Below, one piece after another: positions 1 to 64,000 of a DNA stretch of 64,000 nucleotides; the first letter of the stretch is position 1, and every line of letters starts with the position of its first letter. This DNA comes from Bacteroidota bacterium. GTDB taxonomy: Bacteria; Bacteroidota; Bacteroidia; B-17B0; Aurantibacillaceae. Location: positions 1 through 64,000 of the forward strand of contig JAUXTT010000008.1 of assembly GCA_030684395.1 (NCBI GenBank), read 5' to 3'. A model generated the notes under the pieces. That model did no database searches and had not been told where the DNA came from. It saw only the letters and a list, made by a program, of their open reading frames with translations. The position numbers and the translations under genes are program-made.

Positions 1-310
1 TCCTCTGGAGCAAATTCTTACAAAGCACGGCTCCAGCGGAGCCAAATATTAGTAATTTAATGTTAATAGATGAATGCTGGCCACAGCGTGGCCAAACAAT
101 TATGCGGGAAAAGATATGTCTTTTATATCGATAATTTAATACGGATACTTTTTGAGGGACAACTATCTAATCACATCCATAACCGATTTAATATTTCCTG
201 AGTAGTAATTGAGAGTTTATCCATTTTAATTCGGAATAGGTTCAATTAACAAAACCCGAGTAATCTGCGAATCCCGATAGCTGTGGGTACCGCGGCTAAA
301 ATAGGGGCTA
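1..310. repeat. intergenic region with two short perfect hairpins
   Basis: No gene is visible in these bases. The sequence holds two perfect hairpins with the same AGC loop: GGCTCC-agc-GGAGCC at 29-43 and TGGCCAC-agc-GTGGCCA at 78-94. The stems differ completely in sequence while the loop is the same, so they look like two members of one palindromic family. Near 272-294 there is an imperfect CCCGATAGCT..GGG palindrome resembling the one inside the RecD-like gene at 54739-54756. The window starts inside this spacer, so what lies upstream is unknown. Confidence 0.6.
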
Positions 311-1342
311 CTAAAACTTATCGAAAAAGTGCTCTTCCACATCAAAAGTAGAATGTAAACCAACATCATTAAACTCGTTGTTCAGCCACTTGTCGGCCAC
401 TTCCCTACCTTTGTTTTTCAAGCCAACTAAAAAGTCAAAAGAAGTGTTCATTTTACTTGAATAATTCAATTGCCCTAAAACATCATATCCAGAAATGGTG
501 TGAATGAAAATTTCACGGTTTAACTTATTATCAACCTTTAAAATTCCGTTTCTTAATAATTCGTTTCTATAATGAATCAATTTCATCTCATTAATCAAAC
601 TACTGTTGAAAGAGATCTCATTAACCCTGTCAGCTATATCACGAGCCGTGGTTGGAACCGATTTAATATTGATTGAATTGATCTTTACCAAAACAATATC
701 CCGGATATTTGTATTTGTAATTAAAGGGAAAATCGGCGGATTTCCTAAATACCCTCCATCCCAATAATATTCACCACCTATTTCAACTGCCTGAAACAAA
801 AACGGAAGACAGGCTGATGCTAAAACCGCATCTACAGTGATTTCTTCGTTTGAAAAGATCTTAGCTCTGTTAGTTTTTACATTGGTAGCGCAAACAAATA
901 ACTTCTTTTTATTGTATTGCTGCAATTCCTTAAAATCAACCAAATCATTCAATATATCCTTCATAGGATTAAAATTGAATGGATTAAAATTATAAGGCGA
1001 CATGAATTGGCTCATGGCATTAAACATCATGTAGCCTGCCGAATTATAAATATCACCACTCCCCATGTATTTATCCCACATAGAGGGTTTAAAGAAAAAG
1101 CTCCCTGACAACGAAATCTTTTTCCACAACTCTTCTAATAATTCTTTTGCTTTTGCAGGGCCTCCTTTATGTAATCCATAAGCGCAAACAACTGCGTTTA
1201 CTGCTCCTGCGCTTGTACCACACATAGCATCGGCTACAATTTCATCAACTTCCAGCAATCTGTCCAATACTCCCCAAGTAAATGCTCCATGAGCACCACC
1301 TCCCTGAAGAGCTATTGCAACTTTTTTTGTTTCTTTTTTCAT
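311..1342 (-). CDS. patatin-like phospholipase family protein (copy 1)
   Basis: Predicted cytoplasmic patatin-type serine lipase/acyl hydrolase with a Ser-Asp dyad. The oxyanion loop GGGAHGA is at residues 14-20, the nucleophile elbow GTSAG has Ser44, and the catalytic Asp is in the DGG motif near residue 195. There is no signal peptide. I chose the ATG at 1342 over an upstream TTG at 1366, because the TTG lies inside a perfect TATATTTG -7 box (1364-1371). The gene is a clear paralogue of the patatin gene at 3200-4216; the two flank a sigma factor pair read from the opposite strand. The substrate cannot be told from the sequence. Confidence 0.9.
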   Translation of the reverse strand: MKKETKKVAIALQGGGAHGAFTWGVLDRLLEVDEIVADAMCGTSAGAVNAVVCAYGLHKGGPAKAKELLEELWKKISLSGSFFFKPSMWDKYMGSGDIYNSAGYMMFNAMSQFMSPYNFNPFNFNPMKDILNDLVDFKELQQYNKKKLFVCATNVKTNRAKIFSNEEITVDAVLASACLPFLFQAVEIGGEYYWDGGYLGNPPIFPLITNTNIRDIVLVKINSINIKSVPTTARDIADRVNEISFNSSLINEMKLIHYRNELLRNGILKVDNKLNREIFIHTISGYDVLGQLNYSSKMNTSFDFLVGLKNKGREVADKWLNNEFNDVGLHSTFDVEEHFFDKF

Positions 1343-1363
1343 CTTGCCTTTAGTGTATATACA

Positions 1364-1371
1364 CAAATATA
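1364..1371 (-). promoter_or_regulatory. -7 box (TATATTTG) of patatin copy 1
   Basis: This matches the Bacteroidota TAnnTTTG consensus on the minus strand, 21 nt before the ATG. A clear TTTG -33 element is not seen. Confidence 0.45.
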
Positions 1372-1515
1372 GGCAAATTATATGGCCTGATGATTATTGT
1401 TGATTTATTTAGATAAAAAGCCCATTTTACCTGATAATTTAAACCTTTCTGGTAGTTTTCTGCAGATCGTTTTATGGAATTTCTTTTAACTTGCGTCTGA
1501 TAAAAAAAGAAGCTT

Positions 1516-2172
1516 ATGTTCTTCTTCGGAAAGAAGAAAATAGAGATTGCACAGCCTGCCCGAAAGGATGAATCAATTCATTCAGGCGGGGATGATGCTA
1601 CACTGATTGTTAACTACAAACAAACGGGTGATCTTGTGTACATTGGCGAGCTGTATAAAAAATACTCAAAACAGATTTTAGGTGTTTGCATTTTTTACTT
1701 TAAAGATAAGGACGAAGCCAAAGATCATGTGATGCAAATCTTTGATAAACTGATTGTAGAACTAAAAGATAAGCAGGTAGATAACTTTAAAGGATGGTTG
1801 GGTTTTGTTGTCCGTAATTACTGCATCTCTATTCTTCGAAAACAAAAAACAGATAAGAAAAGACTGAACGATTATTATGAACATGAATACACTATGCAAA
1901 ATGAAGATTCAGAGTTAGCTTTAAGTACCATCAAAGACGAAGACTTAACACTGGGATTATTGAAAGAGTCAATGAATGATCTTAAAAAAGGACAAAAAGA
2001 GTGTATTGAATTGTTCTTTCTTAAAAACAAAAGCTACCACGAAATTGTTGCGCAAACAAACTATTCATTGAACGAAGTAAAAAGTTATATCCAAAATGGA
2101 AAAAGAAATTTAAAGATCATTTTATTAGAGAAAAAACAACTATTGAAAGCTCCCCACCCCAATGAAAAATAG
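1516..2172 (+). CDS. sigma-70 family (ECF-like) RNA polymerase sigma factor with palindromic insert
   Basis: Region 2-like sequence runs from about residue 43 to 105 (YIGELYKKYSKQILGVC, then FKGWLGFVVRNYCISILRK). A region 4-like helix-turn-helix lies at about 155-205 (LKKGQKECIELFFLKNKSYHEI). The layout is that of Bacteroidota ECF sigma factors. Residues 14-25 (PARKDESIHSGG) sit between the KKKIE start and the conserved DDATL segment. They are encoded by a palindrome at 1554-1587 (GCCTG..ATGAAT-ca-ATTCAT..CAGGC) and look like an in-frame repeat insertion. The stop overlaps the next gene by 11 bp, which suggests translational coupling with its probable anti-sigma partner. Target genes are unknown. 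Confidence 0.88.
   Translation: MFFFGKKKIEIAQPARKDESIHSGGDDATLIVNYKQTGDLVYIGELYKKYSKQILGVCIFYFKDKDEAKDHVMQIFDKLIVELKDKQVDNFKGWLGFVVRNYCISILRKQKTDKKRLNDYYEHEYTMQNEDSELALSTIKDEDLTLGLLKESMNDLKKGQKECIELFFLKNKSYHEIVAQTNYSLNEVKSYIQNGKRNLKIILLEKKQLLKAPHPNEK
1554..1587. repeat. palindromic element inserted in frame in the sigma factor gene
   Basis: The outer stem is GCCTG/CAGGC and the inner perfect stem is ATGAAT-ca-ATTCAT. The element lies in the coding sequence and encodes most of residues 14-25 of the sigma factor. It is related in outer sequence to the CCTGCC..GGCAGG elements elsewhere in the window. Confidence 0.6.
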
Positions 2173-3199
2173 TACACAACATAGAAATCCGGAAGACTAC
2201 TTTGACTACCTGGCTGAGCTGGGAAGCTCTTCCATACAGACTGATGACCTCGATGACCTGAACGAAAGAATTGACAATAGGGTTCGTTTAAGTAGCAGGG
2301 GAGCAAAATCTAACATTTTTACAACCGTTTTAATTACAGTATTTACCATGGTTTTGCTATTTGTATTATTCAACAAAACATCGGTTTTACAAATCGGAAT
2401 TTCTGAAAAACAGGTGGTAAATAAAAAAGGTGATATTTTATCTCAGGCAATTGATAACGATACTGTTTCTAACATTGGGGCATACAAATCAGATCAACCA
2501 ATACCCGTTGTAACACCTAAGAAAAAAGAACATTTTGTAATTGAAAACCGCGACGATCATTTTTCTGAAGATATAAGTATTGATATGTTGCCTTCCAGAA
2601 ACATTGCATTAAATGACTCACTTCAAAACAAGAAAATAACCATCGAACTTATTGAATTACTTCCCAATGCTTCAGTACTTTACATCTACGATCTTAAAGT
2701 AACAGAGTTCCAGAAATTGTACTTTAGAAAAATGAAACCTTTCACAATTGAAACGAATGGATTAAGTGCTGCGTTCGAAAATAGTGAAGCTTATATGGCA
2801 CACAAAAACGATAATAAGATTCTCGACCCATACACACTGGATATGTTGTTGAAAGATGCTTTAAGGTCTTTCAATAAATCAAAATACAAACAATCATTTG
2901 TTTTGTTTGAGGAACTTCTGAATTATAATTCCAATGATGTTAATGCTCTTTTTTACTCGGGCCTTTGTCAGTTTTACTCAGGGCAATACTCTGATGCTAT
3001 ATCAAAGTTTAGTAAAGTAACTCAAAGCGAGAACAACGTTTTTAACCAGGAAGCGGAATGGTACAAAGCCTTAGCATACCAAAAGCAGGGCGATAAAAAG
3101 GAAGCAATAGAACTTTTATTAAAGATCAATAAACAAAAAGGGTTTTATGCAGATAAGGCTGCACAAAAACTGGAAGAAATAAAGAAGAATGGAAAATAA
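2162..3199 (+). CDS. membrane-anchored TPR protein, probable anti-sigma factor partner
   Basis: 345 aa. A cytoplasmic N-terminal segment of about 45 residues is followed by one transmembrane helix (about residues 52-70, NIFTTVLITVFTMVLLFVLF). The periplasmic part carries two or three TPR-like repeats at about 235-340 (ALRSFNKSKYKQSFVLFEELL, then ALFYSGLCQFYSGQYSDAISKF). The start overlaps the sigma factor gene by 11 bp. A sigma gene followed by a single-pass membrane protein is the usual sigma/anti-sigma arrangement, so an anti-sigma or regulatory role is inferred; no named anti-sigma domain is recognised. The gene converges on the next patatin gene with no intergenic bases: TAA 3197-3199 abuts the other stop at 3200. 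Confidence 0.8.
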   Translation: MKNSTQHRNPEDYFDYLAELGSSSIQTDDLDDLNERIDNRVRLSSRGAKSNIFTTVLITVFTMVLLFVLFNKTSVLQIGISEKQVVNKKGDILSQAIDNDTVSNIGAYKSDQPIPVVTPKKKEHFVIENRDDHFSEDISIDMLPSRNIALNDSLQNKKITIELIELLPNASVLYIYDLKVTEFQKLYFRKMKPFTIETNGLSAAFENSEAYMAHKNDNKILDPYTLDMLLKDALRSFNKSKYKQSFVLFEELLNYNSNDVNALFYSGLCQFYSGQYSDAISKFSKVTQSENNVFNQEAEWYKALAYQKQGDKKEAIELLLKINKQKGFYADKAAQKLEEIKKNGK

Positions 3200-4216
3200 C
3201 TAAGCTAATACTTCGCTCTTAAGACTGATAGTGCTTTCTTTTCCAATTTTATCGAAGTTCTTATCAAGCCACTGCTCTGCGTGATCTCTTCCGGTTTTTT
3301 TCAGGTATTGTAAAAAGTCCCAATCAGTATTCAGCTTACTCGAAAGATTTAAACCCTCCAATGCATCATCCCCTAAAATATTATGAAGAATAGTTTTTCT
3401 TAAAGTCCCATCCAAAGTAATTCCCTTTTTAATCAACTCCTGCTGAAACATAATATGTTTAAGCTCAGCTAACAATGATGAATTAAAACTTAACTCATTT
3501 ACTCTGTCGCGGATATCTTCAATTTCGGTAGGAGTTTCTTTAATTTTTATCGGATTGATTTGAATCAATAGCACATCATCAGTTCCCGCCTCATCTATTA
3601 GTGGCTGAATTGGTGGATTTCCCATGTAACCACCATCCCAATATGATTCTCCATCAATCTCAACTGCTTTGTACATGTATGGCAAACAAGCCGAAGCTAA
3701 AATTGCCTTTGCCGTAATTTCACTTGGGCCAAAAACTCTTGGTTCACAAGTACGTACATTGGTTGCGCAAACAAAAAGTTTAGGCGGATTCATTTTATGT
3801 AGTTCATTGAAGTCGATAAGTTCAAGCAATATCTCTTCAAGAGGATTAATTCCTAATGGGTTAAATTGGTAGGGCGACATATTCTCAAACATAGAAGAAA
3901 ACATTCTATACATGGGAGAATAATTCATATTCCCTTTGCTTACTGTTTTATCGTACCACGTTGGAAGCATACCTGTTTTTTTTCCTGCTTCTGAAATTTT
4001 TCTCCAGAAATTCTCCAATAACAACTTTGCTCCTGCTTTACCACCTTTATTTAAGCCATATATAGTACAAACACCATTCATTGCTCCGGCACTTGTGCCA
4101 CACACGCCTTCAATAGCAATCCTGTCATCATCCAACAACCTGTCAATTACTCCCCAGGTAAATGCTCCGTGTGCTCCTCCGCCTTGTAATGCAAGATCTA
4201 TTTTCTTAACAGCCAT
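3200..4216 (-). CDS. patatin-like phospholipase family protein (copy 2)
   Basis: 338 aa, paralogous along its whole length to the gene at 311-1342. GGGAHGA lies at residues 12-18, GTSAG has nucleophile Ser42, and the catalytic Asp is in WDGGYMGNPP (Asp194). It has no signal peptide, so an intracellular acyl hydrolase is inferred. The ATG start at 4216 is preceded by a TACATTTG -7 box at 4237-4244. The gene ends exactly at the stop of the convergent TPR gene. Two copies around one sigma pair suggest an old duplication or selection for dosage; substrates are unknown. Confidence 0.9.
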   Translation of the reverse strand: MAVKKIDLALQGGGAHGAFTWGVIDRLLDDDRIAIEGVCGTSAGAMNGVCTIYGLNKGGKAGAKLLLENFWRKISEAGKKTGMLPTWYDKTVSKGNMNYSPMYRMFSSMFENMSPYQFNPLGINPLEEILLELIDFNELHKMNPPKLFVCATNVRTCEPRVFGPSEITAKAILASACLPYMYKAVEIDGESYWDGGYMGNPPIQPLIDEAGTDDVLLIQINPIKIKETPTEIEDIRDRVNELSFNSSLLAELKHIMFQQELIKKGITLDGTLRKTILHNILGDDALEGLNLSSKLNTDWDFLQYLKKTGRDHAEQWLDKNFDKIGKESTISLKSEVLA

Positions 4217-4236
4217 AGTTTTTAATTTAATATATC

Positions 4237-4244
4237 CAAATGTA
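4237..4244 (-). promoter_or_regulatory. -7 box (TACATTTG) of patatin copy 2
   Basis: Exact match to TAnnTTTG, 20 nt before the ATG at 4216. The -33 element is unclear. Confidence 0.4.
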
Positions 4245-4299
4245 TGAAAATTTAATCAGCCACAGAGATTTATATTTTCTGAGGTTTTGGGATTATAGA

Positions 4300-4512
4300 G
4301 ACTTGGGAATCAAGAAACAAAACTATAAAAGATGCAAGAATGATCTTTACTTAATAAGTAAATCATATTTTAGAATCAAGAAGCAGGACTATAAGAAACA
4401 AGACTCAATTTTATTAAATAAAGAAATTCAAGATAAGCTTATTTACGTCGAAAGGTATTTAGCTTTCCACTAAATAGTCTTGAATCTTGTGTCTTACAAT
4501 CTTGATTCTAGA
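4300..4512. repeat. AATCAAGAA-type repeat island downstream of glmM
   Basis: Two direct units (4308-4345 and 4371-4415) share GAATCAAGAARCARRACTATAA. A partly inverted unit lies at 4475-4510 (GTCTTGAATCTTGTGTCTTA..). A related TCTTGCATCTTGTGTCTTG stretch occurs at 41878-41912, again directly against the 3' end of a minus-strand gene (hflX). An open frame at 4240-4473 is made largely of these repeats (GIKKQNYKR, RIKKQDYKK) and is not called as a gene. Confidence 0.55.
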
Positions 4513-4513
4513 A

Positions 4514-5905
4514 CTAGTTCTTAATGATTTCTTTAATATCCTCAATGATCTTCTTCGCCAGATTCTCTGCAGTTGTTTGAGATGCGCTTTCAGAGTATAT
4601 TCTAATGATCGGCTCTGTATTTGATTTACGAAGATGAACCCATTCTTTATCGAATTCTATCTTTACTCCATCTTCTACATTTACAGGTTGTTTTTTATAT
4701 TTGGTTCTTACTTTTTCCAAAACCTTATCTACATCAATTTCCGGAGTAAGCTCTATTTTATTTTTAGAAATATGATAATCAGGATAAGTTGCGCGCAACA
4801 TGGAAACAGTTTTTCCGAATTTAGCCAAATGAGTTAAGAATATCGCAATACCTGCTAAAGCATCTCTTCCATAATGTAACTCTGGTAAAATAACGCCACC
4901 GTTTCCTTCACCACCAATAATTGCATTGGTTTCCTTCATTTTGGTAACTACGTTCACTTCACCAACAGCTGCTGCGCTGTATTTACCTTTTGCTTTTTCA
5001 GTAATATCTCTAAGAGCACGTGTAGAAGAAAGATTAGAAACGGTATTACCACCTTTCTTTAATTTCAATACATAATCAGCAACCGCAACCAAAGTATATT
5101 CTTCACCAAACATTTCTCCGTCTTCACACACTAATGCCAAACGATCAACATCGGGGTCAACAGAAATACCTACATCGGCATTGTTTTTAATTACAATTTT
5201 AGATAAGTCACGTAAATTTTCGGGAAGAGGTTCCGGGTTGTGAGGGAAGTTACCATCCGGTTCACAATACAGTTCAATGATTTCAGTAACCCCTAATGCT
5301 TTTAATAATCTTGGAACAGCAATACCACCAGTCGAATTTACTGCATCCACTGCCACTTTAAATTTTCTGTCAGTTATAGCTTTCACATCCACATAAGGAA
5401 GTGCAAGTATTTTTTCAATATGTTTATCAATAAAATCATCTGTTTGTTTATACAAACCCAAATTTGTTACCTGTGCATACTCCATATTGGTTTCTGCCAA
5501 AGCAAGCACTTCTTTTCCATCCAAATCATTAATGAACTCACCCTTCTCGTTCAACAATTTCAATGCGTTCCATTGTTTAGGATTATGGCTTGCAGTTAAA
5601 ATAATTCCGCCCTGAGCTTCATAATGAGGAACTGCCATTTCAACAGTTGGGGTGGTAGATAAGCCAAGGTCAAGTACATCAATACCTAAACCTACAAGTG
5701 TACCGCAAACCAACTGATTAACCATAGAACCTGATATACGGGCATCCCTGCCTATAACAACCTTTGATTTTTTTCCGTTATTTCTATTGATGATCCACGT
5801 TCCATACGCCGAAGCAAATTTCACTACATCTATCGGGCTAAGTCCTTCTCCTGGCTTTCCTCCTATTGTTCCTCTTATTCCTGAGATCGATTTTATTAAG
5901 GTCAC
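4514..5905 (-). CDS. glmM: phosphoglucosamine mutase
   Basis: Converts glucosamine-6-phosphate to glucosamine-1-phosphate for UDP-GlcNAc, peptidoglycan and LPS synthesis. This is the alpha-D-phosphohexomutase fold: the phosphoserine loop TASHNPKQW has Ser106, the metal loop DPDVDR is at 250-255, and the C-terminal phosphate-binding RKSNTEPIIRIY is present. 463 aa is the normal length. The N-terminus SISGIRGTIGG is typical of the Bacteroidota enzyme, and its only sensible start is GTG at 5903-5905. A TAGATTTG -7 box sits at 5928-5935. A phosphomannomutase activity cannot be fully excluded from sequence alone. Confidence 0.9.
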   Translation of the reverse strand: MTLIKSISGIRGTIGGKPGEGLSPIDVVKFASAYGTWIINRNNGKKSKVVIGRDARISGSMVNQLVCGTLVGLGIDVLDLGLSTTPTVEMAVPHYEAQGGIILTASHNPKQWNALKLLNEKGEFINDLDGKEVLALAETNMEYAQVTNLGLYKQTDDFIDKHIEKILALPYVDVKAITDRKFKVAVDAVNSTGGIAVPRLLKALGVTEIIELYCEPDGNFPHNPEPLPENLRDLSKIVIKNNADVGISVDPDVDRLALVCEDGEMFGEEYTLVAVADYVLKLKKGGNTVSNLSSTRALRDITEKAKGKYSAAAVGEVNVVTKMKETNAIIGGEGNGGVILPELHYGRDALAGIAIFLTHLAKFGKTVSMLRATYPDYHISKNKIELTPEIDVDKVLEKVRTKYKKQPVNVEDGVKIEFDKEWVHLRKSNTEPIIRIYSESASQTTAENLAKKIIEDIKEIIKN

Positions 5906-5927
5906 TTCTTCTTATATTTTGGGAGAA

Positions 5928-5935
5928 CAAATCTA
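5928..5935 (-). promoter_or_regulatory. -7 box (TAGATTTG) of glmM
   Basis: Exact TAnnTTTG match 22 nt upstream of the GTG start; no good -33 TTTG is seen. Confidence 0.4.
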
Positions 5936-6024
5936 CTCATAAGAACCTGCGGTTTTACGGTATTTTTCTCAACATTTCAAGAAAGTGATGTTTATAAAAA
6001 AAAAGAAATCAACAATAATAATCG

Positions 6025-6032
6025 TATCTTTG
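6025..6032 (+). promoter_or_regulatory. -7 box (TATCTTTG) of the TPR-comA operon
   Basis: Exact TAnnTTTG match about 92 nt before the ATG at 6125. This would give a leader of about 85 nt ending in a strong AAAAGGAGGA Shine-Dalgarno. Confidence 0.4.
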
Positions 6033-6124
6033 TATTACAGACAAAATGACATTGGTACGTTTGTTGTCTTCGTATAGTGGGGTCGGATTAAAGTGAGGTT
6101 AGAAACTATTAAAAGGAGGATTTT

Positions 6125-7516
6125 ATGGACGATCGAAATAACGGGTTCATGGAGTTGGTTGAGAAGTTTGAGAATACTGTAAAAAATAATACTCCGGCAT
6201 TTTTTGATTCGGAGGAACTGGAAGAGATAATTGAGCACTACTTTACCATTTTTAAGATGGATATGGTGAAAATTGCTATCGAAAGATCGTTGCAACAATA
6301 TCCATATAATGTAATGTTCAAGATCTATAAAGCACAATATCTTTCCGGATTACACGAAACCAAGGAGGCATTATCTTTATTGAATGATCTTGAATCTATT
6401 GAACCTTCCAATCCTGAAATATATACAACAAGGGCACTTATATACAGTCAAATGGGACTGAGTGAGCAAGCTATTGAAAATTATAAGATAGCACTTAAAC
6501 ACAGCGATGATCCGGGTGAAATATACATAGCTATAGGACAAGAATTCCTCAACGAAGAAAAAGCCAACGATGCTATTTATTACTTTAAAAAGGCACTTAA
6601 ATTCAAGAAGGATAACGAATTTATTTTAAATGAGTTAGCCCTTGCATTTGACATTGCTCAAAAAAATAACGAAGCAATAGATTTTTTCAATGCTTTTATT
6701 GATGAAAACCCCTACAGCCATATTGCATGGTTTAACTTAGGCGTTTGTTACAGCAAAAACAGCGAATTTGAAAAAGCGATTGATGCTTACGATTATTGCC
6801 TGGCTATTAAGGACGATTTTTCATCGGCCTACTTCAACAAAGGAAACTCACTGGCCAACCAGGGTAAATACAAAGAAGCAATTGCAACTTATAACGAAAC
6901 ATTTAGTTTTGAAGATCCGGATCCAAGTGCTTATTTCTATATCGGTGAATGTTACGAATACCTGAATGAATACGATCACGCTTTATTGAACTACAATAAA
7001 TGCGTGAAGCTGGATCCTTCTTTTGGTGATGCCTGGTTAGCAATTGGTATTGTACTGGAGGCTCAGAACCGCATAATGGAAGGTATCCATTATGTAAAAA
7101 AAGCAACCGAGATTAACCCTACCAATGCTGAGTACTGGTATATTTACGCTGAGATTCAACAAAAAATTGGCTTTCAGGAAGAATCGATAAACGCTTTTGC
7201 AAGGGTAATTGAATTGGGGTACGACGACTTTGATGTGTATCTCGATTACTCAAATGTATTGATGGAAGCTGGTTTTGAGAACGAAGCAGTTGAAATGCTT
7301 GCAGAAGGAATTCGTTTGTTTCCCGAAGTTGCCGAATTACATTACCGCATGAGTGCCTTGTTACTTGTGTTGGCAAGAAAGCAGGAAGCAATGGTTTATT
7401 TACAAAGTGCATTGGTTCTTGATTATGAAAAACACAATGAACTGTTTGATTACGTTCCTGACTTAAAGGAAAACGCAACAGTACTTGAAATTATAAATAC
7501 GTATAAAAAAGGATAA
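6125..7516 (+). CDS. tetratricopeptide repeat protein
   Basis: 463 aa, almost entirely made of consecutive TPR units (about ten, from residue 60 to 440; for example AWFNLGVCYSKNSEFEKAIDAY and AYFNKGNSLANQGKYKEAIATY). No signal peptide or membrane helix is seen, so it is a cytoplasmic protein-protein scaffold. The start is fixed by an unusually strong Shine-Dalgarno, AAAAGGAGGA at 6111-6120, which is rare in this phylum. Only 7 bases separate it from the ComA homologue downstream, so the two are almost certainly co-transcribed. The partner protein is not known. Confidence 0.88.
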   Translation: MDDRNNGFMELVEKFENTVKNNTPAFFDSEELEEIIEHYFTIFKMDMVKIAIERSLQQYPYNVMFKIYKAQYLSGLHETKEALSLLNDLESIEPSNPEIYTTRALIYSQMGLSEQAIENYKIALKHSDDPGEIYIAIGQEFLNEEKANDAIYYFKKALKFKKDNEFILNELALAFDIAQKNNEAIDFFNAFIDENPYSHIAWFNLGVCYSKNSEFEKAIDAYDYCLAIKDDFSSAYFNKGNSLANQGKYKEAIATYNETFSFEDPDPSAYFYIGECYEYLNEYDHALLNYNKCVKLDPSFGDAWLAIGIVLEAQNRIMEGIHYVKKATEINPTNAEYWYIYAEIQQKIGFQEESINAFARVIELGYDDFDVYLDYSNVLMEAGFENEAVEMLAEGIRLFPEVAELHYRMSALLLVLARKQEAMVYLQSALVLDYEKHNELFDYVPDLKENATVLEIINTYKKG

Positions 7517-7523
7517 AGAGAAG

Positions 7524-8327
7524 ATGTACAATTTTGAATTAGATTACCTGCCCGAAAGAACAAAGAAGAACCTGCCCACCGGAAAGGCAGGCAGAACAAA
7601 TGGAATAACTATGGTTATGGACAAGGGCATGAGTACGCGCCAGGCCGAAGATATGATAGAAGTTGCGGGAGACAAAGTTGACTTTGTGAAGTTTGGTTTC
7701 GGAACCTCATTAGTAACACACAATCTGAAAGAGAAAATAAAACTTTTTAAAGAAGCCAACATAAAAGTATATTTAGGCGGAACCTTATTGGAAGCATTTA
7801 TCATTCGCAACAAATTTGATGATTACCAAAAATTACTGGATAAATTTAAATTAGACGCAGCAGAGGTATCTGACGGATCAATTGAAATGGACCACAATGA
7901 AAAATGTGAATACATTCAAACACTATCTAAAAATTTTACTGTACTTTCTGAAGTAGGATCTAAAGAAGAAGGAATTATTATTCACCCGAACAAATGGGTG
8001 AAGATGATGAATGCCGAATTACAGGCAGGTTCGTACAAAGTAATTGCAGAAGCAAGGGAAAGCGGTAATGTAGGGATTTTCCACAGAAACGGAAGTACCC
8101 ACGTAATGTTGGTAAACAAAATTACCAGCAAAGTACCGGTAGAACATATTATTTGGGAAACCCCACAAAAAGCACAACAGGTTTATTTTATTAAATTATT
8201 TGGGGCTAATGTAAACGTGGGTAACATTGGCTACGAAGATGTAATTCCTTTGGAAACGTTGCGTTTAGGGTTACGTGGAGATACCTTCTTCCACTTCCTT
8301 CCTGAAGAAATGAAAGCAGTTCAATAA
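7524..8327 (+). CDS. phosphosulfolactate synthase family protein (ComA-like)
   Basis: 267 aa TIM-barrel homologue of (2R)-phospho-3-sulfolactate synthase, which adds sulfite to phosphoenolpyruvate in coenzyme M synthesis. The recognisable segments are GITMVMDKG, DFVKFGFGTS, YLGGTLLEAF and AEVSDGSIEM. Bacteroidota do not make coenzyme M, so here it more likely serves another sulfonate, or its reaction has changed; this is inference. No comB or comC homologue is nearby. Residues 16-23 (NLPTGKAG) are encoded by a CCTGCC..GGCAGG palindrome (7571-7591) and look like an in-frame insertion just ahead of the conserved core. It lies in an operon with the TPR gene upstream. Confidence 0.85.
   Translation: MYNFELDYLPERTKKNLPTGKAGRTNGITMVMDKGMSTRQAEDMIEVAGDKVDFVKFGFGTSLVTHNLKEKIKLFKEANIKVYLGGTLLEAFIIRNKFDDYQKLLDKFKLDAAEVSDGSIEMDHNEKCEYIQTLSKNFTVLSEVGSKEEGIIIHPNKWVKMMNAELQAGSYKVIAEARESGNVGIFHRNGSTHVMLVNKITSKVPVEHIIWETPQKAQQVYFIKLFGANVNVGNIGYEDVIPLETLRLGLRGDTFFHFLPEEMKAVQ
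7571..7591. repeat. CCTGCC..GGCAGG palindrome inserted in the comA-like gene
   Basis: Perfect 6-bp arms (CCTGCC 7571-7576, GGCAGG 7586-7591) around a 9-nt loop, inside the coding sequence. It encodes the LPTGKAG peptide. The same arms occur in the intergenic copy at 35131-35147. Confidence 0.65.
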
Positions 8328-8345
8328 ACATTACTTCACAAACGA

Positions 8346-8420
8346 AATGTCACGTCGAGCGAAGTCGGGACGATTATGAAAACGTGTCTCATCTGTTCTC
8401 GACTTCGCTCGAACTGGCGC
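8346..8420. repeat. GTCGAGCGAAGTCGAGA long-hairpin repeat, copy 1
   Basis: Inverted repeat whose arms GTCGAGCGAAGTCGgGA (8354-8370) and TTCTCGACTTCGCTCGAAC (about 8396-8414) flank a loop of about 25 nt. The loop (cgattatgaaaacgtgtctc) is almost the same as in the copy at 46878-46955, so the whole unit of about 75 bp is the repeat. It lies between convergent genes. Confidence 0.7.
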
Positions 8421-8452
8421 TCATAGTGGACTTTTGAGGCTGCCTCCTTTTA

Positions 8453-9040
8453 TTACTGTTCAAATGTATAATCTGTTTCGTAGGAGTTATAATTGCCGTC
8501 CGAATCATTACTTTTGTCCGTACTTATAAGAACCATCTTTTTATTTCTCAATTCTTTTATATTGTACGTTAAATCCGTGTAATTCCCTGCATAGGTGCCC
8601 GAACCATCAGGGTCGGAATAGGAGGTTACATGCAGTACCAATTGCTCTTTTCTTTTATTCTCACCAATTCCACCGGTAAAATTCCAGGTTCCTTTCGCTA
8701 TAAAAGTAGAACCATCCATCGTTTCAGTATAGATAAAACCACCATCCTTTTCAAACTCAATCGTTAATTTATGTGTTCCGGAGGAACCGCCTCCGGGAAA
8801 AGATGATGTTTCAGTATAACTTGTTTCAGTATAAGTGATATTGTTTGTAAAGGAAGCTCCCGAAGTACCATCTACAGCAGAGATTTTATCGGTACCTGAT
8901 TTCATCGTCCAATCTCCTGCAACCCTTGCTTTGCGGGTTCTCAAAGATAGAAAAGGGTCATCCTCACCCTTTTTACAATTTGTTATAAATAGTGAAGAGC
9001 CTAAAAGCATTAACAATACTAGTGTTTTGGTTTGTTTCAT
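8453..9040 (-). CDS. lipocalin-like domain lipoprotein
   Basis: 195 aa. The N-terminus has a lipoprotein signal with lipobox LFITNC (Cys22) followed by KKGEDDP. The mature part starts with SLRTRKARVAGDWTM, the usual opening of Bacteroidota lipocalin-like lipoproteins, and then shows beta-rich repeats (YTETSYTETSS, KLTIEFEKDGGFIY, GTWNFTGG). An envelope protein of unknown ligand is inferred. It has its own well-formed promoter (9060-9089) and stands alone between repeat copy 1 and the lpdA terminator. Confidence 0.85.
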   Translation of the reverse strand: MKQTKTLVLLMLLGSSLFITNCKKGEDDPFLSLRTRKARVAGDWTMKSGTDKISAVDGTSGASFTNNITYTETSYTETSSFPGGGSSGTHKLTIEFEKDGGFIYTETMDGSTFIAKGTWNFTGGIGENKRKEQLVLHVTSYSDPDGSGTYAGNYTDLTYNIKELRNKKMVLISTDKSNDSDGNYNSYETDYTFEQ

Positions 9041-9059
9041 TTTTTTGGTTTAGCAAAAG

Positions 9060-9089
9060 CAAAGGTAAAAATTATTGTTTCGATTCAAA
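9060..9089 (-). promoter_or_regulatory. TTTG-N18-TACCTTTG promoter of the lipocalin-like lipoprotein
   Basis: The -33 TTTG (9086-9089) and -7 TACCTTTG (9060-9067) are separated by 18 nt, both matching the Bacteroidota consensus. The predicted transcript start is about 14 nt before the ATG at 9040. Confidence 0.65.
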
Positions 9090-9103
9090 TTCAATAAAAC
9101 AAA

Positions 9104-9132
9104 AAAGCTCCATCGTTAATCGATAGAGCTTT
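9104..9132 (-). terminator. rho-independent terminator of lpdA
   Basis: Stem AAAGCT-CTATCG / CGATGG-AGCTTT (one wobble pair) with a 5-nt loop, followed on the minus strand by a run of T. It lies 20 nt after the lpdA stop. Confidence 0.7.
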
Positions 9133-9152
9133 AATCTTATAAAAATTTTATC

Positions 9153-10541
9153 TTACAAATGGATCACTTCTCCGTAAGCTGCAGCTGTTGCTTCCATTAC
9201 TGCTTCGCTCATTGTTGGATGCGGGTGAACCGCCTTTAATATTTCGTGTCCTGTAGTTTCCAGTTTACGAGCTGTTACTAATTCAGCTATCATCTCAGTT
9301 ACGTTAGCACCAATCATGTGTGCTCCTAATAACTCACCATATTTAGCATCAAAAATCACTTTCACAAATCCATCAGGAACTCCGGCGGCCTTAGCTTTAC
9401 CAGATGCTGTGAATGGGAACTTACCTACTTTAATTTCATAACCTGCTTCTTTAGCTTTTTTCTCTGTCATACCAACAGATGCAATTTCAGGTTGACAATA
9501 GGTACATCCCGGGATGTTGTTGTAATCTATCACATCAACATGCTGGCCCGCAATTTTCTCTACACAGGTAATTCCTTCTGCACTTGCAACGTGTGCCAGT
9601 GCTTGTCCCGGAGAAACATCACCGATAGCGTAATAGCCAGGTACGTTTGTCTGGTAATATTTATCAGTAAGGATCTTACCTTTATCAGTAGCTATACCAA
9701 CTTCTTCCAGTCCGATTCCTTCAATATTGGAAACGATACCAACAGCAGAAAGTACTACTTCCGCATCGATGATAGTTTCACCTGTTTGCGTTTTAATTTT
9801 CACTTTGCAATCCGTTCCTTTTGTATCAACACTTTCAACGCTTGCATTCGTTAATACATCAATTCCCATTTTCTTGAATGATTTTTCTAATTGTTTAGAT
9901 ACATCTTCATCTTCAACGGGTACAATGTTTGGCATAAATTCAACAACAGTAACTTTAGTTCCCATAGTAGCATAGAAATAAGCAAACTCCACTCCTATGG
10001 CACCTGAACCAACTACTACCATTGTTTTCGGTAATTTCGGCATTGCAAGAGCTTCGCGGTAACCAATGATTTTTTTACCATCCTGTGGTAAATTTGGTAA
10101 CACACGTGAACGAGCGCCTGTAGCAATGATAATATGTTTTGCTTCGTAGGTGGTTGATTTACCATCTGCAACTTTTACTTCTACTTTTTTACCCGGTTTT
10201 ACAGTTGCAAAACCATTGATCACATCGATCTTGTTCTTTTTCATTAGGAACTGAACGCCTTTGCTCATTCCGTCAGCTACATCGCGGCTGCGTTTTACAA
10301 CACCTGCAAAATCAGCTTTCACGTTCTCTGCAGATAAGCCGTATTCTTTAGCGTGGTTAAGGTATTCGAACACCTGCGCGCTCTTTAATAAAGCTTTGGT
10401 TGGGATACAGCCCCAGTTAAGGCAAATACCTCCAAGGCTCTCTTTTTCAACCACAGCAACTTTAAATCCTAATTGTGAAGCACGGATGGCAGTAACATAA
10501 CCACCGGGACCGCTTCCTATAACAATAATATCGTAGTTCAT
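9153..10541 (-). CDS. lpdA: dihydrolipoyl dehydrogenase
   Basis: E3 subunit of 2-oxoacid dehydrogenase and glycine cleavage complexes; it reoxidises dihydrolipoamide with NAD+. The FAD-binding GSGPGGYVTA is at residues 9-18, the redox disulfide GGICLNWGCIPTK has Cys40/Cys45, and the NAD-binding GSGAIGVEFA is near 178. The C-terminal active-site base motif HPHPTMSEA is present. 462 aa is full length. No E1/E2 genes are adjacent, as is common for a shared E3. A strong terminator follows it. Confidence 0.95.
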   Translation of the reverse strand: MNYDIIVIGSGPGGYVTAIRASQLGFKVAVVEKESLGGICLNWGCIPTKALLKSAQVFEYLNHAKEYGLSAENVKADFAGVVKRSRDVADGMSKGVQFLMKKNKIDVINGFATVKPGKKVEVKVADGKSTTYEAKHIIIATGARSRVLPNLPQDGKKIIGYREALAMPKLPKTMVVVGSGAIGVEFAYFYATMGTKVTVVEFMPNIVPVEDEDVSKQLEKSFKKMGIDVLTNASVESVDTKGTDCKVKIKTQTGETIIDAEVVLSAVGIVSNIEGIGLEEVGIATDKGKILTDKYYQTNVPGYYAIGDVSPGQALAHVASAEGITCVEKIAGQHVDVIDYNNIPGCTYCQPEIASVGMTEKKAKEAGYEIKVGKFPFTASGKAKAAGVPDGFVKVIFDAKYGELLGAHMIGANVTEMIAELVTARKLETTGHEILKAVHPHPTMSEAVMEATAAAYGEVIHL

Positions 10542-10654
10542 TTCAAAAAATTTGTTTGGCGAAAATAAAGATATTTTTCGGTTTTTTGGGCTGTAGAGAG
10601 AGATAATTTTATGTCGATCGGTTCTTAATCACGGAAAAAACCGAATTTGATTGG

Positions 10655-11068
10655 TTATATCAGTTTTATCAGCTCTTCGGGGCTTAACACTTTAATATCT
10701 GCCAGCTTAAAGTCTTTAATATTTCTGGTTACTATACAGTCGATTTTTTCAATATTACCTGCGCAAATTATTTGCAATGCATCTTCAAAGTCTTTGTGCT
10801 TTGACTTCAAACCTTTCTTTAAGACATCAATATCCAATGGTATTATTTGCATATAATCCAGTAAACTGTAAAGAATTTCCCTAAGTTCTTTTTCGGCAAT
10901 GTACTTTTTCAGTAAATAATGAGTTGTTGCGATTGAATGTGAAGAAGTAAATAGCTTAACCTTTTTTTCTTCTGCTTTGCTGAAAATTTCAATAGCAAAT
11001 TTACTAAATGGTCTCCTATCAGCAATTAAGTCAACGAGTATATTCGTATCAACAAAGATTTTCTTCAT
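10655..11068 (-). CDS. PIN domain toxin (VapC-like)
   Basis: 137 aa PIN-fold ribonuclease. The first acidic residue is in FVDTNILVDL (Asp7), later acidic residues are in the KDFEDALQ segment, and the final one is in TRNIKDFK. Its start overlaps the stop of the small upstream gene by 4 bp (ATGA), the classic toxin-antitoxin arrangement. It probably cleaves RNA when its antitoxin is lost. The exact RNA target is unknown. Confidence 0.85.
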   Translation of the reverse strand: MKKIFVDTNILVDLIADRRPFSKFAIEIFSKAEEKKVKLFTSSHSIATTHYLLKKYIAEKELREILYSLLDYMQIIPLDIDVLKKGLKSKHKDFEDALQIICAGNIEKIDCIVTRNIKDFKLADIKVLSPEELIKLI

Positions 11069-11307
11069 AAATGCTTCTTCTCGAAATACGAACGTAACTC
11101 TTTCTCTTCATCAAAATCTTTTGGAAGCTTAACAGAGCCTACAATTCTCTTCAATTTTGGAGAGATCTTTTGATCTTTGTTATCCTGGGTTATTGACTCC
11201 AAATAATTTTCAATCAACTCAGAAAGACTCCTTCCTGTCTGCTTTGCATAAGACTTTGCCTTTTCTATTATAGATTTCTCTACCGTTAATGTGAGCTTGG
11301 TTATCAT
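11065..11307 (-). CDS. antitoxin of the PIN toxin-antitoxin pair (DUF6364-like)
   Basis: 80 aa. The N-terminal half resembles a ribbon-helix-helix or DUF6364-type DNA-binding region (KLTLTVEKSIIEKAKSYA..GRSLSELIENYL). The charged C-terminal tail (KLPKDFDEEKELRSYFEK) probably wraps the toxin. It overlaps the PIN gene by 4 bp. Its promoter has both consensus boxes (11325-11356) and probably includes the autoregulatory operator. Confidence 0.85.
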   Translation of the reverse strand: MITKLTLTVEKSIIEKAKSYAKQTGRSLSELIENYLESITQDNKDQKISPKLKRIVGSVKLPKDFDEEKELRSYFEKKHL

Positions 11308-11324
11308 TACACGTGTGTTTTATA

Positions 11325-11356
11325 CAAAGATACGTATTTAATGAAAAAGCTGCAAA
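11325..11356 (-). promoter_or_regulatory. TTTG-N20-TATCTTTG promoter of the toxin-antitoxin operon
   Basis: -33 TTTG at 11353-11356 and -7 TATCTTTG at 11325-11332 on the minus strand, spacing 20 nt, 17 nt before the antitoxin ATG. Confidence 0.65.
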
Positions 11357-11468
11357 CTAAATTTCCTACTTATAGATCAAAATAAGCGGTGCTATTTCCG
11401 GTTTTTCGACCGTAAAACGAGATAATTTTAAATAAGATGGAAATCTAAAAAAAGGAACTCAATCCTAC

Positions 11469-11681
11469 TTAAATTAAGTGAGCCAAGCGGTACAAGAGCA
11501 TAGTCATAACTAAAATAGTTAATGACGACAAAACAGTGATAATATTATATTCAATATCATCCTCCAGATATTCTTCGAATTGTTTTTTACCTGAAACAAC
11601 GTAGCGTATAGTAGCGCCCGGATAACGAACAAATAAAGCGCTTAAAAACCCTTTCACAACTGCAATAGTAAGTTCCAACAT
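11469..11681 (-). CDS. small membrane protein, function unknown
   Basis: 70 aa from the ATG at 11681; an upstream TTG at 11687 would add two residues. A hydrophobic start (ELTIAVVKGFLSALFVRYPGATIRYV) is followed by an acidic stretch (EEYLEDDIEY) and a C-terminal transmembrane helix (NIITVLSSLTILVMTMLLYRL). No family is recognised. A promoter with TATATTTG at 11708-11715 and TTG at 11738-11740 supports expression. Confidence 0.6.
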   Translation of the reverse strand: MLELTIAVVKGFLSALFVRYPGATIRYVVSGKKQFEEYLEDDIEYNIITVLSSLTILVMTMLLYRLAHLI

Positions 11682-11707
11682 ATTCAACTGTTTTTGTTAG
11701 TGCAGAA

Positions 11708-11740
11708 CAAATATATAGTACGGTTCTGTCTTTTTTTCAA
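11708..11740 (-). promoter_or_regulatory. promoter of the small membrane protein
   Basis: -7 TATATTTG (11708-11715) and a TTG at 11738-11740 on the minus strand, spacing 22 nt, 27 nt before the ATG. Confidence 0.45.
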
Positions 11741-11891
11741 GAAAAAGCCCTGTGTCTGATTAAAGAAGATGATTGAATAAAAACAGGCGATGAATTTTAA
11801 ATTGAGATCTTAAGGAAGAAAAAAATGTCATGTTTGGTACTACAACAGGGTGTTTCAAGCTATTTCAAAGATCTAGTTTTCTTCTGAACTA

Positions 11892-13169
11892 TCATTTTAA
11901 ACCAAAATCTTTTCTAAGCTGTTCTTCCAATTGTTTTTTCGTGGCAAATTTTACATAATCCTTTTTTCTAACTATTGTCCTATGCCGAATATAAGAGACT
12001 TGTTTTAATTCACTTCTCCTTTTATGAGCATAATAGATTTTACCTTTCTTTGAAGCTACAACCGTTACAAATTCATCCGGTGACGAAGTACAATCGCAAT
12101 CTTTTAAATTGAATTTTTTTGGTCTGAAACGCTTAAGATCCAAAACAGAACTATTACCACTAAGGTATGCCTTACCTTTACGTACATATCTTGTTTTCAG
12201 AAACGGTCTCTTATTCTTTACCAAACCTGCAAAAGGCTTAGGTAGAAAATCCAGGTTAATGTTCGCTGCAGGTGAACTTAATTTCACTTCAAACATTCGT
12301 CTGTTTTTCAGATAAGTAACCTTTTCATCTCTTTTCTGCCAACCCGTATTTTCGCCTTGTTTCGATTTTTGCATCTCATAAAGATCAAAAGCTGTGTCTT
12401 GCGACAATTGCGGAATTCTGATTGTAATATCACATCCTTTTTTTATTTTAACTGGTTCGCCGGATTTATTTTTAATATTCAGCTTGAGCATACCCCCTGT
12501 GGAAAGGCAATTTCCTTCTGTTGTTTGAGTGTAATATTTATTCAGTATCATTTTATCTTTGGTAAAAACTTCATCAGCTTCTACCTGAATATCACTTAAT
12601 TTCATCCCTTCTAGACAGCAAGCCTTTATCTCAATTTCAGTTCCCTCAGGAAGTATAAATACAGTATCCCTTTCTTCGCATCCGCCTTTCTTGTTTGCTG
12701 TATCTAAAGATGACCCTATTGTAAGCACTACAGCTTGATATTTGGATATAAGCATCAATGAAACCAACACCTTTCTATTCTTTGCTCTTCCTGATTTTGT
12801 AGAATTAGTATAGGCAGGATTTCGCTCACCATTACCTTTTACTTCCACTTGCTTTGTTTGTATTCCCAATGAACGTAGAATTGAGTCAGCCGCGTTTGCC
12901 CTTTTTTTCGAAAGAAGCAGATTACTTCGTTCACTTCCAATACTATCTGCGTAGCCTTGAACGCTTGCAAGCTGAATGTTATAATCCTTATCCCACTTTT
13001 TCAGTGAGTCCTTGAAAGCAAAAAGGTTGTTTGGTGTTTTTTTTCCTGAGCTATAGTAAAACTCAAAGCTTTTGGATTGGGAAAAGCCCCCATTAGCTAC
13101 CAACAGCAAAATAAAAAGTATAGCCGAAAAAAGAAGATGGTTATTTCGAAAAGATGCAGATCGATTCAT
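11892..13169 (-). CDS. OmpA family protein with N-terminal OmpA-like domain
   Basis: 425 aa. A signal peptide (LLFSAILFILLLVANGGFSQ) is followed directly by an OmpA-like peptidoglycan-binding domain at about residues 33-138 (VQGYADSIGSERSNLLLSKKRA, KVEVKGNGERNP, KNRKVLVSL). The remaining 280 residues are beta-rich and Lys-rich with several cysteines, and I recognise no domain in them. Having the OmpA domain first rather than last is unusual. A periplasmic or outer-membrane-associated role is inferred. Confidence 0.82.
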   Translation of the reverse strand: MNRSASFRNNHLLFSAILFILLLVANGGFSQSKSFEFYYSSGKKTPNNLFAFKDSLKKWDKDYNIQLASVQGYADSIGSERSNLLLSKKRANAADSILRSLGIQTKQVEVKGNGERNPAYTNSTKSGRAKNRKVLVSLMLISKYQAVVLTIGSSLDTANKKGGCEERDTVFILPEGTEIEIKACCLEGMKLSDIQVEADEVFTKDKMILNKYYTQTTEGNCLSTGGMLKLNIKNKSGEPVKIKKGCDITIRIPQLSQDTAFDLYEMQKSKQGENTGWQKRDEKVTYLKNRRMFEVKLSSPAANINLDFLPKPFAGLVKNKRPFLKTRYVRKGKAYLSGNSSVLDLKRFRPKKFNLKDCDCTSSPDEFVTVVASKKGKIYYAHKRRSELKQVSYIRHRTIVRKKDYVKFATKKQLEEQLRKDFGLK

Positions 13170-13233
13170 AGGTAGAGGTTTGCAATAATTAACGAATCAA
13201 AGTATCAATTATTGTAAGAAATAATCAATTAGA

Positions 13234-14655
13234 TTACTCGTCGTTGGTGCTATCTTCTTCTTTTTTCTTCCTGAATTCAAGACCTTTTATTACCGATTTT
13301 TTCTCAACTACTTTTTTCTCACTTATATTCTCCTTCTTCTCCGACTCAATTTCTTTGTCTTCTGCTTTTTTCTCAAACTCTAATCCTTCATCCTCGGCTT
13401 TATTTTCAAACTTATGAGTACGTTTTGTTCCTTCGTACATTTCGAACTTAAGTAACTTACACTCCAATTGGCTGTTAAACAAAGTGATCTTACGAGAAGG
13501 GCGCAAACCAATAAATTTTGCTGCTTCCATATTAGCCGTGATGATCCATACAGAAAATCCCTTGAAATCTTTTTTCAGCTTATCCCCTATTTTTTTGTAG
13601 AATGCGATCATATCATCATCCACTTCCGGTTTTTCTCCGGTTTCACCCATACGTTCACCATAAGGCGGATTCAGGAATAATACACCACGAGGTTTCTCCG
13701 GAACAAAGTCAAAGAAATCCTGATTAACAACAGTTACTACGTCTTCTACCTTTGCATTTTCCACATTGGTTTTAGCGATCTTAGCTGTTTTTGCGTTTAA
13801 TTCAATAGCTGTGATCTTAGGTTGTTCTTCACTGATCTTAGATACCATACTTTCGAAAATAGTATCGTACAGATCCGAATCCCAATCTTTCCATTTCATA
13901 AAACCAAACTCCTTACGGAAATATCCCGCAGGAATTTTATTAGCGATCATTGCTGCTTCAATGGCAAATGTCCCTGAACCTGTCATACCATCAATCATCG
14001 GAATATGACGTTCCCAGTCAGAAAGTAAAATAATTCCCGCCGCAAGAGATTCCTTTAAGGGCGCAGTATTCACTTCTGAACGGTAACCGCGCTTGTGTAA
14101 AATAATATCACTGCTATCTAATGAAATGGTAACATCATGGCGGAAAATATGCACATTGATTCGTAGTGTAGGATGTTCTTTATCTACTGAAGGGCGCACC
14201 TGAAATTTCTCATTAAAACGGTCAACTATCCCATCTTTCGTTACCTGAGAAACAAACTGTGTGTGATTAAAGAAATGGGTATTTACAACCGAATCAACAA
14301 CAAAGGTATCATCCAGCTCGATCAGTTTTTCCCATTCCATTCCGCGGATGAATTTGTAATATTCTTCTTGTTCCTGAATGTAAAAACGTCTGATTGGTTT
14401 TAAGATTCTTAAGGCTGTACGAAGACAAAGATTTGCTTTGTACATAAAACCTTTGTCGCCATAAAAACTCACTGCACGATTGGCAATATCAATATTTTTT
14501 GCTCCTAGTTTACGAAGTTCTGCTGCTAATACATCTTCTAATCCATAGAAGGTAGTTGCTATCATTTCGAAATCACCTTCGTTCAGGTTATCGTACTTTA
14601 TTACTTCTCTTTTGTATTCTTTTTTTGGGGCCTGTGGCCTTCTGTAATGTCCCAT
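13234..14655 (-). CDS. THUMP domain class I SAM-dependent RNA methyltransferase (RlmL/Trm14-like)
   Basis: 473 aa. An N-terminal ferredoxin-like/THUMP part (about 30-190; IATTFYGLEDVLAAELRKLGAKN) is followed by an N2-guanine methyltransferase domain with SAM motif DGMTGSGTFAIEAA and catalytic NPPYGER. It probably methylates guanine in 23S rRNA or tRNA. The last 65 residues form a highly charged Lys/Glu tail with repeats (EKKAEDKEIESEKKE). The frame is open upstream to a GTG at 14730, but those residues are encoded by a palindromic repeat (14708-14730), so I start at the ATG at 14655. Confidence 0.85.
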   Translation of the reverse strand: MGHYRRPQAPKKEYKREVIKYDNLNEGDFEMIATTFYGLEDVLAAELRKLGAKNIDIANRAVSFYGDKGFMYKANLCLRTALRILKPIRRFYIQEQEEYYKFIRGMEWEKLIELDDTFVVDSVVNTHFFNHTQFVSQVTKDGIVDRFNEKFQVRPSVDKEHPTLRINVHIFRHDVTISLDSSDIILHKRGYRSEVNTAPLKESLAAGIILLSDWERHIPMIDGMTGSGTFAIEAAMIANKIPAGYFRKEFGFMKWKDWDSDLYDTIFESMVSKISEEQPKITAIELNAKTAKIAKTNVENAKVEDVVTVVNQDFFDFVPEKPRGVLFLNPPYGERMGETGEKPEVDDDMIAFYKKIGDKLKKDFKGFSVWIITANMEAAKFIGLRPSRKITLFNSQLECKLLKFEMYEGTKRTHKFENKAEDEGLEFEKKAEDKEIESEKKENISEKKVVEKKSVIKGLEFRKKKEEDSTNDE

Positions 14656-14707
14656 TTGTTTACCCTTTGTTTTATATGATCTGTCACCGGACAGCTCGTT
14701 TGTTATT

Positions 14708-14826
14708 GTGGCTTCGGCTCCGCTAGCCACCTTTTATTTCGTTATTCCCAGTGGTTGGGCAGAGTCGAAACCACCTTTGTATATACTCATTCCATTTTTT
14801 AGGTGATTGAGTGGAGCCGAAATCAC
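14708..14826. repeat. three hairpin repeats with covarying arms
   Basis: Three palindromes of 23-24 bp stand in one spacer: GTGGC..GCCAC (14708-14730), GTGGTT..AACCAC (14751-14774) and GTGATT..AATCAC (14803-14826). The last two share a GAG(T/C)CGAA core, and the first shows TTCGGCTC, which is the reverse complement of that core. Arm sequences differ in pairs so that pairing is kept. The spacer lies between the RNA methyltransferase and M42 peptidase genes. Confidence 0.7.
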
Positions 14827-14830
14827 TACA

Positions 14831-15769
14831 TTAAAGCTCTTTCATCAAAACCTTGTACAATTGCACCATAGTTTCGATATCGAACTTGTTTACTTTTTCA
14901 TCAGGTGAATGCACGAAATCTTCGGGAGCACCTATGAAACACCAATCCCATGGATATTCCGACATGTGCAATTCCTTGGCATCGCTTCCTCCGCTACCTT
15001 CTACTTCCAATTGAAAAGGGACTTCAAATTTCTTCGCGATGGTGATGATCTTGTTTATGTAACTTCTTCTTGGGATCAAACTATCGCGCATACTTATCGC
15101 AACACCTTTACCCGCTTTCACTCCTTCTGTTACCCATGTAATATCAGAGATCAATGCCTGGGCAACACCGTAAGTTTCCTGAATATAACGTTGGATGTAA
15201 GAAACACTTCCTCCTCCGTGTTCTTCCCAGCATGAGAAAACGATGATCCCGTCTTTTAATGTTTCCGCTACCTTTAATGCATTATAGATTCCCAAACGGT
15301 TATCCATATAACAACACTGAACAGAAGTTTTATCTTCTCTCCAGTTTGGTTTGAAGGTTAATTCTGTTCCTGTTTCCAGGTCACGTTTGTAAGTATATTC
15401 AATTTTGTCGTGCCCTGTTTTTTTATCACGCACAATTTTCAATTTCACATCAGCAGCCCCTTTACTGTCTTTGCCTACCAAATTGATCCCCTCTTTTAAA
15501 ACCGGGCCGCCGATCTTCACCAATTGTTTACCATAACGAACTGTAAAACCAATACTATCCATATGGGCGAAAATGGCGGTACGTGGTTTTCCGAAAGAAA
15601 GTACAATGCAATCCTGTAATTCTTTACCTGAATAAACAGTTGGTTTGTGTTTCCAGTTCTTCTTTTCTTTTTTAATGTAAGAAAGGAGAAAATCTTTCAT
15701 TGCCACTTCATTTCCGGATGGAGCATGAATAGCACACATGGTTTTTAGTAATTCGTAATCAGATGCCAT
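14831..15769 (-). CDS. M42/M20-type metallopeptidase (glutamyl aminopeptidase-like)
   Basis: 312 aa zinc aminopeptidase. Metal and catalytic motifs are FAHMDSIGF (first His/Asp), CWEEHGGG (catalytic Glu-Glu), ISDITWV (Asp) and the C-terminal FVHSPDEKV (His). The N-terminal MCAIHAPSGNE is typical of M42 peptidases. There is no signal peptide, so it probably trims peptides in the cytoplasm. It is slightly shorter than most M42 members (about 340-360 aa), which may mean a reduced lid domain. Confidence 0.82.
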   Translation of the reverse strand: MASDYELLKTMCAIHAPSGNEVAMKDFLLSYIKKEKKNWKHKPTVYSGKELQDCIVLSFGKPRTAIFAHMDSIGFTVRYGKQLVKIGGPVLKEGINLVGKDSKGAADVKLKIVRDKKTGHDKIEYTYKRDLETGTELTFKPNWREDKTSVQCCYMDNRLGIYNALKVAETLKDGIIVFSCWEEHGGGSVSYIQRYIQETYGVAQALISDITWVTEGVKAGKGVAISMRDSLIPRRSYINKIITIAKKFEVPFQLEVEGSGGSDAKELHMSEYPWDWCFIGAPEDFVHSPDEKVNKFDIETMVQLYKVLMKEL

Positions 15770-15816
15770 AAATATAGGGTGATTTAATAATTAAGATCTT
15801 TTTAAAGCGCTCAAAG

Positions 15817-16278
15817 TTAAGCATTTTGGAGCTTCATCACACAATATTCTTCGGGTACGGCGAGTGAGCCGATACAATAGCTTAATTTATCTGCCAATGC
15901 AGAAGGGTATTCATTAACAACAGAAAAATCAAGCCTTTCGAAAAAAGAAGGGATAATACAAACCAGGTAAAGTTCTGATTTAGCTTTATTGATGAGTGCT
16001 TTACTCAATTCTGTTCCGATATGTTTAAAACGATAAGGCTCTACAATACCCAAAGAACATAGTTCAGAACAATCAGCATACTCACGAATCCTGCCAAAAC
16101 CAAGTAATTCATTTCCTGAAACCGCAACTAAAAATTCTTCGGCTTTTAATTCACGGTTATCCAGTTCAAACTTATTAATGAAATATTTAACCAGCTCAAA
16201 ATGCTTCTGACCACATGGTACAATTAAAATATCTTTCTCTGTTATTTCCACGTTTTGTATTTTAACCATATAATGCAT
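15817..16278 (-). CDS. GNAT-type N-acetyltransferase
   Basis: 153 aa. The acetyl-CoA fold is seen in FLVAVSGNELLGFGRI and CSLGIVEPYRFKHIGTELSKALI, where the usual Q/RxxGxG/A loop is altered to RFKHIG, followed by YLVCIIPSFFERLDF. The C-terminus is less conserved. The substrate is unknown. It lies 47 nt upstream of the M42 peptidase gene on the same strand, so they may share a transcript. Confidence 0.7.
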   Translation of the reverse strand: MHYMVKIQNVEITEKDILIVPCGQKHFELVKYFINKFELDNRELKAEEFLVAVSGNELLGFGRIREYADCSELCSLGIVEPYRFKHIGTELSKALINKAKSELYLVCIIPSFFERLDFSVVNEYPSALADKLSYCIGSLAVPEEYCVMKLQNA

Positions 16279-16342
16279 TTAAGAACACATAAGCAAGAAT
16301 TTAAAAACTTAAATGGCCTTACATAGTTTAATTAAGAAACTA

Positions 16343-17485
16343 TCATTGTTTCATTTCCTTTGTTGCATCATCAATTACCTCTTCCAGCACCTTTTTCTCC
16401 AAAGCCCAGCTATTTTCCTGTTTTGCTTTTAAGGTATTTTGTTTCCAAACATTATATTCAGGAGAGTGTAACATCTCATTCATTTTCTCAGCAATGTGCT
16501 GAGGATCGTGAGAAGAAATAAAATCGCCAATATTGTATGTATCAATCACATTTTTTATTTCGGGTAAAGGGCTTGCTAATATTGGAACTCCGGCATTAAT
16601 AAAATCAAATACTTTATTCGGAAGACTAAAACGATAATTGATGTTATTGTTCTTATCAATGGTTATTCCAAGGTCAGCATTACAGGTATAGTGATACAAG
16701 TCTTCGGCCGGCATTTTTGCTTTAAACATCACTTTTTCCTTTAAGTTCTTCCAAACAGCGTTCACTTTTAAGGTTTCAATCACATCTCCTCCACCTATAA
16801 TCAATAAAAGAGTATTTTCAATGTACTGCATTGCTTCAAGCGTCTCCTCTGCCCCTCTGTCGATATTAATACCCGCACCTTGTATGAGTACTATCTTTTT
16901 ATCTGTTGGCAATCCCAACTCTTGTTTAGTCTTAACACTTGTTACTTGTGGAGGATTACCAATATTACGCACAACGTTGAATTTCACCTTGTATCTGTCT
17001 TCGAACCATTTGGCAATGCTTTTATTTACGGTAATGCAGTGTTTTAATTTAGGAACGATCCGTTTTTCAATCCGCTCCCAGAGTTTTTTTTTCGCAGGTG
17101 TATGAACCAACTCAGGCACTTCACAAAAAACCTCGTGACTGTCGTAGATAATCTTTGCACCACTTAATTTATGATTAGAGTAATTTGGCCAAAGTGTGTC
17201 GAGGTCGTTAGCATAAAGAAGGTCCTTTTTCCTGAATAACAAAAAGAAAAACAAGCGCATTTGAAACTCCGCATAAAAAGCAACACCCGTTTCAAAGACC
17301 AATTTCATACGATGCGTACGATAAGGTCTTTCCCTCAACTTCATGTTATCACGCTTTTTCCTCCCAACTAATAGGACATCATAACCTTTATCATGAAGCA
17401 CCATACAGGCTTTATGAACCCGTTGATCTGTAACCAGATCATTGATCACGGAAACAATAGCGATATGCTTTTTAGTGTTTGTCAA
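16343..17485 (-). CDS. glycosyltransferase family 4-like protein
   Basis: 380 aa GT-B glycosyltransferase. The N-terminal domain opens with IAIVSVINDLVTDQRVHKA. The C-terminal nucleotide-sugar domain shows VLIQGAGINIDRGAEETLEA, the E-x7-E-like ASPLPEIKNVI segment and the FDFINAGVPIL region. It probably adds a sugar to a surface glycan or lipid on the cytoplasmic face. It is divergent from murB, with 65 bp between the starts, and is not inside a recognisable polysaccharide cluster. Confidence 0.82.
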   Translation of the reverse strand: MTNTKKHIAIVSVINDLVTDQRVHKACMVLHDKGYDVLLVGRKKRDNMKLRERPYRTHRMKLVFETGVAFYAEFQMRLFFFLLFRKKDLLYANDLDTLWPNYSNHKLSGAKIIYDSHEVFCEVPELVHTPAKKKLWERIEKRIVPKLKHCITVNKSIAKWFEDRYKVKFNVVRNIGNPPQVTSVKTKQELGLPTDKKIVLIQGAGINIDRGAEETLEAMQYIENTLLLIIGGGDVIETLKVNAVWKNLKEKVMFKAKMPAEDLYHYTCNADLGITIDKNNNINYRFSLPNKVFDFINAGVPILASPLPEIKNVIDTYNIGDFISSHDPQHIAEKMNEMLHSPEYNVWKQNTLKAKQENSWALEKKVLEEVIDDATKEMKQ

Positions 17486-17538
17486 TTAAATTGTGAATAG
17501 TTTGTAAAAATACAGGTTTTTACTGTCTTTGTCTCTCT

Positions 17539-17546
17539 TATTTTTG
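17539..17546 (+). promoter_or_regulatory. -7 box (TATTTTTG) 4 nt before the murB ATG
   Basis: Exact TAnnTTTG match ending four bases before the start codon, so the transcript would start at or next to the ATG (leaderless). The -33 element is weak. Confidence 0.5.
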
Positions 17547-17550
17547 TTCT

Positions 17551-18576
17551 ATGACCATTTACGAAAATCAATCACTTTTATTGCTCAATACCTTTCATAT
17601 TGATGCATCAGCTCGTTATTTAGTTGAAATTAATTCTGAGAGCGATTTTTTGTCGCTGATAACAGATAAAAAATATATCGACAGCAATAAACTGGTTTTA
17701 GGAGGTGGCAGCAATCTATTGTTCACAAAGGACTTTAACGGCATTGTGATCAAAAATAATTTACTGGGAAAAGAGCTGATAAAAGAAGATGATGAGCATT
17801 ATTACGTAAAAGCCGGTGCAGGAGAAGTGTGGCACGAGTTTGTGGTATGGTGCATAAAAAACAATTACGCCGGATTGGAGAATCTTTCTTTAATTCCCGG
17901 AAAGGTTGGAGCAAGCCCGATGCAGAACATTGGCGCTTACGGTGTGGAGATCAAAGATCTGTTCAAAAGTCTGGAAGCATTGGATATGCAAACCGGAGAG
18001 AATGTTGTTTTTACCAATACTCAGTGCGAATTTGGTTACCGCGAAAGTGTTTTTAAACGTAAATACAAAAACAGGTACTTCATTAAATCTGTTACTTTCA
18101 AATTAAATAAACACCCTAAATTCAACACTTCTTACGGAGCCATTGAAAAGGAACTGGAAGTAATGGGAGTAAAAGAACTTTCTATAAAAGCTATTAGTGA
18201 TGCAGTGATCCGTATCCGCAGTAGCAAATTACCTGATCCGGCTCAAATTGGAAACGCAGGAAGTTTCTTTAAAAACCCGGAAGTTCCCGGAGCTAAATAC
18301 GAATCACTGAAACAGGGATTTCCAACGGTTGTAGGTTATCCATTGGAAAACGGTAATGTGAAACTTGCTGCCGGTTGGTTAATTGAACAGTGCGGCTGGA
18401 AAGGAAAGCGTGAGGGAGATGCCGGAGTGCACATAAATCAGGCTTTGGTTTTAGTGAATTATGGAAAAGCAAAAGGTTCCGAGATTTATCATCTTTCAAG
18501 TGAGATCCTGAAAAGCGTACATGATAAATTTGGAGTTGATCTGGAAAGGGAAGTTAATATTTACGACCATCTTTAA
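17551..18576 (+). CDS. murB: UDP-N-acetylenolpyruvoylglucosamine reductase
   Basis: Reduces UDP-GlcNAc-enolpyruvate to UDP-MurNAc with NADPH and FAD in peptidoglycan synthesis. The FAD-binding part has VLGGGSNLLF (about residue 50), NLSLIPGKVGASPMQNIGAYG and the Y-R-x-S element GYRESVFK. The catalytic Ser motif is NAGSFFKNP and the C-terminal domain includes AGWLIEQCGWKG. 341 aa matches the E. coli-like long form. A TATTTTTG box lies only 4 nt before the ATG. A hairpin terminator follows at 18584. Confidence 0.95.
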   Translation: MTIYENQSLLLLNTFHIDASARYLVEINSESDFLSLITDKKYIDSNKLVLGGGSNLLFTKDFNGIVIKNNLLGKELIKEDDEHYYVKAGAGEVWHEFVVWCIKNNYAGLENLSLIPGKVGASPMQNIGAYGVEIKDLFKSLEALDMQTGENVVFTNTQCEFGYRESVFKRKYKNRYFIKSVTFKLNKHPKFNTSYGAIEKELEVMGVKELSIKAISDAVIRIRSSKLPDPAQIGNAGSFFKNPEVPGAKYESLKQGFPTVVGYPLENGNVKLAAGWLIEQCGWKGKREGDAGVHINQALVLVNYGKAKGSEIYHLSSEILKSVHDKFGVDLEREVNIYDHL

Positions 18577-18583
18577 ATAAAAA

Positions 18584-18605
18584 ACAACCCAATTGCTTAG
18601 GTTGT
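18584..18605 (+). terminator. terminator after murB
   Basis: Stem ACAACC/GGTTGT with a 10-nt loop, flanked by A-rich sequence. The T run on the plus strand is weak (GGTTGTTC), so termination may be partial. It may also serve the small minus-strand lipoprotein gene. Confidence 0.5.
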
Positions 18606-18631
18606 TCATCTATATATGATTTATCAAACAA

Positions 18632-18808
18632 TTAAGTTGTGCTGGCAGTTGTTGTAGTACCTGTTGAAGAAGCGTTAGGGTTTCCGCCTGTACCTTTATC
18701 TTGTGAATAACCGGGTGCAATAGCACTATCATCTTCTTTTTTACATGCAACAAAAAGGCAGGCAGCTAATGCTAAAAAAGTTACAGCTAAAAATAATTTC
18801 TTTTTCAT
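18632..18808 (-). CDS. very short lipoprotein, function unknown
   Basis: 58 aa, too short for most gene callers. The N-terminus MKKKLFLAVTFLALA is a lipoprotein signal with lipobox LFVAC (Cys22) followed by KKEDD, the Bacteroidota pattern. The mature peptide is only about 37 residues and ends in a Thr/Ser-rich tail (SSTGTTTTASTT). It sits alone on the minus strand between murB and a small plus-strand gene. Function unknown; it could be a surface-exposed or outer-membrane-anchored tag peptide. Confidence 0.65.
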   Translation of the reverse strand: MKKKLFLAVTFLALAACLFVACKKEDDSAIAPGYSQDKGTGGNPNASSTGTTTTASTT

Positions 18809-18891
18809 GCTAATAATTATTTGGCTAAAGTATATTTTTTATTCCTAAAAAACAAATATTTAGTACCTTCAAGTTTTTGATTTGCAGCAAT

Positions 18892-19146
18892 ATGGAAAAG
18901 ACCGGAAAATTAAAATGGAAGCACGAATACCATAAGGATCAGGAATGTTTCCTCGAAATATACGTAAATGGAAATGATGTTTGTTGGGAAGATGGCCCAG
19001 CCTATTTAACAGCAAGAGGGCATGAAGGAACGGGTGGTTGTCAAACAATAGCGGAGTTCCTAATCAAACCAATGTCGGTTATTGGTGAGTTTCCGGGCTT
19101 GCATAAAGAAATGTTCGAGGCATTAAAAAACGAAGGAATTCTTTAA
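18892..19146 (+). CDS. small hypothetical protein
   Basis: 84 aa from the ATG at 18892; a TTG at 18877 would add five residues. Soluble, with a W/E/H-rich body (LKWKHEYHKDQECFLEIYVNG, CWEDGPAYLTARGHEGTGGC). I recognise no family. The codon pattern and the clean terminator downstream support a real gene. Function unknown. Confidence 0.65.
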   Translation: MEKTGKLKWKHEYHKDQECFLEIYVNGNDVCWEDGPAYLTARGHEGTGGCQTIAEFLIKPMSVIGEFPGLHKEMFEALKNEGIL

Positions 19147-19150
19147 AAAA

Positions 19151-19188
19151 ATCCCCCGCACTTCGACTACGCTTAGTAACCAGGGGAT
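19151..19188 (-). terminator. bidirectional terminator between small gene and valS
   Basis: Stem ATCCCC (19151-19156) / GGGGAT (19183-19188). On the minus strand it is followed by seven T, so it mainly ends the valS transcript. The loop contains a degenerate CTTCGACTACGCTTAG piece of the GTCGAG hairpin family. Confidence 0.6.
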
Positions 19189-19194
19189 CTTAAT

Positions 19195-19273
19195 TTATAA
19201 AGTTTTTAATTGCTCTTCCAATACCTTGATCTTGGTTTCGGCGTCAATTTGTTTTACGCTCCAGCTCAATCAA
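19195..19273 (-). pseudogene. diverged relic of a second valS 3' end
   Basis: Directly behind the valS stop, and overlapping it by 8 bp, the sequence can be read as LIELERK, then after a 1-nt frameshift (A run at 19252-19255) QIDAETKIKVLEEQLKTL and a stop. This matches the real C-terminus of the ValS encoded just upstream, LIEYERKKMQDAEITIKALNEQL. DNA identity is low, so this is not a recent tandem copy. It is best explained as the remnant of a different valS allele after recombination, or an old duplication. Confidence 0.65.
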
Positions 19274-21959
19274 ATAAAGGCTTTTTAATTGAAGCTAATT
19301 GTTCATTAAGCGCTTTAATAGTGATTTCTGCATCTTGCATCTTTTTTCTTTCGTACTCTATTAATTCGGGTTTCGCATTAGCCATGAATTTTTCATTAGC
19401 TAATTTCGCTTGTACTGATCTTAACAAGCCAAGATTTCTTTCCATTTCTTTTGAAATACGAACCTTCTCTTCCTCAATATTAATTTCTCCGTGACGAGGT
19501 ATACAAAAATCAAAACCTTGAATATGAAATGTATTGCCGGCGGCTAATTTATCCCATTGAGTATGTTGGGATCCTTTGTAATCATATTTAATCCCATGTT
19601 CTAAATTATTCATTTTTATTAAACAATCATCGAATCTTGAGACTCTATAACAATCCTCTTTCTTCTGTTCTATTTCAAGAAGAATTCCAATTTTCTGAGG
19701 AACACTGTCTTTATTTCGAACATTTCTAATAGACATTGTAATTTCCTTAATTAACTCAAAATCATTTAGCAATTCTTTATCCACTGCTTTTGTTTTTGGC
19801 CATTCTGCAACAATGATACAATCCTTTGCATCACGGTCTTTTAATGAATGCCACAACTCTTCTGTAATAAACGGCATCCACGGGTGCATTACCTTTAATA
19901 AACTCTCCATGAAAACAATAGTTGCTTCATAAGTAGTTTTATCAATTGGTTGCGCTTTGCCATCAATGAACTCAGGCTTGATCATTTCTAAATACCATGC
20001 ACAGAAATCATCCCATACCAGTTTATAAGTTGCCATCAAAGCATCACTCATGCGGTATTTGCTGTAATGATCATTGATGATTTCTAACTGCTCAGATAAC
20101 TTATTTCCAAACCATTCAATTGCAGCTTTAGAAGCATTAGGCTGAGCTACATCATCTGGTTCAAATCCTTTGATCAAACGGAAAGCATTCCAAACCTTAT
20201 TGGAGAAATTTCTTCCCTGCTCACAGTAACTTTCATCAAACATCAAATCATTACCAGCTGGAGAGCAAAGTAACATACCTACTCTTACTCCATCTGCCCC
20301 GTATTTATCAATCAGATCCAACGGATCAGGTGAGTTGCCTAATGACTTACTCATCTTACGACCCAGCTTATCCCTTACAATTCCGGTAAGGTAAACATTG
20401 GTGAAAGGTTTTTGTCCTGTATACTCATAACCTGCAATAATCATACGTGCAACCCAGAAGAAAAGGATCTCAGGAGCTGTAACCAAATCATTGGTTGGAT
20501 AATAATATTTAAGATCTTCATTCGCTTTTTCCCAACCGTTCTGAACAATCTTAGGATCAAAAACAGTTAAAGGCCACAACCACGAAGAGAACCAGGTATC
20601 GAGTACATCTTCATCCTGTTTAACATCTTCGATTTTCAATTGTCCATTTTCAATTTTCAATTTTTCGAAAGCCTCCTCTAAGGTTTTACAAATAACTGTA
20701 TTTCCTTTATTATCATACCATGCCGGAATACGCTGTCCCCACCACAACTGACGGCTGATGCACCAATCGTGTACATTTTCCATCCAGTGTTTGTAGGTGT
20801 TCTTGAATTTTTCAGGAAGTAATTGAATATTATCATTCATTACATTATCCAAAGCAGGCTTGGAAACATCGGCCATTTTCAAAAACCACTGCATAGATAA
20901 TCTCGGTTCAATCACAGCATCTGTACGTTCACTGTAACCAATTTTATTTTTGATCTCTTCGATTTTCTCAACCAAACCTTGCTCCTGTAGGTCTTTGATG
21001 ATCTGCTTACGACAAGCAAAACGATCCATCCCAATGTATGCACCTGCTGCTTCACTAATCTTTCCATCGTTGGTCAATACATCAATACTTTCTAATTTAT
21101 GACGTTGCCCTAAATTAAAGTCATTGATATCGTGAGCAGGGGTAACTTTTAAAGCACCTGTACCAAATGTTGCATCAACGTAATCATCAAATATTAAAGG
21201 CACGGCTCTGTTCACAACCGGAACAATTACTTTCTTACCTTTCAAATGTGTGTAGCGTTCATCGTTTGGATTAACACACACTGCGGTATCACCCATAATG
21301 GTTTCAGGGCGCGTGGTTGCAACCATTACATATTCATTTGAAGCCTCTATCTTATATTTTACATATACCAATTTGCTATTGGCTTCTTTGTGTATTACTT
21401 CTTCATCACTAACAGCGGTTAATCCTTGCGGATCCCAGTTTACCATACGAACCCCACGGTAAATATGTCCTTTTTTATGAAGATCAATGAATACATCAAT
21501 AACAGCTTCACTCAGTTCAGGTTCCATTGTAAACTTAGTACGGTCCCAATCACAACTCGCTCCGAGTTTTTTAAGCTGTTCAAGAATAATTCCACCGTAT
21601 TTTTCTTTCCAATCCCAGGCGTGTTTAAGGAAATCTTCGCGACTCAGATCCGATTTTTTGATTCCTTGTTCTTTTAAGAGAGCCACAACTTTAGCCTCGG
21701 TAGCAATACTTGCATGATCTGTTCCAGGAACCCAACAAGCATTGAAACCCAACATACGCGCACGGCGGATCAATACATCCTGAATGGTATTATTCAGCAT
21801 ATGCCCCATGTGCAATACACCTGTTACATTTGGCGGAGGAATGACTATGGTATATGCCTTGCGGCTGTCGGGAGTCGACTTAAAAAATTTATGTTGCATC
21901 CAATGGTTATACCATTTGTTCTCTGCTTCCTGCGGATTGTATGTTTTCGAAATTTCCAT
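19266..21959 (-). CDS. valS: valyl-tRNA synthetase
   Basis: Class I aminoacyl-tRNA synthetase charging tRNA-Val. The HIGH-type motif is PPNVTGVLHMGHML (residues 42-55), the KMSKS motif is in GRKMSKSLGNSPDP, and the editing domain includes ATTRPETIMGDTA. The anticodon-binding domain and the C-terminal coiled-coil arm (MERNLGLLRSVQAKLANEKFM) are present. 897 aa is the usual length. The ATG at 21959 is well placed (MEISKTYNPQEAENKWY). The C-terminal arm is followed by a diverged second copy of its own tail (19195-19273). Confidence 0.96.
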   Translation of the reverse strand: MEISKTYNPQEAENKWYNHWMQHKFFKSTPDSRKAYTIVIPPPNVTGVLHMGHMLNNTIQDVLIRRARMLGFNACWVPGTDHASIATEAKVVALLKEQGIKKSDLSREDFLKHAWDWKEKYGGIILEQLKKLGASCDWDRTKFTMEPELSEAVIDVFIDLHKKGHIYRGVRMVNWDPQGLTAVSDEEVIHKEANSKLVYVKYKIEASNEYVMVATTRPETIMGDTAVCVNPNDERYTHLKGKKVIVPVVNRAVPLIFDDYVDATFGTGALKVTPAHDINDFNLGQRHKLESIDVLTNDGKISEAAGAYIGMDRFACRKQIIKDLQEQGLVEKIEEIKNKIGYSERTDAVIEPRLSMQWFLKMADVSKPALDNVMNDNIQLLPEKFKNTYKHWMENVHDWCISRQLWWGQRIPAWYDNKGNTVICKTLEEAFEKLKIENGQLKIEDVKQDEDVLDTWFSSWLWPLTVFDPKIVQNGWEKANEDLKYYYPTNDLVTAPEILFFWVARMIIAGYEYTGQKPFTNVYLTGIVRDKLGRKMSKSLGNSPDPLDLIDKYGADGVRVGMLLCSPAGNDLMFDESYCEQGRNFSNKVWNAFRLIKGFEPDDVAQPNASKAAIEWFGNKLSEQLEIINDHYSKYRMSDALMATYKLVWDDFCAWYLEMIKPEFIDGKAQPIDKTTYEATIVFMESLLKVMHPWMPFITEELWHSLKDRDAKDCIIVAEWPKTKAVDKELLNDFELIKEITMSIRNVRNKDSVPQKIGILLEIEQKKEDCYRVSRFDDCLIKMNNLEHGIKYDYKGSQHTQWDKLAAGNTFHIQGFDFCIPRHGEINIEEEKVRISKEMERNLGLLRSVQAKLANEKFMANAKPELIEYERKKMQDAEITIKALNEQLASIKKPLFD

Positions 21960-22104
21960 GATAAAAAATAGGGTTTAAAGGTACTAAATTTGCTTAAACA
22001 ATTGATTTATTGCTTATCATTTAATTATGCAAAATCCGAAAATGAAGCCTGAAATTTTGATAAGTACTGCGTTTTTTTTAACTTTAGTATAAATACAAAC
22101 CTGC

Positions 22105-22491
22105 TTGCCTAACATCATTTCAAACAATCGATTCTCCATTTTTCTTCATGAGGAAGGTTACTATGAATTGCAGATCAATGATGATGTGGAAATAGATATT
22201 GATGACGTTAAAGAAATTGTAAAGGCTCAAAAAAAACTGAGTGGGAAAAGGCTTCCCACACTGATAAGTGCTGCCGGACAAGCAATCACTAATGTAGAAA
22301 CATTAAGTTATCTTTCGAAAAACGAAAACTTTCCTTATTCTAAAGCAGGAGCTTATGTGGTAACATCAGCTTCTCAACGACTACTGGCAAACTTTTATTT
22401 AAAATTAAAGCATCCGGAGCGACCAACGCGGTTTTTTGACACGAAAGATGAAGCTGTAAAATGGGTATTGGAGCAAAGAGATAAAGAATAA
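22105..22491 (+). CDS. DUF7793/STAS-like small protein, copy 1
   Basis: About 128 aa, similar along its whole length to the next gene: NNRFSIFLHEEGYYEL, DIDDVKEIVKAQKKLSGKRLP, KNENFPYSKAGAYVV, RFFDTKDEAVKWVLEQ. The alpha/beta pattern with a late AVKWVLEQ helix resembles STAS/SpoIIAA-type folds. The frame has no ATG: the first usable codon is TTG at 22105, after a stop at 22090. Function unknown. Both copies carry a TTAACTTTA motif 15-25 nt upstream, a possible -7 variant. Confidence 0.7.
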   Translation: MPNIISNNRFSIFLHEEGYYELQINDDVEIDIDDVKEIVKAQKKLSGKRLPTLISAAGQAITNVETLSYLSKNENFPYSKAGAYVVTSASQRLLANFYLKLKHPERPTRFFDTKDEAVKWVLEQRDKE

Positions 22492-22512
22492 TGCAGATAT
22501 TTTCTTAACTTT

Positions 22513-22920
22513 ATGCAACATTTATCCTTCATCACTTTGTCAAATTCTACACAAAATAATCGGTTTGCTATTTCTTTAGTTGAAGAAAGTTATTATGAGT
22601 TGAAAATATTCGCCGGAGTCGACATTGACATTGACGATGTTAAAGATATTGTTGCAGCTCAAAAACAAATGGGAGGCAAACGGCTTCCTACACTTGTAAA
22701 TGCTCCTCCCGATGCCATTGTTAACGTGGAAACGATGAATTACATTTCTAAGAATGAGAACTTTCCTTATTCCAAAGCGGGTGCTTATTTGGTTTCTTCT
22801 TCTACACAAAAATTACTTTCCAACTTTTATTTGAAGCTCAAAAATCCTCAACGTCCTACAAAGTTTTTCAGTAACCGCGAAGAGGCGGTGAAGTGGATAA
22901 TGGAACAAAAGGATTTGTAA
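22513..22920 (+). CDS. DUF7793/STAS-like small protein, copy 2
   Basis: 135 aa paralogue of the gene 21 bp upstream (NNRFAISLVEESYYEL, DIDIDDVKDIVAAQKQMGGKRLP, RPTKFFSNREEAVKWIMEQ). It starts with ATG and has its own TTAACTTTA upstream. Soluble alpha/beta protein; in related Bacteroidota proteins this region is annotated as DUF7793, and no biochemical role is known to me. A tandem duplication retained in both copies suggests that heterodimers or distinct expression matter. It converges on mgtE with 4 bp between stops. Confidence 0.75.
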   Translation: MQHLSFITLSNSTQNNRFAISLVEESYYELKIFAGVDIDIDDVKDIVAAQKQMGGKRLPTLVNAPPDAIVNVETMNYISKNENFPYSKAGAYLVSSSTQKLLSNFYLKLKNPQRPTKFFSNREEAVKWIMEQKDL

Positions 22921-22924
22921 TTGT

Positions 22925-24280
22925 TTAAACCGCACTATACAAAATCCTGCCAATCAAAAAGTAGATCGTAATTCCAAGAATATCATTTAAGGTAGTAACG
23001 AAAGGGCCAGTAGCCAATGCAGGATTTATTTTGAAACGGTGTAATGTAAGCGGCACAAAAGTCCCTAAAAAGGAAGCAAACATTATTACGGTAATAAGTG
23101 CAATACTTACTACTGCTGCTAAATGAAAACTATCACTGATTAGCATATTGTATCCGAAGATCAAAGAAGAACAAATCAATCCGTTGATTAAACCTACTCC
23201 TAATTCCTTTAATAATTTAGGAGCCAAACGCTCACCACTCACTGAGTTATTTGCTAATCCCTGAACAATGATAGCAGAAGATTGAACACCAACGTTCCCT
23301 CCCATTGCACCAATCAATGGAATAAAGAAAGCCATCTCAGGGTGAATTTTTATTTGCGTTTCGTAATTCCCGATAATGCGTGAACCAATAATACCACCAC
23401 ACATTCCAACCAAAAGCCATGGAATACGTGCTCTCGACAATCTCCATATTTTATCAGTAGAATCAACATCATCGGAGATACCCGACATTCGCTGAATATC
23501 TTTTTCTGCTTCTTCACGGATCACATCTACTACATCATCAATGGTAATTCTACCAACCAAACGTCCAAGACTATCTACAACAGGCAATACAACCAAGTCA
23601 TACTTGCGCATGATATCAGAGATCTCATCTGTTGTTTCAGTTACCTTTACGGACATTATTTCTGAATCGTAAATTTCTTCGATACGGGTAAGAGGGTGTG
23701 CAACGATCAGTTTTTTTAAGGATAATAATCCAATCAACCTTTCTTTATCATCCAACACATAAACAGTGTACATTGTTTCAACCGTATCTGTCTGCCGTCT
23801 GATCTCTTCAATACAAGCATTAACGGTTTCATGAGCATAAACGCTCACTAACTCTTTCGCCATTAATGAACCTGCCGTTCCTTCTTCGTAACTTAAGAGG
23901 TCGGCGATATCACCTGCTTGATCAATATCTTCTATATGCGAAAGAACCTCGTCCTGAATTTCTTCGGGTAACTCGTTGATAACATCGGCCGCATCATCGG
24001 AGTCCATGTTATCCAACTGCTCTGCAATTTCTTTAGTCGATAAAGAAGATAATAACTCCTCACGAAGTTCTTCTGTTACTTCCAATAAAACGTCAGCAGT
24101 TACTTCTTCCGGAAGCAGGTCATACAAATACTTAGCTTCATCAAAGCCAAGCTGATTAAAAATCTCGGCAATATCAACGGCATAATGCTCCTGCATCTGT
24201 TCCGTCAAGAACTGATCCTTCCGCTCCTCAATAGCGAGACGAAGAATATCTACATAGTCGGATGTTAGTTCAAATGCCAT
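22925..24280 (-). CDS. mgtE: magnesium transporter MgtE
   Basis: Inner-membrane Mg2+ channel. The cytoplasmic N domain (about 1-120, LLPEEVTADVLLEV, LDNMDSDDAADVINELP) is followed by two CBS domains (about 130-250, including VDSLGRLVGRITIDDVVDV) and five C-terminal transmembrane helices with GAMGGNVGVQSSAI. I start at the ATG at 24280 (MAFELTSDYVD), the usual family start. An upstream in-frame ATG at 24355 would add 25 residues lacking homology. A TACTTTTG box ends 8 nt before 24280, supporting this choice. Confidence 0.92.
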   Translation of the reverse strand: MAFELTSDYVDILRLAIEERKDQFLTEQMQEHYAVDIAEIFNQLGFDEAKYLYDLLPEEVTADVLLEVTEELREELLSSLSTKEIAEQLDNMDSDDAADVINELPEEIQDEVLSHIEDIDQAGDIADLLSYEEGTAGSLMAKELVSVYAHETVNACIEEIRRQTDTVETMYTVYVLDDKERLIGLLSLKKLIVAHPLTRIEEIYDSEIMSVKVTETTDEISDIMRKYDLVVLPVVDSLGRLVGRITIDDVVDVIREEAEKDIQRMSGISDDVDSTDKIWRLSRARIPWLLVGMCGGIIGSRIIGNYETQIKIHPEMAFFIPLIGAMGGNVGVQSSAIIVQGLANNSVSGERLAPKLLKELGVGLINGLICSSLIFGYNMLISDSFHLAAVVSIALITVIMFASFLGTFVPLTLHRFKINPALATGPFVTTLNDILGITIYFLIGRILYSAV

Positions 24281-24288
24281 TACGGCTG

Positions 24289-24296
24289 CAAAAGTA
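24289..24296 (-). promoter_or_regulatory. -7 box (TACTTTTG) just upstream of mgtE
   Basis: Exact TAnnTTTG match with only 8 nt to the ATG at 24280, so the leader would be very short. Confidence 0.4.
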
Positions 24297-24479
24297 AGGA
24301 AATGTTTAGAGTTTGGGTAGTTTTTAGAATTCTTTTGTTCAAGGTTCGAGAACATTGGAAAACAAATAAATTACACAGGTTATCTCAACAAAAATCCCAT
24401 ACAGCTTTTGATGCTTTGTAATTGTGAATGATGCATGGATCACAGTGGATTACTGAATAACATTTTCATTTTTATAAAT

Positions 24480-25079
24480 TCAGCTTTCAATATTCTTAAT
24501 GTGCTGTGCAGGAATACCACCAACAACTGTATTTGGCGGAACATCAGCATTAACCAAAGCGCCTGCCGCCACCACCGAGTTTTCGCCAATTGTTACACCC
24601 GGTAAAATGGTAGCTCCTGCTCCTATCCAGGCATTTTGTTTTATAAGAATCGGTTTGCAGATCAGGGTTTTTCTGTCGTTGGGATCCAATGGATGATTTT
24701 CTGTGATAAGATTTACTTTCGGACCTAATAGTACATTGTCTTCAATGGTAATTCCGCCCATATCCAAAAAAGAACAGGCGTGATTGATGAATACGTTTTT
24801 GCCGATGTTTATGAACTTCCCGAAATTGGTGTAAAAGGGAACGAATATGATTGTTGATGAATCAATCTCTGAACCTATGATCTCACTTAACCTTTTTCGT
24901 GCCTGCTTAATATCTTCTGAAACATTAAGCTTTGCATTTAGTTTAATGGTACGGTTAATGACTTCAAATATTTTTGAATATTCAGGATCATTCAAGCGAA
25001 TAGGTTCTCCCGAACACATTCTTTCAAAAATGTCTTTATGGTTTGGGTTGAGTGTGTTTTGTTGTTCAGAAGGGATCAT
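24480..25079 (-). CDS. sugar O-acetyltransferase (LacA/Maa/NodL family)
   Basis: 199 aa. The N-terminal helical cap (FERMCSGEPIRLNDPEYSKI) is the maltose-acetyltransferase type. Left-handed beta-helix hexapeptide repeats run from about 90 to 190 (INIGKNVFINHACSFLDMGG, ITIEDNVLLGPKVNLIT, AWIGAGATILPGVTIGENSVV). The catalytic His is in ENHPLDP. It transfers acetyl from acetyl-CoA to a sugar hydroxyl; the acceptor is unknown. It is monocistronic between mgtE and a prenyltransferase gene. Confidence 0.85.
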   Translation of the reverse strand: MIPSEQQNTLNPNHKDIFERMCSGEPIRLNDPEYSKIFEVINRTIKLNAKLNVSEDIKQARKRLSEIIGSEIDSSTIIFVPFYTNFGKFINIGKNVFINHACSFLDMGGITIEDNVLLGPKVNLITENHPLDPNDRKTLICKPILIKQNAWIGAGATILPGVTIGENSVVAAGALVNADVPPNTVVGGIPAQHIKNIES

Positions 25080-25135
25080 GAAACTAGCTACAATTGATTG
25101 CCTTCAAATATACCTATTTCCTTCTTGGTCTGAGA

Positions 25136-26044
25136 TCAACATTTTACCATATAAGCTAAAAGATACACCACATACTCAGCAAAGAAGAACCACCAAAAAC
25201 GTTTGTAGAATTTTTTAATAGATTGTTGTTCCCTCAACTGTATAGAAAATGCATTGATGATGAAAAGTGCAAATAAAGCAATGTGCCCGACAAGAAGCAC
25301 TCTGGTTTCAATAGCCGGGAATTCTGAAGCAAAAAATTCCACACACTTCATGTAAATAGTGAACAAATATGCCGATGCAACCAATAGATGACCTATGATC
25401 AATACGGTTTTCGGAGAATACAGGATAGCGCATGTTTTAATATTGTATTTTGCGTCGCCTTCCATATCCGATAGATCCTTGAACCACGAGATAACAATAC
25501 TGAAAGCGATGATGAATAGGGTGAGTATCTTTACATTCTCAGGCATCTCAAGCGTGTTGTTTACCAGGTAATTGAACACCATAAATCCGCCCGCATTTAG
25601 TAATACACCACGAACCATTGATATTGCTAAAGCCGCAGTTATGTGATGCTTCTTAAGGTAAAAAGGTGGCATTGAATAAGCCCAGCCGATTGCCGCAGCC
25701 AATACTATAATACCAAAGAGATAAAGACTTATACATAAGGCCAGGCCAAGGCTTATAAATAAAGCAGTGAAAATAATAATTTTTGCGTGCTTACTACTTA
25801 ATTCGCCCGACGCAATGGGAAGAGAAGGTTTGTTGATCTTGTCAATATCCACGTCAGCTATTTGATTGATGCCTACAATAAAAATATTGCAGGTGATGCC
25901 TATGCTTAATGCCATCAGTAAGTATGAAAGGCATTGGCTCTCGGGCTTGCAGCACACAATAACATATAAAGTGAAAATACTTATCACACTTCCAATAATG
26001 GTATGCGGCCTGCTGAATTTCCAAAGTGTAGTAAGTGCTTTCAT
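25136..26044 (-). CDS. UbiA family prenyltransferase (homogentisate phytyltransferase-like)
   Basis: 302 aa integral membrane protein with about eight transmembrane helices. The two Asp-rich motifs that bind prenyl diphosphate and Mg2+ are present: NQIADVDIDKINKP near residue 60-73 and KDLSDMEGD near residue 190. PSLPIASGE after the first motif is typical of the homogentisate/chlorophyll-type branch. It overlaps the methyltransferase gene upstream by 4 bp, so prenylation followed by methylation of an aromatic acceptor is a reasonable guess, but the product is not identifiable. Confidence 0.82.
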   Translation of the reverse strand: MKALTTLWKFSRPHTIIGSVISIFTLYVIVCCKPESQCLSYLLMALSIGITCNIFIVGINQIADVDIDKINKPSLPIASGELSSKHAKIIIFTALFISLGLALCISLYLFGIIVLAAAIGWAYSMPPFYLKKHHITAALAISMVRGVLLNAGGFMVFNYLVNNTLEMPENVKILTLFIIAFSIVISWFKDLSDMEGDAKYNIKTCAILYSPKTVLIIGHLLVASAYLFTIYMKCVEFFASEFPAIETRVLLVGHIALFALFIINAFSIQLREQQSIKKFYKRFWWFFFAEYVVYLLAYMVKC

Positions 26045-26760
26045 TTCTTTGCTTGAATTTGAATAACGATAAGAGGGCTCAAGCCGTTTTTAAGTCGGAA
26101 TATTTTAATTGTATTCCCGAACTTGGCAAATAACTTCTGGTATTGTTTTACTGAACGTGATTTTAAGACCGACACAATACCATCCATTGTAATGGTAAGT
26201 ATATTGAGAGGAAATATGTAAGTAAAGAACAAGCGTTTTAAGGAAAAGGGAAGTACAAAAGGACTTAACAGCAAAGTGCCGATGGTGGTTGTAATAATCA
26301 CTTTCAACAGGCAAAAAAGAGTTGGTTCGAGTATCTCTACTAAAAAGGAGACAGAACCTGCGGTTTGAATTTTTTCTACAATCTTTAATTTATCTTTATC
26401 ATTAAAATGATGAAAGGAATTAAACATCGTATAGCATGTCCCATGTTTAAATTCCATTTCAAGTACATCAGTGCTTAGCATTTCATAGGAGATTTTATGA
26501 TCAGACAATTGTAATGGATTGGGATATTTATCGCTAAGTACAAGGCTGCTGAAACAATTACTTTTTCTATAAATGCTGATAGCCGGTTCTCCGCTACCTG
26601 AGCAAAGGTCTGTCATGGGTTGCGCAGGCAGCGACACTATTTTGAGGTGATCTATAAAAGCATCATAAATATTGAATCTGGCAACCACAAAACCGATAAA
26701 CTCCGTTTGAAAATTTCTTAAAACGGGAGGAAACCAATTATGATCTTCGAGTTCTTTCAT
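26041..26760 (-). CDS. class I SAM-dependent methyltransferase paired with UbiA-type enzyme
   Basis: 239 aa. The SAM-binding motif is degenerate but visible (MTDLCSGSGEPAISIYR at about 49-65), followed by SSLVLSDKYPNP and the CYTMFNSFHHFND segment. A hydrophobic stretch at about 145-195 (EPTLFCLLKVIITTTIGTLLLSP) suggests membrane attachment. The stop overlaps the UbiA-type gene by 4 bp, so the two enzymes are translated together and probably act in the same isoprenoid pathway. Confidence 0.72.
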   Translation of the reverse strand: MKELEDHNWFPPVLRNFQTEFIGFVVARFNIYDAFIDHLKIVSLPAQPMTDLCSGSGEPAISIYRKSNCFSSLVLSDKYPNPLQLSDHKISYEMLSTDVLEMEFKHGTCYTMFNSFHHFNDKDKLKIVEKIQTAGSVSFLVEILEPTLFCLLKVIITTTIGTLLLSPFVLPFSLKRLFFTYIFPLNILTITMDGIVSVLKSRSVKQYQKLFAKFGNTIKIFRLKNGLSPLIVIQIQAKK

Positions 26761-26782
26761 CGATCTTAAAACAATTTTATCT

Positions 26783-27340
26783 TTATCCTCTTACAGTTTT
26801 CAGTGCGCTGCTCCATGCGATCACTTCATCCAGCATAGTGTTTACTTCCTTCTCATGCCTGAGATCGGGTTTAAATTCGCTGTAGTTTACAAAATCAGTT
26901 GCCAGCGAAAGCATTACCTGTGAACGCACATCAGCTATCATCAGTTCGCCCATCACTAAGCGTAAATGCTCCACTGCCCTTGCTCCTCCTGCACTTCCGT
27001 AGCTTATAAAACCAGCTACCTTATTATTCCATTCTTTAAATAAAAAGTCAATGGCATTTTTCAGTGCTCCGGATATACTGTGATTATACTCAGGCGTTAC
27101 AAAAATATAAGCATCAAATGAATCGATCTTTGCAGCCCATTTTTTAGTATGTTCTTTTGAATATTTCCCTTGAGATGCCGGTACGGGTTCATCTAAAAGC
27201 GGAAGGTCATAATCTCTTATGTCTATCAGTTCAAATTTTGCATCGCTACGTTTGTGGGCAATTTCAAATGCCCATTTAGCAACCGCTTCACCATTACGGT
27301 TAGGGCGGGTACTACCCAATATAATTGCTATGTTATTCAT
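26783..27340 (-). CDS. NADPH-dependent FMN reductase family protein
   Basis: 185 aa flavodoxin-fold quinone/azo-type reductase. The FMN phosphate loop is LGSTRPNRNGEAVAKW at the N-terminus, then LLDEPVPASQGKY and the flavin-ring contact VTPEYNHSISGALKNAIDF, with SYGSAGGARAVEHLR later. I chose the ATG at 27340 (MNNIAIILGSTR) because the frame's first 15 residues upstream lack family similarity. It lies 22 nt from the methyltransferase gene on the same strand, so they may be co-transcribed. The electron acceptor is unknown. Confidence 0.85.
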   Translation of the reverse strand: MNNIAIILGSTRPNRNGEAVAKWAFEIAHKRSDAKFELIDIRDYDLPLLDEPVPASQGKYSKEHTKKWAAKIDSFDAYIFVTPEYNHSISGALKNAIDFLFKEWNNKVAGFISYGSAGGARAVEHLRLVMGELMIADVRSQVMLSLATDFVNYSEFKPDLRHEKEVNTMLDEVIAWSSALKTVRG

Positions 27341-27385
27341 ACTTGCTGATCTTAGTTTATTTTCAATTCCTTTTAAAAAAGTCAT

Positions 27386-27743
27386 CTCCGCTTCTTAATT
27401 AGATTTGTTTACATTACAAAGGTCTACCAAGTGAGCTGAAAATGTGTTATACAAGGTTTGTAAAATGTTATATCATTCACATATTTTTAAGTGTAGAGCA
27501 TTGAGAACAAAAACAATATATGAACAGGCACTTTATAAATGGTCAATTCTGTTCGGTAAAAAAAGTAAATTCTTATTTCCTCCAACAAAAAATCCCACAC
27601 ACTTCCGTGCATGGGATCATTTTATTCTTCAACGTAAAAGCGGCCTACTTCTTGTGTTTATTGTTAAGTCTCTCTTATTCTCTCACCGTGTCTTCTCGAT
27701 ACAACCTCCTTACGTCGGTTACTCGAACTGACACTGGTTTCGT
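27386..27743. repeat. intergenic region with terminator and GTCGAG-family relic
   Basis: No gene is supported here; two overlapping open frames show no protein-like composition. The left part is A/T-rich without visible signals. 27592-27617 is the ettA terminator. 27687-27735 (TTCTCGATAC..CTTACGTCGG..ACTCGAACTGACA) is a diverged member of the GTCGAG hairpin family. Confidence 0.5.
27592..27617 (-). terminator. terminator downstream of ettA
   Basis: Perfect ATCCCA/TGGGAT stem with a GC-containing loop, followed by six T on the minus strand. It lies about 130 nt after the ettA stop. Confidence 0.6.
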
Positions 27744-29432
27744 TTATACCGCCAACTTCTTATAACGCAACCTCTTCGGCTCAACATTACCTAAACGTTT
27801 CTTTCTGTTCTCTTCATATTCACTGTATCCACCTTCGAACCAGTATACAGATGAATCACCTTCAAATGCGAGGATGTGTGTACACACGCGATCCAGGAAC
27901 CATCTGTCGTGACTAATGATTACCGCGCAACCTGCAAAGTTTTCCAAACCTTCTTCCAATGCACGAAGTGTGTTTACATCTAAGTCGTTGGTAGGCTCAT
28001 CCAATAACAATACGTTACCTTCTTCTTTTAATGCCATTGCCAAATGCAAACGGTTACGCTCACCACCTGATAACACACTTACTTTTTTACCCTGATCGCT
28101 TCCACTGAAGTTGAAACGTGAAATGTAAGCACGGGAATTCATGTTACGTCCGCCCAATAGTAAGTTATCCAAACCACCAGAGATCACATCGTAAACAGTT
28201 TTTGCAGGGTCAAGTTCTTTGTGATTTTGATCCACATAAGCGATCTTCACTGTAGGTCCTACTTTAAAATCTCCTCCGTTTGGTGTTTGCTCACCCATAA
28301 TCATACGGAACAAAGTTGTTTTACCGGCACCGTTTGGCCCGATGATACCAACAATTCCTGCAGGTGGCAATTTAAAATTCAACCCTTCATATAATAAACG
28401 GTCACCAAATCCTTTTGATACATCAATTGCTTCAATAACTTCATTACCCAAACGAGGTCCGTTCGGAATGTAGATCTCCAGGTTCTCTTCTTTGTCTTTG
28501 CTGTCTTCGCCCAACATTTTTTCGTAGTTGTTCAAACGTGCTTTTTGTTTCACACCACGTCCTTTAACTCCTTGACGAACCCAATCCAACTCACGTGCTA
28601 AAATTTTCTGACGTTTGCTTTCTGTTTTCTCTTCTTGTTTCAAACGTTGTCCTTTTTGCTCCAACCAACTGCTGTAGTTGCCTTTCCATGGAATACCTTC
28701 TCCACGGTCAAGCTCTAAAATCCATCCTGCGATGTTGTCAAGGAAATATCTATCGTGAGTTACAGCTATAACTGTTCCTTTGTAATGTTGTAAATGTTGT
28801 TCTAACCAATCAACACTTTCCGCGTCCAGGTGATTGGTAGGCTCATCTAATAATAAAATATCCGGTTCCAATAAAAGTAAACGGCATAATGCAACACGAC
28901 GGCGCTCACCTCCTGATAATACACTGATCTTAGCATCACTCTCAGGACAACGTAATGCATCCATTGCTCTTTCTAAACGGTTATCCAGATTCCAAAGATC
29001 ATGAAGATCGATCAGCTCCTGCAATTGCGCCTGGCGATTGATCAGCTTATCCATTTTATCCGGGTCATTCAATATCTCTTCATCCATGAACTTATTGTTC
29101 ACTTCTTCGTATTCGTTCAGGATGTCCATGTGTTTTTGTGCACCTTCACGAACAACTTCAATAACTGTTTTTGTTTCATCCAGTTTTGGTTCCTGCTCCA
29201 ATAAACCAATTGAATAACCGGGAGATTGATGAATTTCTCCGATATAATCTTTATCAATACCCGCCATAATGCGTAGTAAAGTAGATTTACCAGATCCGTT
29301 AAGACCGAGAACACCGATCTTTGCACCATAATAGAATGATATGTAAATATCTTTTAATACCTGTTTTTGTGGTGGATGTATTTTAGATACATTCACCATA
29401 CTGAAAATGATTTGTCTTCCTACTTCTGACAT
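27744..29432 (-). CDS. ettA: energy-dependent translational throttle protein EttA (ABC-F)
   Basis: 562 aa ABC-F ATPase that binds the ribosomal E site and tunes elongation to the ATP/ADP ratio. Two nucleotide-binding domains: Walker A GLNGSGKST (about 43-51) and GPNGAGKTT (about 365), signatures LSGGERRR and LSGGERNR, Walker B LLLDEPTNHLD and LLLDEPTNDLD. The acidic arm insert and the QKGQRLKQEEKTESK linker are present. Length and N-terminus (IIFSMVNVSKIHPPQKQVLKD) fit EttA rather than antibiotic-resistance ABC-F types. Confidence 0.92.
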   Translation of the reverse strand: MSEVGRQIIFSMVNVSKIHPPQKQVLKDIYISFYYGAKIGVLGLNGSGKSTLLRIMAGIDKDYIGEIHQSPGYSIGLLEQEPKLDETKTVIEVVREGAQKHMDILNEYEEVNNKFMDEEILNDPDKMDKLINRQAQLQELIDLHDLWNLDNRLERAMDALRCPESDAKISVLSGGERRRVALCRLLLLEPDILLLDEPTNHLDAESVDWLEQHLQHYKGTVIAVTHDRYFLDNIAGWILELDRGEGIPWKGNYSSWLEQKGQRLKQEEKTESKRQKILARELDWVRQGVKGRGVKQKARLNNYEKMLGEDSKDKEENLEIYIPNGPRLGNEVIEAIDVSKGFGDRLLYEGLNFKLPPAGIVGIIGPNGAGKTTLFRMIMGEQTPNGGDFKVGPTVKIAYVDQNHKELDPAKTVYDVISGGLDNLLLGGRNMNSRAYISRFNFSGSDQGKKVSVLSGGERNRLHLAMALKEEGNVLLLDEPTNDLDVNTLRALEEGLENFAGCAVIISHDRWFLDRVCTHILAFEGDSSVYWFEGGYSEYEENRKKRLGNVEPKRLRYKKLAV

Positions 29433-29471
29433 GATTAAGAAATTTAGGTGGCAAATATAGGGGTTTTACGT

Positions 29472-29680
29472 CAATTTTAACCACAAAGGACACAAAGAAA
29501 GGCGCAAAGAGCACAAAGTTTTCACCAAGGTTTCAAAGAAAAAATTGAACCATATAAGGCATGTAAGGACATTTAAGGGTGCTATTCTTATATGAACTTA
29601 TATACCTTATATCGTTAGTTAAAAACTCCACGAATCTCTGTGTTTATCTTAACACTCTGTGTTGAAAAAGTCGTATTTTA
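29472..29680 (+). repeat. CACAAAG/CACAGAG composite repeat, copy 1
   Basis: It begins TTAACCACAAAGG and continues with several CACAAAG/GCAAAG units (29478-29530). Then comes GAACCATATAAGGCATGTAAG (29547-29568), and it ends with AATCTCTGTG..CTCTGTGTTGAAAAAG. The copy at 53590-53745 has the same order of parts in reverse orientation. The right end abuts the radical SAM gene promoter. Confidence 0.7.
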
Positions 29681-29681
29681 G
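29674..29681 (+). promoter_or_regulatory. -7-like box (TATTTTAG) 5 nt before the radical SAM gene ATG
   Basis: One mismatch to TAnnTTTG. It lies immediately after the end of the composite repeat. Confidence 0.3.
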
Positions 29682-29686
29682 AGCCA

Positions 29687-31189
29687 ATGAATAAGGTCCT
29701 TCTTTTTAATCCACGTAGCGCCAATAACAAGTTTCGAATCCCGAATTCGATCTTACAGGTGGCGGCTTCTATAGATGGGTTGTTTGAATGGATCATTGTG
29801 GATGGGAACAGGGAAACGGATCCTTATGAAAAGATAGAAACTTATCTGAAACAGGCTGATGTAAAATATGTAGGCTTTACGGTAATGCCGGGCCCACAGT
29901 TAAAACAAGCTATTCCTTTTGCAAAAAAAATTAAAGAAGATTTTCCAAACATTCAGCAGATTTGGGGCGGCTACTTTGCTTCCAATCAGTACAAAGCAGT
30001 GTTGGAATCGGGTTATGTTGATTATGTGATCAATGGTCCGGGCGATACTGCTTTTCCTGCTCTATTGAAGGCACTGGAAGAAAATTCTCCTATTGAAGGA
30101 ATTTCAAATTTGATCTTTAAGAAAGACGGAAAGATCTTTAAAACAAAAAAGGCTGACCTCCCCGATCTGAATAAGACTCCTGCCCTGCCCTATTTGAAAT
30201 TAGATAATTTTTATTCTTTAGATAAATACCTTGGCAATACTTATTTGGGAACAAGAACATTAGCTTATCACTCTAGTTTTGGATGCCCATTCACTTGTTC
30301 CTTTTGTGCAGTAGTCCCTATTTACGAAGCACGTTGGAAAGGTAAGTCTGCCGTGTTGATGTATGAAGATGTAATGAAGATCAAAGAAAGATGGGGCGCA
30401 AATGCAATTGAGTTTCACGATAATAATTTCTTTGTTTCCGAAAAAAGAACGGTTGAGTTTGCTCAGTTGATAAAAAAAGAAAACATGAAATGGTGGGGAG
30501 AAGCACGAATCGACACCATGCATAAATACAAGGATGAATCGCTGCAACTGATTGCTGATGCAGGTTGCAAGATGATCTTCTTTGGAGCTGAAACGGGCAA
30601 CGATGATGTGTTAAAGAAAATGGATAAAGGCGGAACACAAACCGGAAAACAGATATTAGAGTTCGCTGCACGTTTAAAAAAATTCAACATTGTTCCCGAG
30701 TATTCTTTTGTATTGGGAACACCTGCCGATTCGCCAGAACTGGTGATGAAACAAATTGATGAGGACATTGAATTCATTAAAAAAGTAAAAGAAGTAAATC
30801 CGGATACTGAGATCATCATTTATGTGTACAGCCCGGTGCCAACGGAAGGTTCGGAGATGTATGATAAGGTATTGGCAAGTGGATTTAAATTTCCGGTTGA
30901 CCTCGATGACTGGTTAAAAGGGGAATGGGAAAATTTTGATCTTCGTAAAAACCCTTTAACTCCATGGCTTACCGCTGAGATCGTAAACAAGATCAAAAAT
31001 TTCGAAACGGTTTTAAATGCCTACTACCCCACTGTTTCAGATATTCGCATGAAGCCTATTCAACGAAAAGTAATTCGAACACTTTCTAAATTCCGTTATA
31101 AAAATAACTGGTATGCTTTTCCATACGAATTAAAAGCATTGCAGAAATACTGGATCCGTTACCGCCAACCTGAGGTGCAGGGATTCTGA
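29687..31189 (+). CDS. B12-binding domain radical SAM protein
   Basis: 500 aa. An N-terminal cobalamin-binding-like Rossmann domain (about 1-140) shows VGFTVMPGPQLKQAIPFAKK and QIWGGYFASNQY. The radical SAM core carries the cluster motif CPFTCSFC (Cys200, Cys204, Cys207) and FGAETGNDDVLKKMDKG. Cobalamin-dependent radical SAM enzymes usually methylate unactivated carbons or rearrange skeletons. The DxHxxG-type cobalamin motif is not evident, so B12 use is uncertain. No pathway partners are adjacent. Confidence 0.85.
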   Translation: MNKVLLFNPRSANNKFRIPNSILQVAASIDGLFEWIIVDGNRETDPYEKIETYLKQADVKYVGFTVMPGPQLKQAIPFAKKIKEDFPNIQQIWGGYFASNQYKAVLESGYVDYVINGPGDTAFPALLKALEENSPIEGISNLIFKKDGKIFKTKKADLPDLNKTPALPYLKLDNFYSLDKYLGNTYLGTRTLAYHSSFGCPFTCSFCAVVPIYEARWKGKSAVLMYEDVMKIKERWGANAIEFHDNNFFVSEKRTVEFAQLIKKENMKWWGEARIDTMHKYKDESLQLIADAGCKMIFFGAETGNDDVLKKMDKGGTQTGKQILEFAARLKKFNIVPEYSFVLGTPADSPELVMKQIDEDIEFIKKVKEVNPDTEIIIYVYSPVPTEGSEMYDKVLASGFKFPVDLDDWLKGEWENFDLRKNPLTPWLTAEIVNKIKNFETVLNAYYPTVSDIRMKPIQRKVIRTLSKFRYKNNWYAFPYELKALQKYWIRYRQPEVQGF

Positions 31190-31223
31190 TTTCGCTCAGT
31201 CACCTTATCATCCTTAGAATAGA

Positions 31224-31284
31224 ATATGCCAGGTAGTTGAGCCCCGCCTGAACGGAACGAGCAGGTAGCCGGAACCACTGGAAT
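31224..31284. repeat. nested hairpin repeat
   Basis: An outer hairpin GGTAGTTGAG..GGAACCACT (31232-31279), of the same family as 14751-14826, carries an inner CCTG..CAGG element (31247-31265) in its loop. One palindromic element is thus inserted in another. This spacer (31190-31384) is otherwise A/T-rich. Confidence 0.55.
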
Positions 31285-31384
31285 CAAAAAAAAAATTAAG
31301 CAAGTAATTTGGTTTTATTTCTTTCATTTTATTTATATATTTATAGTTCAATAAATTCAATTGAATATTTTAAAACACAAAATC

Positions 31385-32074
31385 ATGAAAAAACTTTCCA
31401 CCCTATGTTTGTTATTACTTATGTCGTTTACAGTAAGTGCGCAAAAATTTAGTGTTGGTGATAAAGCTTGGGCATTTGAAAACGATGACGCTCTATGGTA
31501 TCGTGTAACAATTGTGTCTGTTGTGGATGCTGTAAAATATAAAATTCACTGGGAAGGTTTTTCTGATCAGTACGATGAAGCAATGCACGTTGAAAATATC
31601 TGGAAAGAAGGTATGCCATTTCTGGTAAGCGATAAAATACAGGGAATGGAAACCGATGGAAAATGGTACAATATAAAAGTTTTGAAAAGAGATCTTGACA
31701 ATAAAAAGTACTTTATTAATTGGGGAGGTTTTGATGCAAAATATAACAGATGGATAAGTTATGATTCTTTGCGTCTTCCAACCAAGGAAAACAACATTGA
31801 AGAAGGGAAATTCAGCTATAAGGTAGATTACTCCTCTTCAGGTGGGCAAACTGTTACTATAAAGAACAAGTGTGCAGGCAAAGCCTATTTTTATATTCCA
31901 CCTGAAACAGGAAGCGGTACATTTAAGCATGAAGGTTTAAATGCAAACGGTTCCAAAGCAATTCCATTAGGTAAAGGAGCAGAAGTTTGGCTTAGTAACG
32001 AAAAAGGTGACAAAGTATCTTTGCTATTTAAAGTGGGAAGCTCAAGTGGTTCTGAAGTAATAATTTGCCAGTAA
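31385..32074 (+). CDS. secreted protein with two Tudor/chromo-barrel-like modules
   Basis: 229 aa from the ATG at 31385. A signal peptide (KKLSTLCLLLLMSFTVSAQ, cleaved after Ala-Gln) is followed by two SH3-like barrel repeats. The first is at about 23-73 (VGDKAWAFENDDALWYRVTIV, IHWEGFSDQYDEAM) and the second at about 79-130 (VSDKIQGMETDGKWYNIKVL, INWGGFDAKYNRWIS). Both show the W-x-G-F..W/Y pattern of Tudor-knot/chromo barrels. The C-terminal 95 residues form another beta-rich domain (TVTIKNKCAGKAYFYIP). Such modules are mostly nuclear in eukaryotes; here the protein is exported, so a new ligand is likely. Confidence 0.8.
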   Translation: MKKLSTLCLLLLMSFTVSAQKFSVGDKAWAFENDDALWYRVTIVSVVDAVKYKIHWEGFSDQYDEAMHVENIWKEGMPFLVSDKIQGMETDGKWYNIKVLKRDLDNKKYFINWGGFDAKYNRWISYDSLRLPTKENNIEEGKFSYKVDYSSSGGQTVTIKNKCAGKAYFYIPPETGSGTFKHEGLNANGSKAIPLGKGAEVWLSNEKGDKVSLLFKVGSSSGSEVIICQ

Positions 32075-32141
32075 TTCATTTTAGCTTTCGATGGCATTTT
32101 TATTCGCACCTGAGTTCAACTAGCTGTCATAGCAAGCGATT

Positions 32142-32267
32142 ATGAGTATAGCAGAAAAAAGATCTAAGAATATGATTGAGTGTAGCAAAGAGTATTGCTT
32201 GTTTATTATCTATCTTTTATTTGTAGGCATGAAAAACCGGAAACAGTTAATTCAGCTAATTAAGTGA
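32142..32267 (+). CDS. possible small ORF overlapping the methyltransferase start
   Basis: 41 codons from an ATG at 32142 to a TGA at 32265-32267. The stop overlaps the GTG start of the next gene as GTGA, which looks like translational coupling. The peptide has a short hydrophobic core (EYCLFIIYLLFVG) flanked by basic residues (MKNRKQLIQLIK). No similarity is recognised. It could be a leader peptide or chance. Confidence 0.25.
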   Translation: MSIAEKRSKNMIECSKEYCLFIIYLLFVGMKNRKQLIQLIK

Positions 32268-32929
32268 GTCTGTTTCGAAAAAAAATACTTGAGACTTTCG
32301 TAAAGCCCGTACTTACAGTCTATTTAAAAAAAGACCGTTATCACACTTACAAAGGCATCAAGGTTCTTATTAAGACAGGAGTGTTTCATCCTGCATTTTT
32401 TTACAGCACCAAATTTATTTTACGATCAGTTGAACAGATTGATTTCAAAAACAAAACAGTTTTGGAACTTGGCGCAGGAAGTGGACTAATTAGTTTACAT
32501 CTTGTAAAACGAAATGCAATTGTTACAGCAATTGATATTAATCCTTCTTCCATTGATAGTATTAAAGAAAGTGCAAAACTGAATTCCTTGAAAGTAAACA
32601 CTTACGTCTCCGATCTTTTTTCTCAAGTTCCTTCACAAACATTTGATTTCATCATAATCAATCCTCCTTATTATCGTGGTGAGGCTACAAGCATTGAACA
32701 GCAAGCCTGGTATGCCGGGAAAGATCTGGAATATTTTGAGAAATTATTTTCTGAACTTGGAAATTACATGATTAGGGAATCAATGGTATTTATGAGTTTA
32801 TCGGAAGATTGCGAACTGGATAAGATCAAAGAGATAGCGCATAAACACGATTTTTTATTTCTGCTATTTAAACAAGAAAAAATTAAAGGGGAGAAAAATT
32901 ATTTGTTAGAGATAAAAAACAGATCATAA
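32264..32929 (+). CDS. class I SAM-dependent methyltransferase (NPPY type)
   Basis: 221 aa. The SAM-binding motif I is VLELGAGSGLISLHL at about residues 65-80, the acidic motif is AIDINPSSID, and the catalytic NPPYYRGE is typical of N- or guanine/adenine and glutamine methyltransferases (HemK/RsmC-like). The start is GTG at 32264; there is no nearby ATG. The N-terminal 50 residues (YHTYKGIKVLIKTGVFHPAFF) are conserved-looking and may bind substrate. The substrate is unknown. Confidence 0.78.
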   Translation: MSLFRKKILETFVKPVLTVYLKKDRYHTYKGIKVLIKTGVFHPAFFYSTKFILRSVEQIDFKNKTVLELGAGSGLISLHLVKRNAIVTAIDINPSSIDSIKESAKLNSLKVNTYVSDLFSQVPSQTFDFIIINPPYYRGEATSIEQQAWYAGKDLEYFEKLFSELGNYMIRESMVFMSLSEDCELDKIKEIAHKHDFLFLLFKQEKIKGEKNYLLEIKNRS

Positions 32930-32935
32930 ACAAAA

Positions 32936-32962
32936 ATCCCGACTACCATGGGTAATCGGGAT
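32936..32962 (-). terminator. bidirectional terminator between methyltransferase and OMP genes
   Basis: Perfect ATCCCGA/TCGGGAT stem with a 13-nt loop. On the minus strand five T follow, so it best ends the outer-membrane-protein transcript. Confidence 0.65.
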
Positions 32963-33007
32963 TAATTAAAAAAATGGCAATTTATTCTAATAGAATAGTA
33001 TTATTTA

Positions 33008-33652
33008 TTAAAATTTAAAAGATACACCACCGTTCACTATTCCACCTTGACCAAAACCTAAGGCTAAATTTGCGCCAATATTCTCTGTAAAGAAATAACG
33101 CATTCCAACTCCAATTCTGCTTGCAACCGGAATTAAACCTTTAACGCTTTCAGTTTTATAATCTGGGTCTGTAGAACTAAATGTATACGATCTGTTTCCG
33201 TAACCTGCTCCAAATACTCCATATGCATCCACTTTATCATTGTTTATAAAGTGATAATTAAGGGTAGCCATTACACCAATTTTCTGGGTTTTAAAGGTAT
33301 AATCATATGTTTTTGTATCATAAAGACCTGTTGTGGAATTATAAACCTCTTGCTTATCCTTAAATGTAAGAGTAGTGCTGTTATATCCAATATCCACACC
33401 TACACCAAATTTGTCTTTTACCATATACTCACCTCTTAGTCCTAATGGGCCCAGGCCTGCGATTTTCACATCTTCGGTAGTACCCGAGTTAGCATAAGCC
33501 GCTTTAAAAACTGAAGTGTATAAATTCGGAAAACCGTAATACACATCTACAAGAATTTTTCCTTCTTCAACTGCCTGCGCATTAGAATTGGAAGGGATTA
33601 AAGCAACTAAAGCGATCACTAAAGCTGCTCCATTTTTGATTTTTTTAAACAT
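33008..33652 (-). CDS. outer membrane beta-barrel protein
   Basis: 214 aa. A signal peptide (NGAALVIALVALIPSNSNAQA) is followed by alternating amphipathic beta-strands: ILVDVYYGFPNLYTSVFKAA, LGLRGEYMVKDKFGVGVDIGYN, KIGVMATLNYHFI, YGVFGAGYGNRSYTF. The last strand GGIVNGGVSFKF ends in Phe, as expected for barrel assembly. Eight strands are likely (OmpW/OmpX-like). Function unknown. Confidence 0.82.
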   Translation of the reverse strand: MFKKIKNGAALVIALVALIPSNSNAQAVEEGKILVDVYYGFPNLYTSVFKAAYANSGTTEDVKIAGLGPLGLRGEYMVKDKFGVGVDIGYNSTTLTFKDKQEVYNSTTGLYDTKTYDYTFKTQKIGVMATLNYHFINNDKVDAYGVFGAGYGNRSYTFSSTDPDYKTESVKGLIPVASRIGVGMRYFFTENIGANLALGFGQGGIVNGGVSFKF

Positions 33653-33794
33653 AATTTTTTGATTTTAGTTTTTTGTTGGCACAAAAGTACTCTTTTAATT
33701 AAGAAATTAACCAAGTAACAGGGCTATTCGTTATAGCAGGTGTTAATTCTGTTGAATGGTTATAATTACCACCCTAAATGGAATCAGCAACCAA

Positions 33795-35003
33795 TTAAAG
33801 CATCATAAACTCATTGCCGGGAACAAGCTTTATCGTTTTTCTATCTACTGTCAGAATATCTTTTTGATTCTTTGTTATAATAAAGCCTTGTTTCAACTTA
33901 AAAAAATCCATTGCTTCCATCAAGCCTTTTATTTCTCGGTCTTTGTTTTCTCTGTGAACTTCTTCGCAAACCTGTATTACCATTTTGCATTTATCTTTTT
34001 CAAAAACCACAAAATCACATTCAGAGTTCTCACGGAAATAATACAAAGATGAATAGGTTTGACGCAAATGAAGATAGATGGTGTTTTCCAGTAGCCTGCC
34101 TTTATCCTTACTGAAACTTAGTGAATTGGCATTTACCAATCCATTATCTATAGCATACACCTTTCTTGGATTCACCGCTGTGTTTTTAGCAGACCAACTA
34201 AATCTTGGTAAAAAAAACAAAAGGTAACAATCTTCCAGCCAGGATAAATAATCGGAAACCGTATTGGCAGAACCCACACCAAAAGCCTTTTTCAGACTGT
34301 TGAAAGAACATTCTTTTCCTATGTTTGAGATCAAGAAAAGGGTTATGTCCATTAGAGTCTTGGTGTTTTTTATTCCGTATCTCACAGCTATATCCCGCAA
34401 AACTATATCCTTTACCAATGTTTGCAGTACTTCTTGGTTTTCGCCGTCTATAAATTCGGGGAAACCACCGTTTTGTACATATCTTTCAAAAGCACTTGGT
34501 TTGTTAGTCAGTTTTTTGTGTTTTAAAAATTCCTTATAAGAAAACGGAAACAACTCATGGCGTATATGTCTTCCGGTAAGTCTTGTTCCCAATTCTTTAC
34601 TCAACAAAGAAGCATTTGATCCTGTTATAAACACCTTCTCTCCCCTGTCGTGCAACTGCCTCACAAATATTTCCCAGGCCGGTATATTCTGGATCTCATC
34701 AAAAAACCATGCCTTTTTACCTTTTCCTATCACTTCGTCCAGCTTTTGGAAATCGTTTACTTCAAAGCCATACACACGTGGATCTTCAAAATTAAAATAG
34801 GCAACCGAAGCTCCATACTTCTTCATGATCAGTTTCATCAGCGTGCTTTTACCACACCGGCGAACACCGGATATTACTTCCACGTGGCTTCCGGAGAACA
34901 ATTTGGTTTTATCCAGATAAACCCTTGAGGTAAAAACGTGCTTTTGTTGAAGCATGGTTTGCTGTAACAAATAAGCCAAGTGTATTTCCGACTTTAATAT
35001 CAT
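33795..35003 (-). CDS. AAA family ATPase with C-terminal DUF4143
   Basis: 402 aa. The P-loop is VISGVRRCGKST, Walker B AWFFDEIQNIPAWE, and sensor residues ITGSNASLLSKELGTRLTGRH. The C-terminal part (about 190-400) is a DUF4143-type nuclease-like domain with SECDFVVFEKD and CKMVIQVCEE. I start at the ATG at 35003 because a TATATTTG box lies at 35008-35015. These ATPases are frequent accessory genes in Bacteroidota, with no settled function. No partner toxin or transposon gene is adjacent. Confidence 0.85.
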   Translation of the reverse strand: MILKSEIHLAYLLQQTMLQQKHVFTSRVYLDKTKLFSGSHVEVISGVRRCGKSTLMKLIMKKYGASVAYFNFEDPRVYGFEVNDFQKLDEVIGKGKKAWFFDEIQNIPAWEIFVRQLHDRGEKVFITGSNASLLSKELGTRLTGRHIRHELFPFSYKEFLKHKKLTNKPSAFERYVQNGGFPEFIDGENQEVLQTLVKDIVLRDIAVRYGIKNTKTLMDITLFLISNIGKECSFNSLKKAFGVGSANTVSDYLSWLEDCYLLFFLPRFSWSAKNTAVNPRKVYAIDNGLVNANSLSFSKDKGRLLENTIYLHLRQTYSSLYYFRENSECDFVVFEKDKCKMVIQVCEEVHRENKDREIKGLMEAMDFFKLKQGFIITKNQKDILTVDRKTIKLVPGNEFMML

Positions 35004-35007
35004 ATTA

Positions 35008-35015
35008 CAAATATA
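35008..35015 (-). promoter_or_regulatory. -7 box (TATATTTG) of the DUF4143 ATPase
   Basis: Exact match 4 nt before the ATG at 35003. A TTTTTG 15 nt further upstream is a possible -33 element. Confidence 0.45.
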
Positions 35016-35094
35016 CAAAAGTTTATGTTACAAAAATACAAATGTTTATTTTTACAGGATAAACTAATATATTTTAACAGGATAAAGTATTGAG

Positions 35095-35225
35095 ATCACA
35101 TCCTTTAACACAGAGAACACAAAGCAAATACCTGCCCGTCCGGCAGGCTGGGAGTTACGCAGAGTTTTCTCTATGTATTCTTTATAAAACTAAACTCAAT
35201 GATTTTTGTGTTGAAAAAGAAATTT
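35095..35225. repeat. partial CACAGAG composite repeat with CCTGCC palindrome
   Basis: AACACAGAGAACACAAAG, then the palindrome CCTGCCcgtccGGCAGG (35131-35147), then GTTACGCAGAGTTT and GTGTTGAAAAAG at the right end. The palindrome interrupts the CACAGAG repeat, as it does in copies at 46045 and 53615. Confidence 0.65.
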
Positions 35226-35228
35226 TAT

Positions 35229-36281
35229 TTACTCATGCTTCATCTTAGAAAAAGCCAAGGGATTAGTTGAGATCTCCGCATTCAGTTTACGATTGCGGAA
35301 AATATCAATAGCAGTGTAGATAGCTTTCTTTAAAGAAGTTTCATCTGCTGTTCCTTTTCCTGCAATATCGTAAGCAGTTCCGTGATCGGGTGATGTGCGA
35401 ACGATTGGAAGTCCGGCAGTATAATTCACACCATCCGTAAATGCAATGGATTTGAATGGAATTAATCCCTGATCGTGGTACATTGCCAATACTGCATCAA
35501 ACTTTTTGTAGGTCTGGTTGCCGAAGAATCCATCAGATGGATAAGGACCATAAACCTGGTATTTATCTTTTAACTGATCGATAGCCGGTTTTACAATAGT
35601 ATCATCTTCTTTACCAATTGCACCATTGTCACCTGCGTGAGGGTTCAATGCCAATACAGCAATTTTTGGTTTACGGATATTAAAATCTTTTTGAAGTGTA
35701 TCGATCAATTGTTTGATCTTATCTACGATCTTTTCTTTTGTGATAGCAGCTGCAACCTGACTGATAGGAATATGAGCAGTAACCAAACCAACACGAAGAT
35801 CATCGCTGCACAACAACATCAATGCATCCTGTTTGCCTGTAAATTTATCAGCTAAATATTCAGTATGACCTGCAAACTTAAATGCATCACTTTGGATATT
35901 GTGTTTGTTGATTGGAGCTGTTACCAATACATCTATCTGATTATTCTTTAATGCTTCACAGGCTTTTTCTAAACTGATCAAAGCATATCTTCCGCCCAGC
36001 TCAGTATCTTTACCCGGTTCAATCATTATCTCTTCTTCGTAACAATTAAACAGGTTTACTTTTTTTGTGTTTAGTTGATTAAAATCACGGATCGGATTAA
36101 AATTCAATTCTTCCAGATTCAATGCTTTTCTATAATAGCCAACTGTTTTTTGAGAACTGAATAGTACCGGTGTACAGATCTCACTCATCAATGGATCAAT
36201 CAATGATTTTAAAATGATCTCTAAACCTATTCCGTTTATATCTCCTTGTGTTATTCCTACTCTTAATTTTTCTTCGCTCAT
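35229..36281 (-). CDS. pdxA: 4-hydroxythreonine-4-phosphate dehydrogenase
   Basis: 350 aa; oxidises 4-hydroxy-L-threonine phosphate in de novo pyridoxal phosphate synthesis (DXP-dependent route). Characteristic motifs: GITQGDINGIGLEIILK at the N-terminus, FAGHTEYLADKF, LALNPHAGDNGAIGKED and MYHDQGLIPFK, containing the metal-binding histidines. Full length. No other pdx gene is adjacent. Downstream lies a repeat, upstream a perfect 22-bp hairpin repeat. Confidence 0.94.
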   Translation of the reverse strand: MSEEKLRVGITQGDINGIGLEIILKSLIDPLMSEICTPVLFSSQKTVGYYRKALNLEELNFNPIRDFNQLNTKKVNLFNCYEEEIMIEPGKDTELGGRYALISLEKACEALKNNQIDVLVTAPINKHNIQSDAFKFAGHTEYLADKFTGKQDALMLLCSDDLRVGLVTAHIPISQVAAAITKEKIVDKIKQLIDTLQKDFNIRKPKIAVLALNPHAGDNGAIGKEDDTIVKPAIDQLKDKYQVYGPYPSDGFFGNQTYKKFDAVLAMYHDQGLIPFKSIAFTDGVNYTAGLPIVRTSPDHGTAYDIAGKGTADETSLKKAIYTAIDIFRNRKLNAEISTNPLAFSKMKHE

Positions 36282-36335
36282 GATTATTTCTTATTCCTAG
36301 TTACAATCCCAACAGCTTAAGGGACCTTGTTTGTC

Positions 36336-36405
36336 GTCAGGTCGAGCGTAGTCGAGACCCTGATGTTCTTTCCTCCGAAATATTCTCGACTACGCTCGAC
36401 CTGAC
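36336..36405. repeat. GTCGAG long-hairpin repeat, copy 2 (perfect 22-bp arms)
   Basis: Arm 36336-36357 and arm 36384-36405 are perfect reverse complements over 22 bp (GTCAGGTCGAGCGTAGTCGAGA), with a 26-nt loop. Compared with copies at 8346 and 46878, the arms read GCGTAG instead of GCGAAG, and the other arm carries the matching change. It lies between pdxA and the hypothetical gene downstream of pepA. Confidence 0.8.
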
Positions 36406-36449
36406 ATTTCGTTTCAATTTTCAAATCATCAAATTAATACATTATCAAA

Positions 36450-37571
36450 TCATTCCACCACCCAGCCAATAATAGCAGCAACTTCATCTGCTTCAATGCT
36501 TTTCCATTTTTTAGTCTCGTTGTTCCAAACAGCTAAGCCTTGTGGGTAAACTTCTTCACCAATCTTGATCTTATTATCCACTGCAATTGCATAATTACAG
36601 GTTCTCACGTTTTTCATATCACACTGATATTTTCCTATATCTTGTTTATTGAATTTGATCTGATGACCATAAGGCTGCGATTTAGTTTCCACATCGTAAC
36701 CGTTTCCTTCGTGCTCAAATAAAACTTCAGTAATTTTACTGCTTTTTACATCGAGATAAAATTTTCCTTTTCCGCAAACATACTCAATATTATCGTCAGC
36801 ATCTTTTGCGAAATAAGAATTGGTATGCCCTTTTGGAACATCTTTGATAACCCCAATTTTAGTTTGAGTTTTATTTACATTCACCTTAAAAAGTGTTGCT
36901 TCATTTTTGGACACATTGTAATAAGGGAATAAGAAATTTGAATTATCAACCCACATGATCGGGATAGTACTTGTCTTTTTTGAATTGATCACCTCTTCTC
37001 CAAAGCCTGCATCACTCACTAATAAGATTTTATCTTTATCAGGTGGATACAACCAAATGGTTCTGTTGGCTGTAGCATAATCAACTTCTACATCCTGACC
37101 GACAATTCCTTTGAACTTTAATGATTTTACTTCTTCTCTTGTTCCTGTTTTTGCATTAAATACGGAATAGAATTTCCCTTTAAAAATATCATTGGTGTAA
37201 AAAACAATACTATCACCACTCGAACGAATAAAAGTCGCTCTATCCGAGCTCACTATTTTTTTTTCCTGAAGATCGATGATGTTTCCAATTCCTGAGATCA
37301 GCCAACGGTTCTTAAAAATAAAACCACCTTCGGAGTCAAATCTGTTAAGATCCTTTCCATTTTCCCTACCAACAACCGACATGATCTTTTCTTTGCCTTT
37401 GTATTCTCCGTTTTCAAATTTGTATTTGTAAATATCCTGTCCAACTGTTTTAATGTTTTCGGGTTGATACTGAACTACAATAACTGAGTATTTATGAACA
37501 CCTTGCGCAGAAGCAATACCCGAAGCGAGTAAAGTAATGCATAACAGAAATATGGATAAAGATCTCTTCAT
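36450..37571 (-). CDS. exported hypothetical protein downstream of pepA
   Basis: 373 aa. A signal peptide (KRSLSIFLLCITLLASGIASAQG) is followed by a beta-rich sequence with repeated short strands and turns (FIFKNRWLISGIGNIIDL, IWLYPPDKDKILLVSDAG, YAIAVDNKIKIGEEVYPQG), suggesting a propeller-like fold. No named family is recognised. It starts 22 nt after the pepA stop on the same strand, so it is probably in the pepA transcript, although a functional link is not evident. Confidence 0.75.
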   Translation of the reverse strand: MKRSLSIFLLCITLLASGIASAQGVHKYSVIVVQYQPENIKTVGQDIYKYKFENGEYKGKEKIMSVVGRENGKDLNRFDSEGGFIFKNRWLISGIGNIIDLQEKKIVSSDRATFIRSSGDSIVFYTNDIFKGKFYSVFNAKTGTREEVKSLKFKGIVGQDVEVDYATANRTIWLYPPDKDKILLVSDAGFGEEVINSKKTSTIPIMWVDNSNFLFPYYNVSKNEATLFKVNVNKTQTKIGVIKDVPKGHTNSYFAKDADDNIEYVCGKGKFYLDVKSSKITEVLFEHEGNGYDVETKSQPYGHQIKFNKQDIGKYQCDMKNVRTCNYAIAVDNKIKIGEEVYPQGLAVWNNETKKWKSIEADEVAAIIGWVVE

Positions 37572-37593
37572 TGTTGGGATTTTGTTGGTACTT

Positions 37594-39021
37594 TTACATC
37601 TTCTTTAAGAAATCGAACAACAATCTCACTCCAATTCCTGTGCCGCCTTTTGGTTGATAAGCATTTCGGGCTGTTAAAAATGCCGGACCTGCTATATCAA
37701 GGTGTAAATAAGGGTAATCTGTGAAGCGTAATAAAAATCTTCCCGCTGTAATTGCTCCACCTTGCGGTCCACCTAAGTTCTTCACATCCGCAATATCCGA
37801 CTTGATCTGCTCGTCATATTCTTCCCAGAAAGGAAATTCTGCTAAACGCTCGTAAGTAGCATTTCCGCTTTCTTTAAGCTTATCATGCACTTTTGTATCA
37901 GCTGAACCCATACTAACAATTCCTAAAGGTCCAATTGCACTGGCTGCAGCTCCGGTTAAAGTAGCCATATCAACCACTAACTGTGGTTTGTATTGTTTAG
38001 CAAATGTTAAAGCATCAGCTAAGATCATTCTTCCTTCTGCATCTGAGTTCAACATTTCAACGGTAGTTCCATCGTACATGGTAATGATGTCGCCGGGTGC
38101 AAATGCATTAAATCCGGGACGGTTATCTGTTGCAGGAACCAAGCCTATTACGTGTACATTCAACTTTGCTTTTGCAACTGCATACATGATAGATCCAACT
38201 GCGGCTGCTCCTGCCATATCACACTTCATCATATCCATACTTGCGGGTGTTGGCTTTAAGCTCAATCCTCCTGTATCGTAAGTAACACCTTTTCCAACTA
38301 AAACAATTGGCTTTTTGTTCTTAGCATTCTTTGGTTTGTACTCCATGATGTTGAAGGTAGGAGCATCAACACTTCCCTGGTTAACAGAAAGCAAACCACC
38401 CATCTTCAAAGTGGTAATCTTTTTCTTATCATACACTTCAACTGAAAAACCTGCAGCTTTACCCATTTTTTTGAACTGATCAGAAAGTTGCTCTGCATTC
38501 AATTTATTAACCGGTTCATTAACCAAGTCACGGGCTATACAAACAGATTCAATCACTGTATTTAACTCATTGATATCTTTATCATTAACGCTTCCACTTA
38601 GTTTAATACTTGAAAGGGTGTTTTTTTCTTTAGCTGCTTTTGAACGGTAATGAATGAACTGGTAATTACCCAATGCCATACCTTCTGCAAAAACCAATTG
38701 ATCCACGCTTCCTTTGGTCTCAGAAACAACTGTTACAGAAGTACATTTAGCTTCATTCAATGAACCTGCAATTCCGTTTCCGGCTTTACGCAGTTTTTCG
38801 TTACGCTTGTATGCTTCATCTTTTTCAACTACTAATACCACATATACGCAGCGAGTATACTGATTGACAGCAACAGACTTCTTTTCAAGTTTTATTTGTT
38901 CTGAAATGTAGTTTGATTCTTCTTTACTCAGTCCATATTTTTTACCATCACTGAATTTAGATGTAAGTATTACCAGATTATCTTTTAAAATAGAGGAATT
39001 ATCTTTTTTTACCGTCGCCAT
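37594..39021 (-). CDS. pepA: leucyl aminopeptidase (M17)
   Basis: 475 aa from the ATG at 39021 (MATVKKDNSSI); the frame extends upstream to 39105, but those residues are not M17-like and overlap a TACATTTG -7 box (39061-39068). The catalytic C-terminal domain shows VGKGVTYDTGGLSLKP, MKCDMAGAAAV and NSDAEGRMILADAL, the metal-ligand signature of M17. It releases N-terminal residues from peptides in the cytoplasm with two zinc or manganese ions. It is divergently transcribed from mqnC. Confidence 0.93.
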   Translation of the reverse strand: MATVKKDNSSILKDNLVILTSKFSDGKKYGLSKEESNYISEQIKLEKKSVAVNQYTRCVYVVLVVEKDEAYKRNEKLRKAGNGIAGSLNEAKCTSVTVVSETKGSVDQLVFAEGMALGNYQFIHYRSKAAKEKNTLSSIKLSGSVNDKDINELNTVIESVCIARDLVNEPVNKLNAEQLSDQFKKMGKAAGFSVEVYDKKKITTLKMGGLLSVNQGSVDAPTFNIMEYKPKNAKNKKPIVLVGKGVTYDTGGLSLKPTPASMDMMKCDMAGAAAVGSIMYAVAKAKLNVHVIGLVPATDNRPGFNAFAPGDIITMYDGTTVEMLNSDAEGRMILADALTFAKQYKPQLVVDMATLTGAAASAIGPLGIVSMGSADTKVHDKLKESGNATYERLAEFPFWEEYDEQIKSDIADVKNLGGPQGGAITAGRFLLRFTDYPYLHLDIAGPAFLTARNAYQPKGGTGIGVRLLFDFLKKM

Positions 39022-39060
39022 ACCTTTAAGCCTGTTTAAATTTCGTACTTTTGTCTCTGC

Positions 39061-39068
39061 CAAATGTA
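39061..39068 (-). promoter_or_regulatory. -7 box (TACATTTG) of pepA
   Basis: Exact TAnnTTTG match 39 nt before the chosen ATG at 39021. It overlaps the extended N-terminal frame and argues against that longer start. Confidence 0.45.
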
Positions 39069-39119
39069 AAAAAAATATGGTCCAAATGAAAGGATCAGGT
39101 AACATTAATTTCAGATAGA

Positions 39120-40247
39120 ATGAACATCGATATACTACTTCAAAAAGCGCTAAAATTTGAGTTTCTTACTCCTGAAGAAGGAGTGTTCCTTTTTGAGCAC
39201 GCGCCTACTACAGAGCTTATTTTTGTTGCCAACGAACTTCGTAAGATCCAGAAAAAAGATTCTAAAAAAGTTACCTGGATCATCGACAGAAACCTGAACA
39301 CAACCAATGTATGTATTGCCAATTGCAAGTTCTGTAATTTCTTCCGTATTCCGGGGCATCCTGAATCGTATGTAACAACTGTTGAAACTTATAAAACAAA
39401 AATTGAAGAAACCATTAAGTATGGTGGAAATCAATTGCTTTTACAGGGCGGCCACCACCCTGATCTAGGCTTACAATACTATGTTGATCTCTTCAAAGAA
39501 TTAAAAAAACTATACCCTAGCATTAAGCTTCACGCACTTGGGCCACCGGAAATTGCACACATTACCAAATTAGAAAAATCTACTCACACAGAAGTGCTAA
39601 AAGCATTGATGGAGGCAGGATTAGACAGTTTACCGGGTGCTGGTGCAGAAATACTGAACGACCGTGTTCGCCGATTGATCTCTAAAGGAAAATGTACCGG
39701 AAGAGAGTGGTTGGACGTAATGCGTGCTGCTCACCAGTTAGGATTAACTACTTCTGCTACAATGATGTTCGGGCATGTGGAAACCATTTACGAACGATTT
39801 GAGCATTTGGCATGGATCAGACAAGTACAAAGTGAAAAACCTAAAGATGCTAAAGGATTCCTTGCTTTTATTCCATGGCCGTTTCAGGATGACGGAACTT
39901 TATTGAACCGTTTGAAAGGTGTAAAAAACAATGTTACCAAGGACGAATACATCCGTATGATCGCATTAAGTCGTATCATGCTGCCAAACGTAGAAAACAT
40001 TCAAGCTTCCTGGTTAACTGTTGGAAAAGAAACTGCCCAATTGTGTTTACATGCAGGCGCTAACGATTTCGGAAGTATTATGATCGAAGAAAACGTAGTA
40101 AGTGCTGCGGGTGCTCCACATCGTTTTACTTATAAAACCATCCAAAGCGCAATTACTGAGGCAGGATTTGAGCCACAATTAAGAACTCAACAATATGAGT
40201 ACAGAGAATTGCCCGCAGATATTGAGGAGCAGGTGATTAATTATTAG
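39120..40247 (+). CDS. mqnC: cyclic dehypoxanthinyl futalosine synthase
   Basis: 375 aa radical SAM enzyme of the futalosine pathway to menaquinone; it cyclises dehypoxanthine futalosine. Cluster motif CIANCKFC (Cys65, Cys69, Cys72) follows WIIDRNLNTTNV, which is diagnostic for MqnC over MqnE. Further family segments are LGPPEIAHI, ATMMFGHVET, FLAFIPWPFQ and GANDFGSIMIEENVVSAAG. Its presence implies this organism makes menaquinone by the futalosine route. No other mqn gene lies in the window. Confidence 0.92.
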   Translation: MNIDILLQKALKFEFLTPEEGVFLFEHAPTTELIFVANELRKIQKKDSKKVTWIIDRNLNTTNVCIANCKFCNFFRIPGHPESYVTTVETYKTKIEETIKYGGNQLLLQGGHHPDLGLQYYVDLFKELKKLYPSIKLHALGPPEIAHITKLEKSTHTEVLKALMEAGLDSLPGAGAEILNDRVRRLISKGKCTGREWLDVMRAAHQLGLTTSATMMFGHVETIYERFEHLAWIRQVQSEKPKDAKGFLAFIPWPFQDDGTLLNRLKGVKNNVTKDEYIRMIALSRIMLPNVENIQASWLTVGKETAQLCLHAGANDFGSIMIEENVVSAAGAPHRFTYKTIQSAITEAGFEPQLRTQQYEYRELPADIEEQVINY

Positions 40248-40282
40248 GAGGTTGCAATGCAAAAATATGAAGCTATGAACTT

Positions 40283-40942
40283 ATGAGAAAAATTATACTT
40301 CCCATTTTCATATTAAGTTCAAACCTATTTTTCGCACAAGTAGATCCTGATAGAATTAGTATTTCCAGTGACCTCATTTATACTCAAAAGTTATATAACA
40401 ACAGCTTTTATGATCAGTTAAGTCGAACCAATATTTTAACTTTTAATACACCATCCAGGTATATTGGTATTCAGCAATCAGGAACCAATCGTTTTGAAAA
40501 AGGGAAAGAAAAATATGGAAGCTTTGCTTTATCTGTTTCTCAAATGATCCCGGCTGACATAACACTAAACGATACTTTAAAAGCAAAACTTACGGGTTGC
40601 AATTTTGGGATTCCGCTTTTCGGGTACGATCTTTTTAAGAACCAAAAAAATATTGATCTTATCATAATGACTGGCGTCAATACAGGACGGTTGCGTATAT
40701 ATGACAACAAGTTGGTGCGGTCCAAAAACGGTTATTTTTCGCCGAAAGGGACTTTGCTTTTAAGGATTACCATAAAAAAAATTGTATTGAGTTTTTTGGG
40801 CGAATACGACCGAGACATTAGCGCCGGAAAGTGGAAAAAATTAAAATATGGCTCTGAAAACACAATAAATCCAAACTCATTTTATCAATCGGCTTATTCT
40901 TTTAGCATTGGGTTAGGATACAGGCTGAATACTGACATGTAA
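40283..40942 (+). CDS. exported hypothetical protein
   Basis: 219 aa with a signal peptide (RKIILPIFILSSNLFFAQ). The mature part has beta-strand-like segments (YGSFALSVSQMIPADITL, IDLIIMTGVNTGRLRIY, GTLLLRITIKKIVLSFLGEY, YSFSIGLGYRL), suggesting a small barrel or periplasmic beta protein. No family is recognised. It lies 35 nt after mqnC on the same strand and may be read through from it. Confidence 0.68.
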   Translation: MRKIILPIFILSSNLFFAQVDPDRISISSDLIYTQKLYNNSFYDQLSRTNILTFNTPSRYIGIQQSGTNRFEKGKEKYGSFALSVSQMIPADITLNDTLKAKLTGCNFGIPLFGYDLFKNQKNIDLIIMTGVNTGRLRIYDNKLVRSKNGYFSPKGTLLLRITIKKIVLSFLGEYDRDISAGKWKKLKYGSENTINPNSFYQSAYSFSIGLGYRLNTDM

Positions 40943-41040
40943 ATCGCAAGTAATTTCATAAAATAAAAATCTGTAATTTGCATTCAATATTTCAGTAAGA
41001 GAACTTCCTTGAAACAAGAAGCCAGAAATAATAAATAAAT

Positions 41041-41790
41041 ATGGTAGCAACAATACTTCACCTCGGCAAAACATTCAGAATTGATTTTTTTCAACCAATA
41101 GATATTTCTATGCCTTTGTATAGTTCTGAAGAATGTGCAAGTGCCTGGTATGTTCCGCCTATTAAAATTGAACCTGTTCGCAATGGTGACTGGGTGGGCG
41201 ATGTGAATCAGGGCGGTAGTGTAAACTTCAGAACAATCACTTTTAATCCACATGGCAACGGCACTCACACCGAATGTGTTGGACACATAAGTAAAGAAGA
41301 TTACAGCATAAACAAATGCCTGCAGCGTTATATGTTTGTTTCGGAATTAATTACCGTATTACCTGAAGAATTGGAAAATGGTGACCGTGTTATTTCTAAA
41401 CGTACTGTAGAGCTTTGTCTGGAAGGAAGAAAAGGAGAAGCATTGATCATCAGAACACTTTCTAATTCGGATGCGAAGCTACACGCTCATTATTCAAATA
41501 CCAACCCTGCATACATAAGTAAAGAAGCTATTGAATATATTTTATCATTAGGCTACGATCATTTGTTATTAGATCTTCCTTCGGTTGATAAAGAAGTAGA
41601 TAATGGCGTTTTAGCCGCGCATCACGCGTTTTGGGAATACCCGCATAACACACAAACACAACGTACCATCACTGAACTGGTCTATGTTCCGAATGATGTA
41701 TATGATGGAACTTATATTTTGAATATTCAGATAGCGCCTTTTGAAAATGATGCGAGTCCGAGTAAGCCCGTTCTCTATAAAGTCATGTAG
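41041..41790 (+). CDS. cyclase family protein (kynurenine formamidase-like)
   Basis: 249 aa metal-dependent hydrolase of the cyclase family (PF04199). The metal-binding signature is NPHGNGTHTECVGHI near residue 78-92, with later SVDKEVDNGVLAAHHAFW. The known family member KynB hydrolyses N-formylkynurenine, but the motif here (HGNGTHTE) differs from the strict HxGTHxD form. No kynurenine genes are nearby, so the substrate is open. There is a short A-rich leader and no Shine-Dalgarno. Confidence 0.8.
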   Translation: MVATILHLGKTFRIDFFQPIDISMPLYSSEECASAWYVPPIKIEPVRNGDWVGDVNQGGSVNFRTITFNPHGNGTHTECVGHISKEDYSINKCLQRYMFVSELITVLPEELENGDRVISKRTVELCLEGRKGEALIIRTLSNSDAKLHAHYSNTNPAYISKEAIEYILSLGYDHLLLDLPSVDKEVDNGVLAAHHAFWEYPHNTQTQRTITELVYVPNDVYDGTYILNIQIAPFENDASPSKPVLYKVM

Positions 41791-41798
41791 CCTCCGAT

Positions 41799-41912
41799 TT
41801 TTTCAACACGGAGACACAGAGAGCACTGAGGTTCACGGAGATTAATTTTTTAATTTATCTGAAACTTCTCGCGATGCGTCTTGCATCTTGTGTCTTGACT
41901 CTTATATCTAGT
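41799..41912. repeat. CACAGAG-type repeat plus TCTTG repeat
   Basis: 41803-41840 has TTTTTCAACACGGAGACACAGAGAGCACTGAGG, part of the composite repeat family. 41878-41912 has GTCTTGCATCTTGTGTCTTGACTC, the TCTTG repeat also found at 4475-4510. Both lie between convergent genes. Confidence 0.55.
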
Positions 41913-43107
41913 ACAAGAAATTATTATAAGGATACCTCTTCTTATGAAGTTCCTTCACCCTATCGTAAATGATCTTTCTGAATTCTTCGATGTTATCTTT
42001 TTCAATTGCAGAAATAAACACACAATCATTATTCATTTTGCTCATCCAGGTTCTTTTCAATTCTTCCAATGAAAGATTCTCTCTGGTAATTGGAGTAAGA
42101 TCATCCTCTTCCTTTTCAATGTGAGTAAAGGCATCAATTTTATTGAACACCATAATAACAGGCTTATCGGAAGCCTTTATGTCAGTCATGGTTTGATTTA
42201 CCACATTGATCTGATCTTCGAAAGTTTTGTGGGAAATATCTACTACGTGTAATAACAGATCAGCTTCACGAGCCTCATCCAGAGTAGATTTAAAACTCTC
42301 TACCAATTGAGTTGGTAATTTACGAATGAAACCTACTGTATCTGACAACAGAAATGGAACATTATCGATCACCACTTTGCGGGTTGTAGTATCAAGGGTT
42401 GCAAACAATTTATTTTCAGCAAACACATCACTTTTACTCAGCATGTTCATGATTGTTGATTTACCAACGTTGGTATAACCTATCAATGCAACACGAATGA
42501 GCTCTCCCCTATTCTTCCTTTGAGTGATCATTTGTTTATCGATCTCTTTCAGCTTTTCTTTCAAAGCCGTGATCTTATCACGAATGATACGTCTATCGGT
42601 TTCGATCTCCTTTTCACCCGAACCACCACGTGTTCCGGTTCCACCACGTTGACGTTCCAAGTGAGTCCACAAACCCACAAGGCGGGGCAGTAAGTACTGA
42701 CTGTATGCTAATTCAACCTGCGTTTTCGCATAAGCGGTTTGTGCACGCTGAGCAAAGATCTGCAGGATCAAAAAATTACGGTCTAAGATCTTTTTGTTTA
42801 ATTCTTTCTCCAGATTTTTTTGTTGAGCAGGGGAAAGTTCATCATCAATAACTATCAGTTGAATATTATTCTCTTCAACGTAAGCTTTAATTTCCTGAAT
42901 TTTACCTTTACCGATGTAAGTTGCTTTATCAGGTTTTTCAAGGCGTTGAATGAATTTCTTCTTCGTAACTCCTCCGTAAGTAAGCGTTAGGAATTCCAAC
43001 TCATCCAGGTATTCTTCTATCAGATCTGCATCTTCACGTTTGCCGGCTACTGTAACCAGTATGGCATCTTCAAATTCGCTTGCAGGTTTTATCTTACTTT
43101 CTATCAT
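41908..43107 (-). CDS. hflX: ribosome-splitting GTPase HflX
   Basis: 399 aa. An N-terminal HflX domain with the glycine-rich segment GGTGTRGGSGEKEIETDRR precedes a GTPase domain: G1 GYTNVGKST, switch/G3 DTVGFIRKLPTQLVESF, G4 FNKIDA. HflX splits stalled or hibernating 70S ribosomes under stress. Full length; the ATG start is well placed. The gene tail abuts the TCTTG repeat. Confidence 0.93.
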   Translation of the reverse strand: MIESKIKPASEFEDAILVTVAGKREDADLIEEYLDELEFLTLTYGGVTKKKFIQRLEKPDKATYIGKGKIQEIKAYVEENNIQLIVIDDELSPAQQKNLEKELNKKILDRNFLILQIFAQRAQTAYAKTQVELAYSQYLLPRLVGLWTHLERQRGGTGTRGGSGEKEIETDRRIIRDKITALKEKLKEIDKQMITQRKNRGELIRVALIGYTNVGKSTIMNMLSKSDVFAENKLFATLDTTTRKVVIDNVPFLLSDTVGFIRKLPTQLVESFKSTLDEAREADLLLHVVDISHKTFEDQINVVNQTMTDIKASDKPVIMVFNKIDAFTHIEKEEDDLTPITRENLSLEELKRTWMSKMNNDCVFISAIEKDNIEEFRKIIYDRVKELHKKRYPYNNFLY

Positions 43108-43205
43108 TTAAATTTTCTTAATCAAGAATGAAATCACAATTAATTTGCCGAAATCATTCGTCCTTCTCTATGCAGAAGGATAAGAGGTTGAGGCTTAAAA
43201 CAACA

Positions 43206-44282
43206 TTAAGCATCGTAGTCCACCACCAATTTCTCGGTTAACGGATGTGCCTGACATGTAAGGATAAATCCTTCTTCTACTTCGCTATCGGTTAATGCAA
43301 AGTTGGCATCCATCTTCGCTTTTCCTTCAATCACTTTTGCACGGCAGGTACAACAAACCGCACCTTTACAGCTATAAGGAACATCCACACCTGCATCCAA
43401 AGCTGCATCCAACACACTTGCTCCGTTTGTATTCAGTTTAAATTTGGTTTCGTTTCCATATTGAATAACAGTAATTTCAGCATTAACAGCCGCACCACTT
43501 TCTGATTTACCTTCAGCAGCTGCTACAGCTTCTACAACAGCGCTAAAATATTCGATATGTACTTTTTCTGTGGGAGTATTTAATTTTTGCAAACCTTGCT
43601 TTACGTTCTCCATCATTGGACCCGGGCCACAAATAAAATATTCGTTGTCTAAATTTTTTCCAATGTGATTTTCTGCGTAAGCCAATACTTTTTCAGGAGT
43701 AATAAATCCTTTGTAAAGATCCGCTATTGTTTGCTCAGGATGATCATAGATATTTACTACTTTCAATCGATCAGCATTTTCAGAAGCAATTTTTTCTATT
43801 TCAGCTTTAAAAATAACGGACTTTTCATCTCTGTTAGCATAAAACAAAACAATGGTACTCTGTTTCTCAATATAAAGAACACTTTTAAGAATGCTCATCA
43901 TAGGAGTGATACCACTACCACCTGCAAACAACACATAATTCTTCTTATTTGAACCCGATAAAGGGCTGAAGAAATTCCCCATTGGAGTCATCACTTCCAT
44001 AACATCACCAACTTTTAGATTACGGTTAATGAACGTAGACGCTCTGCCTCCTTCAACCTCTTTGATGGCAATTCTCAGGTCCTTTTCACTGTATGGTGAA
44101 GTACAAATAGAATAGGAACGGCGGATTTCTTCACCATTAACTTTAAGCTTTAATGTAAGGTATTGCCCCTGTTTAAACAAATACTCAGGTTGCAATTGAG
44201 GAGGAACATCAAACGAAACAGAAACTGAATCAGCTGTTTCCCTTCTTACATCTTTAACCTTTAATGGATGAAATTTTGCCAT
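43206..44282 (-). CDS. PaaE-like ferredoxin-NADP reductase (FAD, 2Fe-2S)
   Basis: 358 aa. The N-terminal FAD-binding domain has RRSYSICTSP, the NADP domain LFAGGSGITPMMSILKS and YFICGPGPMMENV, and a C-terminal plant-type 2Fe-2S domain has CKGAVCCTCRAKV with a distal Cys in LTCQAHP. Architecture and length match PaaE, the electron-transfer subunit of phenylacetyl-CoA epoxidase, but paaABCD genes are absent from the window. It may serve another oxygenase. It is divergent from rbfA, with a TATTTTTG box at 44303-44310. Confidence 0.86.
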   Translation of the reverse strand: MAKFHPLKVKDVRRETADSVSVSFDVPPQLQPEYLFKQGQYLTLKLKVNGEEIRRSYSICTSPYSEKDLRIAIKEVEGGRASTFINRNLKVGDVMEVMTPMGNFFSPLSGSNKKNYVLFAGGSGITPMMSILKSVLYIEKQSTIVLFYANRDEKSVIFKAEIEKIASENADRLKVVNIYDHPEQTIADLYKGFITPEKVLAYAENHIGKNLDNEYFICGPGPMMENVKQGLQKLNTPTEKVHIEYFSAVVEAVAAAEGKSESGAAVNAEITVIQYGNETKFKLNTNGASVLDAALDAGVDVPYSCKGAVCCTCRAKVIEGKAKMDANFALTDSEVEEGFILTCQAHPLTEKLVVDYDA

Positions 44283-44302
44283 AATTATCTAAAATTGGAG
44301 TA

Positions 44303-44310
44303 CAAAAATA
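44303..44310 (-). promoter_or_regulatory. -7 box (TATTTTTG) of the PaaE-like reductase
   Basis: Exact TAnnTTTG match on the minus strand, 20 nt before the ATG at 44282. Confidence 0.4.
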
Positions 44311-44339
44311 GTAAAATAGCCCCAACAAGCAATTTTTAG

Positions 44340-44347
44340 TATTTTTG
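44340..44347 (+). promoter_or_regulatory. -7 box (TATTTTTG) 4 nt before the rbfA ATG
   Basis: Exact TAnnTTTG match followed by CAGC and then the ATG. It predicts a leaderless rbfA mRNA. Confidence 0.5.
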
Positions 44348-44351
44348 CAGC

Positions 44352-44687
44352 ATGGAAAGTGTACGACAAAGCAAGGTAAACCGATTATTACAAAAAGAAC
44401 TGGCAGAAATATTCAGAAGTGAGGCAAAAACGATGTTCGAAGGGGCTTTTGTTTCTGTAACACAGGTGAGGGTTAGCCCTGATCTGGGTTTTGCCAAGGT
44501 ATATTTGAGTATCATGCTTCCAAAAGACAAGGAAAAAGCACTTAAAATGATTAATGCTCAGCATTATAATGTTCGTAAACTGCTGATAGCTAAGATCAGG
44601 AACCAGTTCAAAGCCATGCCGGAACTTGCCTTTTATATTGACGATTCATTGGACTATGCCGAGCGAATTGACCAACTTTTAAAATAA
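44352..44687 (+). CDS. rbfA: 30S ribosome-binding factor
   Basis: 111 aa KH-type protein that helps mature the 5' end of 16S rRNA. Typical segments: RQSKVNRLLQKELAEIFR, VSVTQVRVSPDLGFAKVYLSI and FKAMPELAFYIDDSLDYAERI, the last being the family's C-terminal P-x-L-x-F signature. Full length. It is followed after 3 nt by the FtsX-type permease gene, so they form an operon, an arrangement common in Bacteroidota. Confidence 0.93.
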   Translation: MESVRQSKVNRLLQKELAEIFRSEAKTMFEGAFVSVTQVRVSPDLGFAKVYLSIMLPKDKEKALKMINAQHYNVRKLLIAKIRNQFKAMPELAFYIDDSLDYAERIDQLLK

Positions 44688-44690
44688 TCC

Positions 44691-45917
44691 TTGAATTTAG
44701 CCTTCTATATAGCTAAGCGATACATTGTTTCGAAAAAATCCAACAATGCCATCAATATAATTTCCTGGATCTCAGTTGTGGCAATTGCTGTGGGAACTGC
44801 TGCCCTCATTATTGTTTTGAGTGGAATGAATGGTTTAACCGGCTTGGTTGAAAATCTTTACAATTCATTTGACAGTGACATCGAAATAAAAACAGTAAAA
44901 GGTAAAGTTTTTGATGCAACTGATAGTCTCAGTAATAAGATCAAATCTATAAAAGGGGTTAAAAATCTTGCTTTTTGTATTGAAGATAATGCTCTGCTTA
45001 AACTCGGCGACAAACAAACCATTGTTACGGTAAAAGGTGTTAGTAAGGAGTTTGAAGACGTTACCCGTTTCGATACTTTGGTTTATGAAGGCCGTTACAA
45101 ACTGAAAAATCAGAATGCCTACAATGCTGTTTTTGGAAAAGGTGTTGCTTATACCATTGGTGTTAATCTTAATGACTTGTTTACCCCCATAAGTATCTAC
45201 AGCCCTAAAAGAGGGAAAACACAGAGTATTAACCCTGATGATGCTTTTAATGAATTTAAAATTTACCCGGCAGGATTGTTTAGTATTAATGATGAGTTCG
45301 ATTACAAATACATGATAGTTGATATTGAACTGGCAAAACAATTATTTGATTATACTAATGAAATAACTTCCATTGAAGTGAGTTGTGATAAAACAATTGG
45401 AATAGAGAATGTGCAGGAAGAATTGAAATCAATTTTAGGTCCCCGCTTTGCAGTTAAGAACAGATATGAGCAGAATGAAGTGCTTTTTAAAACTCTGCAA
45501 ACGGAGAAATTACTCACCTTTTTGATCCTCGCATTTATATTGATCGTTGCTACCTTTAATATCATTGGTGCACTTACCATGCTTATTATAGAAAAGAAAA
45601 AAGACATTGTGATCCTGAATAATATGGGAGCTGATGCAAAATTGATCCGTAATATATTTATGATGGAAGGTTTATTGATTACCTGCATTGGAGCAGTTAT
45701 TGGATTATTCGTTGGATTTATGCTTTGCTGGCTGCAGGTAAAATTCGGGTTTGTTCAGTTTGATGAAGGCTATGTGGTAAGTGCTTATCCGGTAGAAATT
45801 CAATTGCCTGACTTTTTTGCCATACTGGGAGTTGTATTAACCATAGGTTTTTTTGCCGCCTGGTATCCTGTAAGAATATTTACGAGTAAGAGTATCAATA
45901 AGGATTTCGCTGAGTAG
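44691..45917 (+). CDS. FtsX-type ABC transporter permease (LolC/LolE-like)
   Basis: 408 aa. The N-terminal helix (about 22-48, INIISWISVVAIAVGTAALII) is followed by a large periplasmic MacB-type domain (about 55-265) and three C-terminal helices. LTFLILAFILIVATFNIIGAL is followed by the lipoprotein-release style ILNNMGADAKLIRNIFMMEGL coupling segment. The start codon is TTG, 3 nt after rbfA, and yields the usual MNLAFYIAKRY N-terminus. It probably extracts lipoproteins with a separate ATPase (LolD) not in the window. Confidence 0.88.
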   Translation: MNLAFYIAKRYIVSKKSNNAINIISWISVVAIAVGTAALIIVLSGMNGLTGLVENLYNSFDSDIEIKTVKGKVFDATDSLSNKIKSIKGVKNLAFCIEDNALLKLGDKQTIVTVKGVSKEFEDVTRFDTLVYEGRYKLKNQNAYNAVFGKGVAYTIGVNLNDLFTPISIYSPKRGKTQSINPDDAFNEFKIYPAGLFSINDEFDYKYMIVDIELAKQLFDYTNEITSIEVSCDKTIGIENVQEELKSILGPRFAVKNRYEQNEVLFKTLQTEKLLTFLILAFILIVATFNIIGALTMLIIEKKKDIVILNNMGADAKLIRNIFMMEGLLITCIGAVIGLFVGFMLCWLQVKFGFVQFDEGYVVSAYPVEIQLPDFFAILGVVLTIGFFAAWYPVRIFTSKSINKDFAE

Positions 45918-45920
45918 TGC

Positions 45921-46080
45921 TTTAACCACAAAGAACTCAAAGGAATACACAAAGGTTCACAAAGTTTTTTTTTTGAATAAGTTTTTTTACTAATTAACAT
46001 CAGGAATTCTAAGATTTATACTAATTTTAACTCTGTGTAACTCCCCGCCGTAGCGGATAACTCCATGTCCTCTGTGTTGA
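45921..46080 (+). repeat. CACAAAG/CACAGAG composite repeat, copy 3
   Basis: It opens TTTAACCACAAAGAACTCAAAGG..CACAAAG, has an A/T-rich middle, and ends AACTCTGTGTAACTCC then CCGCcgtaGCGG (46045-46056) then CCTCTGTGTTGAAG. Part order is the same as in copies at 29472 and 53590. Its last bases form the start region of the GNAT gene. Confidence 0.65.
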
Positions 46081-46634
46081 AGATCAAACCGAAAATATTT
46101 TTAGAAACCGAACGACTCATTCTACGTGAGCTACTTCCACGTGATGCAGAAGATTTGTTTGTTTTGGATTCAGACCCGGAGGTGCATCGTTATTTGGGTA
46201 ATAAACCTATTACCAATATTCAGCAATGTAAAGATGTTATAACATTTGTACGCGAGCAATATAAAACAAACGGGATTGGCAGATGGGCTATGGAAGAGAA
46301 AGAAAGTGGGAAATTTATCGGTTGGGCAGGTTTAAAATATTTTACAGAAGAAGTAAATAACCACATTCATTTTTATGATGTTGGTTATCGTTTGATACAA
46401 AAGTATTGGGGAAAAGGATATGCAACAGAGGCAGCCATTGCTTCAATTGTATATGGTTTTAATATTCTTAAAGCGAAAGAAATATACGGAATGATCGATA
46501 GTGGGAATGCAGCTTCCAGAAAAGTATTGGAAAAAGCAGGATTAAGACATGTAGGACCTTTTTTATTTGAAGGCGATCCTTCCGATTGGTTTAAGATTAC
46601 GAGAGAGGAGTTTTTGAAACTGACTCAACACTGA
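46065..46634 (+). CDS. GNAT N-acetyltransferase (RimJ/RimL type)
   Basis: 189 aa. Family motifs: KIFLETERLILRELLPRDAEDLF, the RimJ-type start, VGYRLIQKYWGKGYATEAAIAS for acetyl-CoA binding, and MIDSGNAASRKVLEKAGLRHV. RimJ/L-type enzymes acetylate N-terminal amino groups of proteins or small amines; the substrate is unknown. The ATG at 46065 and the first five codons (MSSVL) lie inside the composite repeat. A shorter start at GTG 46074 or TTG 46077 is possible. Confidence 0.83.
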   Translation: MSSVLKIKPKIFLETERLILRELLPRDAEDLFVLDSDPEVHRYLGNKPITNIQQCKDVITFVREQYKTNGIGRWAMEEKESGKFIGWAGLKYFTEEVNNHIHFYDVGYRLIQKYWGKGYATEAAIASIVYGFNILKAKEIYGMIDSGNAASRKVLEKAGLRHVGPFLFEGDPSDWFKITREEFLKLTQH

Positions 46635-46955
46635 GATCGCTAAGGACACAGAGTTACACAGAGGTTTTTTTACTCAATGTCAGGTCGAGGGTTCAAATGT
46701 CGAAGTACAATTAGACCTGAATCGTCTTTCCCGATTGTGCTCGAAATGACAGTAACTATGTCAGGTCGAGCGAAGTTAGGAACTTTTGCCAATGTTGGTG
46801 TTATCACCAACATGTATAATTACCCTAATTTCGTTGGTGATAACACCAACGCCGGCTTTAATGATAATTCAGCGGGAATGTCACGTCGAGCGAAGTCGAG
46901 ACGATTGTGAAAACGTGTCCCGTCTGTTCTCGACTTCGCTCGAACTGACATTTCG
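46625..46955. repeat. island of nested palindromic repeats
   Basis: No gene here; an open frame at 46677-46910 is repeat sequence. In order: a CACAGAG piece (46629-46668), a degenerate GTCAGGTCGAGG..TGCTCGAAATGACA hairpin (46679-46750), and a GTCAGGTCGAGCGAAG half (46759-46776). Next is a perfect 18-bp inverted repeat GTTGGTGTTATCACCAAC / GTTGGTGATAACACCAAC (46794-46811, 46833-46850). The last is a full GTCGAG hairpin, copy 3 (46878-46955), whose arms are 46885-46901 and 46928-46945. Confidence 0.75.
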
Positions 46956-46980
46956 TTAACCCAATATCCATAAACAAAAA

Positions 46981-47004
46981 AACACTAAGTGATTACTTAG
47001 TGTT
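46981..47004 (-). terminator. terminator of the TlpA-like gene
   Basis: Perfect 10-bp stem AACACTAAGT/ACTTAGTGTT with loop GATT, followed on the minus strand by a run of T. It lies 33 nt after the stop. Confidence 0.8.
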
Positions 47005-47036
47005 CTTAGTTCCTTAGTGGTAAAAGTATTAATACC

Positions 47037-48164
47037 TTACTTCATTACTTCCTTAAGTTTATTATAAAGATCCTCGCCTCTTAAATTTTTAGCAATGATC
47101 TTTCCATCTTTATCTATTAATAAGTTTTGTGGAATGCTTTTGATGCCGAATTTTTGTCCAACCGCGTTACCCCAACCTTTAAGATCAGAAACCTGAGTCC
47201 AGGTAAGTTTATCCTTTTCAACGGCCTTTAACCATTTGTCTTTTGTACTGTCAAATGAAACACCTAAAATATCGAAGCCTTTATCTTTAAATGCTGTATA
47301 TGCTTTCACAACATTCGGGTTCTCTGCACGACATGGCCCACACCAGCTTGCCCAAAAATCTATCAACACAACTTTACCTTTAAAAGAAGAGATACTTACC
47401 GGTTTACCATCTGCATCATTCTGGGAAAATTCCAGAATCGGATATCCAACACTTGTTCCTTTAACTGTTGCTATTTGATCAGAAACTATCTTTCCGAATT
47501 TGCTTTTCTTTACATCATCACTTAATAAATCATAGCTTTTTTGCAGCTTTTCTAATACAGGATCTTCCTGGTTTGAAGACCAGATTGCATACGCCGCCAC
47601 AACTGATTTGTTGTGGGAAGCAATAAACTCATCTGTTTTTGCAAATTGTTCATTCATAACTGTGGTATATTCATCCTGAACTTTTTTCATATTTGCTTCA
47701 TCTCCGCTTTGTTGAGCTTGCTGAAAGCTCATTCCCAATTCATTCTTTTTGTTATCATAAGACTTCAACATAGTGCGGTACTCGTTGTAATCCTTTTGTG
47801 AAGAACCCGCTATCACTTCTGCCTCCGGTAGTTCGGTTGACTTGCCTTTAATTTTCACGTCACCTTTATCAATAAAAAATACCAAAAACTGCTGCCCTTT
47901 GGGATCGAGGTACATCCAATACATATTGGTTTCGGGAGTAGTGCCCTTAAATTTGAATTTACCCTCTTTTATTTTAACGGAATCAGTATTGATTTTATCA
48001 TCCCATTTATGAGATAAATAGATGTATGAGCCTTCGGTAAAACCTTTTAAGCCACCAACAACATCTTTTAATTCACCGTCGATTGTGAAAGATTTTTGAG
48101 CACTTGCGTTTAATGCTATCAAGCCCGTTGCAAGAACAGCAAAGTTTTTAAGAATTTTAATCAT
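47037..48164 (-). CDS. TlpA-like thiol-disulfide oxidoreductase with N-terminal DUF4369
   Basis: 375 aa. A signal peptide (IKILKNFAVLATGLIALNASAQ) is followed by a DUF4369 domain (about 24-120) and a helical linker. A C-terminal thioredoxin/AhpC-TSA domain (about 240-375) carries the redox motif WASWCGPC (Cys275, Cys278) and cis-Pro region GIKSIPQNLLID. Periplasmic redox protein, probably reducing or protecting envelope thiols. A TATATTTG box ends 4 nt before the ATG. A strong terminator follows. Confidence 0.88.
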   Translation of the reverse strand: MIKILKNFAVLATGLIALNASAQKSFTIDGELKDVVGGLKGFTEGSYIYLSHKWDDKINTDSVKIKEGKFKFKGTTPETNMYWMYLDPKGQQFLVFFIDKGDVKIKGKSTELPEAEVIAGSSQKDYNEYRTMLKSYDNKKNELGMSFQQAQQSGDEANMKKVQDEYTTVMNEQFAKTDEFIASHNKSVVAAYAIWSSNQEDPVLEKLQKSYDLLSDDVKKSKFGKIVSDQIATVKGTSVGYPILEFSQNDADGKPVSISSFKGKVVLIDFWASWCGPCRAENPNVVKAYTAFKDKGFDILGVSFDSTKDKWLKAVEKDKLTWTQVSDLKGWGNAVGQKFGIKSIPQNLLIDKDGKIIAKNLRGEDLYNKLKEVMK

Positions 48165-48168
48165 CTAA

Positions 48169-48176
48169 CAAATATA
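48169..48176 (-). promoter_or_regulatory. -7 box (TATATTTG) 4 nt before the TlpA-like ATG
   Basis: Exact TAnnTTTG match on the minus strand followed by TTAG and the ATG at 48164. It predicts a leaderless mRNA. Confidence 0.5.
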
Positions 48177-48224
48177 GTATAATGTTTACAGAATAATATG
48201 CAAATTAACAATTATTGAAATTTT

Positions 48225-48285
48225 AGGTTTACATAAACCTTGCCAATTTATAATTAATGCAAAATGACTAAAATTATAAGGCAAG
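48225..48285. promoter_or_regulatory. structured region upstream of the cold-shock gene
   Basis: A perfect palindrome AGGTTTA-ca-TAAACCT (48225-48240) is followed by a long stem: CTTGCC(aat)TTATAATT (48239-48255) pairs with AATTATAAGGCAAG up to 48285, with a 3-nt bulge. It lies in the 293-bp spacer between the divergent TlpA-like and cold-shock genes. The rest of the spacer is A/T-rich with no clear signal. It may be an operator or a temperature-sensitive leader element. Confidence 0.4.
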
Positions 48286-48457
48286 TTTCGTTGATAGGAA
48301 TTAATTAAAAAAACGTGTGTGAATCTCATTCTTCAATCTCTTTTTTTATTACTTTTATGAAGTTTCAAAAAATGCCATGAAATAGCCATACACCAATGAA
48401 CTTTGGACGAAATAGTATGGGTATATCATATGACAAGGAAACACTAAATATCTGCAT

Positions 48458-48655
48458 ATGAATACAGGAATCGTTAAGTTTTACAACACAAAAAGCGGCT
48501 TTGGATTTATTAAGTGCAACGAAGATGGAAAAGAGTATTACGTTCATTCCAATGATGTTGAGATTGAGATTAAAGCTGACGATAAAGTAAGTTTCGAGTT
48601 AAAAGAAGCGAAACGCGGACCGCAAGCAATTAAAGTAAAAAAACATACAGACTAA
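48458..48655 (+). CDS. cold-shock domain protein
   Basis: 65 aa OB-fold. RNP1 is KSGFGFIK (residues 12-19) and RNP2-like EYYVHSNDV, as in CspA-type RNA chaperones; Tyr/His replace the usual FVH. It binds single-stranded RNA or DNA and melts structures in the cold. It lies 7 nt ahead of the RND transporter gene, so the two are co-transcribed, which is an unusual pairing. A structured spacer lies upstream (48225-48285). Confidence 0.9.
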   Translation: MNTGIVKFYNTKSGFGFIKCNEDGKEYYVHSNDVEIEIKADDKVSFELKEAKRGPQAIKVKKHTD

Positions 48656-48662
48656 AGCGAAT

Positions 48663-50987
48663 ATGCAAATGAACCACAAACAGCGAAACTACTTTGTTAT
48701 AGCTGTTGTTTTTTTGCTAACCTGCATCAGTTTTTACTTCATCTCAAAAATTCGCTTTAACTACGACTTTGAGGCCTTCTTTCCAAATGAAGACAAAGAG
48801 TTGATGGTGTACGAGAATTTCCGAAAAACGTTTGAGCACGATAACGAATTTGTTTTATTAGGGATCGAAAATAAAAAGGGGATTTTCGTAAAAGATTTCC
48901 TTACAAAAATTGATTCGCTCACAACCGATCTCAAAAAAATAACGCATATTGACCGTGTTATATCCCCTACCAATTTAAAGCAGGTAAATTTTGCAGGACT
49001 CACTCCTATCGAAGTGAATTTATTACATGTAAACGACACATCTTTATATAAAACGGACTCAATAAATGTTTATTCCTCTCCCCAACTAATTGGTTCTTTC
49101 TTTCCTTCTGATGCAAAATCTGTTTGTATTTTTATCAAAAACAGTGATAACCTTTCGAAGGTAAAAAGTGATTCGCTTGCCAGCCGAATTGAAAGGGCAT
49201 TTAAAAAATATTCCTTTGACGATGTTCATTATGTAGGAAGAATTGTAGCGCAAGATGTTTACTTGCAAAAACTTCAAAAAGAATTTCTTATTTTTCTTTT
49301 ACTTTCATTTCTTATAATTATTATTTTCCTCTATTTCACCTTTCGTTCCACCTACGGAATAATTGTTCCTATTATCATTGTGCTTACTTCCATAGTATGG
49401 ACATTGGGCGTGATGGGTGCTTTGGGAAAATCAATAGATATTATGACCGTAATGCTACCTACAATGATCTTCATTGCAGGAATGAGTGATGTGGTACATT
49501 TTTTCTCTAAGTATTTTGATGAACTGCACAAAGGAACCCCAAAAGGTGAGATTTTTAAACTGATCTTAAAAGAAGTTGGTTTCCCTACTTTTTTGACTTT
49601 AATCACAACTATTGTTGGTTTTTTATCGCTTCTCTTCTCCAGTATAAAACCCATTCAGGATTTTGGGATCTATACATCTGTAGGCATAACCATTGCTTTT
49701 ATTTTAAGCTACACATTGCTTCCGGCGATTATGTATTTATACACTCCAAAAAAATTAGTACTTCAACAAACCGAGAATAATAAGACCACCAATCGAATGC
49801 GAAAACTATTCTTCTGGATCTTCAGAAACCAAAGGGGAATTTTAATTACAACAGCTGTAGTACTCGTAGCTTCTTTTTGGGGTATCACCAAAATTAAAGT
49901 CAATAACATCTTATTGGAAGATTTATCTGATAAAGTAAGGATCAAACAGGATTTTAATTATTTCGATGAACATTATTCGGGAGTGAGGCCTTTTGAGATA
50001 CTCATAGAGCTTAAGGATAGCAAAAAACAAATATGGGATTATGAGGTAATAAAAGAGATTGATAAACTGGATATTTTCCTGGCAGAAAATTACAAAATGG
50101 GCTTTATGCTTACACCTTCGGGAATCGCCAAAAACATCAACAAATCGATAAACAGCAATGACCCTTTGTACTACAAATTACCTGATAACAAAGAAGATTA
50201 TGACGAAATTAAAAAATATATCCTTCAGAATAAAAAAAGCAAAGATCTTAAAAGAATAGTGGCCGTTGATGGAAAAAGTTGCAGGATCACCGGAAAGATC
50301 CAGGACATGGGTAGTTTAAAGATCAATGTCTTAAATGAAAAATTAAAGAACTTCACGGATAAAAACATTGACTCCCAACTTATTTCGTACACCATTACCG
50401 GTGCAGCAACTTTAATGGACCGTAACAATGAATACATGGTTGAAAACATGATACAGGGATTTGCCTGGAGTATTGCCATTATTGGAATCCTGACTTTCTT
50501 TTTACACCGATCGTGGAGAATGGTGTTAGTTTTCATTTTACCTAATTTCATTCCTATGCTCATTATTGCAGGGTTTATGGGCTTTGCAGGAATCGAATTA
50601 AAAGCGGCCACATCATTGGTTTTTTCCATTGCATTTGGAATAGCGACAGATGATACGATCCATTTTATTTCACGTTTAAAAATAGAATTGGGCTACGGGA
50701 AGTCACTTATGTATGCTTTTAAACGAACTTATTTTGAAACAGGAAAACCAATTATCTTAACTACTTTTATTTTGATTGGAGGCTTTATGAGCCTTATGAC
50801 ATCTGACTTTCAGAGCACCTTTTATTTTGGTTTTCTCATTTGCATAACCATTATTGTGGCTTTGGTAGCGGAGTTGTTTTTATTACCTATTTTACTCATG
50901 ATGATTCTCGGAAGTAAAAAATTACCAAATAATAAGCCGCTAAAAAAAGAAGAAGAAAATGTTGCAGTTATTGAGAACAAAGGATAA
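48663..50987 (+). CDS. RND superfamily (MMPL/HAE3) exporter
   Basis: 774 aa, about 12 transmembrane helices in two halves. TM1 is near residues 9-28, then a large periplasmic loop (DYNFEAFFPNEDKELM-like), and a sterol-sensing-like bundle at about 205-365 with TVMLPTMIFIAGMSDVVHFFSK. The second loop is followed by SLVFSIAFGIATDDTIHFISR at about 645-665. The buried acidic residues (MSDVVHF and ATDDTIHF) are the proton relay of this family. It probably exports lipids, hopanoids or hydrophobic compounds. It overlaps mnmD by 29 bp. Confidence 0.88.
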   Translation: MQMNHKQRNYFVIAVVFLLTCISFYFISKIRFNYDFEAFFPNEDKELMVYENFRKTFEHDNEFVLLGIENKKGIFVKDFLTKIDSLTTDLKKITHIDRVISPTNLKQVNFAGLTPIEVNLLHVNDTSLYKTDSINVYSSPQLIGSFFPSDAKSVCIFIKNSDNLSKVKSDSLASRIERAFKKYSFDDVHYVGRIVAQDVYLQKLQKEFLIFLLLSFLIIIIFLYFTFRSTYGIIVPIIIVLTSIVWTLGVMGALGKSIDIMTVMLPTMIFIAGMSDVVHFFSKYFDELHKGTPKGEIFKLILKEVGFPTFLTLITTIVGFLSLLFSSIKPIQDFGIYTSVGITIAFILSYTLLPAIMYLYTPKKLVLQQTENNKTTNRMRKLFFWIFRNQRGILITTAVVLVASFWGITKIKVNNILLEDLSDKVRIKQDFNYFDEHYSGVRPFEILIELKDSKKQIWDYEVIKEIDKLDIFLAENYKMGFMLTPSGIAKNINKSINSNDPLYYKLPDNKEDYDEIKKYILQNKKSKDLKRIVAVDGKSCRITGKIQDMGSLKINVLNEKLKNFTDKNIDSQLISYTITGAATLMDRNNEYMVENMIQGFAWSIAIIGILTFFLHRSWRMVLVFILPNFIPMLIIAGFMGFAGIELKAATSLVFSIAFGIATDDTIHFISRLKIELGYGKSLMYAFKRTYFETGKPIILTTFILIGGFMSLMTSDFQSTFYFGFLICITIIVALVAELFLLPILLMMILGSKKLPNNKPLKKEEENVAVIENKG

Positions 50988-51633
50988 TTCGTTTACGCTT
51001 TATAATCCCGTCCTCGACGAAACCTATCATTCGAGAAACGGCGCATTGCAGGAAAGTTTGTATGTGTTCATTAAACAAGGCCTGCATCATTATATTGAAA
51101 AAACAAATGCCAAAGAAATCAATATTCTGGAAGTGGGCTTTGGAACAGGCTTGAATGCATTATTAACTTATCTCGAATTTGAAAAACTCAATATAAAAAC
51201 CAATTACTATAGTTTAGAACCCTATCCTATTCCCAAAGAAATTGCGGATCAATTGGAATATCCCACTATTCTTTCTTTAAATAAAGAGGAGCAAACCACT
51301 TTTTATCAGATGCATGAGGGTTTCTTTTTCAAAGAAACAAACGGAGTAAGCTTTCAATTTAAGTTATTAAAAGACTCTTTTGCAGAAACAGATCTTGAAA
51401 CACATTTTGATCTTATTTATTTTGATGCTTTTGCCCCTGATAAACAACCTGATCTGTGGACCAAAGCTGTTTTTGAGAAATGTAATGAATTATTAAAGCC
51501 CTCAGGAATATGGGTAACTTATTGTGCAAAAGGTGAAGTAAAAAGGAACTTAAAAAATGTTGGTTTTAAAGTAGAAACTTTACCGGGACCTCCGGGCAAA
51601 CGGGAAATGATCAGGGCTGTGAAAGTGGATTAA
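50959..51633 (+). CDS. mnmD: tRNA (mnm5s2U34)-methyltransferase MnmD
   Basis: 224 aa, the stand-alone methyltransferase half of MnmC (DUF752). Motifs: SRNGALQESLYVFIKQGLHHY, the SAM-binding ILEVGFGTGLNALLTYL at about 53-69, IYFDAFAPDKQPDLW and the C-terminal LPGPPGKREMIRA. It methylates nm5s2U at the wobble position of some tRNAs. No FAD oxidase domain is attached, as expected in this phylum. The first 29 bp overlap the end of the RND gene in another frame. Confidence 0.93.
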   Translation: MLQLLRTKDNSFTLYNPVLDETYHSRNGALQESLYVFIKQGLHHYIEKTNAKEINILEVGFGTGLNALLTYLEFEKLNIKTNYYSLEPYPIPKEIADQLEYPTILSLNKEEQTTFYQMHEGFFFKETNGVSFQFKLLKDSFAETDLETHFDLIYFDAFAPDKQPDLWTKAVFEKCNELLKPSGIWVTYCAKGEVKRNLKNVGFKVETLPGPPGKREMIRAVKVD

Positions 51634-51646
51634 ATTCAACAAAAAA

Positions 51647-51664
51647 CCCTCAGTTTAGTGAGGG
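51647..51664 (-). terminator. bidirectional terminator between mnmD and rlpA
   Basis: Stem CCCTCA/TGAGGG with a 6-nt loop. The minus strand continues into six T and so best terminates rlpA. Confidence 0.65.
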
Positions 51665-51696
51665 CTTTGTTCTGAATTAGTGAATCAACAATTTAA

Positions 51697-52071
51697 TCAA
51701 CCTTTGATAGGTGGTATAACCTCTATCTTCACTTTCGTTAATCCTGCACGGATAAAATTCAATTGTTTTGCAGCAGTTACAGTTAAATCAATAGTACGTT
51801 TAGAATACTTCGGTAAACGATCATTTACTTTCACAACAACCACTGAATCATTTTTTAAATTGGTTACACGAACCCATGTTCCTAATGGAAGTGTTTTGTG
51901 TGCTGCAGTTAATCCTGTATTTTGAAAGATCTCTCCATTCGATGTCTTTCTCCCGTTAAATTTTTGGTGGTAGTAACTCGCTACCCCAAACTCTGTTCCC
52001 ACCACTTCATCCTTTCCCGTAAACGAGAACAAAAAGAAACTAAGAATTGTAAGTAAAATTGTTTTTTGCAT
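51697..52071 (-). CDS. rlpA: RlpA-like double-psi beta-barrel protein
   Basis: 124 aa. A signal peptide (KTILLTILSFFLFSFTG) is followed by a single RlpA/DPBB domain: FGVASYYHQKFNGRKTSNGE, LTAAHKTLPLGTWVRVTN, VVVVKVNDRLPKYSKRTIDLT. The catalytic-type Asp in VNDR and His in AAHKT are present. It probably acts on denuded septal glycan strands or binds peptidoglycan. There is no SPOR domain, so it is a short form. Confidence 0.88.
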   Translation of the reverse strand: MQKTILLTILSFFLFSFTGKDEVVGTEFGVASYYHQKFNGRKTSNGEIFQNTGLTAAHKTLPLGTWVRVTNLKNDSVVVVKVNDRLPKYSKRTIDLTVTAAKQLNFIRAGLTKVKIEVIPPIKG

Positions 52072-52324
52072 TTTATGTATTTAAATTAAGTCACCAAAAA
52101 TACCCCGATGTGCCCCGAAGTAACCCACGGTTTCGACCAAGAAGCTTGTTAAAATCGTTAAAACAATTTTTATCAATTGATAATCAGTTATTTGAGTAAT
52201 TTTTCGCAAACTTACCTTAACATTTATTAACCCACTAAAAATTCAATCTTTTTCACTTTTGAGCGTTATAAAGCGAAACAAAGAATTCATTTGAGTTTAA
52301 ATTGTATATTCGCAGCATCTACTT
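52072..52324. other. A/T-rich intergenic spacer
   Basis: No gene or strong palindrome is seen. A TATATTCG box (52303-52310) upstream of the GT2 start may be its -7 element (one mismatch to TAnnTTTG). Confidence 0.35.
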
Positions 52325-53038
52325 GTGGGCAAAAACTTAGTCATCATACCAACCTATAATGAAAAGGAGAACGTAGAAAAAATGCTGCGTTATGTTTTCG
52401 CCCTACCCAAGGAATTTCATGTATTAATAGTTGACGATGGTTCACCTGATGGTACCGCTGATATTGTAAAACGCTTACAACCTGAATTTTCGGGTAAACT
52501 CTTTATTGAAGAACGCAAGGGGAAATCAGGTTTAGGAACTGCATATATTCATGGCTTTAAGTGGGCAATTGCTAAACTTTACGATTACATATTTGAAATG
52601 GATTGTGATTTTTCACATAATCCGGATGACCTGATTCGTTTATTAGCTGCATGTGAAAATGGCTCTGATGTAGCAATAGGATCTCGTTACACAAAAGGTG
52701 GCGGCGTAAAAAACTGGCCGTTGGGTAGAATTTTAATGAGTTATTTTGCATCAGTTTATGTGCGCATTGTATTGTGGTTACCAATAAAAGACACTACTGC
52801 CGGTTTCAAATGTTATAAAAGAAAAGTACTGGAAACCATCAAACTTGACTCTATAAAATTTATGGGTTATGCTTTTCAGATAGAAATGAAATACAATGCT
52901 TACAAAAAAGGGTTTAAACTAATTGAAGTTCCAATATTATTTAAAGATCGTGAAGAAGGTTACTCTAAAATGAGCACCAAAATATTTAAAGAAGCATTTT
53001 GGGGTGTATTGCAAATGCGTTTTAAAAAAATTGAGTAA
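52325..53038 (+). CDS. GT2 family polyprenol-phosphate mannosyltransferase-like protein (DPM1-like)
   Basis: 237 aa. GT-A fold: VIIPTYNEKENVEKML at the start, VDDGSPDGTADIVK, the DxD-like FEMDCDFSHNPDDL and GSRYTKGGGVKNWPL, and acceptor-loop AFQIEMKYNAYKKGFK. There are no C-terminal membrane helices, as in soluble DPM1. It transfers mannose or a similar hexose from a nucleotide sugar to polyprenyl phosphate. The start is GTG; only 8 nt separate it from wcaF-like, so the pair is an operon. Confidence 0.88.
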   Translation: MGKNLVIIPTYNEKENVEKMLRYVFALPKEFHVLIVDDGSPDGTADIVKRLQPEFSGKLFIEERKGKSGLGTAYIHGFKWAIAKLYDYIFEMDCDFSHNPDDLIRLLAACENGSDVAIGSRYTKGGGVKNWPLGRILMSYFASVYVRIVLWLPIKDTTAGFKCYKRKVLETIKLDSIKFMGYAFQIEMKYNAYKKGFKLIEVPILFKDREEGYSKMSTKIFKEAFWGVLQMRFKKIE

Positions 53039-53046
53039 TATCTGCC

Positions 53047-53589
53047 ATGAGCATCAAACAAGATCTTTCCTCCTTCAATAATTCATGGTACAAACCCGGT
53101 GCAGGTTCATTAAAACGTTTTTTATGGTATTACACCAATGCATGTTGGTTTCGTTCCTCCTTCCCTATCAATGGTTTTAAAATATTTCTATTGCGTTTGT
53201 TCGGAGCTAAAGTTGGAAATGGTGTTGTCATAAAACCTCATGTAAATATTAAATATCCATGGAGATTATCTATAGGAAATTATGTGTGGATAGGTGAAGA
53301 AGTGTGGATAGATAACCTGGCTGATGTAGTTATAGAAGACAATGTCTGTTTATCGCAAGGAGCATTTTTATTGTGCGGGAACCACGACTATAAAAAAACA
53401 ACATTCGATCTTATTATTGGGAACATCACGCTTAAGCAAGGTTCGTGGATAGGAGCAAAATCTGTTGTTTGCCCCGGTGTTACCGTAAATGAGAATGCAG
53501 TCTTAACTGTTGGATCAGTTGCCTCACAAAATCTTCCTGCTGATAGTATTTGTAAGGGAAGTCCGGCTGTTGTGGTGAAAGAGAGATGA
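53047..53589 (+). CDS. WcaF-like colanic-acid-type acetyltransferase
   Basis: 180 aa. The N-terminal FNNSWYKPGAGSLKRFLWYYTNACWF with a short membrane-adhering helix is typical of WcaF. It is followed by hexapeptide repeats (GAKVGNGVVIKPHVNIKYPWRLSIGNYVW, IGEEVWIDNLADVVIEDNV, WIGAKSVVCPGVTV) and the catalytic His in LLCGNHDY. It acetylates a sugar of a surface glycan, probably on lipid-linked intermediates made by the upstream GT2. Confidence 0.86.
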   Translation: MSIKQDLSSFNNSWYKPGAGSLKRFLWYYTNACWFRSSFPINGFKIFLLRLFGAKVGNGVVIKPHVNIKYPWRLSIGNYVWIGEEVWIDNLADVVIEDNVCLSQGAFLLCGNHDYKKTTFDLIIGNITLKQGSWIGAKSVVCPGVTVNENAVLTVGSVASQNLPADSICKGSPAVVVKER

Positions 53590-53745
53590 TTTTCAACACA
53601 GAGTTACAGAGAACCCGCCAAGGCGGAAGAGTTGCACAGAGAATCGAACCTTAACCTTATATGTTCTTAAATGCCTTATATGGTTCAAAAAAACCTTCGT
53701 GAACTTTGTGTCAAACTTTGAGCCCTTTGTGGTTAAATTGGATCT
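53590..53745 (-). repeat. CACAAAG/CACAGAG composite repeat, copy 2
   Basis: Read on the minus strand: TTTAACCACAAAGGGCTCAAAG, CACAAAG, TTTTGAACCATATAAGGCATTTAAG, then a small hairpin CCGCC-tt-GGCGG (53615-53626), ending CTCTGTGTTGAAAA. This is the same composite as 29472-29680, inverted. Confidence 0.75.
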
Positions 53746-55178
53746 CAATCAAAAAACTCATCCGTAAACCCGATCAAATAAACTTTCTGAGTAGCACGTG
53801 TAACTGCAGTATACAACCATCTGAAGTAATCTTCATTCAGCATTTCTTTGGTGAAATAGCCCTGATCTATAAACACACAATCCCATTGCCCGCCCTGTGC
53901 TTTATGGCAGGTAATAGCATAACTGAATTTAACCTGTAATGCGTTGTAGTATGGACTTTGCTTAAGCATTGCAAACAATTTACTTTTCGAAGGTTGTTCT
54001 CCAAAATCGGCCATCACGTTTTCAAACAAAGTACGTTGTTGTTCCTGTGTAAGAGCCGGGGCTTCCGAATCCAATGTATCTAAAAGTAATGTAACTTCCA
54101 GTGTGGTATCTTCTTCTACATCACTTAATCTTACAATTGCATCTACAAATCGGAAACCATAGATATCACGATACTTCATTAAGCGTTGTACTTCCAGATT
54201 TTCACCATTAGCTATAAAATCAGTTTTCTTGTTTCCTTCCGTCCAGAAATAATTATTCTTTACCACCATCAAGAGATCGCCCGCAGAGATCTCATTTTCC
54301 TGCCACTTTACTTTATAACGAATTTGTTTATTGAACCCGTTTGCTCGTTTATTGCTTCTGGTAATAATTAATACATTCTCAAAACCATATTTGCTGTATG
54401 CTCCGTTCAACGTGTCTTCCAAATCGTAACCATCAACTCTTACAACATCTGCAGTTGGATGAAATTTTGGAAAACTCTTATTATTCGTCAATAATTGAAC
54501 ACGTAAATTAGTTGCATTAAAAAGGATTCCTGATTCTTCCGCCTGCCTTACCACATTTTTAAGATCATGCTCTAAAATGGTGAGTGAGAAATTTCTTTCC
54601 AAATGTTCCTTACTCAAAGCCGGGCTGAAAGAACTTCCAACCGGAGGCAACTGAGCTGTATCACCGGTAAAGATGAGTTTGCAATTCTCTCCCGAAAAAA
54701 CATATTCCAACAGGTCGTTCAATAAATTATTATCGCCACCCCGATAGCTATCGGGGTCACTTTTGCTACGTGTATCTGCTATCATAGAAGCCTCATCCAC
54801 AATAAAAATGGTGTTCTTATGATTGTTTGTTGCTAACGAAAAATAAACTCTTCCTTCATTGGAAGGCAATTTCTGATATATTTTACGGTGAATAGTTTGA
54901 GCGTGCCTTTGTGAGTAATTACTAATAACCTTGGCGGCACGACCGGTTGGAGCTAATAATTCACTTTTCATTTTAAAAGAAGGAAGAACTCTGCTCAAAG
55001 CTCCCAATAGAGTAGTTTTACCCGTTCCGGCATAACCTCTCAAAATAAAGGCTTCACGGTAATTATCCGAACAACAAAAGCGCGACAACTTATCTATGGC
55101 TCCAGACTGGTCAATAGTAGGTTCTACCGCAAATTGCTGCAGAAAAGCACTTTTGAAAATAGATAGTTTATCAGACAT
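53745..55178 (-). CDS. RecD-like AAA ATPase / helicase
   Basis: 477 aa from the ATG at 55178; an extra 14 residues upstream to 55220 overlap the promoter. Walker A GYAGTGKTT (48-56), motif Ia APTGRAAKVIS, Walker B IFIVDEASM (126-132), motif III FTGDTAQLPPVGSSFSP, and C-terminal UvrD_C_2 motif AITCHKAQGGQWDCVFID with YTAVTRATQKVYLIGF. It is likely a short RecD2-type helicase for DNA repair. Residues 141-148 (DPDSYRGG) are encoded by an 18-bp perfect palindrome (54739-54756) and look like an in-frame insertion. Confidence 0.88.
   Translation of the reverse strand: MSDKLSIFKSAFLQQFAVEPTIDQSGAIDKLSRFCCSDNYREAFILRGYAGTGKTTLLGALSRVLPSFKMKSELLAPTGRAAKVISNYSQRHAQTIHRKIYQKLPSNEGRVYFSLATNNHKNTIFIVDEASMIADTRSKSDPDSYRGGDNNLLNDLLEYVFSGENCKLIFTGDTAQLPPVGSSFSPALSKEHLERNFSLTILEHDLKNVVRQAEESGILFNATNLRVQLLTNNKSFPKFHPTADVVRVDGYDLEDTLNGAYSKYGFENVLIITRSNKRANGFNKQIRYKVKWQENEISAGDLLMVVKNNYFWTEGNKKTDFIANGENLEVQRLMKYRDIYGFRFVDAIVRLSDVEEDTTLEVTLLLDTLDSEAPALTQEQQRTLFENVMADFGEQPSKSKLFAMLKQSPYYNALQVKFSYAITCHKAQGGQWDCVFIDQGYFTKEMLNEDYFRWLYTAVTRATQKVYLIGFTDEFFD
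54739..54756. repeat. perfect 18-bp palindrome inside the RecD-like gene
   Basis: CCCCGATAGC-TATCGGGG with full dyad symmetry. It encodes PDSYRGG between Walker B and motif III. Confidence 0.75.
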
Positions 55179-55183
55179 CCTTA

Positions 55184-55207
55184 CAAAAGTAAAAAATACT
55201 ACCTTTG
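55184..55207. promoter_or_regulatory. back-to-back -7 boxes of recD-like and DUF3822 genes
   Basis: The minus strand has TACTTTTG (55184-55191) 5 nt before the helicase ATG at 55178. The plus strand has TACCTTTG (55200-55207) 7 nt before the ATG at 55215. The two divergent promoters share one short spacer and would compete. Confidence 0.5.
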
Positions 55208-55214
55208 AGCTGCT

Positions 55215-56090
55215 ATGCAAAAAGTGGGAAAAAATACTATAGCTGTTAAATTTTCATGGGAGACGAAGGGATTAAAACCTGCAGACCTTGAAAAAAGCAG
55301 TTTGTGTCTGGAATTGGGAAATGATTTTCTCAATTACGCTATTTTTTCGGCCAATAAAGAACCACTGATTTTAAAAAGTTTACAAAGCAAACAATTTGGT
55401 GCGATAAAAAGCATCGATTCCTTTATTGAGCAAGACGAATTATTGGCACACACCTTTCAAAAAGTTTTTATCTCTCTTCAAAATGTATCTTATACATTAG
55501 TGCCAAAAGCATTTTACAAAGAAGAAGAAAAAGATACTTTCATCCGATTTAATTCAGGTGCAAAAAAAGATGCACTTGTTTTTGCAGATGACATCAAACG
55601 CATAGAAGCCAAACTGGTTTATGCAATTGCTCCCGCATTAAAGAAAAGCATCGACAAACATTTTCCAAATCATCATACAAAAGCAGCAGTTAGTTTAATT
55701 ATTGAAACTGCTCTTTTAGAAAAAGGGAACCCGCCTGCCGGACGTGCAGGAACAGAAATAGCTTATCTTAACTTCAAAAAAGATTCGGTAGATCTTGTTC
55801 TTTGTAATGAGAAGCCTGTTTTTTGTAATAGTTTTTCTGTTATTTCTCCGGAAGATCTTTTGTATTTTGTATTGGCTGCATTTGAGCAAAACAATTTTAA
55901 CCCTGCTTCAGCACAGCTTGTAGTTACAGGAGAAACAGAAACCAACTCTCTTTGGATCAAATTGCTGAAGAAATACATTAAACATATTTCTTTTGCCGTG
56001 ATCGACAAACAGTTTAAGAAGCCTTTGGAGATTCCCAATATGCCGGCTCATTATTATTTTCATTTACTAAACCTGATCCATTGCGAATAA
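55215..56090 (+). CDS. DUF3822 family protein
   Basis: 291 aa. The actin/hexokinase-like segments SLCLELGNDFLNYAIFSA, FQKVFISLQNVSYTLVPKAFY and IAYLNFKKDSVDLVLCNE resemble FtsA-type ATPase subdomains, as in DUF3822. Its function is unknown, but it is widely found next to rsmD in Bacteroidota, as here (the rsmD start overlaps the stop by 10 bp). Residues 173-179 (PPAGRAG) are encoded by a CCTGC..GCAGG palindrome (55734-55750) and appear to be an inserted loop. Confidence 0.82.
   Translation: MQKVGKNTIAVKFSWETKGLKPADLEKSSLCLELGNDFLNYAIFSANKEPLILKSLQSKQFGAIKSIDSFIEQDELLAHTFQKVFISLQNVSYTLVPKAFYKEEEKDTFIRFNSGAKKDALVFADDIKRIEAKLVYAIAPALKKSIDKHFPNHHTKAAVSLIIETALLEKGNPPAGRAGTEIAYLNFKKDSVDLVLCNEKPVFCNSFSVISPEDLLYFVLAAFEQNNFNPASAQLVVTGETETNSLWIKLLKKYIKHISFAVIDKQFKKPLEIPNMPAHYYFHLLNLIHCE
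55734..55750. repeat. CCTGC..GCAGG palindrome inserted in the DUF3822 gene
   Basis: 5-bp arms with a 7-nt loop inside the coding sequence, preserving the reading frame. It belongs to the CCTGCC family (7571, 35131). Confidence 0.6.
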
Positions 56091-56611
56091 TAAGCGGTAC
56101 ACATAAAGGAAGAACCATTAAAGTAGCTCCGGGACTTCCGGTTAGGCCAACTACCGACTTTGCAAAAGAAGCACTATTTAACATCCTGAACAACCGGGTT
56201 GATTACGAAGGCTTACAGGTTCTCGATTTGTTTTGCGGAACAGGTAATATTAGTTTTGAGTTTGCATCCAGAGGCGCAAAGGTTACAGGAGTTGATATGC
56301 ATTTTAAATGCGTTAGCTTTGTTCAGAGTGAAGCTCAAAAATTGAAACTCGATTCGATAAGCGTTATAAAAGCGGATGTATTTAAATTCGTATCTCAAAA
56401 AGGAAAAGGCTACGATCTTGTGTTTGCCGATCCTCCTTATGATACTGATCAATATCCTAACTTACACAAAAGCATTATTGAGAACGGATTTTTAAATGAA
56501 GGTGGTTTGCTGATTATCGAACATTCCAAAAAAACAAACTTTGAGGGAGCTGAACTTTTTACAGAAACCCGCGAATATGGAAATGTGAATTTTAGTTTTT
56601 TTCATATGTAG
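56081..56611 (+). CDS. rsmD: 16S rRNA (guanine(966)-N(2))-methyltransferase
   Basis: 176 aa. RIISGTHKGRTIKVAPGLPVRPTTDFAKEALFNIL is the RsmD start; SAM motif VLDLFCGTGNISFEFASRGA; catalytic VFADPPYD. It methylates G966 of 16S rRNA. The start codon is TTG, overlapping the DUF3822 stop by 10 bp. Full length. Confidence 0.
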   Translation: MRIISGTHKGRTIKVAPGLPVRPTTDFAKEALFNILNNRVDYEGLQVLDLFCGTGNISFEFASRGAKVTGVDMHFKCVSFVQSEAQKLKLDSISVIKADVFKFVSQKGKGYDLVFADPPYDTDQYPNLHKSIIENGFLNEGGLLIIEHSKKTNFEGAELFTETREYGNVNFSFFHM

Positions 56612-56677
56612 TTTTTATTTTTTTATTGTCATATGTTATACACCATGTATCTCATTCGTGTTTGAACGACAAGGTAC

Positions 56678-57268
56678 ATGGCTATTTCAAAAGTAAAATC
56701 ATCCAACATGTCATTCATCACCAAAATAGCTGCTGTTTGTGCTCTTAGCAGAGAAGCGCAGGAATTCATTCAGACCCACACTAAAACATTTGAATTCAAA
56801 AAAGGTGAACTGGTTTTAGAATCGGGAAACCCATGTGAATTTATCTACTCTATCACTAAAGGGATGATGCGCGGATACTATTTCAACGAAGCAAAAGAGA
56901 TCACGAATTGGATCGCTAACGAAGAAGATTTCGGGACTTCATTCTATTCGTTTATTTCACAGCAAAACAGTTACGAAACAATTGAAGCATTAGAGAATAC
57001 AATAACCGAAGCTTTAAGTAAAAAAGATCTGGATACATTATACCGTAATTTTCCGGAAACAGAACAAGCGGGAAGGCTGCTTTTAGAAAATTACTATTTA
57101 CGACTGGAAGAACGAGTGATCTATATTCAATTCAAAACTGCAAAAGAACGTTACGATCATTTTTACGAAACACGAAGAGATATTTTGAAGCGCGCACCTT
57201 TAGGATGTATAGCTTCTTATTTGGGAATTACCCAGGAAACATTGAGCAGAATCCGCGCCGAGAGGTAA
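56678..57268 (+). CDS. Crp/Fnr family transcriptional regulator
   Basis: 196 aa. N-terminal cyclic-nucleotide-binding-like domain (about 20-125; KTFEFKKGELVLESGNPCEFIY, MRGYYFNEAKEI) and C-terminal winged helix (about 155-196; DILKRAPLGCIASYLGITQETLSRIR). The cysteine set of Fnr is absent, so oxygen sensing by an Fe-S cluster is unlikely. The ligand is unknown. A second in-frame ATG at 56708 is possible. A perfect palindrome lies 117 nt downstream of its stop, in front of the T9SS gene (57385-57399). Confidence 0.86.
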   Translation: MAISKVKSSNMSFITKIAAVCALSREAQEFIQTHTKTFEFKKGELVLESGNPCEFIYSITKGMMRGYYFNEAKEITNWIANEEDFGTSFYSFISQQNSYETIEALENTITEALSKKDLDTLYRNFPETEQAGRLLLENYYLRLEERVIYIQFKTAKERYDHFYETRRDILKRAPLGCIASYLGITQETLSRIRAER

Positions 57269-57384
57269 TCTCTTTATGCTCTTTTAAAAGAAGCTCTATT
57301 TCAGTTACCGGGGTTCCGGATTTTTCCTCATACAAAAAACTAAAAAATCTTACACCTGAAAGACGCATTACTTAATGCCGTTTT

Positions 57385-57399
57385 AATCACCTTGTGATT
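57385..57399. promoter_or_regulatory. possible operator AATCAC-ctt-GTGATT
   Basis: Perfect 6-bp inverted repeat with a 3-bp spacer, 32 nt before the ATG of the T9SS protein gene and downstream of the Crp/Fnr gene. The half-site GTGAT resembles a Crp-type half-site, though the spacing differs from the classical 6 bp. Confidence 0.35.
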
Positions 57400-57430
57400 G
57401 TAGTTCCTTTGTCATGTAAATAACAACATC

Positions 57431-59071
57431 ATGAAAAACTCAAACACATACACTCAGGCACCCCACTCTTTCACAAAATCTATTAAACTTTCAACTTCCC
57501 AGTATGTTGAAAAACTGACTTCAATAGAATCTATTGAAATAAGTGAATCAAAAGGCACTTCATCTGCATCTTTGCCATATAGTTATGTAGTGGTTTTATT
57601 CATTTTAATTTCAATGAGCTTGTGTTTAGGTTTAGCTGCCCAGCCTCCTATGGTTCGATTACAGATGTCGGGAGTAAATAATTCCCTCGACGAAACTATT
57701 CTCTATTATCAGGCTGGGGCAACGGATGGCTTCGACAATGATTTTGATGCTTATAAATTATCAGGGCCAAATCCCCATCCTTTAATTGCCCTGACTAACA
57801 ACTCAACTCAATTTCAAATCAATGGGGTTGAGCCGGTAATTGATTATCTTTCTATGCCGGTTTTAGCAACTACTCCAACTACCGGTACATTTACAATTTT
57901 TGCCACTGATTACGAAAATATACCTTCCGATGCTTCTGTTCAACTAATTGATCTCTATACCGGGGCGTCAGTTGATATTAGGACATCCGATTACACGTTT
58001 GTACTCGATGATTCTACCTCCTTTCCACGCTTTTCTCTTGATATATCAGCGCCCACAATAAATATAGTTTTAAACGTATTTCAACCCAATTGTTCAGGAA
58101 GTGCCGGTAAATGTGTTGCTGAAGCTATGGGTGCTGGCCCCTGGACTTATACATGGAAAGATTCAACAGGAACAGTGCTGAGAAACTCAACAAATATTAC
58201 CGGTGCCGATTCTTTAACGGTACTTTCTGCAGGAATCTTTTCAGTTGTAGTTACAGACGGGAATGGAACTGAATACGGACCTGAGTCGTTTACTATAAAT
58301 TCGTCGACTATACAAATGTCTGTTACTTCTTTTCAGCCGGGTTGCGCCTATAATGAAGGTAAATGTGTTGCCGAGGGTTTGGGGTTCGGACCCTGGAATT
58401 ATATCTGGAAAGATTCTTTAGGTAATATATTAAGAAACATGACAAACGTGTATGGAGCCGATTCTTTAACTGTTCTTTCAGCCGGAATTTTCTCAGTTGA
58501 AATTACAAACGAAGAAGGATGTGGATTCGAGTACTTTACAATAAACGCCCCGGGAATTACCCCTACAGCATCTTTTACTTCTGCAGATTCTATTTTGTTA
58601 GTAAATGGAGGGACATTTTTTGCAACAAACACCTCCATTAATGCGATAGACTATGTTTGGAATTATGGAGATGATGGTTCTTTTTCTTACGGCGCAACTC
58701 CAAATCATGTTTTCATAGATGAAGGTAATTATTCTGTTACTCTCATTGCAATTAATACTGCTTCGGGATGCTTTGATAGCACCTCAAAGGTTATAACAGT
58801 ATATAAAAACCAGTCAGAAGTTGGAATAGAGGAATTAACTTCTGAGAGTGTAAAATGGTGTACTCTTGGTAATAACCAATACATGGCTCTAAATGAAGGA
58901 AATGAGCAGTTTGATATTAACATGTATGATATTAACGGTAAAGCAATATTAAGTGAAATAAGCAGTAATGGAGTTATTCATTTCGATTTTAATCACCTTG
59001 GCAAAGGTGTTTATCTTATAAATTTTGCTACAAAAAAATCTTCGAAACGAATTAAATGTTTTGTGGAATAA
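57431..59071 (+). CDS. T9SS type A sorting-domain protein with two tandem repeats and a PKD domain
   Basis: 546 aa. The hydrophobic helix that should be the signal peptide is at residues 51-70 (SYVVVLFILISMSLCLGLAA), after an unusual 50-residue polar N-terminus. Two tandem 80-residue units, each with a PNC/PGC..GKCVAE..GPW.Y.WKDS..GADSLTVLSAGIFSV pattern, lie at about 216-294 and 300-375 (SprB-like repeats). A PKD domain follows at about 378-458 (YVWNYGDDGS) and a type A C-terminal sorting domain at about 465-546 (NMYDINGKAIL, LGKGVYLINF). A cell-surface or secreted protein, probably adhesive. Confidence 0.85.
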   Translation: MKNSNTYTQAPHSFTKSIKLSTSQYVEKLTSIESIEISESKGTSSASLPYSYVVVLFILISMSLCLGLAAQPPMVRLQMSGVNNSLDETILYYQAGATDGFDNDFDAYKLSGPNPHPLIALTNNSTQFQINGVEPVIDYLSMPVLATTPTTGTFTIFATDYENIPSDASVQLIDLYTGASVDIRTSDYTFVLDDSTSFPRFSLDISAPTINIVLNVFQPNCSGSAGKCVAEAMGAGPWTYTWKDSTGTVLRNSTNITGADSLTVLSAGIFSVVVTDGNGTEYGPESFTINSSTIQMSVTSFQPGCAYNEGKCVAEGLGFGPWNYIWKDSLGNILRNMTNVYGADSLTVLSAGIFSVEITNEEGCGFEYFTINAPGITPTASFTSADSILLVNGGTFFATNTSINAIDYVWNYGDDGSFSYGATPNHVFIDEGNYSVTLIAINTASGCFDSTSKVITVYKNQSEVGIEELTSESVKWCTLGNNQYMALNEGNEQFDINMYDINGKAILSEISSNGVIHFDFNHLGKGVYLINFATKKSSKRIKCFVE

Positions 59072-59256
59072 TAAACAAAAAATAAGAAAGCAGGGCTTGA
59101 TGGTGAAATTTTGTATCCCTAGTGACCATTATTGAATTTAATCCACATAAGCATACGTTTAACTATACTAAGAATATACTCCGAATACCGAATATAAAAA
59201 GATCGGTTTCAAATTCATTAAAGTACCAGAAGCGAAAAAAATTACTATCACAAAAA

Positions 59257-59286
59257 AGCCCGACTGCTCATCACAGTCGGGCTTTT
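59257..59286. terminator. bidirectional terminator
   Basis: Perfect 10-bp stem AGCCCGACTG/CAGTCGGGCT with a 7-nt loop, and A/T runs on both sides, between the convergent T9SS and histidine kinase genes. 59072-59256 otherwise shows no feature. Confidence 0.85.
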
Positions 59287-59313
59287 AGTTAATTCCAAGT
59301 TTCAACAATACAA

Positions 59314-60528
59314 TTATAAATTCTTTTTTAACAAAACGTAAAAAGTACTTCCTTCGTTTGGAGCTGACTCTACCCAAATTCTCCCATCATGATTTTCGGC
59401 AATACGTTTGCAGGTAGCAAGCCCTATGCCTGTTCCCTGATATCTTTCATTGCTATGTAACCTGCTAAACACTTCAAATATTTTTTCTGAGCCTTCTTTT
59501 GATATGCCAATTCCATTATCCTGAACACTGAGTTTCCAATACTCTTTTTCTTCAGTACACATAACATTAATTTTCGGTGGGGTTCCTATTTTCCTGAACT
59601 TAACAGCATTCTCCAACAAATTTTGGAGCAGTCGCGTTATGTCGGATTTAACAGCATATATCCTGGATATAGTTTCTGAATAAGTAATCATAACATTATT
59701 TTCCCTGAGTTTTTGCTCCATACTTAGTTTCACATCATCAAGTATATCCGCAACGCTAAACCACTCTTTAACCTGTTGCTTTTTCCCATAAAGTGAAAAC
59801 TCCAAAAGATCAGCAACCAATTTATTCATCCGGTCGCTTTCCTTCACAATTTTTATCATATATTGTTTTATGTCTTCTTCACTACCTGATTTTAATTGAA
59901 GGTTCAATAAACCTATGAGGGCCGAAATGTTTTTTACCGGTCCACGTAAATCATGTGATATTGCATAAGAAAACCTTTCCAACTCTTCATATCTGGTCTC
60001 GATCCTATTTCGGTTTGATAATAATTCATGGTTAATTTTACTTAATTCAAGAAGTTTCATTACTTGCTTAGCCAACACTTTTAAGGCATTCAATTGATAA
60101 GGCGCCAGTTCTCTTTGTTGAACATCAAGAACACAAATGGATCCCAACATATAACCATCAGGGCTTACTAAAGGAACTCCTGCATAAAATGCTATTTTCG
60201 GCCCGTTTTTAACAATGGGGTTTTCTGAAAATCTTGCATCTTTGGCACAATCCGGAACTATTACTAAATCTTTATTCCCAAGCAAGTGAACGCAAAAAGA
60301 AGAAGAGAGAGGAATATTGTTTAATTTTAACTCCGAACCAACCTGAGATTTAATCCACTGCCTCTTCTCATCTATTAACGTTATAGCTGCTAATTTTGTT
60401 TGGCAAATTTCTGCCGCCAGTTGTGCTATATCGTCATAAGCTTCTTCCGGGGGTGAATCCAATATTTGATATTCTCTAAGAATATTTACTCTTTTATTTT
60501 CATCCAAGAGTTCTTTAATATTTTCCAT
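59314..60528 (-). CDS. GAF-domain sensor histidine kinase
   Basis: 404 aa, no membrane helices, so a cytoplasmic sensor. GAF domain about 25-155 (AAITLIDEKRQWIKSQVG, SSFCVHLL, GVPLVSPDGYMLGSICVLD). HisKA box RFSYAISHDLRGPVKN with phospho-accepting His192. HATPase_c at about 275-404: N box NLLENAVKF, G1 DNGIGISKEG, G2 GTGIGLATCKRI. The signal sensed by GAF is unknown. The degenerate receiver gene 200 bp upstream on the same strand and the receiver at the window edge are possible partners. Confidence 0.9.
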   Translation of the reverse strand: MENIKELLDENKRVNILREYQILDSPPEEAYDDIAQLAAEICQTKLAAITLIDEKRQWIKSQVGSELKLNNIPLSSSFCVHLLGNKDLVIVPDCAKDARFSENPIVKNGPKIAFYAGVPLVSPDGYMLGSICVLDVQQRELAPYQLNALKVLAKQVMKLLELSKINHELLSNRNRIETRYEELERFSYAISHDLRGPVKNISALIGLLNLQLKSGSEEDIKQYMIKIVKESDRMNKLVADLLEFSLYGKKQQVKEWFSVADILDDVKLSMEQKLRENNVMITYSETISRIYAVKSDITRLLQNLLENAVKFRKIGTPPKINVMCTEEKEYWKLSVQDNGIGISKEGSEKIFEVFSRLHSNERYQGTGIGLATCKRIAENHDGRIWVESAPNEGSTFYVLLKKNL

Positions 60529-60733
60529 TATTTTAAGTTCTAATTATCAACTATGTGCATAAAGGCTCACGCAAAGAATTCAGGTCTTATAAGTAATTAA
60601 AATTACAGGCATTTAATTTTGTAGCTAGCAAAATTAATTATTTTATCTAATATACTGAGTAAATGAGGAGTATGAATAAAATCATCAGAATCTCCCTTAA
60701 AAGCCATGCAGACATTAAGCTGAACCCTATATC
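60529..60733. other. intergenic spacer
   Basis: A/T-rich spacer between the kinase and degenerate receiver genes; no convincing signal. Confidence 0.3.
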
Positions 60734-61126
60734 CTAATCTCGTACTATTTCCTCACGTCTCGAAATTAAACATTCAATAATATAATTAACCAAATCAACC
60801 GTATTATAAGGTTTGGGAAATCTAATAAAGGTATCCTGATCCCTATTCAAAATAAGAGTGTCGGCTGTTCGGTTTTTTAAACCATTCGCCATTGTTTCAT
60901 TTATAGATTGGAGAACCCTGTTTCCTTCTTTAGTGAGGGTTTTCACTTCTTTTGTATAACTTCTCATCAAAACACCCGGACTCGCAATTACAACACCCGA
61001 TTTTTTGTTGTTCAATGCCATAACAATATCTTCAATTGTTTTGCCAAATACAACATTCCAACCTTGTTTCTGAAGTTGTTTTTGCAAATCGTATCCTACA
61101 ACCAGCTGATCTTCTATAATAACCAT
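60734..61126 (-). CDS. receiver-like protein lacking the phospho-acceptor Asp
   Basis: 130 aa from the ATG at 61126; a TTG at 61150 would add 8 residues. The acidic pocket is kept (VIIEDQ, Glu5-Asp6) and so is the late Lys (RFPKPYN, Lys105-Pro). The strand that normally ends in the phospho-acceptor Asp reads KKSGVVIASPGVL, so that Asp is Ala/Ser. It is therefore a pseudo-receiver, probably acting by protein contact rather than phosphorylation. It is encoded near a GAF histidine kinase. Confidence 0.7.
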   Translation of the reverse strand: MVIIEDQLVVGYDLQKQLQKQGWNVVFGKTIEDIVMALNNKKSGVVIASPGVLMRSYTKEVKTLTKEGNRVLQSINETMANGLKNRTADTLILNRDQDTFIRFPKPYNTVDLVNYIIECLISRREEIVRD

Positions 61127-61245
61127 CTTACTTTTGATTGTTTTATTCAATTCTATGAGTGACTAACCTTCTACTTATCTGATTCTATTGCAAAGTAAGC
61201 TAAGCCAACTCTATATTTTATAGCAACAAACACTGTCGGTTTACT

Positions 61246-61347
61246 TATGTAAGATTTTTATACTAATAGAATAAAACCTGATTCTTCGTTCTTAAGAGTA
61301 GTCATACCCATTTTAGCCGGGTACAATTTTCACATAAATCTTACATA
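61246..61347. promoter_or_regulatory. inverted pair of TATGTAAGATTT sites
   Basis: TATGTAAGATTT at 61246-61257 and its reverse complement at 61336-61347 lie 78 bp apart, in the spacer between the pseudo-receiver gene and the divergent T9SS gene. This could be a pair of binding sites for a regulator acting on both genes. The rest of the 287-bp spacer shows nothing else clear. Confidence 0.35.
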
Positions 61348-61413
61348 TGACAATTTTCCTGCATTTTCATTATAATAAAGTGTCATTAATTTCTTCCCTT
61401 CGTAAAAAAAAAC

Positions 61414-62127
61414 ATGAAAACACACTTACTAAAATCATCTGCAACTAAAAGCTCTAAAACAGGCTTTTTCCATTATCTGTTGATTTGTATGCTTATAGCT
61501 CAAACAGGAATGAGTACCCTTAGGTTTAACGGAAATAGTTTAACCACCTACAATGTTAATCTAAGCAGTTTTACTTCGGAGGCCACCGAGGAATCAGTTA
61601 AACTCAACTGGGTCACACTTTCAGAAAATTGCAACCGGTGTTTTTTAATCGAAAGAAGTACAAATGCCGTTGACTTTACCTGCATTGATACGGTAAACGG
61701 GAATGGTACAACTACAAACAGGTCTGAATACTCTTATTTAGATAAAAATCCTGAGCTTGGGCTGTCTTATTACAGAATAACTCAATTAGACCTTAATGGT
61801 AATTTTAAAAAGTTTAATATTATTAGTGTTGAATTTAATCCAAAACCCGGGAAATGTGATTTCAGCAAAGTAAACATTTACCCAATTCCATTTAATGAAA
61901 CAATGTCAGTTGATTTAATTTGTTCAAAAGAAACAAACCTAACCTTTCAGATTAATACCGCTTCCGGGAACAAGATCTTTGAAAACAAGATGAACTGCTA
62001 TGCAGGTACTAATAATTACCAGTTTAATGAACTTAACTACATCCAGGAAGGAATGTATTTTATAATTATATCAGATGAAAAAGGCTGTAAGATAAAATTC
62101 AACTCAATTAAAAAAATTACTGAATAG
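61414..62127 (+). CDS. small T9SS type A sorting-domain protein
   Basis: 237 aa. A signal peptide follows a polar start (residues about 18-34, GFFHYLLICMLIAQTGMS). A compact module then shows VKLNWVTLSENCNRCFLIERS and YRITQLDLNGNFKKFNI, a fibronectin-like pattern found just before T9SS sorting domains. The C-terminal sorting domain at about 150-237 shows NIYPIPFNETMSVD, GNKIFENK and QEGMYFIIIS. So it is almost only the anchor part of longer secreted proteins, without a catalytic domain. Confidence 0.75.
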   Translation: MKTHLLKSSATKSSKTGFFHYLLICMLIAQTGMSTLRFNGNSLTTYNVNLSSFTSEATEESVKLNWVTLSENCNRCFLIERSTNAVDFTCIDTVNGNGTTTNRSEYSYLDKNPELGLSYYRITQLDLNGNFKKFNIISVEFNPKPGKCDFSKVNIYPIPFNETMSVDLICSKETNLTFQINTASGNKIFENKMNCYAGTNNYQFNELNYIQEGMYFIIISDEKGCKIKFNSIKKITE

Positions 62128-62211
62128 AATTTAACCTCATATTATTGCTTTTATAATAAGTTTTTCTAAATTTATGGTCAGAACTAACTTACTCAGTAGC
62201 TTGATAGAATT

Positions 62212-62955
62212 ATGGAAAAATTAAAAAAGATAATTAATCAAATTAACTCAGAATATTACATTGAATTTGAGTCACTTCTCATTGAAAACAATTCCTCCAA
62301 ATTTCTTTCGCTATTTAAGGCGTATAAAGATCCTGTTAAAAGCGATGAGGAAATAAAGGAACTACTAAATTGCAAGGATAATGCACTTTATGTGCTTAAA
62401 TCAAGGCTATATGACAAGGTTCAAAAATTCATTTTGAACAAAGAGTCAGGTAAACACGATGGGAATTCACATCAGGGGCTTGAAAACCTGACGCAGTTTC
62501 TTTATGAGTACCCCAGAGAAACCGCAATAGCAATGATCAGCGAGATTGAAAACAATCATATAAACAAGGATGACCCAAACAGCCTTATACATGTTTATAG
62601 CGCATTAAAAAAAGCTCATTATTATTCGGATAAATATTATACTTATTCTCAACTCTATAACAAGCAGGTTGCGTATACTATTGCGTTGGAGAAAGCGGAA
62701 GACACTTTGTTTAATTTCAACAGAACCTTAGCTAATTATTTTTTCTCAAATTCAGATAGTGATAAAGATTTGATCAATCTTTTAAAAACAGAAATCAAAA
62801 ACATATATGCGCTTAATAATTCGCCGCGTATTGCACTTATTCAGAATATTATTTCGATCCAAATAATGCTTTTTACTGACATTATTCATAATGATGAAGA
62901 ACCGATTGAAGATTTACTTGAAAAATGCGAAAAAATATTAACTCAATACAAATAA
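62212..62955 (+). pseudogene. frameshifted gene of a long TPR-like family, N-terminal part
   Basis: 247 codons. ELLNCKDNALYVLKSRLYDKVQKFIL, LKKAHYYSDKYYTYSQLYNKQVAY and FNFNRTLANYFFSNS resemble the N-terminal half of a roughly 500-aa helical protein that I associate with Bacteroidota. The frame ends at TAA 62953-62955. The next frame (+1) is open from 62942 and runs straight into the C-terminal half, so one extra base in CAAATAAAAG (62948-62957) breaks the gene. Function unknown; helical-repeat scaffold inferred. Confidence 0.7.
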
Positions 62956-62989
62956 AAGAACTACCTGTTTCCAATTAACAATAACCTTT

Positions 62990-63622
62990 TTGCAGTTTGA
63001 GTATTACAACAAAATCAACCAGCTAAAGAAATCACAGGTGTATTTTAATGTTTTAGAGAAAAATTCTCAAAAATGGTTACTACAAAGCAACAATTGCCTT
63101 GCTTTTAAATTTCTCCTTTCAAAAATTGATATTCTGTCGCTTTCAGAGAGAAAAAATGATATTATAGATGATACAGAAGAGATGTATATTGACCCCAATG
63201 ACCTTTATACCATTGTTATTTACAAATTTTATAAGGGCATATCCTATTACTTCCAGGGCAAAACTAAAATGAGTATTAGTATTTTAAATGACCTCTTAAA
63301 CGAAGTTAGTTTTAAGAACTATTTTTATATCGAAACGGAAATTAAACTATTATTAGCCTACTTGTATATACAACAAAAAGAATTTGATATTGCTGAAAAC
63401 CTGCTCAAAAGTCTTACACGGAAACTTACGGGGTTAAAAACAGATAGCTTTAAAAACGTAAAGGAGGCGGTAAAGATTTTTACCCTTTTAATGAATGGCG
63501 TTGAAAATGCTTCTACAAAATCTAAAATCAAAAAAACAATAGAACAATTTAATTTCTATAACTTTAACGAAAAGAAAATCCTTAATTACCTGAAGCCCGA
63601 GTTTGATCGGTTAGCTTCATGA
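62990..63622 (+). pseudogene. frameshifted gene of a long TPR-like family, C-terminal part
   Basis: 210 codons with a TTG as first possible start, in the frame open since 62942. It contains TPR-like helices FEYYNKINQLKKSQVYFNVLEKN, CLAFKFLLSKIDILSLSERKND, FYKGISYYFQGKTKMSISIL and LLAYLYIQQKEFDIAENLL. It continues the domain of the upstream fragment in the next reading frame. There is no Shine-Dalgarno. It overlaps the convergent receiver gene by 6 bp. Confidence 0.7.
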
Positions 63623-64000
63623 AATTAATTCAAGACTTTCCGGTGTAAGCGGTTTGTTCAGGAAGATTATATCTTTATTAATTTTGCCTGCAATCTCCTT
63701 GTCAGCAGGGTTAAAAGAGGAAGTGAGAATCACAACCTTACTGTTTTTACTAAGCTCTTGAGGAAGCTTATAAAATTGCTCTATAAACTGAAAGCCATCC
63801 ATAAAAGGCATATTAATATCCACAAATATAACTGATGGGCGGGCTTCATTTAAAAGTGCCTGGTTTACACATAAATTCTTCAGGAATTCCAGTGCACTTA
63901 CTCCACTGGAATTAACATATATCTTTTCAGAAAAACTGTTAATCTCAATCACTTTTTGATTTATAAAATTGTCCAATTCGTTATCATCAATCAACATCAC
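63617..64000 (-). CDS. response regulator receiver protein (cut by window edge)
   Basis: At least 127 aa; the 5' end is at or beyond the window edge. Typical single-domain receiver: acidic pocket MLIDDNELDN, phospho-acceptor Asp in SVIFVDINMPFMDGF, conserved Thr/Ser in VVILTSSFNP and Lys in FLNKPLTPESL. No output domain is seen at the C-terminus. It overlaps the convergent frameshifted gene by 6 bp. A possible partner of the GAF kinase at 59314. Confidence 0.85.
   Translation of the reverse strand: MMLIDDNELDNFINQKVIEINSFSEKIYVNSSGVSALEFLKNLCVNQALLNEARPSVIFVDINMPFMDGFQFIEQFYKLPQELSKNSKVVILTSSFNPADKEIAGKINKDIIFLNKPLTPESLELIS

Follow-up and report, generated by a model that had tools for sequence, protein, structure and literature searches.

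Among described repeats, the CGTC-tagged REPs come closest to the hairpins analysed here. As set out in the sections of their 2013 description that deal with structure and placement (PMC3733652), they are short extragenic hairpins with a one-sided 5' tetranucleotide, in which CGTC often becomes TGTC, and their stems of 8-9 bp carry A-T at positions one and two and close loops of length 4-5. The same sections place them in head-to-head, mostly unequal dimers between co-directional or convergent genes, near 3' ends, in several phyla including Bacteroidetes, and give them neither a dedicated transposase nor a transposase gene flanked by the repeat (PMC3733652). REPs that have no transposase of their own still pose a puzzle.

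The locus studied here is a spacer in a 64,000-nucleotide stretch of a Bacteroidota genome (the window), flanked by two minus-strand genes, one for an RlmL-like methyltransferase and one for an M42 aminopeptidase. We found that it holds three hairpins of one class where the initial annotation had placed them, with the arms that it gave (GTGGC/GCCAC, GTGGTT/AACCAC and GTGATT/AATCAC) and with the GTGGC/GCCAC unit on the minus strand. This first hairpin (14708-14730, minus strand) has the core AGCGGAGCCGA, without the first G, between arms GTGGCT/AGCCAC; the second (14751-14774, plus strand) has the core GGGCAGAGTCGA between GTGGTT/AACCAC, and the third (14803-14826, plus strand) the core GAGTGGAGCCGA between GTGATT/AATCAC. 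The cores of the first two deviate from the genome consensus, one by its missing leading G and the other by reading as given. The motif GAGYCGAA occurs four times in the window, three of these inside 110 bp of this spacer, and three such sites within 120 bp were reached in none of 300 dinucleotide shuffles. We conclude that all three are probably copies, in part decayed, of a mobile DNA hairpin of REP type.

Two further features lie close by. Upstream of rlmL, at 14681-14694, there is a hairpin CTGTC-ACCG-GACAG, which reads CTGCC-ACTG-GGCAG at the orthologous place of the congener G048 (L312), with one paired T-A to C-G change; it is possibly a leader structure of rlmL. At 10655-11307 a PIN-domain protein adjoins a small DUF6364 protein, and the two look like a toxin-antitoxin pair.

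With the arms left free, the core GAGYGNAGYCGA was found in 88 copies (44 + 44) in the genome from which the window comes (the source genome), against two (1 + 1) for the reversed pattern. Two classes were told apart by the pair adjoining the core. Class A, to which the three spacer hairpins belong, has T-A there (GGTGGTT-core-AACCACC and variants), and class B has C-G (TGTCAGTTC-core-GAAC); copies with CCCT or CACT arms were kept within class A for the pairing counts and treated as a separate class C for the dimer and context counts. The window also has five class B copies, namely a single one (about 8391-8416, minus strand, CAGTTC-core-GAACAG) and two inverted, head-to-head pairs with no assigned strand. 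One pair, at about 36337-36403, is missing from the spacers of both G048 and a second congener, G047; the other, at about 46879-46950, has TGTC feet outside. The units are thus short imperfect palindromes in many dispersed, mainly extragenic copies (88 copies; 51 of 58 in spacers) and often form inverted dimers, all of which supports their REP-like nature, in the broad sense of the term, as the initial annotation had suggested; a one-sided TGTC foot is often present too, but not in class A. On contig C1 of G004, near 1612397, 2077497 and 2694185, the core stands in tandem arrays that repeat every 23, 21 and 27 bp or at multiples of these lengths.

A unit has a variable stem, 4-8 bp long, and a constant 12-base tip, GAGCGNAGYCGA, that closes it; many copies also have a TGTC foot, on the 5' side of the stem only. 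In two complete, high-copy genomes this foot occupied positions -9 to -6, in 44 of the 45 copies of G115 and in all 22 of G088. Among 95 copies from named genomes, GTCA stood at -8 in 32, and no 4-mer rose above six on the mirrored 3' side. Within the source genome the TGTC foot was also found in class B rows; class A copies are without it, and a GT[AG]G foot is confined to part of class A.

The tip was then examined at 266 loci outside the source genome, where GAGC(loop)GTCGA was scored for arms of at least 4 bp. With a loop length of three, such arms were found at 132 of 190 loci, nearly all with GNA loops, many of these loci having been fetched by the GNA form itself; with a length of two they were found at 12 of 44, with CT or TT only, YT loops not having been selected for. 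Lengths of one and of 4-7 gave none in 26, and the reversed control none in 63. GNA loops closed by G-C pairs are exceptionally stable in DNA, according to the part of a published account that treats them (PMC4686876). We infer that the tip is a DNA mini-hairpin with a C(GNA)G loop, in which a pyrimidine would be bulged and G.A pairs would form. Energy folding did not strongly favour this tip, and fold energy was uninformative on DNA versus RNA; for dimers, one long hairpin was preferred over separate hairpins.

The initial annotation had read the arm differences in the spacer as paired changes and hence as a mark of selection on the hairpin itself. To follow this through the genome, pairing was taken from ungapped column counts, in place of a formal covariance model, in a sample of 65 source-genome copies picked by the core and two end letters outside the arms, with the arms unspecified. 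Watson-Crick pairs were present at stem positions 2, 3 and 4 in 33, 35 and 31 of the 40 class A copies, against shuffle means of 20.3, 13.8 and 13.4, and none of 2,000 shuffles reached these counts; at positions 1 and 5 class A pairing was no greater than composition gives. Class B (24 copies) was paired at positions 3 and 4 in 20 and 19 copies (shuffle means 12.2 and 12.0), values reached by one and by none of 2,000 shuffles. All four Watson-Crick pairs were seen at two stem positions in the source genome. The stem is likewise kept by paired changes in G115, where positions 3 and 4 paired in 44 and 42 of 45 copies (13.4 and 18.5 when shuffled), and in G088, where position 3 paired in 21 of 22 (11.2 when shuffled). 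Pairing so far above shuffles in core-picked copies bears out the matching partner changes and supports constraint on the hairpin. Arm changes without partners, which the annotation had named as the finding that would speak against it, do occur as well: in 24 of the 65 copies, one or more of the inner four positions are unpaired. Since units can be copied whole, many paired arms are inherited rather than separate compensations, and the number of distinct arms, 39 different fully paired 4-base arms over five copy sets, is the safer figure.

We found 13 close pairs of units in the source genome. Eight are class B pairs arranged head-to-head at 32-49 bp and three are pairs of other classes arranged tail-to-tail at 89-105 bp; one more class B pair is tail-to-tail and one is tandem. 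In G115, all 14 head-to-head dimers had unequal outer arms, where random pairing would give a mean of 4.0 with equal ones (P ~0.003), and 12 of the 14 joined a G-type arm to a C-type arm (random mean 6.7, P ~0.003); it is as if a perfect long palindrome were avoided. Among 58 source-genome copies, 33 had co-directional genes on their two sides, 17 convergent genes and one divergent genes; six were in naive open frames and one was unclear.

This placement bears on an RNA-level reading, in which the units would be transcript terminators, 3'-end stabilisers or RNase targets and selection for that role would keep the arms paired. Copies do lie near gene 3' ends, at a median distance of 38.5 bases and with 22 of 50 within 30 bases, and several CCCT- or CACT-arm copies sit in GC-rich outer arms followed by a T run, as terminators would. 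The strand counts between co-directional genes, summed over five sets and leaving out 46 other-footed copies (27 to 15 or similar), differ by foot. GGT-footed copies lean opposite to the genes (6 on the same strand, 21 opposite), a bias that a purely DNA-borne element does not predict and that leaves room for an RNA role in class A, the class of the three hairpins. Of the copies with a TGTC foot, 35 are on the same strand as the genes and 25 on the opposite one, and the absence of a clear preference here argues against a strand-bound RNA role. Nor would an RNA-level element be expected to form dimers of opposite orientation, to be absent from congeners or to keep its tip across phyla beside unrelated neighbours. 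A known structured RNA was rejected, as no Rfam covariance model matched at E up to 1 in window positions 13000-16500. On balance, we regard an RNA-level origin of the paired arms as unlikely.

Another reading makes class A the 'double-foot' REPs (GTRG...CYAC) of a TnpA-REP in the source genome, moved in the classical way by a RAYT, a link that the initial annotation had raised together with the advice to look for a Y1 (RAYT) gene. Part of class A does have GTGG...CCAC and GTAG...CTAC ends, and the genome has four Y1-type genes, two IS200-like and two RAYT-like, but the core was found in the fetched flanks of none of the four. The exact core lay within 1.5 kb of none of the 30 best RAYT-model loci in the family, of 2 of the 29 Y1 loci from ten high-copy relatives (gene and core being some 1 kb or more apart in each, and copy density predicting about two such loci) and of 1 of 30 fetched Y1 loci in 16 high-copy genomes of other families. 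In this last case (L301) the core is about 146 bp before an IS200-type gene. Altogether 89 Y1/RAYT loci were flank-scanned, some genes recurring between sets, and they carry the core nearby at about chance frequency.

Over 87 genomes, copy count and RAYT count showed a weak positive correlation (rho 0.40; 0.25 after genome size), which would favour a RAYT, but genomes with 80, 61, 53, 46 and 39 copies (G074, G075, G069, G071 and G064) had no match to the RAYT model (NF047646). In G088 and G115, PF01797, the one model run there, found nothing at E up to 0.1; since this model fails to detect the RAYT-like gene of L179, its negatives are weaker than they look. That locus (L179, 1410-2270) is the exception-like case of a RAYT gene beside the repeat, with two cores some 60-140 bp before the gene; the gene has its own terminal repeats, however, 20-bp inverted repeats outside, together with a GTAGAGACGC...GCGTCTCTAC palindrome (GTAG...CTAC) inside the frame. 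Y1 profiles built for this analysis recovered two RAYT-like frames from 183 core-bearing loci, one in L179 and one in L229, the latter about 1.5 kb away from its core, and gave no match in 120 viral loci. Clustering of the open frames that lie up to 400 bp from a core, at source-genome, named-genome, G115 and G088 loci, brought up no transposase in the listed top clusters, which were common housekeeping or regulatory proteins from at most three sources each.

The RAYT of the source genome on contig C40 is flanked by another palindrome, GTTGGTG(A/T)TA(A/T)CACCAAC, with three copies before the gene and one behind (L004, 1198-1990). Palindromes of this type were present in 3 of 30 family RAYT loci (L092, L095 and L096) and look like the cognate repeat of these RAYTs; two copies also lie in the window at 46794-46850. 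The flank approach therefore does find a REPtron, but for a different repeat, and this case illustrates that a genome's repeats may be unrelated to the RAYT that it carries. From the flank scans at chance level, and with the weak positive correlation, L179 and L301 on the other side, we rejected the RAYT association as a demonstrated link. The expected genes are present, but the proposed connection to the hairpins was not borne out, and movement by a RAYT is improbable.

The neighbourhood of rlmL and the M42 gene is conserved in both congeners. In G048 the flanks align and the entire three-hairpin block (about 14706-14832, no strand) is missing. A dimer on the pdxA side is also missing from G048, whose spacer there has only a few bases. 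Allowing up to one mismatch, the core was found in none of six matching spacers of G047 and G048, the third site being matched by one flank only. The congener comparisons showed no exact insertion ends or target duplication. Judged from these alignments, copies appear to have been gained or lost between congeners, and the empty spacers would fit either course at each site.

The family is widely distributed. At least one exact core match was found in 80 of 87 family genomes (counts 0 to 212), and at least one match to a narrower core in 201 of 296 genomes of the phylum (counts 0 to 194); in both sets a lone match may be due to chance. In named genomes a scan gave at least 119 stretches, 80 of which were examined, and among the matches listed 75 of 95 copies had arms paired at two or more positions beyond the pattern (chance 1 in 16). 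Paired-arm records among the matches listed came from Spirochaetes, Opitutia, Clostridia, cyanobacteria, Anaerolineales relatives and SAR202, and further from Scalindua, Eremiobacterota, Acidobacteria, Zixibacteria and others, the names being record titles as deposited and many records being metagenome bins. In viral contigs the core was present in at least 120 stretches, versus 26 for the reversed pattern. Four of these contigs (L459, L464, L476 and L518) have 4-6 paired-arm copies each, on one strand throughout the fetched stretch. Regulatory or structural sites that stay at constant positions, for instance to bind a chromosome-organising protein, would account for the regular dispersal and the conserved core, but the six congener spacers without a core, the spread from 0 to 212 copies within one family and the presence in viral contigs above the reversed control make this reading hardly credible.

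We therefore return to a mobile DNA hairpin of REP type. Copy number, covariation, the fixed tip, the foot, the dimers, presence and absence in congeners and the wide distribution are the observations that we regard as established. In the proposed mechanism, the unit would be recognised as single-stranded DNA. A C(GNA)G mini-loop, a bulged pyrimidine and G.A pairs would make up the tip, and any stem would serve as long as it is double-stranded. Recognition of this form would explain a constant tip together with stem letters that vary in pairs. Moved by an enzyme acting in trans, copies would spread between genes, singly or as inverted dimers and for the most part beside gene 3' ends. Against this mobile-DNA reading stand the failure to link any Y1/RAYT gene to the units, the missing exact insertion ends and target duplications, empty sites that fit gain as well as loss, a class A that is without the TGTC foot and whose GGT-footed copies lean to one strand, a tip that energy folding does not strongly favour, dimer folding that prefers one long hairpin, and paired arms that are inherited through the copying of whole units. 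More speculatively, the units may form a single ancient family, made up of single-stranded DNA hairpins whose tip reads C(GNA)G or C(YT)G and has a bulged pyrimidine, the main branch with a TGTC foot, common to many phyla and viral contigs and moved in trans by an undescribed enzyme other than a flanked Y1 transposase; we put this forward as a tentative possibility, with the balance against it. With a sharp recognition signature, numerous paired-arm variants, relatives with empty spacers and, in G088 and G115, genomes of very high copy number without a Pfam Y1 match, the family makes the question of the mover of such repeats testable.

Exact-string searches of running text found no paper with the core, and word searches on such repeats found general REP papers only. 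The family was compared with three known systems as far as the consulted parts of their descriptions extend. TnpA-REP subclasses 2.4 and 2.6, with double-foot or atypical flanks (2018, PMC6006769), share with it the Bacteroidetes setting and, in part of class A, the double-foot shape, and the RAYT-like proteins of the source genome carry YIHQNP and YIHNNP, as in subclass 2.6; unlike in those subclasses, the C40 RAYT is flanked by another palindrome and not by these hairpins. GTAG REPs, REPINs and RAYTs, in the sections covering them (PMC3733652), resemble it in dispersed hairpins, inverted dimers, subfamilies with paired arm changes and placement, but the foot differs and no RAYT gene is flanked here beyond chance. 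With the CGTC-tagged REPs, as characterised in the sections cited above, it shares extragenic hairpins, in class B-type copies a TGTC foot, unequal head-to-head dimers, 3'-end placement and, with L301 and L179 as exceptions, the lack of a flanked transposase gene. It differs in its stems of 4-8 bp, against 8-9 bp there, in a 12-base tip where the others have loops of 4-5, in having class A copies without the TGTC foot, and in a much wider list of phyla. The best reading of the family is that of an orphan REP near the CGTC/TGTC-tagged kind.
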